Source: Nigrospora sphaerica
Taxonomy: Eukaryota; Ascomycota; Sordariomycetes; Amphisphaeriales; Apiosporaceae
Assembly: GCA_018287875.1 (NCBI GenBank)
Contig: JAGVVL010000017.1
Coordinates: 1,054,001-1,118,000, forward strand
Direction of reading: 5' to 3'
DNA length: 64,000 nucleotides
The translations under genes were made by a program, and so were the position numbers. This document shows positions 1-64,000 of this stretch, one piece after another; the stretch's first letter is position 1, and every line of letters begins with the position of its first letter. The notes beneath the pieces are model-generated. The model was not told the DNA's origin, did no database searches, and saw nothing but the letters and a program-made list of their open reading frames with translations.

Positions 1-1
1 A

Positions 2-202
2 GAATGGACGTTCGGGCAAGTCCTGGCCGTCTTCGTGCTGCTAGGAGTCGTGGTAGAGGTGATCAACATCCTACTGCCAAAGCTAGATGGCGACGTTGTA
101 GTTGGTTCGGCGCAGGACGAAGGTATGGTACTACAGGAACGGGCGGGAGGCGGTAGTCATCGTCTTTTAGGTGACGGGCCTTCAACAACCGATATAGCAT
201 GA
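2..202 (+). CDS. C-terminus of a fungal membrane protein (5' partial)
   Basis: The frame is open from the left edge (first full codon at base 2) to a TGA at 200-202, giving 66 residues of an incomplete protein. It starts with Trp-Thr-Phe-Gly-Gln and then a hydrophobic stretch (LAVFVLLGVVVEVINILL) that looks like a last membrane helix, followed by a polar cytosolic-like tail. A W-T-F/Y-G-Q motif just before a final helix is frequent at the C-termini of uncharacterised fungal multi-pass membrane proteins. Function is not recognisable from this fragment. The rest of the gene lies outside the window. Confidence 0.6.
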   Translation, partial: EWTFGQVLAVFVLLGVVVEVINILLPKLDGDVVVGSAQDEGMVLQERAGGGSHRLLGDGPSTTDIA

Positions 203-479
203 AGATAGGTGGCTTGACTGAGAGAATTCGTACTTTTCGCCGGGGTATCACATCACAACCATCAAAGGCCACGTGCTGCTGAGGCCTCTGGGGAGCAGAG
301 CAGGCATCACGCGGAACGTGCCAGCGTAGCCTCGAGGGACCGAGTCATCATAACTGGACCGACCTCCTAAGCCTTCTGGAACATGTCCGAATCAACTTGA
401 CGCTGCAGATTGGGGCCCCGACGTTAGCCATCCGGGTAAATTTTACGCCTGTGGGCAGGAAAAGACGGAAGTGGGTGAC

Positions 480-1892
480 TTACCAGCTTTCGGCCCTCCT
501 TCGCTGGCCGGCATGATACTTGTAAAGCTTCCCGGTATCTCCAAACCTTTCCAGCTCGGGATCGTCGAGAAGCGCTCGGAAATCTCGCAACATTGCCATC
601 TCGGCGTAATACCACCTGGCGTCGACAATGCCTGACCCCCACTTCTGTTCCCTGAATTCCTGGACGAAACGACGCAGCATTCGCACACAGTCGCTGCTGT
701 CGATTCCGAAGGCGTCGCGTACTACGCGGTAGTACCGGAGGTAGGCACCGTCGGGCTCGGTCGGGGGCATCTGCGGCGTCACGGGAACCCGTTCCCTGAA
801 TATCTCGCCGAGTCCTGCACGAAGAGCCTGGTAGAAGGCAAAGTGGGCGTCGCTGGCGTAGTCCACCTCGATGCCGGCCCGGGTTTCCTCCTTGAGAAGG
901 CCGAGCAGGCCGTAGAGCTTGTCGCGGGGATCCGTGCAGGCCAACTGGCCGAATGTGGCGAGTACGTGATGCAGGGGCTCGAGCATGCGCGATTGGTACA
1001 CGGCGGGACGGTAAGGAGGCCGCGCCAAGTTCTGAGTGATCTCCTCGAGCGTGCCAACGCTGGCTCCTTGGGCCAAAGCATCGAAGCTCGATTGCATGGT
1101 TTGGCAGAGGCGGTGGGTGATGATGGCCTCGGCCGGGCTGTATTGGCTCTCGACCCTGCCTCCCAGGGGCGACGATGGGGCCTCGGAATCGTACCAGGCC
1201 GGCACCGGAGTTGTAGCTTGCCGACTGGAGCTGAACATGGGCAGGGGAAACGTGAAGGGCCCGCACCAGACGACGACGTGCGATGCCAGTAGGATCTCTT
1301 GTGCCACCCACAGGCGACTCCAGTAAGGGTGGTAGCTGAGGTAGTGGAAAGCCTCCCACTGCTCGTCGGCCCAGGCGGCACAACCTTGACCTTTAGCCAG
1401 ACGCAATCGTTGCAGACCCGTCACCTGGCCCGGCGGCGGCGTCCCCAGCCAGGCCACGACCTCGTTGGCGTAGCGGAAGACGCGGGCCATCTCCCCGACT
1501 TGGCACTGTCTTTCCTCGTCGTCGAGCTGGTTGATGCAGATGGCGTCGACGAAGAACAAGCCGTACTTGTTCTTGGTGGCCGCCGTGGAGAGGAAGTCGG
1601 CCAGGTTGCGACGGATAAAGAAGGGCTGCTCGTCGACGACGATCTTCTGCACTTGGCCACGGCTGTGGGCATGGCCCCAGGTGTACGACAGGGCCCGGTA
1701 CCGTAGAGACTTGAGGTCGGCGAAGGGCACGACGATTAGCTCGTAGGTCCTCGGCCGGCCCTGGCGGCCCGGCACACAGCGGAGAAGCCGGACCTGGTGT
1801 GTCGGACGCATGGCAGGGTATGCGAACCCATGCTCGCGGTTAAGCGTCTTGTCGAGCCCGTCGTCCATTGGGGGGGCATATGGCAAGGCCAA
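480..1892 (-). CDS. HET-domain (heterokaryon incompatibility) protein
   Basis: Intronless frame of 470 residues. The HET domain blocks are clear: ALSYTWG at about residues 67-73, FVDAICINQ at 114-122 and VVAWLG at 145-150. HET domains occur in proteins that trigger allorecognition cell death when unlike fungal hyphae fuse, and this one may do so, but most family members are uncharacterised. The region after residue 150 is the usual divergent C-terminal part, with no recognisable NACHT, WD40 or ankyrin module. The start at 1892 precedes the domain by a plausible distance. A short additional 5' exon cannot be excluded. The gene is divergent from the DUF1304 gene at 3058. Confidence 0.85.
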   Translation of the reverse strand: MALPYAPPMDDGLDKTLNREHGFAYPAMRPTHQVRLLRCVPGRQGRPRTYELIVVPFADLKSLRYRALSYTWGHAHSRGQVQKIVVDEQPFFIRRNLADFLSTAATKNKYGLFFVDAICINQLDDEERQCQVGEMARVFRYANEVVAWLGTPPPGQVTGLQRLRLAKGQGCAAWADEQWEAFHYLSYHPYWSRLWVAQEILLASHVVVWCGPFTFPLPMFSSSRQATTPVPAWYDSEAPSSPLGGRVESQYSPAEAIITHRLCQTMQSSFDALAQGASVGTLEEITQNLARPPYRPAVYQSRMLEPLHHVLATFGQLACTDPRDKLYGLLGLLKEETRAGIEVDYASDAHFAFYQALRAGLGEIFRERVPVTPQMPPTEPDGAYLRYYRVVRDAFGIDSSDCVRMLRRFVQEFREQKWGSGIVDARWYYAEMAMLRDFRALLDDPELERFGDTGKLYKYHAGQRRRAESW

Positions 1893-3057
1893 GAATTAAC
1901 AGCAATACAGACCATCACGAGCCTGAGCCTTGGAGAGCCGCGGCGCTGGCTACCCTTTTTACGGACGGCGACTTTGGGGCAACCGAGCAGACGGACAGCC
2001 AATCTAGCCTGGCACAGCAACTGTGTGGCGATGGAGGGTCAGCAGGCAGACGAATAAGGCACCCCCACCAATCGCCTGCTGCCGACTTACAAGGGGGGTT
2101 GTGAGTCTCGACTCGCCTCGGCGATGCGGGAGCTCGGACGGGCGGGCCAATCGACCCCTACCATTACACGTCACAAGACCGAGTCGCATGGGATGCCTTT
2201 CTCGAGCGTCGAAGGTGGGCAGCGAGAGAATCAGCGGCTGCCCACATGCAGGCGGTTGGGCGCGGGGTGCGGGGCGCGGGCCTGGTGTCACCAGATTGTC
2301 GGGTGCTCCCCAGAGCTTCTACAGTAGGTTGGCAGCCAAAGGGTCCGTAGCCCGGCCCGATCCGATCACAGGGTCTCGACATCGACCGGCCCAGTATGCC
2401 TTCGTCGCGCGGGCTGGGCTTTCGGTCAGGTGCTCGTCCGGAAATGTGCGCGGGGCCGCGCGGGGTATAGCGCGAGACGACAGGGATGGGGGCGCTATGT
2501 ACATACCAACTAGTATGCAACTTGAGTGCCCACTGCTCATGTTCGTCGCCCCTGCTCGGCACTCCTACATACGTACGGAGTAGTTGTATGTGCAAGCCGG
2601 TCGAGATGTATGCATCGTGGGCGGTCGCGCTGTTCTATCCGGGACCGCCAACCTCGGCCCCTCCCCTCGGCGGTCACGGCGAATGCCGCTTGGGCCCCCA
2701 AATCGACCAGGTACGCGAGTCAAGGACGAGCCAAGCATCGTATCAGACTTTGGCCCTCGACGTGACGGCTGAAGAAGATAAAAACGGGGTGGGCCTCGGC
2801 GCGCGCGCGCCGACGCGATGTGACTTTTGCGGTTGGTGATAAATATCTCGATACTGTAGTCGCCCTTGCTAGAACTTCAATCGCACCTCCAATTCCCGTC
2901 AGTTGCTTCAGCGGGTGAGCGTCCCCCACCCACCAAACCCTCCACTCTTGCCCCCGGCGCCGACGTCCGTCTCGATTCGCACGCCAAAGGCCGCCTTGCC
3001 TCGTCACAGTTTCCGTCGAGATACCCCGGACTCGACTCTCCCCCACTCGCGCCCGCC
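1893..3057. other. Divergent intergenic region between the HET and DUF1304 genes
   Basis: About 1.2 kb with no convincing coding sequence; the small open frames lack codon bias and family similarity. It presumably holds the divergent promoters. A (CG)n-like stretch lies near 2799-2810. The copy of TACGGAGTA at 2574-2582 is a short motif that recurs a few times in the window. Confidence 0.5.
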
Positions 3058-3423
3058 ATGCCCGCCTTCTCCGTGGCCGCCAGCGGCTCTATGGCCGTCC
3101 TCCACAGCTATATTATGGCGCTCGAGATGTTCCTGTGGACGACGCCGCGCGGACACAAGGCCTTCGGGCTCGCGCCGGCCTTTGCCGAGCAGACCAAGAC
3201 GCTGGCCAAGAACCAGGGCCTGTACAACGGCTTCCTCGTCGCCGGCCTGGCGTGGGGCCTCGCCCACCCCGTCCCCGCCGTGGGCCGCCAGATCCAGCTC
3301 TTCTTCAACAGCTGCATCGCCGTCGCCGGCGTCTACGGCGGCCTGACGGCCAACAAGAAGATCTTGTTCGTCCAAGGCCTCCCCGGCCTCGTCTCGGTGG
3401 GCGTGCTGCTGCTGGGCCTGTGA
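3058..3423 (+). CDS. DUF1304 family small integral membrane protein
   Basis: 121 residues, no intron, ending at TGA 3421-3423. The N-terminal segment carries the family hallmark (His-Ser-Tyr-Ile-Met-Ala-Leu-Glu-Met-Phe-Leu-Trp) in the first of four hydrophobic helices. Later blocks also fit: N-Q-G-L-Y-N-G-F-L, then two hydrophobic segments separated by a short loop. The length matches DUF1304 proteins (about 110-130 residues), which occur in bacteria and fungi and have no established function. The ATG at 3058 was chosen because the signature begins 14 residues later; an in-frame upstream ATG at 2866 would add unrelated low-complexity sequence. Confidence 0.85.
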   Translation: MPAFSVAASGSMAVLHSYIMALEMFLWTTPRGHKAFGLAPAFAEQTKTLAKNQGLYNGFLVAGLAWGLAHPVPAVGRQIQLFFNSCIAVAGVYGGLTANKKILFVQGLPGLVSVGVLLLGL

Positions 3424-4037
3424 GCGAGTCGCCTTGTCCCGTTAGGCATTGGGCAGGCGTTTATGGGAAGGATGACTACGGCTGTAGCCAGCGGGAGCCA
3501 GGGATTGGAGGAACGGAGCGGGCGATATTGGGGACTCCGTACTCCGGTTCGGTTGGGCTGGGTTTAGCCACTTCAGCCCGCCGAGACGAGTCCTCGTGTA
3601 GCTTTGTCACCACAGGAGGGTGGTCTTCTACCGTGCTGGTATAATCAGCTTATATAAGTTTTCTCCATACGAGGTAGCTACTGGGTGACTTAACTTGATG
3701 TTCGGGTTTTGGTCGCTGGCTGCACAATAGGTGCTCGGGTAGCGGAACCATCTTCTCGGTGGTTTTGGATCCCGTGCCTGCCTCAATTGTTAGTTATAGT
3801 CACGCAGGCAAAGTTGTGTTTCGGAAAGAAGACTCGAATAGGTCCCCTATCGCCTTGAAGATCCCAATTACAAATTCCGGTCCTGTGATAATTACTATTT
3901 GTGGTACTATATTGCAGGTCCTTCCTAGTGAGGTTTTCCCAAATCGATTGGTCATTGGGGTAGCTTTCCCCCCGCTTTGTGATCAAGCTCTAGATTATTA
4001 TGTCACATAAATGCGATGTCTACTACCAACAAGCACC
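3424..4037. other. Intergenic, no gene seen
   Basis: No supported coding sequence. The base composition becomes noticeably more AT-rich towards 3640-4030 than in the flanking genes, which is common around tRNA genes and 3' flanks. Confidence 0.4.
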
Positions 4038-4169
4038 GCCGTGCTGACGCAATGGTTAGCGTGTCAGACTTTTAATCTGAAAGCTATGGGGTGAGTTATC
4101 TTCGTCGCCCGACAAAAGGATTCGCGCATGTACTAACGTGTGCTCAAAGTTCGAATCCCATGCATGGCG
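4038..4169 (+). tRNA. tRNA-Lys(UUU) interrupted in the T-stem by a 59-nt spliceosomal-looking insert
   Basis: Bases 4038-4090 plus 4150-4169 form a complete 73-nt tRNA. The acceptor 4038-4044 (GCCGTGC) pairs with 4162-4168 (GCATGGC, one G-U). The D-stem is ACGC/GCGT. The anticodon stem TCAGA/TCTGA encloses the loop CTTTTAA with anticodon TTT at 4071-4073. The variable loop is AAGCT, and the T-stem is ATGGG/CCCAT around TTCGAAT. The discriminator is G4169. An A box (TGACGCAATGG, 4045-4055), a near-intact B box (AGTTCGAATCC, 4148-4158) and a T10 terminator indicate Pol III transcription. The T-stem forms only if 4091-4149 is removed. There is no canonical 37/38 intron. The tRNA identity is seen directly; function in vivo is inferred. 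Confidence 0.9.
4091..4149 (+). other. Putative intron inside tRNA-Lys(UUU), spliceosomal type
   Basis: 59 nt lying between T-stem bases 4090 and 4150. It begins GTGAGT, a strong fungal 5' splice site also used in the DAHP synthase, MYND and LRR genes here. It contains an exact TACTAAC branch box at 4131-4137 and ends with AG at 4148-4149, 13 nt after the branch A. Its length is typical of nuclear mRNA introns of this genome. The 3' end reads AAG, whereas every other 3' splice site assigned in the window is CAG or TAG. The junction can shift by one base without changing the product. There is no internal TTTT that would stop Pol III. Confidence 0.75.
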
Positions 4170-4176
4170 TATTACG

Positions 4177-4186
4177 TTTTTTTTTT
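4177..4186 (+). terminator. Pol III oligo-T terminator of tRNA-Lys
   Basis: Ten consecutive T residues start 7 nt after the discriminator base. This is a standard strong RNA polymerase III stop. Confidence 0.85.
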
Positions 4187-6743
4187 GTAGTTTTTCCTGC
4201 CGTTTCTTTTATATCTCTTTTTGACATCGTCTGGCCACCATGTCAGTCACTCAGCGCCTGCTTTAGTAAGCAAGCTGCCTGGCCTCTACGCCTCTATTCG
4301 CTGCTGCACAGTGCAAACTCAGCTGTCCCCATGATACTACCCTTGAGATTATTGCCGATTTCTTCATTCGTCGCGTCCTTGTGAGCCCATCAGCCGCCTC
4401 GATAGCACCCATTATTCAGGGCGCTCGCATCTTACTGCTTCTCGGCGCTATACCTTCTAGCCACGCCGATCGTTCAATCTGCTGTTCGAGACTCGCCCTA
4501 TATATATGGCTCTGGTTGGAAACAATGGGAAAAGGCTCACGTGTATGATAGCCCACGGGGCCGGGGTGTAGGAAAGGTCGAACTTAGCGTTGAAACTGCC
4601 ATCACCGCCCGCCCACGATCGTTTCTGTAGTTTTGTGCCGGGTACCCCCGACGGCGTAATGGTGTTTCCGAATACGACCACGCTGGCTCTGTGCGCCACC
4701 AATTAGATCTCTTGGAATTCCAAGACCAATTGGTCCCCCGCTTGTCGCTATGTACGGAGGGATGGCGAGGAGCTGTCAATTTCAGGGAAGATGAGGCAGT
4801 TCCGAGCACCCGCTGTTTGAGGTAAAGTTTGTTGGTACGGGTACAGCAGCTGCGGACCAAGCCAGCGGAAGAGCCCAGCGTTGCTCCCGGTTGCTCGAGC
4901 CTGGTGAAGGGTGGAAGTAGAGGATCACAAGCAGGGTGAGCTGGGCGGCCACATCCATATCCAAGTGCTCCTAGTAAACCACTTGGGCGCTGGGAATGGT
5001 GGCGGTCAGGGAAACATCAAAGACAAGCCCTCTCAAAGTTGTCTTGCCAATACCATCGCTCACGAACGAGGCATAGAAGTCCAGGGGGTAACCTGGTGTC
5101 TCGCAACCCCTATCTACCGCAGATCCAGCGTGCTGGGCGCCGAAGCGGCGAAAGAAGCTAGTGGAGGCAAGGCGTAGAAAAGCGAATGCAAACAGGTATT
5201 CACGCGCCCTCATCGGCCGGTCTGTAAGGGTGAAACCCACGGTGAAGCAAGCCAACTAACGTACTTGCGTCAGGCCCAGAATAAGTAGAAAGCTAGGATT
5301 GGGCGACGGAGCGGAGATGGCCCCGGCCTGCCATGATATGATGAGTGGCGGTCGAAGAGCCGGAGCGGGCGTATAGCGCTCCGTCTGGGATACATTGACC
5401 ACCTGCATATCCCGGCTAGTTCACCCACCTGCAGGATCGAAGTATGCTTGCTAAACGACGGGAACAAGATCACGTCCCCACACGGCACTGCCGCCCCTCA
5501 ACGGCGGGCAGACGGGTCCGGGGAAGATGGCGAGGTGGCCCAGCGCCGAGACCCTTCGGCACACGGTACGGGAAGACGGATCCTGCACAATAGTCGCGCC
5601 GCAACCCCCTGTTTGGGCGAGAAGCGCGAGGCGCGGGCGAATAGGCAGGTGAGAGGATAAAGACATTGCCGGGTGGAACCGCGGGGCGACCCTGAAGCCG
5701 GTGGGTTCAGCAGGTGGGAAAAACACATAAGATGGTGTCGTCCCCAGGCTATTCGCCTTCTTGGCCGTGCGTGTGTCCCGTCCCTCTCCTTGGGACCCTG
5801 CGTCGCCTGGGCGCGATGCTCAATCAAGCAGGTGACGGGCTTGACGAGCAACGGGGGTTCAAGCCGGATTGCAACCCTCTTTGGAAGCCCCTCCCCAGCT
5901 CCATGGGCCGTCACTATAATCGGACTCATCCGAATAGGTACACACCCGCACTAGGTGCTAACACGCTAGCTTTGATGCTCACCAGCTCTGCCAGCTGAGA
6001 GAAGAGACGCTGTTGGCAGCCGTCGAACACAGCCAAGCAAGGGAGCAACAGGGCCGAAGGGCGTCCCTGTCCGGTGCCGGTGCCGAGTGGGCGGTGGCGC
6101 ACGGCAGCAAACAAGACAAGTTCGGTACGAACAACCCCAGCCTGTCCGATGAGCGGCAGATTGTGACGTGGAATGGGAACGGGTCCATTGGCGCCGCAAA
6201 CGTGGAACGATTACCCCCCCACTAAAAACTTTCTTAATCGCCTCTGCCCCTCCATCCGTGCCCTGTCAACAGCGCGCGTGTTGGCGGGATCCGGGCTGGG
6301 TGTACCAACAGGGTGTACGGGATGGGAGCGGAACGGCTGAACACGTGTGGCACAATGCGACTGTCCTTCGCCAGGCGGACGGGCGGAGACAGGGACCGCA
6401 GGAGCACAGGAACGAGACGAGCCCTGGGTCGTGAGCACACGGCAGCACCATTTCACCAGGGAGGACGGGACGAGAGGACGTACCTACTGAGTACAGGACG
6501 ATTGCAGATCGAACAGACCATCTCGAACCTTTCCCCCCACAATAGCCCCGAAACACCCACGACTCGCTTGCTCTAGCTGCAGTCAGCCAGCCAGCTAGCC
6601 GCAATTTGAAGAGCATCCAGGAAAAAGAATATTTTGCATCGTCACTCACCAACTTGCAGCCTCAACCCACCCCCTTCCGCACACCCCAGCACGAGGTCCC
6701 GCCCCCCCCGTCCGGGCCACAAGTCCCGTGCGATACCGTCGAC
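4187..6743. other. Long intergenic region without recognised genes
   Basis: About 2.6 kb. Short frames exist on both strands, but none has codon bias, a domain or convincing splice structure. The minus-strand frames around 4782-5255 contain short hydrophobic stretches and could be remnants of a membrane-protein gene, but I cannot support this. The 3' part approaches the DAHP synthase promoter. Confidence 0.4.
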
Positions 6744-6750
6744 TGAGTCA
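6744..6750. promoter_or_regulatory. Candidate CPC1/GCN4 site (TGAGTCA)
   Basis: A perfect palindromic TGAGTCA lies about 370 nt before the DAHP synthase ATG. TGA(C/G)TCA is the binding site of the bZIP activator CPC1 (Gcn4) of general amino-acid control, which is known to act on aromatic amino-acid genes in fungi. Assignment rests on motif and position only. Confidence 0.55.
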
Positions 6751-7120
6751 CCCAGTTACCCCCCCTTGAATTGGGTACCTACATATCTACCTCGTACTGT
6801 TACCACACCCACCTCCCCCCGCCGACTTTCTCGATTTCTTACTGATCGACTAAGAAACTATTGGCATACTTGCGACTACATACCTCTCCGCCTGCTTGTC
6901 TCTACAAGGGTCACTGCATACAATACAGGTTCTGGACACTGTACTTCGATTTGAGCCTCTCTCGTCTCGAGCATCACGAGCTCCCGTCGCCCCCTCCTTC
7001 TCTCCCTGCGCCCGACCGCCACTTGCCTCGACCCCGGGAGCAGATTTTGGTTCTTGACCTGCCTGAAGCCGAAGCAAACAGCACACCATCCCTGGCCTCC
7101 CCGCCCACAGCTTGCCCGCC

Positions 7121-8521
<1,401 letters not shown>

Positions 8522-8968
8522 GCCAACCCAGGCATCTAGTCTGCTGGCTGTTACGGCCGCGCGGAGTTCCGGGAGGGGCCGTCTCGCACCGGCTTTCCGC
8601 AGGCTGACCTCTGTTTCCGGAGGCGACTTGCAGGGAAGCATATACCCAGGAGAGCCTGGGAGGGTTGTAATACCACAAATTTATGAGCTGTTACGATCGG
8701 GATTAGGACGGTAAAATAAAAAATAGGGCGCCGGTATGGCTTTGAAGCGCTTGATCTGAATATGAGAACTCCGATGAGCACAGCTGGGACAGCACGGTGG
8801 CGTGAGCCTGCGCCAAAGCACAAGACAGCGGAACCGGGCAGAGCACATCAGTTGCTGTATGGTAAGGGTATAATTTCAGGGAGGGGAATCCCGCAGCGCC
8901 AGGAATATGTAAACATGCAACCGGAGGGCGCTGCTTGCGCCGTAACTTCTGCGCCGGGGGCGCTTGTG
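8522..8968. other. Convergent 3' flanks, no gene seen
   Basis: Short convergent intergenic space between the DAHP synthase stop and the stop of the minus-strand membrane protein. It contains an A-rich stretch near 8712-8725 that may mark the 3' end region of the DAHP synthase transcript. Confidence 0.4.
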
Positions 8969-9706
8969 TCACCGGACGTCGACAGGGGCATAGTTGCCCC
9001 TGTTCTCCGTGTTGGAGCCGACGCCGGAGCGGGCGTTGCGAGAGCCGGGCAAGCCGCCCATGCCGCCGCCGCCGCCGCCGCCCGTTAATTTCCGGCTTTC
9101 GCGCATTTCCACGAAGCGTTTCAAGGCGGCCCAGGCCAGCAGGCCGATGGTGCCAACCATGAAGCCCCAGACAATGATCATGTCTTTGCGGCTGTCACGC
9201 TGGAAGCACATGGTGACGACATCCTTCTCCTTGGCGTCCTTGCAGATGGGCAAGTTGTAGGCGAGGCAGAAGGCGCGGGTGCACTGGGTGCACGAGGCCG
9301 AGGCAGCGCGTTTGGCATGGGCGGGCTCGACGTCGGTAAAGGGATTCAGGGAGCGCAGGAAGAGGTTCTGCTGGTGCGACGGCGCCGTTTCGGAACCGGG
9401 CTTCGGGCCCAAGGGGACGATGGTGCTGTTGGTGAAGCAGGTGCATTTGCAGAAGGTCGGGACGGCTGGACGAGGGGTGGGCGCGTGTCAGCGAGCGGGT
9501 CGGTACGCACAGAGGGACGGCGAGGCACCCGGGCGGAGGGAATAGCGGGCAGGCTGGCAGCGGGGAGGCAGGTAGGTCATCGTGATGGACGCCGTCGCGC
9601 CAGCTTGGCACATGCTCGACGATGGAGCGCGAGGGAGGTGCTTACATTCTGCGATGGCCTGGGAGACCAGGGCCCCCCAGAGGAGCAGGACAATTGTGAG
9701 GCGCAT
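8969..9706 (-). CDS. Small secreted/type I membrane protein with paired cysteines
   Basis: Joined from 9706-9646 and 9465-8969 (185 residues). The first exon encodes a clear signal peptide (MRLTIVLLLWGALVSQAIA). A 180-nt intron (GTAAGC...CCAG) follows. The lumenal part has clustered cysteines (FCKCTCF, CTQCTRAFC, then LPIC and MCF), suggesting a disulfide-bonded domain of about 100 residues. One transmembrane helix (DMIIVWGFMVGTIGLLAWAAL) and a short basic, glycine-rich tail with a Gly-7 run encoded by a GCC/GGC repeat complete it. It resembles a conserved but uncharacterised fungal family; I know no function. It is divergent from mL50 with about 500 bp between the starts. Confidence 0.75.
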
Positions 9707-10200
9707 CGTGGTGGGGAGGGCAAGGCACCGGACGATGTGTATCCAGGCGTCAAAGTCAACGAGGCAACAAATGCAGGGACGGGGTCTGGGTCGAGTGGGC
9801 GGCTACATCTGTGATACGGACAAGATCAATTGGCCGCCGCAATCGCTGAGCTCGAGACGTACGTGTGTGGGTTTCCATTAGAGGCACCAGCCACATTTGC
9901 ATGAACGGCCTCGATGGGGAATTGCATTGGTACAACTGGCCGAGGTGGCTCGACCAGCCGACCAGTTACAGCCAAAAGACGCGCCTACCGGATCGGCCAG
10001 CCCACCAGCCCACCCGTCGTCTAGCGGCACCGAATCCCGGCAGAAAAAGTTCCCCCATTTCCGTGCAGTCAAGTCAGTCCCGTCAGGTCCAGTCTCGCCA
10101 GCCCGCGTCCCACGTTCTACGAGCCGACGACGGGAGCTGCATCCAACCATCCACGCGACTGCCACCCCTCCCTCCCTTCCGGCGCATCCCATCCAGGAAA
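9707..10200. promoter_or_regulatory. Shared divergent promoter of the small membrane protein and mL50
   Basis: A 494-bp space separates the two opposed start codons and contains no supported gene, so both promoters must lie here or overlap the leaders. No specific factor site can be assigned with confidence. Confidence 0.5.
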
Positions 10201-11380
10201 ATGCGGCGGATAGCGCGTCTCAGTCACGCCTCGGGCATGCGGCTGGCCTCGCCCGGCCGCCCCAGGGCCCCGTTCCCCTCCCCATGCGCCGCCGCCGCGT
10301 CGCCCGCCCGCTCGACCGGCGCCCTCCGATGCTACTCTTCGAAACAGCCGTCGGACCCCCTGCCCGCTTCCCTGGCCGACCAGCCCGCAGACGTCGCGCG
10401 CACCGAGGAGATTCCCCTGGAGCTCAGTGCGGAGCAGCCTCGCCAGCCCTCCCAATACGTACCGCCTCCGGCCCGGTCAGAGGCCGAGCGTGCCGACCTC
10501 GTCTCCGACCCCGAATACCTCCCGGCCAATTCGGCCGAGGGCCTGGAGTCGGTAGGCGATCTGGGACGCTGGTGGGAGAGCCGGGACCACTGGCCGCGCG
10601 AGTGCGACTTTGTGGGCTTCAAGGCCAAGAAGAAGGTCGAGCACCCCGTTCTTCTTGAGGTCGCCGTGCGGAGGGCCGTGACCGAGGCTTTGGCCCTGAA
10701 GCAGCAGAACATGGAATCCCACCTGGCGGGCTTCTGGTCGCTGGAGGACCAGGCCCAGTACGAGGGCGTGCTGGGCCTGCAGGTCCAAGTGGACGAGGCC
10801 GGGCATGCCAAAGTCCGGGGGACGGACGCCAAGTCCCCGGCCCATGTGGTGGCGGTAGAGGAAAAGGGGAACGCCGCGTCGAGGTACACGGCCGAGCCCG
10901 CATTCGTCCTGCCCTCGGTGGCCGAGGCGCTCGCCTGGAAGGAGACGGCCGACGCCAGCTGGAAAAAGGTCTCACTTCAGGACCCGCGGCTCAAGTTTGC
11001 GGTAAGCAACCCGGTTGCGCGTCCGCCGGGGCACGTCTACTCACTGTTTCCAGGTCACCAAGCGTATACTGCAGCTGACGGGGCAGCGCATCCCTGACTA
11101 CAAGCTGGCCGACATCACCGATGCCGGCGCTCTTCTCGCTACCCTGGTCCGGGCCCCGAAGCCCGCCACTTTCTCCCAAGAGATCCAGACCAAGAAGCAG
11201 AGTCTCGTTAACCTGCCCAACGTTTCGTTCGCCCCGAAGCGCGTGACGCGGGGCGACAAGGACAAGGCGCTGGGACGTTACAAGCTGATTGAGGAGGAAT
11301 TCGCGAAGCGGGATCTCCAGGGCGGTCCTTTGTCGGTGCACAAGAGCAAGGAGAAACTGTGGTTCAAGGGAGGCGCGTAA
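10201..11380 (+). CDS. Mitochondrial large ribosomal subunit protein mL50 (MRPL13/L50 family)
   Basis: Joined from 10201-11001 and 11054-11380 (375 residues), with a 52-nt intron (GTAAGC...CCAG). The first ~45 residues are rich in Arg, Ser and Ala with few acids, a typical mitochondrial targeting sequence. The C-terminal region around the intron (L-K-F-A-V-T-K-R-I-L-Q-L-T-G, then R-I-P-D-Y-K-L) matches the Ribosomal_L50 domain, a mitochondria-specific ribosomal protein. The middle W-W-E-S-R-D-H-W-P and VGF-KAKKKVEHP blocks resemble fungal orthologues as I remember them. The role is structural in the mitoribosome. The start at 10201 gives the presequence; an in-frame upstream ATG at 9865 is unlikely because it adds leader-like sequence. 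Confidence 0.85.
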
Positions 11381-11838
11381 GACGGACAGGCCCATGGCGT
11401 TTGGCTGCCGAGAATGCTCTGTCGTGGACACGCAGGATTATCATGAGTAGGGGTGACGGGACGACGGGGTTCAGTTACCCCACCCAGCCTCGGCGGCCCC
11501 GTTCCTCTTGTCTCGTAGAGATGTACTATAGAAATCGGTCTCGGGGGGCCCAGTGCCAAACCAGGACCGCGTACAAAATGGGCCGCACACGATGTATTGC
11601 GCGGCACTGCTGTTGGGGGCATTGAACAGTCGAGGGCGCGGGGAGGCGGGCATGCGTCATCTTTCCTAGCCCCCCATTGCCCGCCTGCCGACGCCGAGCG
11701 TGGCGCCGGAGCCGTTTCTGGTGGATCAAAGTACATAACCTACATTGGCCCCATTTCCTCTTCTGCAACCCGTCCTGTAGTACTGCATCACATCACCGCA
11801 CCCTTGCAACCCGGCACGACACCGAGGCCGCGCATCCC
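11381..11838. other. Intergenic between mL50 and the alpha/beta hydrolase
   Basis: 458 bp holding the mL50 3' flank and the hydrolase promoter/leader. No gene seen. Confidence 0.45.
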
Positions 11839-12810
11839 ATGGGCATGGAGCCTCGTCACGAAATGCACTCCGGCTCGATCCGGGCCAGCGACGGCTGCTT
11901 ACTCGCCTTCCAGACCTCTCTCGAGCTTCCCCGGCCGGCGGCGGGCCCGCCGACCCCCAAGCACCAAAGGCTCATCCTTCTCGTCCACGGCTTCAGCGGC
12001 TCGTCGGCCTACTTCTCGCGCAACTTCCAGGCCCTTTCCGAGGGCCACTGGGTCGTGGCGCCGGACCTGCGCGGCCACGGCCGGTCCGAGCACTCGCGGG
12101 GCGGCTACCACGTGGCGCGGCTGGCCGCCGATCTGCGGGAGCTGGTGGTCTTCCTGCAGACTTTGGTGCCCGAGGTGCGCATCGTGCCCGTCGGCTGCTC
12201 CATCGGTGCCGCCATCGTGTGGACGTACGCCGAGCTGTTCGGCGACGGCGCCTTTGCCGGCTACGTCTTTGTCGACCAGGCGCCGCTGCAGGACCGGTCG
12301 GCCTTTGGGGGCTGGGACGCGAGCCGGGCGCACCGCGGCTGCTACGATGAGGCGACGCTGCGGGCGGCGCAGCGGGCCTGGGCCGAGACGCCGGCCGCGG
12401 CGCACGCCGGCCTCGTCGCCGACTGCCTCGGCTACCGCGTCGCGCCGCGCGCCCAAGACGACGCTGTGACGCCGGCGCAGCGCGACGCCGACGAGAGCTT
12501 CTTCACGGGAGAGAGCCGGCGCTGCGACGGCGTCTGGCTCGCCCGCCTGCTCGAGGACCACACGCGCTACGACCATCGCGAGGCCATCGAGGCCCTCGCC
12601 CGGCCCACCCTCGTCCTCGCCGCCCGCCGCTCCGGCTGCTTCTCGCTCGACGGCCTCGAGGAGACGGTGCGCCGCGTGCGCCGGGGCAACCCCGACAAGC
12701 CCGACCTCGCCGAGTGGGTCGTGTTCGAGGGCGGCCATTGGATGTTCTGGGAGGAGAGCGACCGGTTCAACGAGGTCATCCTCGCCTTCGTCGCGAAGTG
12801 TCTGGACTAA
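11839..12810 (+). CDS. Alpha/beta-hydrolase fold enzyme
   Basis: Intronless, 323 residues. The fold's signature elements are in order: the oxyanion-hole segment L-L-V-H-G-F (His50-Gly51), the strand-loop D75-L-R-G-H-G-R-S, the nucleophile elbow G-C-S121-I-G, and a C-terminal catalytic His in F-E-G-G-H-W-M-F-W. The lid region (about residues 140-240) is alanine-rich and variable. The layout is like the non-heme chloroperoxidase/proline iminopeptidase-like hydrolases, but the substrate cannot be named. No signal peptide is evident, so it is probably cytosolic. The ATG at 11839 was chosen because the in-frame upstream ATG at 11677 would add promoter-like sequence; 11845 (MEPRHEM) is another possible start. 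Confidence 0.85.
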   Translation: MGMEPRHEMHSGSIRASDGCLLAFQTSLELPRPAAGPPTPKHQRLILLVHGFSGSSAYFSRNFQALSEGHWVVAPDLRGHGRSEHSRGGYHVARLAADLRELVVFLQTLVPEVRIVPVGCSIGAAIVWTYAELFGDGAFAGYVFVDQAPLQDRSAFGGWDASRAHRGCYDEATLRAAQRAWAETPAAAHAGLVADCLGYRVAPRAQDDAVTPAQRDADESFFTGESRRCDGVWLARLLEDHTRYDHREAIEALARPTLVLAARRSGCFSLDGLEETVRRVRRGNPDKPDLAEWVVFEGGHWMFWEESDRFNEVILAFVAKCLD

Positions 12811-13455
12811 GAAGGCACTCGGGGATGGAAACGCCGCCGGGGGCTTCATGCTCTCGGCCCGATGGCCAGCGGCGGAATAGCCGCCGAAAGCCACAAGTCG
12901 GGGGATCTCCCGGTATCTCTGTTCTGCTTGCGAACCCATGAGCCAGGCCACCAGGTGTTGCGCTCGGGGTATTTTGCGAAGTCGTCGCACCCTGCACGTC
13001 CGCACATCAACTCTAGGCCTTTGGACCGCACAAGGGTTTTATGCACCCACAAAGGAGCTCATGAAACTAAAAGAAAGCCCCCGAGAGGGTCTGGATTCAT
13101 GATGTTTCACAGGCTTGAGTAGCTTACTTGGTCTCTCCTGTGGAAATTTCCCAAACGAGTAGGGGCCGCTGGGCTCCCGCGCAATCCTGTTCGGCATCCA
13201 TGATGATACCAAAGCACCAGGCGATTCCAAGATCCAATTTAGCTCGCATGATATTCAACTATGGTGAAGTAGCCAGGCCCCGGCGGGTGGTGCCAGACGC
13301 AGGGCCAGCCAACCATATACTCCCCAAGCAAGAACGCACCAAAGGCGTAAAGACAACGCGTTCTTCAGCCAAAAAAAAGCCCCAGTATCAACCGTTATGC
13401 CAAAAAGACACGCTTTTCCCCCCTTGCTTCGCGGCGTATACACGCGCCCGCCCGG
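12811..13455. other. Convergent intergenic region, no gene seen
   Basis: 645 bp between the stop codons of the hydrolase (+) and the cysteine-rich secreted protein (-). No supported coding sequence or RNA gene. Confidence 0.45.
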
Positions 13456-13872
13456 CTAGTGGCCGAGGGGTATGACCTGGCAGATGGGGCCGAGCTCGTC
13501 GCGAAAGCAGCACTCGTTGGACCCCGGGCCTTTTTGACAGACGGTCGTGTGGTCCCAGCAGCCGTAGCATCCCAGCCCTTCCTGGCACTCGTCCTTGCCC
13601 GACTCGCAAGCCTCGGCCGTGCCCTTCTTGCCGCGGCGGTGCAGCTGGGGGGGAGGGAAAGACGGAGTCAGCTGGGGAAAGGGGCGACGGCGGAAGATGG
13701 GCAAGCAGAGTGCGAAAAGACGTGCGCGACATACCACGTTATCGCCCGTCCACGCGGGGTTGGTCGACATGCCGGTATCGAGCGCGGCCACGCCGCCGTG
13801 GCCCCGGGCCGGGGCCGCAAATGTGCTCGAGGCCGCCGCGACGACGAATAGTAGGGCCTGTGGTGACTTCAT
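13456..13872 (-). CDS. Small secreted cysteine-rich protein (108 aa)
   Basis: Joined from 13872-13735 and 13644-13456, with a 90-nt intron (GTATGT...CCAG). The first ~20 residues (MKSPQALLFVVAAASSTFAA) are a signal peptide. The mature C-terminal half has eight cysteines in about 45 residues, spaced C-x6-C-x5-C-x2-C-x6-C-x7-CC-x7-C, consistent with four disulfides. Such small secreted cysteine-rich proteins are frequent among fungal effectors, antimicrobial peptides and wall-associated proteins, but the pattern fits no family I can name. Splicing joins N-V to L-H-R-R-G-K-K; the dibasic residues there could be a processing site. Confidence 0.75.
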   Translation of the reverse strand: MKSPQALLFVVAAASSTFAAPARGHGGVAALDTGMSTNPAWTGDNVVCRARLFALCLPIFRRRPFPQLTPSFPPPQLHRRGKKGTAEACESGKDECQEGLGCYGCWDHTTVCQKGPGSNECCFRDELGPICQVIPLGH

Positions 13873-15064
13873 GGCGGAGGGTGAACGGGACCGGAGTGGG
13901 TGGATTGACGTGATTCTGGTGTCACATAAAAACACTGTAAAGGATGGCGAGGGTCGAAAAACGAACTGGCTGGGCGGCGGGATGAATGGAATCAGTCAGC
14001 CCGGAGGACGCGGACGGGACCTTCACCCCTCCCGGGAGTTATATACGAACGCCTAAAGATATCGACCGGCCGGGAGCCTTGGGTCATGCGTGCCATGGCA
14101 GCTGGTGCAAAGGCCCGGGCCCCCTTCCCCAGCTTGAACCCCCTGGGTGAGGACGGCCTAGGCCGCAAATGCCAGTCGGGCCCGTCTGATCTGGGCTGGC
14201 CGGCCGTCGGCGGCGTCATCCAAAGCCAGCAGCAATTCGCCCCAGACGCCGGCGGCTTGCTCTCGCGACGCCGAGCGACCCCGGCGGGGGGGGAGGGCAC
14301 CATGAGCCCTTCCGGAGGTGCGGGAGGCCCCGGGGACGTCCCGGACGGTGGCCTGGGCTGCGAGATGCCGCGGGGTGCGGCGGACGATGCTGAAACGCCG
14401 GCCGAAACCAGCGATAGTAGAGGGGCCTGTGGGGAGAGAAGCCAAAGCCTTGGGGAGCCAAGCGCCGACGATGCGGCTCCAGGCTAGCGGTCGGACGGTC
14501 CACCAGTACCAGTAGGGATATCGGTCGTTCAGTAGGGCCAGACTAACCACTAGGCGCCGGCGTAGTGAATAAGGTACGTGAGTGTATATACGCTTATGCT
14601 GTGTACTCCCGTCTTCCCTGGCCGGATCGGTCGCAATCTGCCGAAGCCGAGCGCCTACCCCTGGTGATGTCCTGACGCCCGACCGGGCTGTCCAACTCGG
14701 TACGAAGCCGCAACAATGCTGAAGCCGCGCAACGTCGCCCTGGGGACCCTGGCGGGAAAGTGCCAACCCCGGCCGGCCGGTGCCCTGTTCGGTGGACAGC
14801 GGCACGTTCTCTCCTCGGCTTGGCAGTCCCTCAGGTGGAAGCCGCCGACCCTACATGTCTCTGGTCAAGAATCACCTGCGGCGTGGCTCGGCGGGTACGA
14901 AGAAGCGAGGGGCGAAACAACGTCTATTTGGTATCATGACTCGGGGGCGCCCATCTATCGCCCCGGCAACCCCATCTAATAACCCAAGCTCCATCCGCTC
15001 TTTCTCTATCAAGTCCCGCCAACGCCGTTCTCTTGCAGACCCAAAAAACACAATGAAGCAGGAT
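13873..15064. other. Intergenic, no supported gene
   Basis: About 1.2 kb between the promoter of the cysteine-rich protein and the 3' end of the alcohol dehydrogenase. The open frames are GC-driven and overlap in several frames; none is convincing. Confidence 0.4.
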
Positions 15065-16153
15065 TTACGCCGACTCGTTGACGAGGACGTAGCGGTAGCG
15101 CGGCTTGCCGGCCTCAAGGTCGAGCAGGGCCTGGTTGGCCTCGGACATGGGGCGCTCCTGGATCATGCCCTTGAGGCCCTTGGAGGCGCAGAGCTCGAGC
15201 ATCTCGCGGAGGTCGTTGGGCGAGCCGATCATGGAGCCGGTGAACTTCTGGCGGCCGAAGACGACCGAGGCGGCGTTGACCTTGAAGGGGCCGTCGTCGG
15301 GGATGCCGACCTGGACGAAGCTGCCGTCGCGCTTGAGCATCGAGAGGTACTCGGCGAGGGGCACCTCGGACGAGGCCACGGTCGAGATGATGAGGTCGAG
15401 GCTGCGCGCGTGCTTGGCGGCCCAGTTGGGCTCGTCGGCCGTGGCGATGTAGTCGTCGGCGCCGAGGCTGAGGACCTCCTGGCGCTTGGCCTCGCGCCGC
15501 GAGATGCCGACGACCTTGTCGGCGCCCATGGCCTTGGCGAAGATGACGCCGTAGTGGCCGAGGCCGCCGACGCCGACGATGCCGACCTTCATGCCGGGGC
15601 CCGTCTTGTGGAACTTGAGCGGCGCGAAGACGGTGACGCCGCCGCACAGCATGGGCGCCGCCTGGGCCGACTCGAGGCCGTCGGGGATCTGCACGACAAA
15701 GTGCGCCGGCGCGCGGTGGTACGTGGCGTAGCCGCCCTGGCCCTTGCCGCCGTTGAAGTGGTGCGCCGGCGCGCTGTAGGTGAAGACCATCTTGGGGCAG
15801 TAGTTCTCCTCGCCGGCGTCGCAGTCGTCGCACTTGCCGAACCGGCTCTGGCACGAGTCGCCCTGCGCGCCGACGCCGACGCGGTCGCCGACCTTGACGT
15901 TCTTGACCTGGTCGCCGACGCGGACGGCCACGCCGACGATCTCGTGCCCGACGGCCAGCGGGTACGGCGTCTCGCCCCAGCCGCTGCGGAGGACGTGCAG
16001 GTCGCTGCCGCACATGCCGCAGTGCGTGACGCGGATGTCGACGTCCGTCTCCTCCCAGGCCTTGGGCTCGAACTCCTGCCACTTCATGTTACCGTCGGCC
16101 GCCGAGGCGTCCAGGCCCTGCCATCCCTCGAACTTGTAGTCCTGCGCGGCCAT
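15065..16153 (-). CDS. NADP-dependent zinc alcohol dehydrogenase, ADH6/cinnamyl-alcohol dehydrogenase type
   Basis: Intronless, 362 residues. It is a medium-chain dehydrogenase that reduces aldehydes (medium-chain and aromatic in characterised ADH6/7 enzymes) with NADPH. Catalytic zinc ligands are Cys45 (in T-H-C-G-M-C-G-S-D), His70-Glu71 (G-H-E) and Cys170 (M-L-C-G-G). Structural zinc ligands are Cys101, 108, 111 and 119. The Rossmann glycines G-V-G-G-L-G are at 193-198, and the following S217-R-R fits NADP rather than NAD. The frame is open upstream to 16543, but the leader is a CA-dinucleotide stretch and the family starts near MAAQDYKF, so 16153 is chosen. Substrate is not determinable. 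Confidence 0.92.
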   Translation of the reverse strand: MAAQDYKFEGWQGLDASAADGNMKWQEFEPKAWEETDVDIRVTHCGMCGSDLHVLRSGWGETPYPLAVGHEIVGVAVRVGDQVKNVKVGDRVGVGAQGDSCQSRFGKCDDCDAGEENYCPKMVFTYSAPAHHFNGGKGQGGYATYHRAPAHFVVQIPDGLESAQAAPMLCGGVTVFAPLKFHKTGPGMKVGIVGVGGLGHYGVIFAKAMGADKVVGISRREAKRQEVLSLGADDYIATADEPNWAAKHARSLDLIISTVASSEVPLAEYLSMLKRDGSFVQVGIPDDGPFKVNAASVVFGRQKFTGSMIGSPNDLREMLELCASKGLKGMIQERPMSEANQALLDLEAGKPRYRYVLVNESA

Positions 16154-16181
16154 TTTTCCGACGGCGTGGGTGGGTTGTGAC

Positions 16182-16201
16182 TGTGTGTGTGTGTGTGTGT
16201 G
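16182..16201. repeat. (TG)10 microsatellite in the ADH leader
   Basis: Ten TG units lie 28-48 nt upstream of the ADH start codon. On the transcribed strand this is a CA repeat within the probable 5' UTR or core promoter. Length variation could alter the leader. Confidence 0.9.
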
Positions 16202-18895
16202 AAAGAAGTAAAGGGGTTGGTATGATGGTGGTCGAATATCAAGGCGGCTGTTCGAGTCTTCGTCTCCGGGTCTGCTCTCGACTTTCTCCGGGTTGCCCTC
16301 GCTGGCCGCACTCTCTTTATAGGCCGGCCCAGACGAGCACCCTCGGCCCTGCGAAGCGGCCCGGGTCGACGGCCCCTTTCTCGCCTCAGATCCGACCTCG
16401 AAAACATTCCCCCGACCCCCTGGCGAATTATTCAGCAGCGTGAGAGCTTCGCGAACGCCGAGGACGGCCGCACTTCCCCCGCTCCTGTGAACCCCCCTCT
16501 CCCCCTCCGTACTCGTCCATTCCACGCGTGCCACAGGAATCACGGCTATCGGGTTGTTTCAACTGGATGCTCGCCGGCATTCCACGCGGTTAGGGTCAGG
16601 CCGGGGGCGCCGAGGCCCACCCCGCGAGCTGGGCCAGGGAAGACAAGGACAGGGAAGAGAAGGACAAGGCCGTCAGGGGGGGAGGGGGCGATGGGAACGC
16701 ATCGTGACGCTTGTTGTGCCGTCTGCGGTATGCGGGCCGATGGTAGCTGCTTTTTCTCGATGGGCTCGTCGCAAGCCGGCGGGTCTGGGCTCCAGAGCAG
16801 GCGGAACCCAGGCCGCTAGTCTTTCCGCCCGTAAGGTCCTCTAGCTGTATCCATGCATTCGATGCAGCCCGGGAGCCGTCGTGAAGAAGCATCGTCATGG
16901 CCCTCCCGGGCATATGATTCCACCGTGAAAATTTGTCAGCGGAGAGAGAGCCCATGCTCAGACCAAATGCCGACGCTAAGCCCCTGCCCTACGCGTACGA
17001 CAGAGCCTCCGTCATAAGCCCGAAACCCCTGAATCGCCGAATGCTATCGCCGAGAAATCCACAGTCTCGAGTTTGCCTCGTGGCGTCTTCCATTTTGATC
17101 CGTGTACATCTTTCCTTGGACGTCAAAGGGGACGTCACAGAGCAGGGCAGAGCAGTGGAGGACGGAACCGCTCGTCATTTGGGCCCAACCGGGCGGAAAC
17201 CAGTTGGTGCCCGGCGTCTCCTTTCGTAGCGTGGTTTTCGGGCCAAAAATTGTGCGGAATTCCGTGCAAGACCACGCTATCACACCCGAAGCCACGCTTG
17301 CCGCCGCGTCGAGAGCCTGTAGTGGATAAACCCGCCGCCATCCAGCCTCGAGCGACTCCGCCCGAGCGGACTCCAGGCATCGGAGGGTGCACCAGACCGC
17401 CGCCTGTTTAGCCAAAGGCCGGACGGGGCAACAAACATTTGCTGCGCGCGCCCGCGGTCAGGCGCCGGGACACCAGCCTCGTCTTCGTTTCGCCTCGGTA
17501 ACCGGGGGGCGGTCCGGTCTTGCCGGGGCGCGACAGCCTTCAAGAGACCGCCGCCAGCGGTGCGCCAGTGAGGTTTTCGTCGTGGCATTGCCGCGTCGCC
17601 CGGGGCCCCCGACCCGCGGAGCAGGCGAAGACGCCGCAATATGACCGACCAACACGCTGGACCGTGGGTCCGAACGCCGAGCTTGGGGCCCGAAGGGCCG
17701 AGCAGGTGACAGAGTGGCCACGGTTCCTCGCCCTCCTCCAAACTGGGATGGTTAACGCAGAGAACCCAAACCTCAAGTTCCTGGGATGTCCAGTGCCGAC
17801 GGCCCATCTTCGTTGGGTCCGCTAACGGCGACGGCGGCGGACGGCTGATCAACCGCGGTGCCGTACCTCGCCATCGACGGTCCAAGATGCGGCTCTGCCC
17901 CCAAACTCCGAAAGAGACCATCGCGATCGGCCCAACGCATTCCTCGACCTGCATTCCCCGACGAGACTTGACGGCAATCGTATGACGGCGGCGGCCGCCA
18001 AGAGCTGCTCGCGCAGTAAGTTCGTTTGTTCGGTGGAACCGCCAGCGACCTCGCTGTGTTCGCCGTCTCGCCGTCTCGCTGCTTCGTTCGTGGCGGTCAA
18101 TTCGCCAGGGGCGACGGGAGCCGAGTACTACTTGGTTAGCCCGACCCCCTACATCGTCGATGGGACGGATACGCCAGACCTACTGTGTATCCCTGCCGCA
18201 CGTCCAGATTCGAGGCTCGGGAAACGATGGGGCGCGTCGATTCGGACCAGGAACGGCTTGCGATGACCCCGTTCGCGTCATCTGGCGGATCGCCCGGCCC
18301 GTCCACTTAGCCAAAGACAGCCAGTCATCCGCTTGGTCTGGTACTCGGCTGCCGGCGGGGCAGCGCTGTGCATTTGGGGCGCATGGTCTTACGGCGTACT
18401 GGGACGAGCGATGCTGGCGGCACGGCTGAGGCCACTCGTGGAGGACATCTTCGAGGGGGGCAAATGTGAACAGGAGGGAACGATTACCCAGAACTGGCGG
18501 ACCTCGGGCGTTTTCGCGTCCCCCATGGCTGCCCCTCCCCTAAACCCTTTACTCACGCATCGTTCGATCCCGTCATCGTACGAGCCATGCCATGCACGTC
18601 CGGGAGCGCTCGGATCCCGGTTGGCAGGGTCTTACGGGGCCTCGGAAGCCCCATGTGCCTATTATATGGGCACTTACAGCATCAAGCGTCAAGCCGTTGC
18701 CAAGTACCTATCTTTCGAGCCGGGGACGCCCCTAATTTCTGGCCAAGTACCTAATGTAGGTCGCTCGCGAACCACCACCCATCATCCCCTAAATCTTTGT
18801 GCCGGGGTTGCGATGCCCGGAGCCGCCTCATTCCCGGCGAGAGCCACGTACGTATCACGCCCCACGCTATTCCAGCCCTATGCCGCCCGCAGCCA
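16202..18895. other. Long intergenic region, no supported gene
   Basis: About 2.7 kb. The longest frames (for example 17280-17954 on the minus strand) have neither codon bias nor a domain that I recognise. I see no RNA gene or transposon ends. It separates the ADH promoter from the 3' end of the MYND gene. Confidence 0.4.
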
Positions 18896-20518
18896 TCACT
18901 CGGACTGGCGGTCAATCTGATCGACCATGTTCCAGCCGCGACGGATTCTGTTCATGAGGACCTCCACCATCACAGCCCTGTTGGAAAGTGTGGGTTTGAT
19001 TTCGTAGGGCGACGGAAGATGCTCCACATCAGCCCCCTTGGCCTTCTGCTCCTCCTTCCACCTTCCCCAGAACGTCTGGAAAGCTTTCTTGGCATCGCTG
19101 AGGGAGACCGGCTCCCAAGGACAAAGCCATAGGTCCTGCTCATCGGCCAGCTCTTGAAGAATGCAGGGCTGGAACCGAGCCACGCTGTCGAGGAAGGCAT
19201 TGAGCGCCTCGACGTGGCCCGCCTCGACTTGACCCCCGTTGGCCTCGACGATGACTACAGTCCCGATGTGCGGCTGGCCGAACGCGTCTTGGTCCTCCAC
19301 GAGGACTCGGTTTCGGCTGTTGCGGTGCTCGTTGTGGGATGTGCCTTCGGGGACGAGGTAACGGGCCATGTCGTTGCGGAGGGTGGCTGGCGTCACGGCT
19401 CCCGGAGCCCAGTCCTTCGCAATGGGCATGCGGCGAACAAACCAGTCGAGCCCGACACGGCGAGCACCAGGACACGGGTCCAGCTCCACCGGAACCTCCT
19501 TATCTCGATTGTTGGCGTCGACAAGGACGAGCACCTTGTCGATACGACTCTGGAGACCGTAGGGGGCCCATCGCACCTCGGAGCCGTCGCCGTGGATCAT
19601 GAGGCCAGGGACAGCCTGGCCCTGGGGAAGCCTCTCGGGGTCGACGATGCAGGGGTTGGCCTGGTCGGTCTGAAAGTAGTCAACGGTGTGTCGGAGATCC
19701 CGGAAGTTGACATCAGCGAGAACCACGTTGTCGGGGCGAGAGGGGTCGGGCTTGACAGCCAGCACAAGAAGACCCCCGAAGAAGGTGCGCAGGTGGCCCG
19801 GCTTGCCCAGAGCGGCATGACTCTTGTTCAAGGGCATGCCATCACGGGCACAGCGAGACTCGCAAACCAGCAACAGCCCGTGGCCGAGGTCGGGCCAGCC
19901 GGCTCGCTGCATCTCAAGACTGACGCTATGAATCCAGGAATCCTTATCCAAGGGTCCCATGACATCTTCGAGACAAATATCCGTTCCAGTTTGGTCGATC
20001 GTCTGACCGCACCAGACATGCTTGGCCTGCGGCTCCCGGGCGGCTGCAAAATTCAGGTTCAGTATTCTTGCCAGCACAACAAAGGGGAAGAGAACGGAAA
20101 AGGGGGTTTAGAGGGTGTACCGAGTCTCTCGGGCTTCCAAGGAAGACAGTTCAGGCCGAGGATGGATTCCGGAAGGGGTAGGCGGAAGGGATACCAAGAT
20201 AGACTCACGGAACAGAAGGCCTCGTACGTGGGCAGGCGAAGGCCGCTTGGCGTCAGCGAAGTTACCAAACTGGCGGCACAGGGCTTTGTGCTGAGGCCAG
20301 TCTTTCGTCTGGCAGACGCGGGAGCAGTAACGGGCATTTTGGCAACCGCCGCAGGTGCTGCCGGCGGCGTTGTCACAGTATACACAGCGACTGCGGATCT
20401 CGGTGTTCTCCGGGCCCGTGAGGGGACAGACGTACTTTTTGAGCATGTCCTTGAACTGTTTCTTGACCGGCTCCGACGTCTTGCCTATTGCGGAGCGTGG
20501 CTGGTGCGGGTTGCCCAT
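18896..20518 (-). CDS. MYND-type zinc-finger protein
   Basis: Joined from 20518-20209 and 20043-18896 (485 residues). The 165-nt intron has GTGAGT, a CTGAA-like branch site and GCAG; the junction changes codon phase 1 correctly. A complete MYND finger spans about residues 45-81: C-x2-C-x7-C-x2-C-x4-Y-C-x3-C-x7-H-x3-C. MYND fingers bind zinc and mediate protein-protein contacts. The remaining 400 residues form a globular-looking domain without SET motifs, so this is not a SMYD methyltransferase. The layout recalls fungal MYND proteins related to MSS51, but I do not see enough to claim orthology. No signal peptide; probably cytosolic, nuclear or mitochondrial. Confidence 0.85.
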
Positions 20519-21264
20519 GGTTGCACCGAGGGATTTCTCGGTATCGTCAGCTGGGGCGCGTCCGTGGTGAGGGAGGTTCCTGCGAAACTGATGATGTCTG
20601 CCGTGGGAATGAAGCTGTTACCAACCGAGCGGGATGGGAGTCGAGAATTGTAAAAGCGTGCTGTTGAAACGCTCCCGTACATATGGAGCGGTCGAACAGT
20701 TGGCCTCCCCAGACCTTCGGATATTTTTGAAGCCTCAAACGGAAGAAGGCTCGTATGTCTCGCTGCAAGGCATGTACCTCTCCGCCAGTTGTAGGCAGAA
20801 GGAGGGGCAGGCAGCCAAGTGCACACCAAACTTGCGGTATTGGGTTTCTCTGCCAATTCAAGTCTGTGCATATGCTAGACATGCGAAGTACGGTTCTAAC
20901 GATGAACAGAACGAGAAATATGGCTTTACAAGGGTAAGGGTGTACGGGAAGTATGGACCACTGGTGGAAGAGGCCATGCGAATCTGGCAGCGAGGGCTTG
21001 TTCCACCGTCCATAGTCATTACAATGCAGTCATCCGATCATTAGCATGCATGGTGGGAAACAAAGGAAGCAAGAGATGGCATTATGGAAGCGTTAGGGTC
21101 AGCCCAGGTTGTAGTCCCTCGGCAGCAGTGAGTGTAACACGAACGATCTGATCCCACCGCGTCAAAGAACCAGAATCACCCCTAGAATATAATTGAGAAA
21201 TCAACACCTCCAGCAAGGAGAAGTGCGTCCACGTTAGCCAAAGAGCAAGCAGCCAGCACAGCGT
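20519..21264. other. Intergenic: MYND promoter and 3' flank of the next gene
   Basis: 746 bp with no supported coding sequence. It must contain the MYND-gene promoter and the terminator region of the secreted protein at 21265-21986. Confidence 0.45.
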
Positions 21265-21986
21265 TTATGCGTCGAGGGGCTCCAGCTGGATCTTGACCGG
21301 CAAATAAACCTGAATGATCACGCCCGAGCCTAGGAGGACGGAGACATATCAGCTGCGGGTCATATAACAAGGTTCAGCACCTGGGGCCGGCTTACCGTCC
21401 CACCATCTCAAGTCATAGCTACCCGGGTCGCTTGATGGCTTGGCTACCCAGTGGCCCTCTCGAGCCTGGGATACCTCACCGTTGTCGCCAATCGTCCAAG
21501 AGTTCAAGTCCACCGTGTCGTTCTTGCCATCCGCGGTGTTCATAACATCAACGATGGTGCAGAGAGAGCCGGCATTGCAGTCCAAGCCAAGGGCGTGGTC
21601 GACGATGCCAATGGGGTACGTGTGAAGAGTATAGGCACTTGGCTTGCTGCTCGGCGCTTTGTAGACCTGCAGGGGGCTTTGGCCCTCTCCTTGGTAAAGT
21701 CCGACCTCGGATGCGCGGAGGGTGAGAAGCTTCCCGTCCATCTCGTCGCCCTCAGAGCTGTAAAGTTTACGTGTCAGCATGGAGCGGAGTGCGCGTGTGG
21801 GAGTGGAAGGGACAGCGGTTTGGCTGGAAGCACGGAAACCACTTCCGCCTCACAACCGTGTCATGCTTACGTCTGGACACGCAGCTGGGACGGGACAATG
21901 TCGCTTCTCGCACCCAATGCTGCAGCCCCCACAGCAGCGGCCATGGAGGCAAGAGAAAACACCACGTTGTTGGTACACCACTTCAT
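21265..21986 (-). CDS. Conserved hypothetical secreted protein (180 aa)
   Basis: Joined from 21986-21871, 21757-21396 and 21329-21265; introns are 113 nt (GTAAGC...ACAG) and 66 nt (GTAAGC...CTAG). All three exons fit in frame to a TAA. The N-terminus (MKWCTNNVVFSLASMAAAVGAAALG) is a signal peptide. The mature protein contains an S-W-T-I-G-D-N-G-E-V-S-Q-A-R-E-G-H-W-V-A-K block and ends with V-I-I-Q-V-Y-L-P-V-K, which suggests a small beta-rich secreted domain with one likely disulfide (C-N-A-G-S-L-C). I believe related secreted proteins are common in Sordariomycetes, but I know no function. Confidence 0.75.
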
Positions 21987-24631
21987 GACGATGGCGCTGG
22001 TCTTTTGGACGGTGGCGATACGGGAGTCGAGAATGGTGTTGGAACGAGGAAGATGGTGAAACAGAACAGGTGTTCGAACGCGAGAGAGATACACAAATTG
22101 GCCAAGTGAGGCGGGCGAGACGTGGGATCTAGTGTGTATTACCTGAGGTGTCTCCGGGTTTGTGGGCTCAGGGCTCGATATTTAAGCAGGCGAACAGAGG
22201 TAGGCCGTCTTAAGCCGCCCCGCGGGCGCCGATGTATGACTTGAACCTCAGCGATTTGCTCATGCGTCCATCTGGTCGTATGGGGGGCGAATAACGGGCG
22301 GTGGTGGCTAGCACCTCTGTGGCTTCTTACCCTGGCATTCTGTTTTACGACGAAAGACGGCACTCTCTGTCTCCATTTGTCCCTGCTTTCCCAGCACAGG
22401 GATGTGTGTTGTGTCACTGTGATGACGGCGTCGGCCTCCTGACGACAGCGGCACACGTATCCGTCCCCTCGCGTCGTCGGGCCACAAAGTGGCTTCAGCT
22501 GGGATGACGGGGACGGTGGACGGACCGCTGGGCGGGCCTAAACTTAGGATTAGGAGGAGCACGCCGCGGCACCAAGGAAGAACTACGCGTCAGGTAAGAA
22601 GGAGGTGCAACGCGTGCGCAGCCTCGGGGGAGGCATATCGAGGATGGTCCATATCGCGAATGCACTTGGGCGGTGAAGCCGCAATCTTCCTGAGCGCAAG
22701 GCTGGCTTGGCTCGTTGCATCCAGAGAGAGCCGTGTCTGCAATTGCTAAAACCTCGGGACCGCTGACTAGATGCAGGAAGTACTTCCCCGTCTCTACCCC
22801 TGCATTCGTTCCATCCCTTCTGCACATTCGTTCCGCTCCGCCACCAATCGCCCGCACCCGCTCTTAGTCAGACTATCCAGCTGAGCCTCGAGAATTGATG
22901 TTGGGGAACTCTAGGTGCTTCAGCCCAAGCAGCCCTGGCACTAAAAGGAAGCAGGTGCGGCGAGGACGGCGTATCGTGACCACCTGACACCAATGACAGG
23001 AAACTCTGCCCGCTCCTTTTTTACGGGGCCCCACGTGGAAGCAGCGATCGCCCCGAAGTGGGTAGCCTCAGGCGGAGCAGGGGCAGTACGAGCACTGGAG
23101 CCCCAGGTTGTTAGGTACACGAGGTACCTTACCCGGGGGGCTGTTTGGTTGTGGAATCCTACCTTACTTACTACATCGATACCTGCAATGGATCTGTTAG
23201 CAGCCGGCAGTGGCAGTGGCAGCGGCAAGTATGTATCTAGGTAGGCATGCCCCGCTCAGCTGCATTCCCGCTCTTCCCACCTCATCTTACACAGTAAACA
23301 CCACCCCGGCATCGATGGCGATATCCCTACTGCCTGGGAGGAGGTATGCAAACATCTCTCTATCGCCGCAAACAGGTCATTGGACTCAGTGACCAACAAT
23401 CCGACATACGAGCAGTGGCGGCCCGCCTCGCCATATTGCAGTGAGACGTCCTTTGTACCCTACACATGCCTCCCTGGCGATCGGCATTTCCGTCCCGGGG
23501 GATGCATCGTACCAATGAAGCCATCCAACTTGGGCGTAAGCCTTGAATAAGAAAACTCCCGGTCGGATGACCACCAAGAATTTCGTGGGATTACCAGAAT
23601 TACCCTAGGAAGGCCGAACGGCGAGAAGAGTCCATGGGTACCTCTCGAATACCTGATGCTGCTTCCGGCGGCTTGGGCATCAGGAAGACCCCTTGCTCCG
23701 AAAGAAGACAAAAGTTTGCTTGACGTTTCGCTTGGCCAAGTATCGACCTTCCCATAGCGTGCCGTCAAGCAACTTCCTTCGATAGCCCCGGGCTCCTCGC
23801 CGTCATACCGTAAGACGGGCACTGTGCCGTGGATATCCTGGGCACCGTTGCCCGCTGGGTCAGCAACGCCATCGGCTTCAGCCCCAGCTATACCCTCAGT
23901 AACGACCGGGGAAGAACCTCCAGCATCATTAAGCTGTATCCCCTCCTTCTAGGTGGCGCGGCGGGAACGATACACCTTGGAGCATCCGGCCTGGGTATTG
24001 CTGAAGACCGACATGCATCATTGTATCCCCGCCATCCCACAGATATTCCATCCTTTACGACGTGCTTATGTAGGCAATGGAGACACACGAACGGCACGGA
24101 GCTCGTAGAAACCACCTCATACGCCTTGCTCTCCCTCTTTGAGCTCCAGCTTGGTCTGACCATCGTCCCCATTGTGGCTCGCGGTGCCCGGCTTACCTTT
24201 CTTGCCCGTGATCTGCGCCAAGGTCGGTCTGGTTTGGATGCTTGTTCGTCTGATCAGCTGGTAGGCCCGTCGGTTCCAATTCCCATTGGAAGGGGCGCAT
24301 AAAGGTGAAGATGAGTGATTGTCCGCGGCATGGCGTCGAGTGAGCATCGTCTCCGAACGAAAACGCTTCCCAGGTTGGCAGGTCTATTCGGCAACGAGAT
24401 AACCGTCCCCCTGCCATACCGGCTCGGCTTCCTTTTAGATGTTCTCTCAGGTCTGCTACAGTGATCTGCAGCTTCCCACGCCGACGTTCACCGCTGCGTA
24501 CAACCATGTGCGAGCCAGTGGCGTTCAGTTCATACCCCGTCAGATGAACATCCTTGTCTACAATACGGGAGCCCTGGACGCAGTTTATGTCTCCTCGAGG
24601 CTCTGTTTCGATCTGACGCCCGGCCCACCGA
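21987..24631. other. Gene-poor region
   Basis: About 2.6 kb without a supported gene. Frames at 23829-24302 (+) and 24193-24702 (-) overlap on opposite strands, and neither has a recognisable domain. A decayed gene is possible, but I see no clear RIP-like AT enrichment. Confidence 0.35.
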
Positions 24632-25300
24632 ATGGGAAAGCTTCGCGTCAACACTTCCGGGTCAGGCGCGCCCGAGATGGCCATGCCTCTTGAATATCGC
24701 ACTAGTCAGCAGGGCCACAAGTCGGACCGCGAGAGCTATTCGTATCCTTTCACCCCTCGTCAGCCACTATGCACTGCCGGACGATCCTTCAAAAATATCG
24801 ATGCCCTGATGGGAGTTGGCCTGAGGATGGCAGGCCGGCTGATTGGCGAAGTTTACGCGCTCCAAGGCTCACGGCCCAACGGCTCAATGTTGTGGCTGGC
24901 AAACGGTGGAAGATATACCCTGGACAAGTACCTGGACGCACTATTCCCAGACGGAAACCCGAGAGCTGGTGTTCTGGGGCAGTCGAGCAGAATTGAACGC
25001 GAGGTTGGCGAGACGCAGGCGCTTTCGGCCCTGGACAGAAAAGCGCGAGAGGTGTCAACAACAAAAGGCAGGAGAATCAGTTGGACCCTTCTCGCTGCGC
25101 TGGTGAACCCTGCGTCCGGTCGCCACAACGCCAGAGACGAGTTGGCCGACGCAAAAGCCGCATTTATCTCGCTGGAAAAAGCGCGCAGACTCGGACCAAT
25201 GCTGGAAGGCATGCTTGGATACGAATCTAAATCAGTGGCTGCTTTGCTTCAAAGAGGGAAGGCAAACACCGGAGAAAGACTTGGGGGAGCCGTTGGATGA
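24632..25300 (+). CDS. Possible hypothetical protein, uncertain
   Basis: A 222-residue frame whose second half looks coding-like: alternating charged and hydrophobic residues, with mixed A/G codons rather than the GC-saturated codons of the neighbours. It includes a helix-rich stretch (about residues 140-215) ending before TGA. No signal peptide, membrane segment or known domain is visible, and the first ~60 residues read like non-coding sequence, so upstream exons may be missing or the gene may be broken. It could also be a chance frame. Confidence 0.25.
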   Translation: MGKLRVNTSGSGAPEMAMPLEYRTSQQGHKSDRESYSYPFTPRQPLCTAGRSFKNIDALMGVGLRMAGRLIGEVYALQGSRPNGSMLWLANGGRYTLDKYLDALFPDGNPRAGVLGQSSRIEREVGETQALSALDRKAREVSTTKGRRISWTLLAALVNPASGRHNARDELADAKAAFISLEKARRLGPMLEGMLGYESKSVAALLQRGKANTGERLGGAVG

Positions 25301-25971
25301 AGTATGCGGAGGCAGCTGTCGCCGGGGTTCCTTGCGCAGTGACATGGTCGGGAGACTGTTGCTGCACTCTGTTTGCAACCCCATGCTGCCGGCTTCATGA
25401 CGCAGCCAGACAGACAAACCGGCCGCCGGATTTGACCGCTACGACGCGTTGCGCAACAATAGGGCTAGCCAGAGGCTGCGGCGCGATGCGGTCGGTGCGC
25501 CTATCTCGCCGCCAGAATGAGTGTAATCTGGTGGCGGCCGTCGATCGTGGAGGATGACAGACCGCGGCTCGCGGCTCACTTCAAGCACGCATATGGTGTG
25601 AGACAAATCCAACTCGGCATGTTGAGGAGCCCGGAACCCCACAGCACTCCTCTCCACGGCCATGTTCCGGCAGCCAAAGTAGCATGGGCCGTGGAACAGC
25701 CTTCTGGCAGAGCACAACTGCACAGATGTGTTTCAGCTCTCACTCCACCCAAAGCTTCGCGGGTCTTGGCGTCCAGAAGACCCAGGAACCCGCTTCTGAT
25801 AAGTAGCCGCAGCGTCTCACGATGAAGACGACCAGCCTTTCTTGATTGCCTCCGATCAGCGGTCCCTGAAGCAAACGTTAGCTTACTTGGCTCTTTCACC
25901 CATCGACACATTTGCACCAGTGTCAGGTCGGCACCCCAGTCAACCATAGGTCAACCACGGAGTTCGCCACC
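25301..25971. other. Intergenic, no gene seen
   Basis: About 670 bp upstream of the membrane protein at 25972; no supported coding sequence or RNA gene. Confidence 0.4.
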
Positions 25972-26616
25972 ATGTCGCTACTCGACGAATGTATATACTA
26001 CGCCTGCTGTTTCATCGTCATACTCCATTCCCTGGCGGCGCTCCTGGTTGTCACCCATGGCCGATGCAGTGTTTATGCGGCAGCCTTCGTCATCGCCAGT
26101 GCCATGTGGCTGGGCCTGACGGTGCTTAATCTGTGGTTCTTCCTGCCACCTATCCTCCAAGACGCCTCGCTGATATCCTTGGACTTCACCGGCGACGTCA
26201 TCGGCGATGCCCTTTCCAACGCGCGGGAAGTGCTTTTCAGCAGTTCGGCGTCCTATTTCTACATGATGACGTTTGGCTGTTTCGTCGGCTCCATGTCACT
26301 GTCCAACGCGCTGACCATGTGGCAACGGGAGGGCTGCGAGGCCATGGATGCACACCAGCACTCGGGCCTGGCGGCTTGGGTAGTGCGTATGGCGTACCGC
26401 GTTGAGGAGTATGTCGGCATCGAGGACACTTCCCAATTGGTGTTTTGGAGCGACGGCGAGGTCATCGAGCCGCCCAAGTCCCGCAGGAGCTTTATCTTTG
26501 CGCTCCCGAGAAGGTTGCATCCCCTTTACCTGGACATGCTGTCGCCGCAGATCCGGCTGTTGGGCTTGCGGCGGGAGGGCGTGGCTCTAGCCGCGGAGGG
26601 GAAACCGGGCCAGTGA
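25972..26616 (+). CDS. Hypothetical multi-pass membrane protein (214 aa)
   Basis: Intronless. The N-terminal 115 residues contain about three hydrophobic segments (roughly residues 8-28, 34-59 and 94-113). A polar, presumably cytosolic C-terminal half follows, with an amphipathic block (A-W-V-V-R-M-A-Y-R-V-E-E-Y-V-G) and a basic P-K-S-R-R-S stretch. The ATG at 25972 lies in a good context (GCCACCATG, A at -3). No known family is recognised. Confidence 0.6.
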   Translation: MSLLDECIYYACCFIVILHSLAALLVVTHGRCSVYAAAFVIASAMWLGLTVLNLWFFLPPILQDASLISLDFTGDVIGDALSNAREVLFSSSASYFYMMTFGCFVGSMSLSNALTMWQREGCEAMDAHQHSGLAAWVVRMAYRVEEYVGIEDTSQLVFWSDGEVIEPPKSRRSFIFALPRRLHPLYLDMLSPQIRLLGLRREGVALAAEGKPGQ

Positions 26617-27576
26617 ACTCGTCCCGCTACGAACAGTACCAATAGAGACGGAGGCGGAGGCGGAGGCGAACGCGGGCAAAGCCTCAAACAACCTACGAAA
26701 ACCGTGCCGCCGCGTACGGGTGTGGTGATATGATACCCTGGAGAATGTGGGACGAAAGCGAGTGGAGCATGCCGTGTGCTAACGGAGGATATTTCAGAAT
26801 GAGCGCGGCTTGACGGGTAAAGGTGGACGGCGTCCCAAGTGGAGAGATATATTTATACCTCATCCAGCTGTATGAATAGAATGCGATGGACGCGCCAACC
26901 GACAAATGTGCGAAACACATTGAAAGGGAAGAATGACTGTTAAATGAAGCGTTGGACAGAGACGAAGCAGCCGAACGGATAAACTTCATTCCCGAGCTGC
27001 TGGCGACAGGAGCAGGCATGTTCATATCCGCCTGTCGACACGTACATCGAAAGCAGAACGATTTCTACAAACCAAATCGTATCTATAACGTAGAGAAAGT
27101 ACCCCGCATAACTATTGTGCCGCACCTGGACGCAGGAGATCTCCGGGGCATAGGTAGCACAGTATATTAATCATGCGAAGTGCTGGTCATTTGGAACGCT
27201 TGGCCCCTCTTGGCCAACGGAAGGCCACAATGCCATTGGTACGACCTGAGAAGAACAAGGTCGGGCATAGCGGGGCTTTGGAGGCGGTCTATGATGCGAT
27301 GCAACGGTGAATTGCCGACCCAGAGCGCCGATGCCCCGGATGAAATAGATTTACCCGGGGGAGAGAAATGCACGCCGGTTGGTAAATGCCGGGCTCCATG
27401 TGCGGCTTGGCCCGGCTTGGCCCCTTTATTTACAGCTCGGAAGTGGAGGCAGCACTGCGACACGAACCTGGTATAAAGGGGATGGAAGTGGCGAGCACCA
27501 TTGGATACAACTTTCTCTCGCCGACCTGTACCGAGGTGACGAATACCCGACACCGGATATGTGCAGTTGGATCACC
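26617..27576. other. Intergenic upstream of the SnoaL-like gene
   Basis: About 960 bp, more AT-rich than its surroundings. It contains a short GGCGGA-type run near 26650-26668. No supported gene. Confidence 0.4.
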
Positions 27577-28229
27577 ATGCAGACACTCGCCCTCTTTGGT
27601 CTTCTGGCGGCTCTGCCGGTCGTCTCGGCGACGCCGGCGGGCTTCCATCCCACGGTTCGGCGTCCCAGCAACGTTGTGGCGGAGGTGGCACGCGCCGTGG
27701 TGACACCGCCGCCCTGCGTGGCCCTGTCGCCACCGCCTACCCCCGAGGAGACCAAGGCGCGTTTCGACAAATTTGCCGACGCCTTCATCGTCGCCAAGAA
27801 TCTGACCAATGCCTTTGAATATATCTCGGCGTCGTACCGGGTGGGTTGCACAGGACGGGACGGCAAGAGTGGGGGGGGGGGGGGGGGGGGAGGGATCCAT
27901 TCGTGTCCGGAGGCGTGTGCTGACCAGCAGATGGCGCTGCAGAACCACAACCCCTTCGCGTCCGGCGATGGGCCCGGCCCGGCCCTCGATGTTCTCGGGC
28001 CCGTCTGGCCGTCGACGCAGATCACGAAGCTGGGCACCACCTTCCAGAACCCCATGGGCTGGCTGCACTACCGTGCCAGCGGCATTGGCGAGGTCGTCGA
28101 CCGGTTCCGGTGGGAGGCAGGCTGTATCGTCGAGCACGTACGTGGGCCGTCTTCCAAGCTCCTCTGTGGCTGTATTTTACTGACTGAACGGTGCAGTGGG
28201 ACCAAGGCGAGAAGTTTCCGGGTTCCTAA
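27577..28229 (+). CDS. Secreted SnoaL/NTF2-like domain protein
   Basis: Joined from 27577-27840, 27931-28137 and 28197-28229 (167 residues). It starts with a signal peptide (MQTLALFGLLAALPVVSA). The core has the NTF2-like pattern of this family: an N-terminal helix (F-D-K-F-A-D-A-F), E-Y-I-S-A-S-Y...N-H-N-P, then a strand-rich half ending in R-F-R-W-E-A-G-C-I-V-E-H-W-D. SnoaL-like folds include polyketide cyclases and many secreted proteins of unknown role. Intron 1 (GTGGGT...CAGCAG) contains a run of 20 G; its 3' site could also be 3 nt earlier or 12 nt later in frame. Intron 2 is 59 nt (GTACGT...GCAG). Confidence 0.75.
27871..27890 (+). repeat. G20 homopolymer inside intron 1 of the SnoaL-like gene
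   Basis: Twenty consecutive G on the sense strand, 30 nt after the 5' splice site. It is bounded by AGAGT on the left and AGGG on the right. Exact length is prone to replication and sequencing error. Confidence 0.85.
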
Positions 28230-29120
28230 GTTCCTCCGGGCGGTGGCAGGGTCATGGACAGGGGCACTATCTCGCAATGGCTTATCCGTTACGAAGGAGA
28301 AGACGCTGCTGACTACTTTAAGTAGCTGGTCGTCGAGAGAACCGGTTTATGGGGCACATCGTTTCCAGGTCGCTAGTGTAGGGTCGGTCACCTTTGCAGT
28401 TAATTTTCATCCGCCATAGACCGCTGTGATACCTTCAGCAGGCATCATCCGTGTTTGGCTGGTGATTTGGTGATTTAGCGGCTTGACGGTAGCAGCAGGA
28501 AACGTGCGAAGCTAGGGATCAGCCATTAGACTCGACCGCTCGTGCAGCACGTCTGTTGTCGCGACGAAAGACGGTATGGCGAGGAGGAACCGATAGCCGA
28601 GGGTCGCAAGAGTGAGCCGTATGTACCTGAGTACCCGTTGTCAGCACCTACCGAGCTGGTCGACACCTGCGCCTGCACCTCTGGAGGTGCATTTATTTAG
28701 CAGCTACCCACTAAAGTCCGCACTTGAGTACTTCTTACGAACCTCCAGCCACTTCCTTACCTCACATCTCGCCTGTGCCCTATCTCCTATCGTACACGGC
28801 TGTCGAAGCCCCCTGACCGCTCGGCCCGGTACCCCTGACTGAGGCCTGTCGGTCTATCCATGGGATGGGCTGCGATGACACCTGCGATTGGCAGGACACA
28901 CGATCACCTGCCTATTGCGGCATTCCACCATTTGCAACCGACTAAAGATCCTGCTTATCAGCCCCAGCCTAGCTCCGAAGACGGAAAGTTACGAATGGAC
29001 GCCATGGGGAAACTGGCCCTGCTATATACGTCGCGCCCGACCTTGCGCCGCAAGCCTTCACTTGGGCTGTCCTGGTCGCTCACCACCCTCGCTTTCGCCG
29101 GGACACTGACGGTCATCGCC
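28230..29120. other. Intergenic and possible leader of the acid phosphatase
   Basis: No gene of its own is seen. The phosphatase frame is open back to an ATG at 28860, so the last 260 bp may be either 5' UTR or coding. Confidence 0.45.
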
Positions 29121-30452
29121 ATGATGTTGGGCAAGGTGCAAATCGCCGCTTGGCTGGCCGTGGTTGGTGGCCAGCTCGCGACCGCGACCGCGACCGCTGC
29201 CGCGCCCGCTGGCGACGACTTCCACCTCTACCAGCATCTCGGCAACTTGTCGCCCTACTTCGTCCCTACGAACACGCCGGCTTCATTGCAAAGCGACGCC
29301 CCTCCCAACTGCACTGTGACCAAGGCCTTCCTCGTCCACCGGCACGGCAGTCGCCAGCCCTTATCCGACGAGGTCGGTGTCATCCGGAACCTCTCCTACT
29401 ACATTGGCAACGAAAGCGCTCTGTTCGCCAACCCCAAGGCCCCCGTGCCCGACGGTTTCGCCTTCCTCCAAAATGGCTGGAACAGTACCTTCTCTACCAA
29501 TGATCTTTCCGCCTCCGGCCGCCGCCAGTTGTTCGACCACGGCGTGGCCATGCGCCTGCAGTACCCGCAGCTGTACACCGACGTGGTGCTCGCCGGCGAC
29601 CAGGATCGCGTAGTAGAGTCAGCCCGCTGGTTCATGGACGGCTATTACGGCCGCAATGCCAACGCGACCGCCGCGCTCCGTCGCATCGCCGAGGACAACG
29701 AGACCGTCTCGTGGATCACGCCCATGGACACGTGCGACGGCTGGGAGTATAGCTTCGGCGGCGCTCTCGTCGCCCAGTGGGGTGCTGCCTATCTGCCCCC
29801 TATTGCTAAGAGGATCAATGACGCCCTTGCCCCGGCCTATCCCGAGGTCAATTTCACTGCTGCCCACGTCCACGGCATGTTGTATGCCTGTACCTACGGC
29901 ACTGCCGTTTACGGCGAAGACAGCTCGCCTTGGTGCCCCATATTTCTCCCCAGCGAGATTCTGGACCATGAGTATGAATATGACCTGCTCATGCGCGGTG
30001 CCTTTGGCTATGGCCTCCCGGGCGATATGGGCCCAGTCCTGGGCAGTTTGCTCGTCAGCAATGTCACCGCCTTCTTACAGCAGAACGGCAGTGCCAATCT
30101 CTCACTCAACTTCGGCCACGACACCACCATCGATCTGGGGCTCACGGCCCTGGGGCTGGCTTCCGACGACGCTTACCCGGTCAAGGGACCTGTCGACCCG
30201 GACCGCGCGTGGCGGACGGCCCGCCAGGTCCCCTTTGCTGCGAACATGGTGTGGAGAGGCCTCGAGTGCGGTTGCGAGAGGCGAGTCCAGCTCCTGCTGA
30301 ACGGTGCCAACTTCGACTTGGCGCCGTCGGGCTGTAAGAGCGATGCCTTCGGAACCTGCAGCTTCGAGGACTTTCTCAACTCTGAGACGGTCAAGGCCGC
30401 ACTTGCTGTCGAGCACGGCGATGCGCGCTGGCAGGCGGCATGCTCGGCCTAG
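29121..30452 (+). CDS. Secreted histidine acid phosphatase (phytase-like)
   Basis: 443 residues from the chosen ATG, no intron. The active-site motif R-H-G-S-R-Q-P (residues 74-80) carries the phospho-accepting His, and the proton-donor His-Asp pair is in N-F-G-H-D-T-T near the C-terminus. Branch-2 histidine phosphatases remove phosphate from phytate or other monoesters outside the cell. Eight cysteines and several N-x-S/T sites fit a glycosylated secreted enzyme. The ATG at 29121 starts a good signal peptide (MMLGKVQIAAWLAVVGGQLATA). The frame is open upstream with ATGs at 28860, 28995 and 29004; the longer forms place a second hydrophobic segment before it and would give a membrane anchor. 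Confidence 0.88.
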   Translation: MMLGKVQIAAWLAVVGGQLATATATAAAPAGDDFHLYQHLGNLSPYFVPTNTPASLQSDAPPNCTVTKAFLVHRHGSRQPLSDEVGVIRNLSYYIGNESALFANPKAPVPDGFAFLQNGWNSTFSTNDLSASGRRQLFDHGVAMRLQYPQLYTDVVLAGDQDRVVESARWFMDGYYGRNANATAALRRIAEDNETVSWITPMDTCDGWEYSFGGALVAQWGAAYLPPIAKRINDALAPAYPEVNFTAAHVHGMLYACTYGTAVYGEDSSPWCPIFLPSEILDHEYEYDLLMRGAFGYGLPGDMGPVLGSLLVSNVTAFLQQNGSANLSLNFGHDTTIDLGLTALGLASDDAYPVKGPVDPDRAWRTARQVPFAANMVWRGLECGCERRVQLLLNGANFDLAPSGCKSDAFGTCSFEDFLNSETVKAALAVEHGDARWQAACSA

Positions 30453-30877
30453 CAGCCTTTACATATTTAACCCCGGCGGTAACGGTTGCGATGCAACCGG
30501 GACCGTTGCCTTGAAGGGGTGCACCCAGGATAGTTTCACAATACAGAAAGAACAAGTGGATTCAAACGCCGTGAGAAGCAGGCAAGAGAAGTGGAGGCAT
30601 GGCAATGATATGAAGACAAATCAAGACCGGAGAGCGGTGTCAGAACCCAGGTTTCCCACCCTGTCGACATTTGGAAAAGACAAAAAAGCGTACAAAGACC
30701 GAATCCCGTCGTGGCGCCTGACCACCGTGGAGCTATGAAAACGCCCGGGGCCCGAGCCCGGGATAGACACGCATACCGAGATTCTCACTCCTCAAAATCA
30801 TGACACGGAACTAAAAGGGAGAGCGCACACGGGGACCATGTTCCCCAGCCGGTCCCGACAGGCAACGCAGGGTTAAT
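30453..30877. other. Convergent 3' flanks, no gene seen
   Basis: 425 bp between the stop codons of the acid phosphatase (+) and the GGY-rich protein (-). Nothing else is supported. Confidence 0.45.
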
Positions 30878-32188
30878 TCATCGATACTCGTTCCAGCACG
30901 CGCAGATCTGCTTGGGCCCGCCCTTGCCGTGGGGTCGCCGGGTCGTGAAGGTGTACCCCGCGGATACGACGGCGGCTGCGGCGGGCGGGGACTGCGACAC
31001 CTGGTACACCGTCTTCGTCATGGTGCGGCGGTCGACAACGGTAGTATCGGTGATGGCCGGATACGCGGCCGGCGACACGGCGCTCGCCGCCTGGTAGTTG
31101 CCGGTGCTGTTGCTCGCTGCCGAGACGGACGGGGCCGAGTAGCTAGCAGACATAGTAGCAGCGGCCTGGACCGATGTCGCTGAAAAGCTGACAGCCCCGA
31201 TGGCGCTGGCAATGCTGCTTGATGCCGTCATGCTGGGACTGGAGTACCCCTGGCTGACATCGGTGGCACTGGTCGCGGCCGCCGGGCTCGTATAGACAGC
31301 TGAGCCCCCTGGGGACTCTAATGAAGGGGCTGCATAACCCCCGGCTGCCTCGAGCGACGGGCCACTGTAGGCCGGGGCTGTGGGAGCGGAGTGCGCACCG
31401 GTAGCTGCCGTGTCGCCGACGGCAACTGTTTCGCTCGTGGACAGCCCTGGAGCATCGATTGAAGGGCTACTGTAACCCATGGCCGCTTTAGGGGCGCTAG
31501 ATGGCATGGGACCGGTGGCGTAGCCGCTCTCATTTGGGCTGGCTTCTGCCGTGGGAGCCCCGGCCGAAAGAGACTGCAAATTCGAAGCCAAGTATGCGGC
31601 CGCCTCTGTGACACTGGTTGCAGAATCAACACCGGCGGAACCGGTATCACTGCCCTCCGCCGCCTCAGTGGCAGCGGCAGAGTAGCCCCCACTGGCCTGA
31701 TATCCTCCGGCAGCAAGTTTGGGCTGATCGTAACCACCGCCGGCTTGAATGATCGGCGCCGAGTAGCCGCCTCCTGCCTGGTAGTCACCGCCTTGGCCGT
31801 AGGCCCCCGTGGCTTGGCCAACACCAACATCGGCACCCATGTTGGCGACCGGGTAACCCCCGGAGGCCTTATAACCCCCGGAGGCCTGGTTGCCCTTGGG
31901 GGCCGAGTTGCCGGCGGCGTATCCGTAGAACGCTTCACCGTCGTACGGAAGCGCAGTTGGACGGGCGTTGCCCTTAGGGCGAACCGTGGGCCACGGCTTA
32001 CTGCCACGGTGGAGTGGCTCAACCGAGTACGTCCGAAGGTTGCTGGCCACGGACAGAGGCGCGACCCCCGGGACATTCAACAGTTTGCTCGGCGGTGCCG
32101 TTTCCGTGTCACAGTCTTCCTCGTACTGGGCTACCACCAAGGGAGCGGCACCCAGTAGAAGAGAGAGGGCGAAGAGGCCGGTCTTCAT
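30878..32188 (-). CDS. Secreted GGY/Ser-Ala-rich repetitive protein
   Basis: Intronless, 436 residues. A signal peptide (MKTGLFALSLLLGAAPLVVAQ) is followed by about 80 residues of ordinary sequence. Then come degenerate repeats of the form x-A-S-G-G-Y, A-G-G-G-Y and Y-S-x-P-S (about residues 105-375), and a C-terminal basic stretch (T-T-R-R-P-H-G-K-G-G-P-K) ending in C-A-C-W-N-E-Y-R. There is no GPI tail or transmembrane helix, so it is probably released or bound in the wall or matrix. Composition resembles structural cell-wall or adhesive proteins; no enzymatic domain is seen. Related sequences are likely poorly conserved outside the ends. Confidence 0.75.
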   Translation of the reverse strand: MKTGLFALSLLLGAAPLVVAQYEEDCDTETAPPSKLLNVPGVAPLSVASNLRTYSVEPLHRGSKPWPTVRPKGNARPTALPYDGEAFYGYAAGNSAPKGNQASGGYKASGGYPVANMGADVGVGQATGAYGQGGDYQAGGGYSAPIIQAGGGYDQPKLAAGGYQASGGYSAAATEAAEGSDTGSAGVDSATSVTEAAAYLASNLQSLSAGAPTAEASPNESGYATGPMPSSAPKAAMGYSSPSIDAPGLSTSETVAVGDTAATGAHSAPTAPAYSGPSLEAAGGYAAPSLESPGGSAVYTSPAAATSATDVSQGYSSPSMTASSSIASAIGAVSFSATSVQAAATMSASYSAPSVSAASNSTGNYQAASAVSPAAYPAITDTTVVDRRTMTKTVYQVSQSPPAAAAVVSAGYTFTTRRPHGKGGPKQICACWNEYR

Positions 32189-35100
32189 CTTGGCGGGAGG
32201 AAAGGATGTAGGTAAATAGTCAGGATTGGGGACTTGTGTTTAGGATGGGAAGATTAGCTGGGTCGGAGTCTTCAAATTGCAGACCAAGGCAGACATATGA
32301 TGCCAATTGTGGGAACGAAAAGAGCGTACTGACGATGGCGAAGAGAACGGAACGAGCGGACGGGTGGTGGCCTGAGGAGAAGATAGAGGCATACAACAGC
32401 TCAAAACAAGCGATTCTTATATAATAAACAGCGTCTGACGAGATTACCACGCCGGGAACCAGGATAGACGCCGTTTGCCGTGGCTTGCGCCACCTCTTCT
32501 CACCGTCCAGCCGGGTGTTGGGCCCTTTCAGAGAAGAACAGCATCTCTTGCCCATTGTTTGTCATCCCAGCACCAGGTCCAGATAACGCGGCTCCTGCCC
32601 TGTACCAGCAGCTAGTATGAACATAGAGAGAGGCCGCGAGCTTTTGACGCTGTGGCAGGCATCTACTGTCTCGGGTCCGCATAGTCGGAACTGGCAGAGT
32701 GAGATGGTGTCCAGCTGAAGGAGTGGGCATGCTTAGGGTTTGATTGTCCAACTTGGCCATGGCGGTGATACGATGACAGGCTGGTTCGGGGAAGGAGGCG
32801 TTTGCCCTTTCGAGTCGACGTCGCTGTCTATTTCGGACGACATCTAGACCAGATTCGGGTCTCGGGCTACGAGCGCTCTGTAAAGCCATCCCTTTCACAT
32901 TTTATGCCCAACTGATTTCTCTGTATCCGGCCAGCCAAAGGCCAGTCTAGCATTTCATCTGAAAGTATCTGGGGATGAGATTCGTTTAGCTCCCCTCGCC
33001 TGGAACAACGGCGCAGCGGCAACAGAGCGGCCACCGTCTGTCGGCACAACATCGGGATGTGACTTTCAGTCGACAACCGACCGTGGTGCAAAGGATCCAT
33101 ATGGTTACGCAGTGGACATCATGTTACCTAGACGGCGCAAGCGCCAAACCGGAGGGTCACGAAGGAAGGGACCCCAGTTGTCCCCACGGTCTCTCTGGGA
33201 CAGGTGAACAGTCGAGCGCTGGGGCAATACACTTTGATTACAGGCGGCACGGATGGTGGGCTGGGTCCCTCTGAGGGCGCGATTGCTGCACGACAAGTAG
33301 TTATGCTTCGATCGGGCGACGTTTGGCGCAGCATGGAGGAGTAGGCGGGTGGCCCGTCGAATCAAGCTGTGAAACGGCCGTGAGGTCTTGAGCTTGCGGC
33401 CAATGTCCGGATTCCCGGCAAGGAAGAAGGAAAGGATCAAATAGGCTTATCTTTTAGTTCATCGGGGTGCCGACCGGCAGACGGGGGCATATGAATACGT
33501 GGTGCATGTCGTGAGTATAATGCCTTCTTATGTAAGAAGGACTCAAGGTTTCCGGTGCGGCAGGACCAGGGAGCCAGCCCACAGGGTTTGCGGATCCATG
33601 GATGTCATTTAGGACATACGCGAGCGAGGAGAAGACCCTGAGGGGTCTCTAGTGGCAGAGAGCGACGGCGCACCACACGAGACGGGCCCATGGGCAAACC
33701 AGTTTGTTCACGTTACCTGTCCGTGTTCCAGCCACCAACCACGCTTGGAGGTACGCGCGGTTCGCGAGCGTCACGGGACACTTGCCGTGCCGCGGAAGGG
33801 CCTCCGGCGGCTTGAGCTGAGCAGACCATATTTACCTGTACCTGCTGAAGCGCGCCTATTACTGGAGGGATCCAGAGAGGGGGAGCTCGTAGCCAATAGG
33901 TATAGACCGGACGAAAAAGCTTCTGGCCAGGTCGATAGGCAACACCTGGAGCGCTTCCAGCTTCTCCTCTTTTCCGTCCGGGGGCACCACGACCAGACGG
34001 TAGCTTTCCGGGTTGACGCCTGCCGGAAAGAAAAGGGCAAAGGCCTGCAAGGATAGTGGGATGGATTTGGGGGGGCGTTGGGGTGAAGAAGGACAAGGCA
34101 GGCAAGCGCTTGCAACACATGCTGGCTCCAACCTAACCAATGCACATGTACCAAGAGGTCACCCGCTCCCAAAATAACGTTCTGACATCCATCCGTCCAT
34201 CCATCCTGTCCCATCCCGTCCCATCATTCAACACCACGACCCTCGATTGCGACGGAACTTCACAGGGGCGCGCCATCGTCCATTCGTCCACCCGCTTGGA
34301 TCTCCACCGAGCGCTGCCCAGTGACGGTGAGTCTTACAACGCCAACGCGCCAAGCGACGGCTGGATCGACGCAGGGCAACGCCACCTCGTGTCCTCCTGA
34401 TGTTCCCGGTGGGCGCCAACCGTTCGCCCGCCTGCCCGCTGTCGGTTCGGCTCACGATGCCGGTTGTACCGGCTTTCGCACCCCATGCCCAACCAACCAC
34501 AAGTGGCCGTGAGCACCTGGGGTCCTGTTCCGGGGTCCTGTCCCGGGTACTTGTCGCCTGCTGCTGCTGCACACGGTACATACCCAAGCAGTATGCAAAG
34601 TACATCCAACATTATGTACTGCTTTAGCTCATGACTTGCCCCTCCCCTCTGCGCAAACACGGGCATGTGAAAACCGAGGTCGTGGCTTGTCTCGCCTTTC
34701 GGCTTCCTCCTGAGCCTTTCGCAGCATCATGCACTCGTCGGCGTCATGCGGGTATGTCCATCTGCTCCGAGTTGGCAGGCGAATGTGCATTCCTACTTCT
34801 GGCCCTGCGTCGTCGTCGTACCTATGGTGCAGACTGGTCGGCACTCTGACTGTACCACGCCCCTTTTTTCGCTTCGCTCCCCGCGCAGTTCGTCGTCGCC
34901 AGCCTCCAGCGCGGGTCTTATCGTGCCTCGCGCTCCTGTCTCCTGTTCGATAGTCGATGTATGGCCAGTGGGTCGGTCAACCGAGCCCGTCCTTGTGCGC
35001 GCGCGCCTGCACATCTGCACCTAGTCAAGCGACACCGGATATCATCGCTTGGCGGGCTCCCCAATTCAGTGCCTCCACCCCCGGGGGGAGCCAGTGACAG

Positions 35101-36579
35101 CATCCCGTTCCAACAACCTTTATGCTTCAGGTTGGGTCTGGCCCAGGCCTGGGATACCTATCTGCAAGGGCGCCAAACCCGAACCCACAGCTCGCCACGG
35201 CCGTCAAAAGGGCCTCTTCCACTGCCTCTCCGTGTGGTTTCTTTGTGCTGCCTCTACTCGTCCTTTTCCCCCCTCGTCCTGCCTCCCTTATTCCCATCTC
35301 TCTCTCCCTCTTTCTTCCCCTTTTCGCTCTCTGGCCACGAGCCAGAAAAGAAGGGGAGAAGCCCCCCCCACGACCGGTCTTGAGCCGTCATCGTGGGCGC
35401 ACACACACACTACGATTCATGTTTGCGCCAACCGCTCTGTAGCGGCGGCCCCTCTCTCCATTTGCGGACCAGCTACCAATTTGGACGTGGGGGACTTCGC
35501 TTGCGGCGGGGTCACGAACTCTTGATACCAGGATTCGTTTAGTTAGGTCAAGCGACAAAGGAACGCAAGCGACAGACCGCCTTTCTTTTACCCAACAGAA
35601 TCAGACGACATCACGGTCCACCTGGGGAAGGCTTTTGGGTCTACCAATTCATACCCATCAGGTCCTGCCCGCGCCCCGTTCACCGACTTATTCTGTCCTC
35701 AAAAGGGGGGTTTGAACCTGTTGCAGATTGATTCTCCTGGCCGACGTTGGTAACTGAACGCCTTTTGCGCCTCGACGGCTAGACTCTGTGCGCACGGGAC
35801 CGACCGCGGATACAAGTGCCTGAATGGGAGTCGACGAAAAGCCGCAAGCCATCATCACCTACGGAGTACGCTGCATTGCGACCCCCGTCCGAGACCCATC
35901 TGGTGGAATCCTGCAGGTCCGCCGGTCCTGCAGCCTTCAGAGCAGGCTGGGCAGGTTCGTCCGAACTGACGGGGGCCCTGACTACACGTCGAACTTCCTC
36001 TTCCTCCGTCGGCCTGCATTCGCTGCAAGCCCTAAACGTGGCTACGTGCCAATAGCAGTCCTCGGTTCTCGGACTATACAACCCGCCTCCATCAACTATC
36101 CAGGCGCCAAGGCCACGCACGATCCGGCCGATCGCATCCGGTGCGCCGAGACCACCAATATTCTCGCCTGTATCCACTCCGAGTACCGCGTTCCGTATTC
36201 TGGAAAATTGGATCGAGCTCATCTCGCCGATGGGGTTCTTGCACCTTGCACCCAGACCGCAACTTCTCGAAGCCTTCATCGTCATCCCGGCTCACTAGAA
36301 CCGGCATTCCTCCCCCGGGCGACCCATCCTGCCGGCGTTGGGTTTCACCCGCATCTTTACATTAAGTATTGGCCTGGCACCCCCCAGCGTCCCGGAGCAC
36401 AGCTCACCAGGTCGCTCTGGTTCCGTTTCCCTGCGTTGGTGCGTGTGTGAGTGTGTCTGTGTGTGTGTTCTTGACGGTCTCCTGGCGAGCTTCCATCAGC
36501 CTCTTCTTATTACGCCTGTGTGACCGTGAGACGCACACCTCCCTTTCTATGTGTCAGGCCACGCCCGCGGTATTTCAGC
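32189..36579. other. Long intergenic region (4.4 kb), no supported gene
   Basis: No frame with family similarity or codon bias was found on either strand. The distal part (about 35200-35345) is strongly pyrimidine-rich with CTCTCT runs, and a short (CA)n lies at 35400-35410. This is typical of fungal promoter/leader DNA and suggests a long leader for the gene at 36580. Confidence 0.4.
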
Positions 36580-37323
36580 ATGGCGCACCTCAGAACCCCC
36601 CATGTCCGACTGAACCGGTCGCCCTCGTACACCAGCGTCGCCAAATCAGATGCGACGTACCACAGCTTCCACGATATCGAGCTCTACGAGCCTGCGGGCC
36701 CCGCCGAGCCCGTCCACGTCAAGCCACCAGCGTGGAAATACGAAGCCTTTGCGCCGACTCCGATGCGGCGTCAGGATTCGGGCTATGAGTCGATTCCGTC
36801 CGACTCGAAATCGAGCGGCTCGCGGGGCTCAACGCGGCGGACATCCACCACGTCCAGCCGTTCGTCTAACACGATCCGGCCCCGGACACGCCCCTCGATC
36901 CACCGGGCGTCTCGCTCCTCTCCAGGGCCCGCTCAGCCGCCCAGCCGCCCCCAGTCGCAGCAGTACCACACCTTCACCTACTACCACTTCCCCGACCCGG
37001 AGGAGTGTACCGACGGGGACGATGACGACGAGGCCCACGACGTTGAGCCGGCGCAGTACCCGCCGCCTCCGGCGACGACCCACTATTGGACGAGTGACTC
37101 GACGCGGCGCATGGAGTACGCGGCTATCGACGCGGCCAGCCAGGGCGTCAAGGGCTGGATCATGCGCCACGTGGTGCCAGACTGCTTCATCCCCAAGAAC
37201 AGCCGCCGGCTGCGCTTCGACGACGACACGGGCAGCGTGCGCAGGTACCGGCTAGAGCTGGATGAGGACCTGCCCGATAAAGAAAGCAAGTCACGGAAGA
37301 GGACGAGCTGGTTCAACCGGTGA
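36580..37323 (+). CDS. Conserved hypothetical basic Ser/Arg/Pro-rich protein
   Basis: Intronless, 247 residues. The first 160 residues are low-complexity and probably disordered (S-S-R-S-S-N, R-P-R-T-R-P, P-P-S-R-P-Q-S). A short acidic run (D-G-D-D-D-D-E) precedes a compact C-terminal block of about 70 residues (from R-R-M-E-Y-A-A-I-D-A-A-S-Q-G-V-K-G-W-I-M-R) that looks like the conserved part, ending with a basic tail. No known domain. The ATG at 36580 was chosen because the block starting MAHLRTPHVRL looks protein-like; an in-frame ATG at 36520 also exists. Confidence 0.6.
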   Translation: MAHLRTPHVRLNRSPSYTSVAKSDATYHSFHDIELYEPAGPAEPVHVKPPAWKYEAFAPTPMRRQDSGYESIPSDSKSSGSRGSTRRTSTTSSRSSNTIRPRTRPSIHRASRSSPGPAQPPSRPQSQQYHTFTYYHFPDPEECTDGDDDDEAHDVEPAQYPPPPATTHYWTSDSTRRMEYAAIDAASQGVKGWIMRHVVPDCFIPKNSRRLRFDDDTGSVRRYRLELDEDLPDKESKSRKRTSWFNR

Positions 37324-38698
37324 GCAGCCGCGCCAGCCGCGACGACGACGACGACGACAAACACCTTAGACGAATTGGCCCTTTTTTTTTGCCCACAGCG
37401 GACGAGATGACATGATTGATTGCATATTGCGTTTGGCCCGAGTTTGCATGCGCATGGACAGCGGCGTTGGATACCCACTCCTTGATATTGGTGTTTGTTT
37501 AAGAGTAAGAGGGGGGGGGGGAGGTTGGGGTTGGTTTAAGGGTGCTGAGAAGCCGGCAACTTTACATCGGCGACCGCGACCACGCACCTGGTTTTTAATG
37601 ATGTTGGTATTTATCACTTGTAATTCGGGGACAACAGAAGACTGGCAATACCTCTATAGAGCGTGGGAGCACTGGGCGCGCGTTGGGTAACGTGCAGGAC
37701 AGCGGCGGAGAGGTCTCGAGGCGTCCGACACAGGGACAGACAGGAACAGTTGGCACGGGTACCCCCGGGGATAAATATCGAAGCTATAAATTCATGAAGC
37801 GTTTGGCGCGCCCCGCGATGGTTACTGACTCTAAGCCCACAGTCTGGGCTCGTAAGCAAAGGGTTCAGGCCCCATATGGCGAGGGTCTTGTAATTTGCAG
37901 CAAGGGGGAAGCAGACAAGACCCTGGCCCTGCTGCTGCCGAGGAAGTTGCGTAGTATGGCATTTACTACTACCCGTGGACGTTGCTTGGTGTTCCATGGC
38001 ACCCCATTGCATCCCATGGCATTCTCGTCGAGGTTGCCCGACTGGGTGCCGGTAACGAGCAGTGGCCTAGAGCGCCTCGCCTCGTCTGAGGCTCAGGCGG
38101 CCGAGGGTCACCCTCGCGTTACAGGTTCGTCACCAGGCGGGCGCGCATCACACCGAACACGGCTTCAGGTTGCGGTGCGCTTGGCTTCTCGGACCGAAGG
38201 CGGGGACACCCTGGGTTGGCAGGCGATGGCTTGGGGCCGAGTCTAGACGATGATGGGCGTTTGATGGCCAGCGAAGCAGCATGTTGGTTCGTCCCCAAAG
38301 GTGGAAGACTGCACACTCGGTACGTTATGGGTGCGAGTTGCTTGAAGTGATGGAGGTGCTTTTCCCTTACTATATAGGGTTCCCTAGGTACCGGTGGACA
38401 GCTACGACTATAGTTAGTACAACGGGCTGGAGGTATCGGAATAGGTGCTTCCATACCTGGGGCCAGACGCGCCCAAGCGGGGCGGTCAACGAAAGCTACA
38501 ACGACCTGAGTAATATAACGGCGAACCCCTCCGCAGCTCCATGGGCATCCGAGACGCCAAATGGATTCACAGTGCCGTTCCAGCCCCAGTCGACGCCCCG
38601 GCCCCTCCTGACAAGGTTGAGGGCGGACAGACCCCCATCGCCAGGCTAGAATTGTAAGTACATTGACTTAATGATAATTAAGAGCACGATTTACCATC
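37324..38698. other. Intergenic between the basic protein and tRNA-Gln
   Basis: About 1.4 kb, no supported gene. It holds a G11 run near 37511-37521 and an AT-richer stretch before the tRNA. Confidence 0.4.
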
Positions 38699-38784
38699 GG
38701 TTGATTAGTGTAGTGGTGATCACATCGGATTCTGATTCGCAGCAATCACTTCCGGGGACGAGGGTTCAATTCCCTCATCGACCT
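38699..38784 (+). tRNA. tRNA-Gln(CUG) with a canonical 14-nt intron
   Basis: The acceptor 38699-38705 (GGTTGAT) pairs with 38777-38783 (ATCGACC, one G-U), and the discriminator is T38784. The anticodon stem TCGGA (38725-38729) pairs with TCCGG (38751-38755). The anticodon CTG is at 38732-38734. A 14-nt intron (38736-38749) sits between positions 37 and 38, the standard site for the tRNA splicing endonuclease. The T-arm is GAGGG-TTCAATT-CCCTC. A run of T follows directly as terminator. The resemblance to fungal tRNA-Gln is strong. Confidence 0.9.
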
Positions 38785-38789
38785 TTTTT
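38784..38789 (+). terminator. Pol III oligo-T terminator of tRNA-Gln
   Basis: Six T residues begin at the discriminator position, adequate for RNA polymerase III termination. Confidence 0.8.
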
Positions 38790-40141
38790 GGTGTTTTGCC
38801 CCAGCCTTGATTGTTTCCTCCATGCCGGCAGTTCTTTCCGAGGTTGGGTTATAGCAGCGTGAGCACACACCCAGATTTGGTTGCAGGTTGTACCGGAGCG
38901 GCTTGAGCCCCCAGAGTGGTATCCGGCACGGGGGATTCCATTCGGCCCCCAGCCCCTGTTAACGTCTCTCGCTTTTTCATGCCCTTGTTGCCCAACCTGA
39001 CCCCCTCGTGTGGTGCGGGTGCTGGTGGTTACAGAGTCTGGTCGAGGGGCCGTCTGATTGTCATATGCGCACCTGCGCCCGTTCAGTGCTCCTCCCTGCC
39101 TTGTTGGGTTTCCGGCTTTGTTCCCGTGTGCGACTATGCGCGCCTAACTCCTACTGTCTATGTATAGTCGTGGACTAAGTGAAGGGAGGCAAGCGGTAGG
39201 TGCCAAGCAGGAAAGCGTAACGAATAGTACCAAGAGGCCCCCAGAGGTGCCGACTGCTGCCAAGCCTGCCAAGCTTCCGCTGAAGGTCTGGGGTGCGCAT
39301 TTCCTTGTCGTCCGAGCGGCGTGGCCTTTTGTTCTCGAAGCCTGGAATCCGCGCCTGCGCGCCTTTCGTTGTCGTCGTCCGCTCCGCCACCGTGCTTTTG
39401 GGTTTGCGTGGCGGGTTCGGGCAGCTAGACCCATCCGGGCAGCTATCGTGAAGCAACATGACCTGAGGCGGGCGGCTCTTTGGAGGGGGGGGGGGGGGCG
39501 GAAGGAGGGGGTTTCGACCCCGTGTCCCCGTGTCTCTCTGTGTCCCAGCCGCCCTCCCTCAGTTCGGCTCTCGCGCAGCCGTCGTACCAGGGACTGACCC
39601 GGCCGGCCTCGCCTGCTGGACTGGCCTAACGTTTTCTGACGTGGCCGCGTGGGCAGCTCTGTACCGGGAAGGAGGGCAAGAGCCCGGGACTGGCTGGCGC
39701 AGGCCGGATTACTCGCAGCATGTATGTACGAAGTACGTACAGAGGGCACATGTACCGAGACGGGGACCAATGACGGCAGGCCAGGCGAATGCGGCACACC
39801 AGGAAAGAAAAACTCTATCTTCTACCAACCATGTTGCTGCATGAAGCAGCAAAGCTTTCTTTCACCACCCCACACCACCCCCGGCAGCCCAGCATTAACA
39901 CCTTTGCGCCACCACCCCCCTCTTTCCCTGGGCAGGGTGGCACCCAGTCGGAGAAGACTTGGAGAGACATCCAGCCAACTCCGAAAAGGTGGCAGGTGAG
40001 CGCGGTGTCGGTCGAGTCGGAGGGGATGGTGCGTGTACATGTGTATATGTGTGTATGCGCACGCGTTGGACGCCATGGAGAAAAGAACGTACGAGAGGGG
40101 GATGAGCGAAGTGCACGAAGGGAATAGAGGGAGGGGTAGGG

Positions 40142-40163
40142 GAGAGAGAGAGAGAGAGAGAGA
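40142..40163. repeat. (GA)n microsatellite
   Basis: About eleven GA dinucleotides in intergenic DNA. Confidence 0.85.
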
Positions 40164-40606
40164 AAGAGGAACAGGAGGGTCAACACTTGAGCACTCGACC
40201 TGGCCAGCATCTTGAGAATGTATATATATATTAAAAAGAAAAAGGTACAAATCATATACACCAACCCTCACAAGTATCTAGTACCCGCGATGCCCGGAAG
40301 GAGGCAATTTTCCCAGGTCAACACCGACCGCACGACGCGCATCGCGAGCTGCTGACCAGGCAGTGGGCGATATGCCAAGCCGTGGCCCGGCATCACGTGA
40401 TGTCAAGATGACTGTCTCAGTCTGTAACGCAACGGTTTCCACGCATCGCATCCACCCGTTGGCCCCCCGGCTCTGGCCTTTTTTTTTTCTCCTTCTCGAT
40501 CCCGGACTGCCGCCTGCCGATCTGATTGACGGGGACCTCCTCGCTACGCTCGCCTGGGTGTTGGGCCGTCGCGCGCCGTCAGCACCAATGCGACACTACC
40601 GGACTC

Positions 40607-40661
40607 TACACGACACAACACGACACGACACGACACAGTACTTCAAGTACTTCAAGTACTT
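40607..40661. repeat. (ACACG)n array followed by TACTTCAAG repeats
   Basis: Several imperfect pentanucleotide units run directly into more than two copies of a nonanucleotide, in intergenic DNA. No gene association is evident. Confidence 0.75.
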
Positions 40662-42085
40662 GGCCGGCTTTCCTTTTTCTTTCTTTTCCCCCAAAACTGG
40701 TAGGCCTGTTATCGGCTCTCGCTCTGTTTCGTCCGTAATGCCGTGCGATAGATGGCTGTTTGCCATGGGCAACACGGACCACCCTAGGGAAATGCCGGCC
40801 CAGGCTTGGGGTCGCTTTGCCTGCTATTCTTGGATGGGACGACGAGGGACCGGAAGGGGGGGTTGAACAGGTCGCAAGCGGTTTCGGGGCTGTTACTGGT
40901 GGCTGACGGACTTTGATGGACCGACGCGGGCGACGGGGACCACTTGTGTGTGTGTAGTGTGTGCGTGTGCGGTGCTGTCTCGTGCCCGCCAGTCATCAGT
41001 CTTGGTGGGAGGAGGTTCAGGCTGTCTATCCCATGACTGCAGCTCACCTGTCTCGCCGCAAGACGGCCTTTCCCCCTGGCTGGTTTCTTCCCCATCTTCA
41101 AGGTATACCGTGTTGGTAGGTAGTACCCAAAAGTAGGAAGGAATGTAACGGTAGCGCGACCCGCGGCGGTTCTGTTACGGCTGCTGTTGCTGTTCGCCAC
41201 TTCCCATCTTCTGTATCACCCAAGCTTGGGAAGCCCATACCATCCATCCCATCCCACTCGTCGTCCCATTGTTACCGCATATATCCATACATCGATTACG
41301 CTTACTTCGACCCTCCTACCTACCACTTACGCAACCGCCGCTGTTACGGGCCTATATGGGGCTGCTGTTGCCGCTACTGTTTCCGTTCCCGCTCTCTAGG
41401 GGCATCTTTTTTTTTAACATCCATCCAACCGTCCCATTAAAGGGAAAGAGACAGGGAGGGTGTGAGTGTGACATTGAGAGAGTGAAGGAGGGAAAGAAGA
41501 CTTAGTACATACCTACACACATACTTGTGTGTACCTACCTACCTTTCTATCTCTATCTACCCCTACCCTACCTCTCCCTTTCTCTCTCTTATTACCAGGG
41601 CTACCTACCTCTAACCACCCCCCTCGCAATACCGCTGCTGCTCTCCCGGTTGCTGACCACTCTCGGTGCATGAAGAAATAAGGCGTTTTGGGGCACCGAC
41701 CTACCTGGGCGAGACAGCCGGAGCCCTGTCAGGACGCGCACCGCATGCCCGTCCCCCATCCCATCGCATTTGCGCATCGCATTGCATTGCATCGAATCGC
41801 GTTTGCGCATCGATCCCGTCTTCTTCGTCTCACTTCTTCCCAGACTGTCCGGCTAGTCCGGGGTTGCTTCCTGGAGAGCCGACACTTCCATTATTGTGAT
41901 TACTATATGCTTCTCTGCTGAACATAACTTCTTTTTCGTCTTTTCTACTTTGCGAACTGTGCTTGCCTGCTTGCTTTGCTTGCTCGCTGGCCCTGCTTGC
42001 TTTTTGGGTTCCTGTGACATTGTTTGATTTAAACTTCCCCCAACCCCCGACGTGCCATCGTCCATCGCCCCCGACCGAGATTGCG

Positions 42086-43486
42086 ATGCTGCCTTCGCCC
42101 TCCGCGTTGGGCGGCCCTGGTACTTCTTTACCCAACCCGACCGCAGGAACCGCCGCCGCCACCCACGCCTTGGCCTCGACCGCCGGCAGCGGTGCTGGTA
42201 CCGGCCCCGGCCCTACAGGATCGGGCGCTGCGTCGGGTGCGGGTGCTGGTACTGGTACTGGTGCTGGTGTTGGTGTTGGTGCTGGGGCTGGGACTGGTGC
42301 TGGTGCTGGTGCTGGTGCCGGCGCTGGTGCCGGCGCTGGGGCGCCCGTTGGTCCTGCTGGTGTCGGCGCCAACGTCAGCGGCCCTGCTGCTGCGAATTCT
42401 TCATCGTCGTCCTCGGCCTCACTCCCCGCGCCCGCCCCTGCTCCAGCCGCTTCGACCGCCCCCGTGGCCGTGGGTACGAAGCGCCCAGCCCCATCCGAAA
42501 TGCATCGCGCGGGCGCCACCACGTCCACGCCCCCCGCGAAGCGACACGCCGCCAAAGGCTCATTTGGCTCGGCCTCGGGCAGCGCCGGCGTGCCCGTGGC
42601 CGCCGGCATGCAGACGCCCTCGACAGGCCCGCCGCCGCCCGTCCACGCCCATAATCATCAGCCGCACCCCTCGTCGCACCACCACGGCCACGGCCATGCG
42701 CCCCCCATCCTCGCCCCCGCCGTCGTGACCGAGGAGCAGCTGATGGGCAGGACCCCCGAGCAGCTCATGGCCACCATCCTCCAGATTCAGGCCCTGCACC
42801 AGCAGTACGTCGCCAGCATCTCGGCTCAGTACGAGACCATCTCCCACCAGCTGAACGAGCTGCGGAGCAGCCTTGCAGCCTTCTACAACGGCCAGGCCGC
42901 CTCGCACCAGGCTGCCGCCTCCCAGTTGCAGCATTCGCCACCCATTTTCGGCGAGCCCAGGCATGTGCCGAGACAGCTCCTGCCGCCCGCGCCTCCTCTC
43001 CTGCCCCACGGACCAGCCTCTGCTCCCTCGCGGGCCTCCGTCTCGCTCCCCGCCTCCCGACCGACACGCCCCCCGCCGCAATCCCCCCTGGCCTCCCACA
43101 GCGACGTCCGACTCCAACCCAAGCATTCGCCCGGCCACACGCCCCAGACACCGGGCCCCCCCGTGTACGATTACCGCACCGTCGGCACCGTCGAGGAGGT
43201 CTGGAGGGAATACCGCGAGGGTATGGACGGCCAGCCAGCCATAGAAGAGCTGGACGCCACGTGGGGTTCGCGCTGGCGCCCCGAACCGCGCGGCCGGACG
43301 TGGTACTCGCGTCGCAAGGTTATATGGGACAAGATCAAGGAGCACATGAGCGAAGGCATGAACGAGGACGAGGCCGTGAGGGAGGTGGAGAAGCTGCGAG
43401 ACGGAGGCACCATCAACAAACTCATTCGCATGTTGCAGGAGGAGCGGAAGGAAAGGGGCATTCCGGACGAGAGCGTCCACGGCTAG
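42086..43486 (+). CDS. GCR1_C-domain transcription factor with a Gly-Ala tract
   Basis: Intronless, 466 residues. The C-terminal block (about residues 360-445: T-V-E-E-V-W-R-E-Y-R-E-G, W-G-S-R-W-R-P, W-Y-S-R-R-K-V-I-W-D-K-I) matches the GCR1_C DNA-binding domain, named after the yeast activator of glycolytic genes. A Q-A-L-H-Q-Q-Y/I-S-A-Q-Y-E-T helix (about 235-270) may oligomerise. The first half is low complexity: a Gly-Ala/Gly-Thr run (about residues 35-90), Ser-rich and His-rich stretches, and a K-R-P-A/P-P-A-K-R nuclear-localisation-like pair. The targets cannot be inferred. An in-frame ATG at 41963 would add a hydrophobic leader resembling a signal peptide, which is wrong for a nuclear factor, so 42086 is preferred. 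Confidence 0.85.
   Translation: MLPSPSALGGPGTSLPNPTAGTAAATHALASTAGSGAGTGPGPTGSGAASGAGAGTGTGAGVGVGAGAGTGAGAGAGAGAGAGAGAPVGPAGVGANVSGPAAANSSSSSSASLPAPAPAPAASTAPVAVGTKRPAPSEMHRAGATTSTPPAKRHAAKGSFGSASGSAGVPVAAGMQTPSTGPPPPVHAHNHQPHPSSHHHGHGHAPPILAPAVVTEEQLMGRTPEQLMATILQIQALHQQYVASISAQYETISHQLNELRSSLAAFYNGQAASHQAAASQLQHSPPIFGEPRHVPRQLLPPAPPLLPHGPASAPSRASVSLPASRPTRPPPQSPLASHSDVRLQPKHSPGHTPQTPGPPVYDYRTVGTVEEVWREYREGMDGQPAIEELDATWGSRWRPEPRGRTWYSRRKVIWDKIKEHMSEGMNEDEAVREVEKLRDGGTINKLIRMLQEERKERGIPDESVHG
42223..42345 (+). repeat. GGTGCT-type minisatellite encoding Gly-Ala/Gly-Thr
   Basis: An imperfect hexanucleotide array (GGTGCT with variants GGTACT, GGTGTT, GGCGCT) coding for alternating Gly-Ala, Gly-Thr and Gly-Val. 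All three forward frames stay open across it, which explains the long overlapping spurious frames here. Confidence 0.85.
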
Positions 43487-46443
43487 TCACCGGGTGCGGA
43501 CCGAGATCGGGAGCGGGAGGCAAGGAGAAAGCGAGTCCAACGAGGCTCCGGCACGGCATAACACCCGCAGAAAGAGCGCGCGGGTGGCAGAGCGACAGGT
43601 GGAACCGCGAACACGGAGGGATGCGCGCGCAAAGATGGGAAAACCGGCGTTGTTCCAGGGCGGGCTTTCTGTGATACCCAGGGTAAACGCGAACGGGTGC
43701 GATGCTTGTCTTATTAGGTGGGACGGTCACGGGCGGCTCTTTGCGCCAGCGTCCAGCGTCTTGGAGTTGTTTGGGTTGCGCCTGGGTTTCGGACGGCCAG
43801 ATGACTATTGTGATTCCTGGGGGGCTTTGAACAAAGGAAAGCCAGGTTGCCAGTCCCCTCGTCATTGTTAGGTAGGCAGGGCCCGGGGGCCGTAGGTCCC
43901 ATGGCTGACAATGCCATCGTTTCGAGCCGCAGCCACCCCGATGGCATGTAACGACCTCTTGTCCTGCACCTCCTGTCTGTTTGGCTGCGGCCAGGCTGTT
44001 GGGCAGCCTGCTAAAGGTAGCAAAACCGGGGCGATACAACGAGCCGGCTCGACATGCCACCGTATCGCCCTCATGTGCTTCGTCCATGTCCATTATGCGG
44101 CTCACGACAGCAGACGGCTTGCTTTGGTCAGCCCGATTACGGGCTATACAGTACCCAAGCCGTGTGAAGAACCAAAACCCTCGTCTTGCAACCCCTATCC
44201 TTGCATTGTCGAACCCGGCGATGCATTGTAGCTTTGCTGCTGGCACGGCGGATGTTGTCGGCTGCTCCAAATCCCTTCGTGCCCAGACACGTGCTGCGGC
44301 CGCCGGAAGCGGGAGCAGCTGGCGCGGGTCTACGATACGCATCCGTGCCTCGTGCGGCCGGGACGCCGCGGCGGCTGCGACGAGTATCTACTGCCCGTCG
44401 GGTCTCGGTAGCCCGATCCCCTTCCCATCCTCCCGCCGCCGGGGGAGGTGAGGCTTCCGGCCAGCGGGCTGACGACGGCGGCGATGAGGCAAACACGTGC
44501 CCAAGAAGCGGGCGTCATTGGTCCCGTCTTTCGCCACCACTATGCTCCCTAGGCCGTGGCCGTTCTTCGCGCCCCAGACGGCTTCGTGCCATCGTCTCCC
44601 CGCCCGGCCCCAGCCCCAGGCTCAGCAGCCTCTCCCAGGGAGCCCCAAGTAGCCGTTGGCACCTGTCTTGTACCTCTAGGTTCAACCGATGACCCCTACA
44701 GAAAGGGTTTGGACCATGGCTTCGGCATGATCGGCTGAGAAACTCGGGCCGCGGGTCAAGACACGGTTGAACTCCCGAGGCATACGGCTGTCTTGCCCCT
44801 CTCCGAGGCATGTGCCACATCGGCCCGGGGCCAGGACTGGTCCTGCAGCCGCTCGAGGCTGGGGCACCGTGGCTAATCAAGGTGAGCCGGCGCGAGAAGA
44901 GCCCTGGTTGGTGGGAAACCTTGGTGCTCTTGGATGAATTGTTTATCGCTGGCTGTGGTTACCTATCGTATCGGGACGGAAACCCAAAAGCTAAAAACAG
45001 TTAGGTTACTTCCTACGTGGAACGGACCAGATAGCATTCTACGGTTTGTGTTGATTGGGGGTACTAATGCCGTATAACTCAAGCCGCTGCGGGTTCCTTG
45101 GGCCCTATCGGTTTCCAAGAATAAACTTGACGTACCCCCCTTGCCCCTGGAAGAGCGCCCCAAGTCGGCCGTCACCGTCGAAGGCATTATCCTTTCCGCC
45201 CCGCTCCAAGACCCTGCTGTTTTCTCAGAGGCCTCGGGAAATGTTCCGAGCCGGCGGCGTGGACTTGTGATAGGGCGCCCCAAATAACTGTATCTCTACA
45301 AGCTATCAACTAGGTTTCCGTACATACGAAACCACTTTACCTAACCAGGCCAGTCGTCACGCGGTCAGGCCCCCAGCTTCTTTCAGGCATGGCCCCTGCA
45401 GCGTATCGACTTCGCTTCCGACTGGTACCTGCATACCAATGGTGGCGGCTGGAAATTTTCATAGTGCAATGTAAATCTTGGGGGAGAAGACGGGTTTACG
45501 CGCCCTGACAAGTCCGGTTAATCCGCGAAACGAGGGCGCCCATTGGCTTCTGCAGAAATCCATCTATCCATATCGGATTTCCTTTGGGTACCCGCACCAT
45601 CGGTTGGTTACATACTTCAGTAGCTACCTCTATAGAAAACATGAGCGGGCTGGCGAAAAGGAGGACTAGGAGGGGGGGTTGGGGTGCGCTTTCTGGTTTG
45701 CTGGTCTTCCACCACCCAATGCCGTGGGTTCGTTCCATACCACCCGTGAAAAGAGCGGCTTGCGCTTACCTGGAGCTGGACCGGCCATCGTCGTATAAAA
45801 TTGCCAATGAGAGGTGCAGGGCCGAGGATTTTAACCCTGCAAGCGATGGTGGGGGAGGCGTGGCAGGCCTTTTCCGCGTTTGCTGGAAGAGCAGCACTTG
45901 ACGAGGGGTAGGTCGTAGTCTGACGGCGTGGCCCGCGATGTCTCTACCTACGACTACTTGACTACGACGCAGGCGGGTACGGGTACATACAACTAGCATT
46001 CACGCGGGTACGTCGTAGGCCCGCGTTCAGGCCTCCTGGGCCCCTCGAGATCCCCCACTATCTTCTCGAACCCCCATGCGTACTGTTCGTATACGCACGC
46101 AGGGTCCCTGCGTGGGACCAGTGCCTTACGTCGGATATATCAAAGTACATACATCATAGCACTCCCTCTGCTGGTGGCGAGCCGTGGGCTTCCCCGCACC
46201 TGCCAGTCTCAAATCTCGTTCTCTTCGCTTCTTTCCACCCGCTCTCCCACACACAGCTCTCGTACGAATTGCCGGGTTAGAAGGTCTATACAAGCCTCGT
46301 CGACGGAGAGCATCGGCACAGGCCATCCAAAGTCAAGTGCGTCGCGCCTAGGACCATTCCCGGCCCCGGGCTTCCGCCGGACCCTCCACTTACACGAGCA
46401 GCCAGTTAAGCAGCACGCAAGATCGACCTTGACCACGGTTACC
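43487..46443. other. Long intergenic region (3 kb), no supported gene
   Basis: The longest frame (43422-44342, minus, 306 codons) overlaps the end of the transcription-factor gene and has no domain or codon bias, so it is treated as spurious. No RNA gene is recognised. Confidence 0.4.
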
Positions 46444-47831
46444 ATGGCCGGTACCGGGCATCTTCACAGCGCCCCGCCCTTCAGGGCCGAGCAGATGTAA
46501 GCAAAGCCCACGAACCCGTCAGTCTCGGGGCCATACTAACCTGGGCACGTCTACCACGGTAGGGGCTCGCTCCTGCGCCCCCAGAAGCTTCTCGAGGTGC
46601 GTGAGGCCATCCGCGACAAGGACGTGCCGGCCGAAGCCGCCGGGCTGCCGGCCGTCGAGAAGGCGGCCGTGTCCGATGTGGTCCAGATGCAGCGCCGCCT
46701 GGGGTTCCGCGCCATCACGTCGGGCGAGTACAACCGTACGCGCTTCTGGGGCCTGTTCTGGGACGAGCTGGAGGGCACGACGCCGCTGCAGAACGCCGAG
46801 GCCGCCATGTTCCGCCTCTACCACCCCGACGTCGTCTCCCTCATCGAGAAGGACCACCAGGTCATGCCTGGCGATAGCGTCATCGCCACCGGCAAGCTGC
46901 GCCACAACCCCGCCAAGTCCGTGTCCAACCTGCACGAGCTGCGCCTGGTGCAGGCCGCTCTGCCCAAGAGCGAGTGGAAGGACATCAAGCTCACCATCAT
47001 CACCCCGGCCTGGTTCCACATGCGTTACAAGCAGGGCCGGGCCTACACGCCCGAGGCCTACGCCGACGATGCCGAGTACTTCCGGGACGTGGCCAAGTGC
47101 TACCAGGACGAGCTGGCCCACCTCTACGAGGCCGGCCTGCGCAACGTTCAGTTCGACGACCCCGGCATGGCTTGTAAGTTGACCTGGGGGGGTTTGCGGG
47201 TGGGAAAGGAGATTGCTTGCCGCTGCCTAAGCTGCCGGGGGCTCCGCTAACATCCGCCTTAGATTTCTGCTCCGACAAGTTCCGTCAGGGCTGGGCCGAG
47301 GACAAGGACAACACGGGCTCGGTCGATGACCTGCTGGATGCCTACATCTCTTTGTACAACGACTGCATCAGCAAGTGCCCCGCCGATATGCACACGGGCA
47401 TCCATCTGTGCCGTGGCAACTTCATCGGCGGACGCCACTTTGCCGAAGGCGCCTACGACATCATCGCCCAGAAGTTGTTCCGGAACCTCAACGTCAATAC
47501 CTTCTACCTCGAGTACGACACGGAGCGCTCGGGCGGCTTCGAGCCCCTGAAGCACCTGCCCAAGGACAAGAACGTCGTCGTGGGCGTCATCAGCACCAAG
47601 CTGCGCGAGCTCGAGGACAAGGAGGCCATGAAGGAGCGCATCTACAAGGCGGCCGACTTTGTGGCCTTGGGGAGCGGCGAGACGCGCGACGAGGCGCTGA
47701 GGCGCGTCTGCGTCAGCCCGCAGTGCGGCTTCAGCACCCACGAGAGCGGCTACCCGCTCAGCATGGACGACCAGGAGAAGAAGCTGGCCCTGACACGCCA
47801 GATCGCCAACGAGATCTGGGGCCAGCCGTAA
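46444..47831 (+). CDS. Stand-alone MetE C-terminal domain-like protein (cobalamin-independent methionine synthase family)
   Basis: Joined from 46444-46496, 46563-47173 and 47263-47831 (410 residues). Introns are 66 nt (GTAAGC, ACTAAC, TAG) and 89 nt (GTAAGT, CTAAC, TAG). The protein corresponds to the catalytic barrel of MetE. The zinc ligands of the family are recognisable: His269 and Cys271 (G-I-H-L-C-R-G-N), a likely Glu305 (F-Y-L-E-Y-D-T) and Cys376 (S-P-Q-C-G-F). It opens with G-S-L-L-R-P, typical of the barrel start. Full methionine synthases are about 760 residues with an extra N-terminal barrel that is absent here, so the activity may be transfer of a methyl group from another donor. 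No targeting signal. Confidence 0.88.
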
Positions 47832-50800
47832 GGCGTCGGCACCGGCGCGCGCGCGCACGGCAGGGGGGGGGGGCAGCAGGACCAGAGGCATATAACGAGG
47901 ACATGATCATGTAGCGTTGGGTGTACTTCAACAGTTTTTTTTGGTGTTTGGGGGGACAAATGGGACAGGACGGAGCGGGCAGGCGCGACTGAATTCAACT
48001 CAGAGCCACCCGGTAGTCGGGATCGCTGCTCCCAAGGACGGAGGGGACGGCGCTTCCGCCCAAGCATACAAGGTTAGGGTATCAATGGGAAAAGGGTGAC
48101 GGGATTGCACCGCCCCAGGATTGGACGCCAAACCCAGGCAGCTGCATTCATCACTCGATGCCACGGTCCGGACCTAGGCGGCCCGAAAGACGAAGGAATT
48201 TCTCGGACAGTAGCCCGGAGGGGCAGTCGTTTAAAAACCAGGCGCTGGGCTGCGTCGTCGTAAGCGTACCGCTGCCTCATCTCGTCATCCCTTTCTCCGT
48301 CACGGGGGCCAGCCAGCCAGCCCGTACCAAGAAAAGTGGCGCGGCCGTGAGGCGGCTTCTGCCTGGGCTGCCCTATATCCCGGGCACCCGTTCGGTATTG
48401 GCATCGTCGTGGGGAGGGCGGCGCCGGAGGGATCCCAGGGGGCACGGGCTCGCAAGACGGAGGCCGATCCGCCCCAGCCGAGGTTCTGGGTTCGGACAAG
48501 CCGAAGGCGGGTTTGCCTCACGCAATTGACATCATCACCCGGATGCCGGCAAGGAAGGGAACGCTGGTTGTTGACATTTTTGGCGATTGGTGCACGGCAG
48601 GGCCATGTGGGCTGTCGGGGGTGGTTTTCTCGGTTCCTGTGTGGAGGGACGGCAAAAGGGTGCGCCGGATCAGGCAATGAGCGTCGGCATGAAGGGCACC
48701 AGCCGTCGCACATCGTTATATCGTCCAAGTCCTGGCCCTGCCGGAACGACTGCGACCCATGGAGGGGCCCGAGACACGTTGTCGCTTGGCGAAATCGGGC
48801 AGGCGGCAGCCGGAACTGTCGCCGGGAGCCTGTCACCAACGCCGACTTGTGTCGTCAACCGGTAGTCGTACACACGTGTGCAACGCGCCGCGCGTGGGGG
48901 CCCCTACGACCAGTGCGGGTGGACGACGAGAATGGAAAACGGCTGGCGGCATTGGCCAATGAGGCGGCGGCACGCCCCCCGGAAGCAGGGAATAAGGGGG
49001 GGGGGTCAGGAAACAAAGCTCTCAACAGTGGGAGAGAATGAGCGAGGTGGGGGGGGAAGCGAGGTTTAGGGGGTGGGTCGCGGAGACCCTGGTTGTGCTG
49101 CCCACGGCGGAGCCGCGTACCCAAACCAACAAGAGAAGCAGCTGAATACGCCTCAGTTGTGCCCAGGGGTTTACGACGCCTTGAGCCTCATTCACATAGA
49201 CTTCCGGCCTCGCTGGGAAGAAAGGCCACAGCCAGCGCCAGGGGAGGATGCAGAGGACAGCGTCCGACACGAGAGGGCAACGCAGCTAGTGTACGGACTA
49301 CGAATAATAGCTTGGTACGAGCAACGACAAGTGTTCGGCTTCTTTGGCGAGCCCTGTTTCGTTCAGCTCAGCTCAGCTCAGCTATGGGTGGGAAGGTTTT
49401 AACGAGGACTTCATATTGGCATATGAAGCCAGCAGATTGCGGAGGCAACTAACTACTGGCAGGTAATGGCCACAGGAAGAGCACGTGCCTGTGGCTTTTC
49501 TACGAATTATCTTGAAGGTGGGCGCAAAGGCAGCCTGCGATACTTGCACGACCCGACGCCGATCGATAGGGTAGTTGATGCTGGCAAAGGAGATGGGCGG
49601 TACTTATGGGGCCACCCATCATCCATCGTGCTCCGTCGACAGATGCGCGCATGGTGGCCTTTGTCGGCCGGCTTTCCATGGATTGTGTTGGTAGCCGACC
49701 CGCCCCGTCAGCCCGTGCGGCGACCCAGTCGGCTCAGCCCCAGGCCACCGTCGCGTCCCACCAGTTGTACGGAATGGAGGGAACAAAGGGAGGCCAAAGG
49801 TGTGCAGGGGAACACGACTGCAAGCAATTTGGAAGCAGCTAACTTGGCCGAGTACGAAGTAAATCGTGGAAGCAATCAGCCGATCGAAGACGGTCGGAGG
49901 TTTTTGGGGGGCGATGTGATCTCCAACCCCCAATTTCCAGCCCACGATAGAGCCCCCCTCCCCTGCATTACTTTTCATCGTCTGTCATTTGCTTCATTGA
50001 TTCCTTCATTCTAAATCCATTCCCTCCGCGAGGCACGGGCCAGCAGCGTCTGCCAAATCGTGCCGGACAGGGCCTAGGTACCCCTGTAGGTACCAACATA
50101 GCCACTGCTACCCCTACAACGGTACGTCTGCCGTGCACCTACCTACGCATGGCAGGCACGCTGAGCCGGGCCAAGACGTGGGACTGATGATCCCCATCTC
50201 TTCGGGATCCCACGCAACCACGCAACCACGACGATTCCTCCTCACCCCTCCCCCTCTCTCGTCCGTGGTTGAAGCCAAGGCTCTCTCTAATCGGTTTGCA
50301 CCCCTCCCTTTCCCCACAAGCTCTGTCCTTTGCGCGTCGGCGGCAACGGTTTTCTTTATGTTTGTCGATCAAACCGTCGTTCCCCCTCCCACCGGCGCGC
50401 ACCGCCCGCCCGGTCGCCGCGTTCGCATGTCGTACGGTACACGACGCATGCGCGTCCACAGAAGCAGATCGCCTTCCCCTATATCCCTACCTAGCAGCCA
50501 TGATGGTAGTACCACCGCCCATGCGGCCCCTGCCTAGTGCCCATGGCTGCTGTGCCTTCGTGCGAAGACGCTCTGTACTGTCTTGCAGGCCGGCGGGGTG
50601 AGCACGGCCGCGTTAGCCGCCCATGCTTCGTACTATTTACTGCCGGGCAATGGTCCAGAACAGCGCCGCCATCGCCGAGCCCCCGTCGCCCTGAGCCGGC
50701 TCACCGGCAGCAGCCCGCAGAGAGGGGTCTCGTCGTCTGCTGGCCGCTTGGAGTTGGAACCAATCTCCCTCGCCGTGGAGGGCCACGCAGAAGTGCCTGT

Positions 50801-51309
50801 TGTCCTGCTGCCTCTGCCTGCTGCTTCTAGTCGTGACAGGGGCTCCTGTGGCCCTCGGCGCCCTCGGCGCCCTCTGCGCCCCGGCCCCCGGTCCCAACGA
50901 ACCCTGGCCGTGTCCCCACCCGGGGAGGGGGCTGGCCGCTATCCTTCAGCCGGAATGGGCGTTCATCGACATCATGTCCCGCCTCGGCAGCGATCGGCGT
51001 CGTTGCTGGGTCCGGTGCCCATTGATGGTGATGATCTGAATTCGAGCCAGCTGCTTTACGTCCTGGCGCGTCGACGGAATATCCATCAAGGGGGAGATGG
51101 CAATGGCCATGGGTGGCCACGAACCCTGCCGCCGGCGAGGTCGCTGGCGCCTTCAAAAGAGCGACGGCACCGCACGATGAGAAGCTCTTTTTCCTCAGCC
51201 TCTACGCTTCCACCGGCCAGCAAAGTCACTCTTTTACTCCGGACGCAGTCTTTGAACTGCTCCAGTCCATTCTTTACCCTTGCGTATTGTCGCTCCCTCC
51301 TTCCCCATA
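47832..51309. other. Long intergenic region (3.5 kb), no supported gene
   Basis: Contains a G11 run at about 47864-47873 just after the MetE-like stop, and (TCAGC)n at 49362-49384. TACC/GTAC-rich stretches lie near 50075-50150. The proximal 1.2 kb before 51310 is likely promoter and leader of the GPI-protein gene. Frames there are overlapping and unconvincing. Confidence 0.4.
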
Positions 51310-53910
<2,601 letters not shown>

Positions 53911-54264
53911 GACCCAGGCCTGCAAGCTCTATCCGGCACTTTGTTCTTTGGGTGTGGTGTAATATTTAATGTAATTATTTCGGAAGCTATATTATATAGA
54001 TACTCCTTTGTCTATGCACATCAATGGTGCCAATAGATTCGATATCATCAAACGGACTTTTTTGTCTTTGTGACTCTGTTTTGCCCTTAGCCAGAGTGGG
54101 CTCGCCTTGATGATCCATATGCTCGTTGTTGTCGTCTTCCGAACCGCCCCGACTTCACAAACCACTTGCCGAAAGTGGCACATTTTATATTGAGGGGCCG
54201 GGATGCTTAGCAGTGCAAAGTAGCGTGCTACTCGATATGAATTTAAAAAAGACACATTTTCAAT
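53911..54264. other. 3' flank of the GPI gene and upstream region of 5S rRNA
   Basis: AT-rich 354 bp. An ATATGAATTT-like stretch about 23-31 nt before the 5S start lies where Neurospora-type 5S genes carry a TATA-like element. The assignment is tentative. Confidence 0.4.
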
Positions 54265-54383
54265 ACATACGACCATAGCTTCCAGAAAACTCGGGATCCC
54301 GTCCGCTCTCCCATAGATAAGCTGGAAAGCGCCGAATTAGTACTAGGGTCGGTGACGACCTGGGAATCCTCGGTGTTGTATGT
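54265..54383 (+). rRNA. 5S ribosomal RNA (dispersed copy, divergent variant)
   Basis: 119 nt. It starts ACATACGACCATAG and ends GTTGTATGT; these termini pair as the 9-bp helix I. The body has the eukaryotic 5S order: helix II GCTTCCAG paired with CTGGAAAGC (one bulge), the GGGATCCCGTCCGCTC loop region, ATAAGC, then TTAGTACT and GGGTCGGTGACGACC leading to GGGAAT. It follows my memory of Neurospora 5S closely at both ends and in loops, while helix II differs in sequence but still pairs. T5 follows the 3' end. Isolated 5S genes scattered through the genome are normal for Sordariales. Confidence 0.88.
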
Positions 54384-54387
54384 TTTT
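54383..54387 (+). terminator. Pol III oligo-T terminator of 5S rRNA
   Basis: Five T residues immediately at and after the 5S 3' end. Confidence 0.75.
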
Positions 54388-55181
54388 GTTTCTTTTACTC
54401 TCTGATTCTTTTTGTCCCCGAAGTTGCCATATTGCGCTTTGCGCATCTCGTCGAGCATCGCCGTGGCTACGTGGCTTTCCCGAGTTTCCTCGATATAGGG
54501 TTCGTGTTAAGACGGAGGGCTCGTCAACTCTCGCCGCACCTAATACGAGTAGGAAGTAGAGATTACAGGCTGGCAGGCGGGTAGCAGAAGTGACTCAACC
54601 AAACGGGTAACTGGCTCAGCATACTAAGAACACCCTTTTAGTTGAGTAACTTCTTCTGCTGCCCCCCTCGGTTGGCTCGGGCAGTTTGATACGGCAGCTA
54701 ACTAGCTTGGGCTTGTTTGAGTGAGAATATTTGCCAGTGCCCATCTCCCCATGCGCAGATGTTCACAACGTCGTCATGGTCTAGGCGAATGGGCTATTTG
54801 CGGCAACACACTTCATAAGAACCCAGATGCCCCTAGGCAGGTACCGTGCAGAGAAATCATGTTGAGCATTGGGGCGGTACTATGCCAGAGGCCCTGGCCG
54901 TTCGTACGGGCCAGCATGGAAAGAACCGAGACCTTGGTAGTCTTCTCTTGAACGATGCCCCGCCACTTTCCGGACACAACCGTGCCACCTCCCCGTGCCA
55001 TACTCCGTGCCCCCCCGCCTGTACGCTGCAGTTGAGGTGCCGCCAAAGCCAAAGGGTATCTTTCGCTCTACAGTGCACCAGCAGAAAAAGAGGAGAAATA
55101 AACCAAAGAGCATCGCTTGCGAGGGAACCCCTCTCCCTTTTTCGCCCGTTATGTTTTGGGACCAGTGATTGGCCTCGGTAC
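54388..55181. other. Intergenic between 5S rRNA and the LRR gene 3' end
   Basis: About 800 bp with no supported gene. A TGACTCA (around 54591) is present but has no obvious target promoter next to it. Confidence 0.4.
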
Positions 55182-58100
55182 TTAGTCTAGCTCGTTGCAG
55201 CTGCCGTCTTCGTCGGCGTTGTTACCCGTCTTGGCCTTCCACTCGGCCATTTCGGCTACCGGCACACGGCCCCGGAGCCAGCGAAGCGTGGCCTCGGTTC
55301 CTCGGTCCAGAACATTCCATCGAGGGACCCGGAACCGATTGCCGCTAACGTCAAGCCGCTCCAGATTACCCGCACCTCCGAGAAGCCCCAGCCGGGGATT
55401 CAGGTGCGCAATATCATTATTGTTGGCGTCAACGACCTTCAAGCCCTTTATTGAGTCGGGATCAAGCGCCTCCAGGTGGTTGTTCGAGATGAGCAGGACG
55501 GTGAGGCTCGGGAAATAATCGCGCAAGACGGGCAGCGACACCACCCGGTTGAAGCTCACGTCAATCTTTTGCAGATTTGGTGCTCGGAGGTGCGTGATCA
55601 AGGGGGCGAGACTGGTAATGCGGTTGTTGGCCAGGTTGAGCTCCCTGAGCGCTGTCAAGTCCAGTTCTTCTGCGAGAAAACTCTCGCCGACGAGCTGATT
55701 ATGTGGCATCGACAGTGAAGTCAGCGTGTCGGCGAAAAACGACAGCGAGTTGGGCAGATTCGTGAAGGTATTGTGTCCCAGGCGGACCTCGCGGATCGTT
55801 TCTTCAACGGCGATCTTGGAGCAGGTGACGGGATGCAGCGACGATGACTGTGTGTTAGAGCGGTCCCTGCGGTTGTACGTGGTAAGTTAGTGCAGGCCCA
55901 GCCACAGATACAATTCCCAGTGCTTACAAAAGACCGCCCGCCTTGATGGGCCAGGTCTGGCTGCCTAAAGTATGAGACCTAGCCCTCGCCGGGGATTGAG
56001 GGGCAGACGTGGGCGGTGTGGCGAAGTCCTCAAACTCCGATCGGCTGTCATCGTCGCCATCAACTTGCGCCGAATCTCGCCTGGCTTTTGGCGCATCGAG
56101 CAAGCTCCCGCCGTTGCCGAAGCTGCTCACCCTGTTGGTTTCAGCGGGCAAGGTTTCCAATTTTGCGGCCAGGTTGGCTTTCAGTTCCTCGGTCGTAAGC
56201 GCAGTGAGCTTGCGGTCCTTCAGAGGGTTCCCGCTGATACGAAACATGCCGAGGGCGTCCATGCGGGAGATCTCGGGCGGGATGATTCCGATATCATTGC
56301 TCGTAAAATCGGCGTGCCGGAGGTTTTCGAGGCCGGTGAATCCGTCCGGAAGAGCAGTCAGGCTGTTCTCGTCGGCGTTGAGACTCAAGAGGCTCTTCCA
56401 AGACCCGATATGGGGCAGAGCTTTCATCCTGTTCATGGACAAGGTCAATTGATGAAGCGAGGGTAGAGAAAGCGCTCCCGGTGTGTCTGTAGACGCCAGC
56501 AGAGAGAGTTGGTTCGTCGAGACGTCCAGAACCTGCAGTTGGGGCATGCTCTTGACCTCTGGATGTATAAGCGTGCCTGTCAGTTTGTTCTTTCGCGCCA
56601 ACAGTTCGGTCAAAGGCAGCCTCGACAGGACCTTGAAGTCAAGAGACTCCAACGCATTTTCATTGACGTTGAGCATACGGAGTCGGCTTAGGTTCTCCAT
56701 CCCTTCCGGCAGTGATGTGATTTCGTTGCCATGTAGGTCCAGGGTTTCCAGGTTTTCAAGCCGCGAAAAGCAAGGGTCCATGACGCCGTAGAGCAAGTTG
56801 TTCCCAAGCTTGAGGTCGCGGAGACAGCTGATCTGGGAGATGACCTCAAGACAGTTGTTGGCTAATTTGTTGGAAGCCTATCGGCATGTCAGTATAGGAT
56901 TAGGCTGAGTGCGCAGTTCCCAGACACAACTCACCAGGTTCAATGAGGTAAGAAGTGAAAGTCTTCTCAAACCCAGAGGCACCGAGATCAATGTGTTGCC
57001 GTGAAGATCCAGACTCTCCAAGCCTCCCAGAATGTGTCCTTGGCCATCTTCGTCATCAGCCATGGCGACGGGGTCCGTGTCCGGAAAAAAACTGTCGTCA
57101 ATATCTTCAAATTCGTTGCCGGCCGCCACGAGTCTACTCAGATCGACACTCTCGGCCCACGAACCGTTGGTAGCACCGATGGTCTCGAGATCGTACATTT
57201 TCAAAATGGCATCGGGCAACCGTTTCAAGCCCAAGGCTGAAATATTGAGTCTCCCCGTTGTGCGTCCAGTCTCGATACGCGATTGCAAAACTTTGTCGTT
57301 CGGATCCTCGAACTGTCTCTGATTGAAGGGATCACTAGATAAGCCAAAGTCAAAGGACGTATCGGTGGGGATCAAAGGTGACTTGGGAGGCAGGGCTTTG
57401 CCACCCGGCTCGTTCTCGGCTGCTAAACGCCTGGCAGCTTTGGCCTGGGCTATCTGTTCCCTCAGTGAGGATGAGGAGTTTTTGGCGGTCGCATCCTTGG
57501 CGGAGCCGACAGCCAGGGTGGGTGAAGTCGTGGTGGTCTTAACGGACGGCACTGCTACCTTCCGTAGTGGGCGAAGAACTGGGTCGGCTGCTTGCTTGTC
57601 CAAGCCCGATGTGGACGGCTTCTTGGACAGGTTGTTCAGTGAAGCTCTCGGCTTCAGCGGCCGGGCAGCTAAAGGTTTGGAGCCATATCTGGGAAGCGAA
57701 ATATCCGATTGCTTCTCCGGTGTAGCCATCCGCGGACCCGAGGAAAGCGACGCGGAGGGCTGAGGCTGATGTCTGGCGGGGTTTGGCGTCTTCAGGAGAG
57801 TGGACGTCCGCTTGGACGGAGCTCCGTGTAGGGCGGCCAGGGGCGGCCGGTACGTGCTGCTAGGAGTCCGGGAGCCATTGTACGTACCGTCAATTGGGCC
57901 TGAACTCGACCCCGGACGACTCGGGGACCGCGCAGACGGCCCGCTCGATCCATCGGATTGGTAGCTGGACCCAGGACGCGAACCCCCGCTTCCTGCGCGC
58001 GATGATGTGGCCTCGGTCTCAAAGAAGTTGGAGGCCCTACGCTTGAATGCGGGCGATGATGGTAATTGAGCGAGGTTTTCGACCGTCCTCTCGGAAAGCG

Positions 58101-58716
58101 ACGGCCTCGATCTCCTGAGTTGCGCCGCGGTGGCATCGAAAGATATCGCTTCTCCCAATGAGTGGGTTGAGGAGTGCAGGCCATCCGGCACATCACCTTC
58201 TCCTTCTTCTTCCTCTCCTTCGGCCTCTTTCACTGCCGACTCGGTAGGGTCGAACACACTTGCGAACTGAGCCGATGGGCGTCGTCGGGGCGGCGCAATT
58301 TGCCTGGCACGGCCATCGTCGGTTTCGTTAGAGGCTGCACTGGGGGCGCGGCTAGTGGCGGGTTCGCGCGAAGCACTGCGCGTTCTGGCGCCATACAAGG
58401 CGCCTCGAGAGCTGACGGGCGGGCCGGCGGGCCTAGAGGGCCGCTGGAAAGTCGCGGCAGAGGCGGCGGCACCAGACGAAGGTGGGCGGAGTTGGTCTCG
58501 AGAAGCTGCTGGGCGCAGGCGCGGGTTGGAAGCCGTCTTGCGGAGGTCGGTGGCAGCCGGGCCGGAAAGGCTCTCTCGCGACGGAGCAGACCGGAGGCCT
58601 GCGGGCGCAGGTTTCGGAATAGCCGAGGGCGCGGGTTGCGAGCGAGGCAATGGCAAACGAGAGGTCGGGCGCGGAAGGCCACTCAGCCGGTTCGTAGAAA
58701 TGTGCTTGTCGTCCAT
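55182..58716 (-). CDS. Leucine-rich-repeat protein, LRRC40-like
   Basis: Joined from 58716-56935, 56877-55928 and 55866-55182 (1138 residues). Introns are 57 nt (GTGAGT...TAG) and 61 nt (GTAAGC, CTAAC, GCAG); phases are consistent and the LRR frame reads through both. Residues 1 to about 490 are Ser/Pro/Arg-rich and probably disordered. From about 495 there are many 22-24-residue leucine-rich repeats (L-x-x-L-D-L-H-G-N-x-I/L-x-x-L-P and variants) to the end, interrupted by an acidic/Ser-rich linker near the second intron. The arrangement recalls fungal proteins annotated as LRRC40-like or with SOG2-type LRRs. Its role is probably scaffolding; no enzymatic domain. Start at MDDKHISTNRLSG fits the conserved-looking N-terminus. 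Confidence 0.85.
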
Positions 58717-61700
58717 GGTCGGACGGCAGCCCTGGCAGGACTCGGCCAGGTGCCCAGCAGGTAGGCAGGCAGCCTCAATAGGTTTGGGCGGTCCTCAAGC
58801 CGGGCGGAGGGACATGGGACGGGACATATACGGCCATGCGCTATGGGACGGGACGGGAGGCTGTTTGTGGTTGGCCTTGGGCTTCGCATCGGGAGCATAG
58901 ATCGAAAGGATCAAACGCACGTGGATATGGGATGAGATGTACCTACATTCAATGAGCTAGGTATAAAAGAAGTAGGTAGGTAGAGTGGAAGCTATCTACC
59001 CAGTAGGGCGTACGAGCCTAAAGAGGCAGGTATGTAGGCCGGTGAGGCGGCAGGGCAGGAAAGGGAGGGCAGACAACGACGGAAGCTTTTCCACAAATCC
59101 CTGCGTCCGTGGCGGTACATAAGCTTGTCACACACCCCATTCCTACTTACCTAGTATTGCACCTCCCGATCCATGTGTGAGTACCTACTAACCCAAAGGT
59201 GAGGATGAAGTAATGAGCAGAGCGGTAATGAAGAGGCAGTGCGCACGGGCAAGTTTGGGCACGATGAGGGGAGAGCGGGAACGGGATTGCATGGAATGGT
59301 AGGCCACAAGAACGGGCTGCCCGCCTGTAGCCCCCATCCTTGCACATGGGTACGGGCAGAACGGAGAGGGAGAAAAACCATATTGTCCCTTCCCTCTCCT
59401 TCGGCCCTCGGGCAGAGAGACGCGGTACGACCCCTAATCGTTCCATGTTGCCCAGTTCTTGGTCTAAACGTGCAGGGGAAGCCCCGGCCGAGGGTCGCAG
59501 TCTACGTACTGGTCGAACGCAACAACGAGGCCTCCGGTTTCCGCGGCCCATGCCGCAGAGGATACTGTGTAGGCCCGAAACCACGCCGCCGGTACCATCC
59601 GATGCTGCCCCAGTCTTCCGTCCTCCCCTTCCGCCGTTGGGTAGGTTCAGAGGTCCAGTACTGCTACTAGGGTTAATACTGTGTAGGCGCGGTGGGTCGT
59701 AGGGGTACCTGGTCGTGTTGATTACCGTAAAGGTGCGTACGGTAGATTGGGTGGGTGGGTAATTGCTGTATCCACGGCATCGCTCCTCCTACACAGTCCA
59801 CGGTACTCACTGTTTAGGTTGCCAGCCCCCCCCAATATCTATTCCACCACCCATCCTTCCCCGTTCTCAGCTATAGGTACGCACGTTCGGTAGTGTTGAA
59901 GGGTCACCCCTCCAACAGGTTGTCCGTACCTGCAGGAACACGTACATACGTTACCGCGCGGCAGGGTCCTCCCCTTGCTTCCAGCTGACGGCCGAGAAGA
60001 GATGCGGCAAGAGAGCTCATCCTGAGTCCTATCAGAGTTCGGGGCTGTCCTACCTACAGTACGTGGCAAGAAAGTGGCCGCCTACCTATACACCATTCGC
60101 ACGTCCCGCTACCGCTCGAAGGGGGCTCGCGAGCGTTCGTGCAGAAGGACGGTGACACGTAACCTCCAGTGTGCTCAGGCACAACCTAGAGCGGGTAGAA
60201 GAATGCATCGGCACGGCAATCTGCCCATGCTCCCTTGACTGGGTCGCGGTACGCATGGGTGTTGCCATTGATGGTCTCCAGATGGTGTGCTTCCGTAGGT
60301 TGCGTCGGCGAGAGGGAGTGATGTGATCAAAAAAGGCATACGTGCAGCAATGCAACCCACCCCCACATTATCCCCACCCACCTGTATTGGCTCTTCGAGG
60401 GATGGATGGCTCAACCCCAAAGCAAAGCACCTGAGACGAAGGGCCGTGACTATTCATGGACAGTGTTGTGCCAGTGTCATTTTGCATGTTCAAGCTGGCT
60501 GGGTCGTCGTCTTCAACCGTGGGACCCCGTCTTTACTCCTCGCAAAACGGCTGCGTGTGTTCAGGTCGCCCAGCACAGCTTGGCACAAGGGACAGGGTGT
60601 TCCTTAGGATTCGTCCCACGTTCTGTTGAGAATTATGGCGGATCCATCGGGATTCGAAGATGAGGCGGATTGTTGGCTAGTGCGCGTACCACGAGAGACA
60701 TGATCATTTGTGAATGAAGCACCTGGGCAGAGATAATCCGGACTGGATGGAATACCTAGTCGGACAGCCCTGCTTTCCCGCTCTACCACCAGTAGCACGC
60801 AGGGCGGCAGGGCTTACAATTAAAGCCCGAAAACGCATTTATACTGGTATGTACGGAGTGCCTACATACTATAGCATTCCGTACGACCCATGCCCAGCCT
60901 TAGTGGACTACCTACCAGTACCCCCGCCTAGGCCTTCTTTTCTTGTTCCATCGCTAAAGAAAACCCCCCTGCGCCTAACAACAGAAACACCCATTCTTAG
61001 CTCTCGGACTAGAGCTAGCCTAACACCGGATCCCTGATTTCATACCAGAAGAGTAGATAATGTGGAGCTGCCTCTGTCAGGCCTGTACCTGGAGAGGGGG
61101 AGGACAAAAACAATGCCCCAGCAACTCTACGAGAGCCACGCTGGAGGGGTGTTAGCTGAGGCGTTTTTTGTCCCCCTCTCGCCTGGTCCATGAGCGAGCA
61201 TGGGCGTTTCTGTTGTCAGGCGCTAGGCCCCAGGTGTGCCCAGTCGATCGTGACTAAACAGCCGCCATGGGTCCGCCGCCGGCTTAAGTTATCTCATGGC
61301 TACCTATGGACCTGGGGAGGAGAAGAGAGAGAGAGAGAGAGAGAGAAAGGGGTGTACTCGTAGGCGTGCGGTCAGCCCCTCAGCCCACCACTTACGACCA
61401 CTACCACTACAGCTGCCCGTGAAACTGACGCAAACGTAGGGAAACTGTCAGCTAGATGCATCCGGTACGGCAGAGGTAGGTAGGAGGTGTACAGCAGGGA
61501 CCTCCATATGTGTTTTAACTGTGAGGTACTTTTGCGCTGCGATTGCTGCAGTAGAGGGGGCGTACCTGGGCTTCCAAGGCCTGTGACAACGATTCCCGGC
61601 ACGGCTTCTAGACCAGCCCGCTAAGCAAGTCAGTACCTTGGTACCCGTCCCGCATTACCTAAGGAGAAAATGTATCCACCCATCTCCCGGCAACCGACCG

Positions 61701-62120
61701 TCCACCCTGTCTGTCATTGACTCCTCCCAAGCAGGCCCGTTGTCGTCAATCAACTTTGTGCGCTTAACAACCGACTGTGGATTCGACAGACGCCTTCCAA
61801 CCTCCCTCTCTGTTTCCCTCTCCCCGCCCCCTGCCTCAGCCCCCGCCTGCTTCAGCCGAGCGCGTACAGGTCAGCTGTGACCTCTCAGGTGTTGGTCTCA
61901 ATCTCCTAAGATCATCATCAGTCTTGAGTGCTTCCATCGCACCAACCACTCGCTCCACCCGTTCCTGCGTCCTGGAGGAGCCCACCCAGACGAGCCTACC
62001 CGCCCACCTGCCAATCTGCCCGCACCGCCGGTCGCACCCGTCGCTTGCGACTCACCACGCCCGTGTAGTCGCGGCATATCTGCCGCTACGGTCCTTCGTC
62101 GCAGCTCAATTACCGCCTCC
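58717..62120. other. Divergent intergenic region (3.4 kb)
   Basis: Between two divergent start codons. No supported gene on either strand. It contains GGTA/TACC-rich DNA around 58970-59000, T-rich stretches near 60475 and 61157, and (GA)n at 61325-61347. The last 400 bp before 62121 are C/T-rich, like a long leader. Confidence 0.4.
61325..61347. repeat. (GA)n microsatellite
   Basis: About eleven GA units in intergenic DNA. Confidence 0.85.
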
Positions 62121-63938
62121 ATGTCGGCCGCCGCGGATATGGAAACAGCCGCCAGGCCCAATGGCGATTCCCCGGCCACCCCGACCCCGCCTGAGGCCTT
62201 ATCGCAAACCTCCAGCATTCCCTCGACAGAAAGCCCAGACTCACCCACGGCGCCCCCAGCCAGTGCCGATGCCAATGCCGGCGCCGTTACTGCTGGTAAC
62301 GCTACCCTGAAGCCTGAGCACCAAGCTGCCGGTGGCGTTTCCTCGTCCCAGGTCATCCCGTCCTCGTTGACCCCGCCGCCGTCATCCCAGCCGCCCCAGC
62401 CCACGGGTGCTGGCGCTGGACAACCACTTGGCTACATCAGCTCCCAAAGAGCCAACATCAACTCCCAAAGAGCCAGCATCTATTCTCCTCCCGCCACCGG
62501 TATGGATCCGCTTGCTCGCCGCAGCAGCGCTTCGACCCCGGCCTCCGGGTATCTCCCACCCACGGCTGACCAGATCTCGGATGCCTCCCCGACAGAACTG
62601 CGCTCCATGGTCCAGTCTTGCTTGGCCGAGAATGCCAGGCTCAAAATGGAGACGGCCCACCACAAGCTACAGTATAATCTGCTAAGTATGCAGGCCGACG
62701 AGGATGCCAAACGAGCCGCCGTGGAGCACGAAATGACGCGCCGTGAGGTCGAGGTCCTCCGCGTCGCCGAGCACTCCCGACAGGCTCGTCGCGAGCTTAG
62801 CGCCGCTGCCGACTCTACCCAAGCCAAGTATACGCAACTGAAGACCATGTACGAGGCTGCCGTTGATGAGGTTCAGAGCCTCAGAAAACGAGCCAAGCTG
62901 GCCAAGAGGGTCATCCAGCAGAAAGAAGACGAGCTCACCAGCCTGGCTGACGAGCGCGACATGCTGCTGACCCGCATCCGCGAAAACCGGGAGCATTTCA
63001 AGATGCTCTGTTCGCCCGGAGGCGCCTTCCACGGGGCTCTGACGCCACCGACCAAGACGGTTGCGGCGGCGACACCGCAGCCACACCGGGCTACTCCACG
63101 GCAGGTGCCCAAAACCTCGCATCAGCCGCATCAGCACCCGTACCAGAGCGGGTTGCGTCAAGACAATGACCAGAATCAAGCGGGCTTTGCTGCCTTGCTG
63201 CAGGCAGCGTATCAGGAGAACAATAGCGCGCCTTCGACGCCGACCACGGCCAACCGACCTACGCCTCGCATGCCCTCCAAGCACACCCGTGGCGTGCAGT
63301 CCCTATCGTCTCTGCCTGAGACCCCCGGGCTCCGTTCCCGGAGCGAACGATCAATGCTCCTGCCGTCAGCCAACCTAGTACCGCATTCGGAACCCTCTTC
63401 CCGCCAGTCGGTTGCGAACCAGGACCTGCCGGCCACCCCGACATCGGTGTCCAAGAGAGGACGCAAAAGCCGGGAAAGCACCATATCGGCCGAGGAGAAC
63501 GGTGAGCTGGACCGGGCAGCCCTGGCATCGGTGGCTGCGGCCACGCAGTCGTTCATGTCGAGCGGTAACCGGGCTTCGACAAGTCACTCCCAACGGAATG
63601 GGGGCAGCGAGGAGCCCTTATATGAGAGTCGAGCGAGCCAGGCGGCTTCCGAGATGCTCCGCCGGGACCCCTTGGAGAGTCTGGAGGTGGCGAGCTCGGT
63701 GGGATCGCGTGATGCAACGCCCGCACCCGTGGACAAGCCGGCACCGGCCAAGGTCCAGGCCCGGCTTTATGCCGGTGTGAACAAGCCCGGCGGTCCGTGG
63801 GAGAAGCGCAAATACGCGGGCGGCGCCGACACGGACGAGAGCAGACGCGAAACGCTTCCGAGTCCCCTCAAAAAAGCTCGTTACAGCAGTGGCACCGAAA
63901 CTGAACGCCGAGTCGGCTTGGGCATTCAGTACAGCTGA
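62121..63938 (+). CDS. Hypothetical coiled-coil protein (605 aa)
   Basis: Intronless, ending at TGA 63936-63938. The first ~150 residues are Pro/Ser/Thr/Ala-rich and disordered. About residues 157-297 form a long charged helix with heptad-like spacing (L-K-M-E-T-A-H-H-K-L-Q-Y-N-L-L, then K-L-A-K-R-V-I-Q-Q-K-E-D-E-L), a probable coiled coil. The C-terminal half is again low complexity with basic clusters (K-R-G-R-K-S-R, P-S-P-L-K-K-A-R) that may act as nuclear-localisation signals and kinase sites. No catalytic domain. Likely a cytoskeletal or nuclear structural or adaptor protein, but no function can be assigned. Confidence 0.75.
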   Translation: MSAAADMETAARPNGDSPATPTPPEALSQTSSIPSTESPDSPTAPPASADANAGAVTAGNATLKPEHQAAGGVSSSQVIPSSLTPPPSSQPPQPTGAGAGQPLGYISSQRANINSQRASIYSPPATGMDPLARRSSASTPASGYLPPTADQISDASPTELRSMVQSCLAENARLKMETAHHKLQYNLLSMQADEDAKRAAVEHEMTRREVEVLRVAEHSRQARRELSAAADSTQAKYTQLKTMYEAAVDEVQSLRKRAKLAKRVIQQKEDELTSLADERDMLLTRIRENREHFKMLCSPGGAFHGALTPPTKTVAAATPQPHRATPRQVPKTSHQPHQHPYQSGLRQDNDQNQAGFAALLQAAYQENNSAPSTPTTANRPTPRMPSKHTRGVQSLSSLPETPGLRSRSERSMLLPSANLVPHSEPSSRQSVANQDLPATPTSVSKRGRKSRESTISAEENGELDRAALASVAAATQSFMSSGNRASTSHSQRNGGSEEPLYESRASQAASEMLRRDPLESLEVASSVGSRDATPAPVDKPAPAKVQARLYAGVNKPGGPWEKRKYAGGADTDESRRETLPSPLKKARYSSGTETERRVGLGIQYS

Positions 63939-64000
63939 GGCATGGCTGCTGCGGCATGGGTGCGAAAGAGGCTACGAGGACGACGACATTTGTATTATAC

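Follow-up and report, generated by a model that had tools for sequence, protein, structure and literature searches.

A probable spliceosome-type intron in the T-arm of a tRNA-Lys(UUU) gene of Nigrospora sphaerica

The genome of Nigrospora sphaerica contains a nuclear tRNA-Lys(UUU) gene in which 59 nucleotides intervene between tRNA positions 53 and 54. In its anatomy this is, on good evidence, a nuclear tRNA gene that contains a spliceosome-type intron. Judged from its sequence, the insert is probably a U2-type spliceosomal intron that was acquired at this site, and it is probably spliced. The gene is found at 4038-4169 of the window, the 64,000-nucleotide stretch that was analysed (C9:1054001-1118000 of a 51.6-Mb assembly in 33 contigs). 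Coordinates given below without a contig refer to this window, and the tRNA position numbers (20a, 47, 59, and 53/54) were assigned by us. The features of the locus are collected in Table 1.

Table 1. Features of the split tRNA-Lys(UUU) locus, in window coordinates.
Feature	Position	Strand	Basis
5' exon, tRNA positions 1-53 (acceptor 5' strand, D arm, anticodon arm, variable loop, T-stem 5' strand)	4038-4090	+	Rfam RF00005 match; alignment to the intact C13 copy
Presumed A box, TGACGCAATGG	4045-4055	+	Identical in the intact copy; box consensus
Insert of 59 nt, proposed spliceosomal intron	4091-4149 (4090-4148 with a 1-nt slide)	+	Missing from the C13 paralog; single-copy in the genome
Proposed 5' splice site, GTGAGT	4091-4096	+	Sequence; same start in two U6 introns
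GGATTC within the insert, pairing with GAATCC at 4153-4158	4118-4123	+	Best fold of the unspliced RNA
Predicted 8-bp hairpin containing the branch box, -9.3 kcal/mol	4124-4143	+	Folding prediction
Proposed branch box TACTAAC, branch A at 4136	4131-4137	+	Sequence; branch A 13 nt from the insert end
Proposed 3' splice site AAG, first AG past the branch box	4147-4149	+	Sequence; intron-set comparison
Presumed B box in the DNA, AGTTCGAATCC, its first two bases being the terminal AG of the insert	4148-4158	+	Sequence
3' exon, positions 54-73 (T-loop, T-stem 3' strand, acceptor 3' strand, discriminator G)	4150-4169	+	Rfam match; alignment to the C13 copy
Ten consecutive T, likely terminator for Pol III	4177-4186	+	Sequence

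The Rfam tRNA model (RF00005) matches the whole region with 45.2 bits, the gathering score being 29, and the extra bases are taken up in the T-loop. ARAGORN reports no tRNA here with the insert in place, anticodon-loop intron options included, and calls tRNA-Lys(ttt) when 4091-4149 are omitted. In the joined form every stem pairs, with a single G-U pair that is also present in the paralog. The preliminary description, which was made from the sequence alone, held that the tRNA is complete only without these nucleotides and that the insert sits in the T-arm of a gene with no intron at 37/38. Both claims are borne out by the model match, by the ARAGORN call on the joined form, and by the alignment to the paralog.

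The paralog is an intact, intronless tRNA-Lys(UUU) copy on contig C13 (C13:1753141-1753213, 68.5 bits); the preliminary description had raised the question of further such genes, and this is the one that was found. Without the insert, the split copy aligns to it free of gaps, with 70 of 73 positions identical, and because of this alignment the ends of the insert are fixed independently of any splice motif. They can slide by one nucleotide, since a G precedes GTGAGT and a G also ends the insert. The two loci have unrelated flanks, which share just a 13-nt match (E 0.34). One BLAST search and one pattern, which a divergent third gene could escape, gave no tRNA-Lys(UUU) genes other than these two, and the genome tRNA search, where 63 of 1243 candidates were scored, is a sample and not a census.

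The three differences between the copies fall at 20a, 47, and 59, which are all unpaired positions; the chance that three random changes would all do so is 0.07. Three changes at usually free positions, with no stem broken, lend weak support to the product being used. In its divergence from the paralog (3/73) the split gene is unlike the uniform sets with which it was compared, where all five tRNA-Lys(CUU) loci and all three tRNA-Gly loci are identical, as taken from a score-ranked list that favours identical copies. The differences at these three exon positions may be older than the insertion, and the split copy may be dispensable, an intact paralog being present. It had been argued from the perfect pairing that the product is still under selection. 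The pairing itself holds for all stems, but the argument for selection is weakened because an intact paralog exists and the exon differences could be older than the insert.

That GT and AG stand exactly at ends set by the intact paralog argues for a spliceosomal intron. Two signals are those of the U2 type: the first base of the insert opens a GTRAGT start in the form GTGAGT, and the branch box contains CTRAC. The insert ends in AG, in the form AAG and not YAG. Three versions of an ab initio intron catalogue over 147 kb, with 5, 8, and 225 calls, were for the most part unconvincing, and motif-defined sets were used for comparison instead. The pattern was GTRAGT-N20-50-TACTAAC-N5-14 followed by CAG or AAG, with the reversed pattern as control. 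The CAG form occurs at 52 places genome-wide (8 for the control) and the AAG form at 20 (10 for the control). Of the 52 CAG matches, one was a second match with the same start and was dropped, which leaves a comparison set of 51. As both sets were chosen by GTRAGT and TACTAAC, they are informative on length, spacing, and acceptor, and not on these motifs themselves.

The 51 introns have a median length of 59 (47-75) and a median distance from branch A to the end of 12 (9-18). The tRNA insert, with 59 and 13 nucleotides, respectively, is thus mid-range in both. It shares the GTGAGT start with 15 of the 51, and its acceptor is the first AG past the box, as is the case for CAG in 48 of the 51 and for AAG in 13 of the 19 other AAG rows. 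The start, the box, the end, and the length that had been read from the sequence are all in place, and the suggestion that the insert has the size of mRNA introns in this genome agrees with the median of these motif-selected introns. The loose signature GTRAGY...CTRAY...AG fits two of 207,420 59-mers, drawn from both strands of the window and of four 10-kb stretches, and one of the two is the tRNA insert; its fit exceeds what chance would give. The reservation about the acceptor was also well placed, the AAG form standing out less from its control than the CAG form; in the part of the U3 survey that was available, the acceptors of U3 introns are YAG in all but one (PMC5832005).

The DNA of the split gene has the A box, B box, and terminator that are expected of a functional Pol III tRNA gene, the T run starting eight bases past the last tRNA base. 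The A box is assigned by its consensus. For the B box we take the consensus to be GGTTCGANTCC, with which 10 of 11 positions agree. The insert breaks the B box of the tRNA gene, yet its terminal AG restores the near-consensus AGTTCGAATCC in the DNA. The distance between the boxes is 92 bp with the insert and 33 bp without it. There is no TTTT anywhere in the insert.

Folding predictions place the branch box in a hairpin where branch A is paired with the U at 4131. Its unpaired probability is 0.105, a value that is as low in three of the 51 comparison introns, and the openness of the TACTAAC box as a whole is ordinary (22 of 51 as low or lower). At -46.6 kcal/mol, the most stable structure predicted for the unspliced RNA retains the stems of the acceptor, D, and anticodon arms, but the 3' side of its T-arm is paired with GGATTC in the insert, and a structure constrained to the true T-stem is less stable by 4.0 kcal/mol. 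Given this predicted mispairing, end processing might possibly wait for splicing.

The intact paralog, the AAG acceptor, the predicted pairing of branch A, and the 3/73 differences from the paralog all count against spliceosomal function. They would suit a dead insertion, in which an intron or intron-like DNA recently entered a redundant tRNA gene that is now an undecayed pseudogene. Further, according to the available text of PMC4090602, when one among many synonymous tRNA genes of a eukaryote has a short insertion in the D- or T-arm, it is generally regarded as a pseudogene. The locus does not have the marks of decay: all stems are unbroken, the T10 run is retained, and the B box is near consensus, as may still be true of a young pseudogene. 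A complete intron signature exactly at the ends of the insert is not expected without selection, unless the DNA was an intron when it arrived. On balance a dead insertion appears unlikely, although it is the alternative to be taken most seriously.

Removal by the spliceosome is made plausible by the U6 genes, since two with an intron exist and the insert would likewise be removed from a Pol III transcript. The two U6 genes above the Rfam cut-off (C12:3548859-3548964 and C9:780997-781108) both contain a spliceosome-type intron, of 53 and 51 nt, with the layout GTGAGT...GCTAAC/ACTAAC...CAG/TAG. The upstream exon ends in ...GAAACGATA or ...GAAATGATA, and after the intron follows CAGAGAAGATTAGC; both introns directly precede CAGAGAAG, and the full-length Rfam matches run into intron sequence. 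The search scored 47 of 2132 candidates and is likewise no census. From the need for U6 we infer that these introns are spliced, and very probably the spliceosome already acts on Pol III transcripts in this genome. A weak U6-like match of 34.3 bits at C16:950496-950594 is below the cut-off and was not counted. It runs through the U6 intron site without an intron and with many changes, and is perhaps a decayed copy of a spliced U6.

Among the other small RNAs, U3 is matched at C12:2147890-2148174 and C7:2457677-2457963. No intron is evident in either, because all 274 positions of the model are covered within 285 and 287 nt. U3 introns are found in the vast majority of Pezizomycotina, according to the available part of PMC5832005. 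The window itself contains a full 5S rRNA gene without an insert at 54265-54384 (100.7 bits).

We propose that the second tRNA-Lys(UUU) copy acquired a U2-type spliceosomal intron between its positions 53 and 54. The split gene would most likely be transcribed by Pol III, with the A box and the near-consensus B box as promoter and the T10 run as terminator. The 59 nt would next be removed by the spliceosome at GTGAGT, TACTAAC, and AAG, as the U6 introns of the same genome must be, and the usual processing of the tRNA ends would come after splicing. Removal by the spliceosome is in our judgement the best explanation of the insert, and a likely one. In a bolder version, which we regard as evenly poised, the spliceosome would regularly produce a nuclear tRNA out of a Pol III transcript; the intron in the B box would leave as a lariat, and its terminal AG would be both 3' splice site and part of the B box.

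Another possibility is that the insert is excised by the tRNA splicing endonuclease or by some other tRNA-type route, as for introns of Cyanidioschyzon and of the Guillardia nucleomorph. T-arm introns are excised in those algae; in Guillardia this happens by an unknown route, and many of its introns have no defined bulge-helix-bulge (BHB), as far as the text available of the two sources tells (PMC3978253, PMC4090602). At the junctions of the tRNA-Lys(UUU) insert no BHB was found, strict or relaxed, in either register, and the site is between 53 and 54 and not at the canonical 37/38; the usual Sen route is therefore not indicated, and excision by Sen at a BHB was rejected. A tRNA-type route would moreover leave the spliceosomal signals unexplained, and we consider it very improbable.

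The sequence comes from a single assembly, which would allow for an assembly or sequencing artefact. The insert is unique in the genome and has a coherent intron signature, unlike the product of an error, and an artefact is more improbable still. An introner-like mobile intron was rejected, as a 63-base query matched only itself genome-wide at E <= 10. No target-site duplication was seen, at most 1 nt (G) being common to both ends. An intron of an overlapping protein gene was also rejected: each of the three forward frames has a stop within the region, and no stop-to-stop frame of at least 120 aa spans it on either strand. The strict intron pattern followed by a B box occurs at two places in the genome, and only the split tRNA-Lys(UUU) is a tRNA; the other, at C33:1812880, was rejected as a second split tRNA, since cmscan found no tRNA there at E <= 1. 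The pattern is limited to a single insertion point and a single form of the B box, and other split tRNAs are possible. An exact 26-base pattern had no match in viral contigs or prokaryote genome contigs.

Some further observations were made in the window and in the assembly. For one protein of the window the best named relatives include Seiridium, Pseudomassariella, Neoarthrinium, and Apiospora, with identities of about 70%; by this single protein the host is probably a sordariomycete closer to Xylariales/Amphisphaeriales than to Sordariales. A frame on the reverse strand at 480-1892, about 2 kb from the split tRNA, encodes a HET (heterokaryon incompatibility) domain. Contig C19 (836,366 bases) is a bacterial contig in this fungal assembly. 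It contains a full-length bacterial 16S at 355600-357145 (1535 bits) and many bacterial-looking tRNAs, several of them followed by an encoded CCA, and may represent an endosymbiont or a contaminant. No prokaryote genome contig was matched by an exact 31-base pattern from the 16S of C19. With the bacterial model, SSU rRNA matches of 475-611 bits are obtained on contigs C22, C24, and C27; C22 has two of them, about 91 kb apart, with repeated sets of tRNAs. These contigs are probably mitochondrial, C22 containing the unit twice.

Splicing of tRNA, by the Sen endonuclease and a ligase, and splicing of mRNA, by the spliceosome, are treated as separate systems; the bridges known between them consist of spliceosomal introns in a small number of RNAs, U6 and U3 among them. 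The fungal U6 introns resemble the tRNA insert in being short GT...CTAAC...AG introns in a small, structured Pol III RNA, and in this genome the GTGAGT start is shared. They differ in that the insert here breaks the internal B-box promoter of its host, a tRNA, and in that U6, unlike a tRNA, sits at the core of the spliceosome. The canonical tRNA intron, placed at 37/38 and removed by the Sen endonuclease, also resides in nuclear tRNA genes. An example is the tRNA-Gln(CUG) at 38699-38784, which has an ordinary anticodon-loop insertion, and canonical-type tRNA introns are thus also present in the window. The tRNA-Lys(UUU) insert differs from these in position and signals and, presumably, in the enzyme.

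The U3 snoRNA introns of fungi are likewise spliceosome-type introns in a structured non-coding RNA, and in some genomes intron-bearing and intronless U3 copies coexist, as do the two forms of tRNA-Lys(UUU) here. The RNA is a different one, and 138 of 310 U3 genes are interrupted against one tRNA gene in our case (PMC5832005). In the portion of this 2017 survey that was available, U3 and U6 are so far the sole small structured RNAs in which introns are known to be frequent (PMC5832005). Ectopic tRNA introns, as known from Cyanidioschyzon merolae, the Guillardia theta nucleomorph, and archaea, are also located outside 37/38, the T-arm included. Those of C. merolae and the archaea have BHB motifs and are processed by the tRNA endonuclease, whereas the insert described here has no BHB and carries spliceosomal signals. 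The Guillardia insertions are 3-24 nt long, against 59 nt here (PMC3978253, PMC4090602), and those in the T-arm are really excised, by an unknown route (PMC4090602). No described case of a spliceosomal intron in a nuclear tRNA was found in a literature search of incomplete coverage, nor does one appear in the available portions of PMC5832005, PMC10161547, PMC4494063, PMC3978253, PMC13149111, PMC11782384, and PMC4090602.

If the proposed reading is true, a tRNA gene with a spliceosomal intron would form a new bridge between tRNA splicing and mRNA splicing. The spliceosome would be able to process a tRNA precursor and leave a product that can fold. With an intact paralog and three marker bases, the locus offers a clean test of how introns enter Pol III genes, and the same system could be used to test how splicing competes with tRNA folding and end processing.
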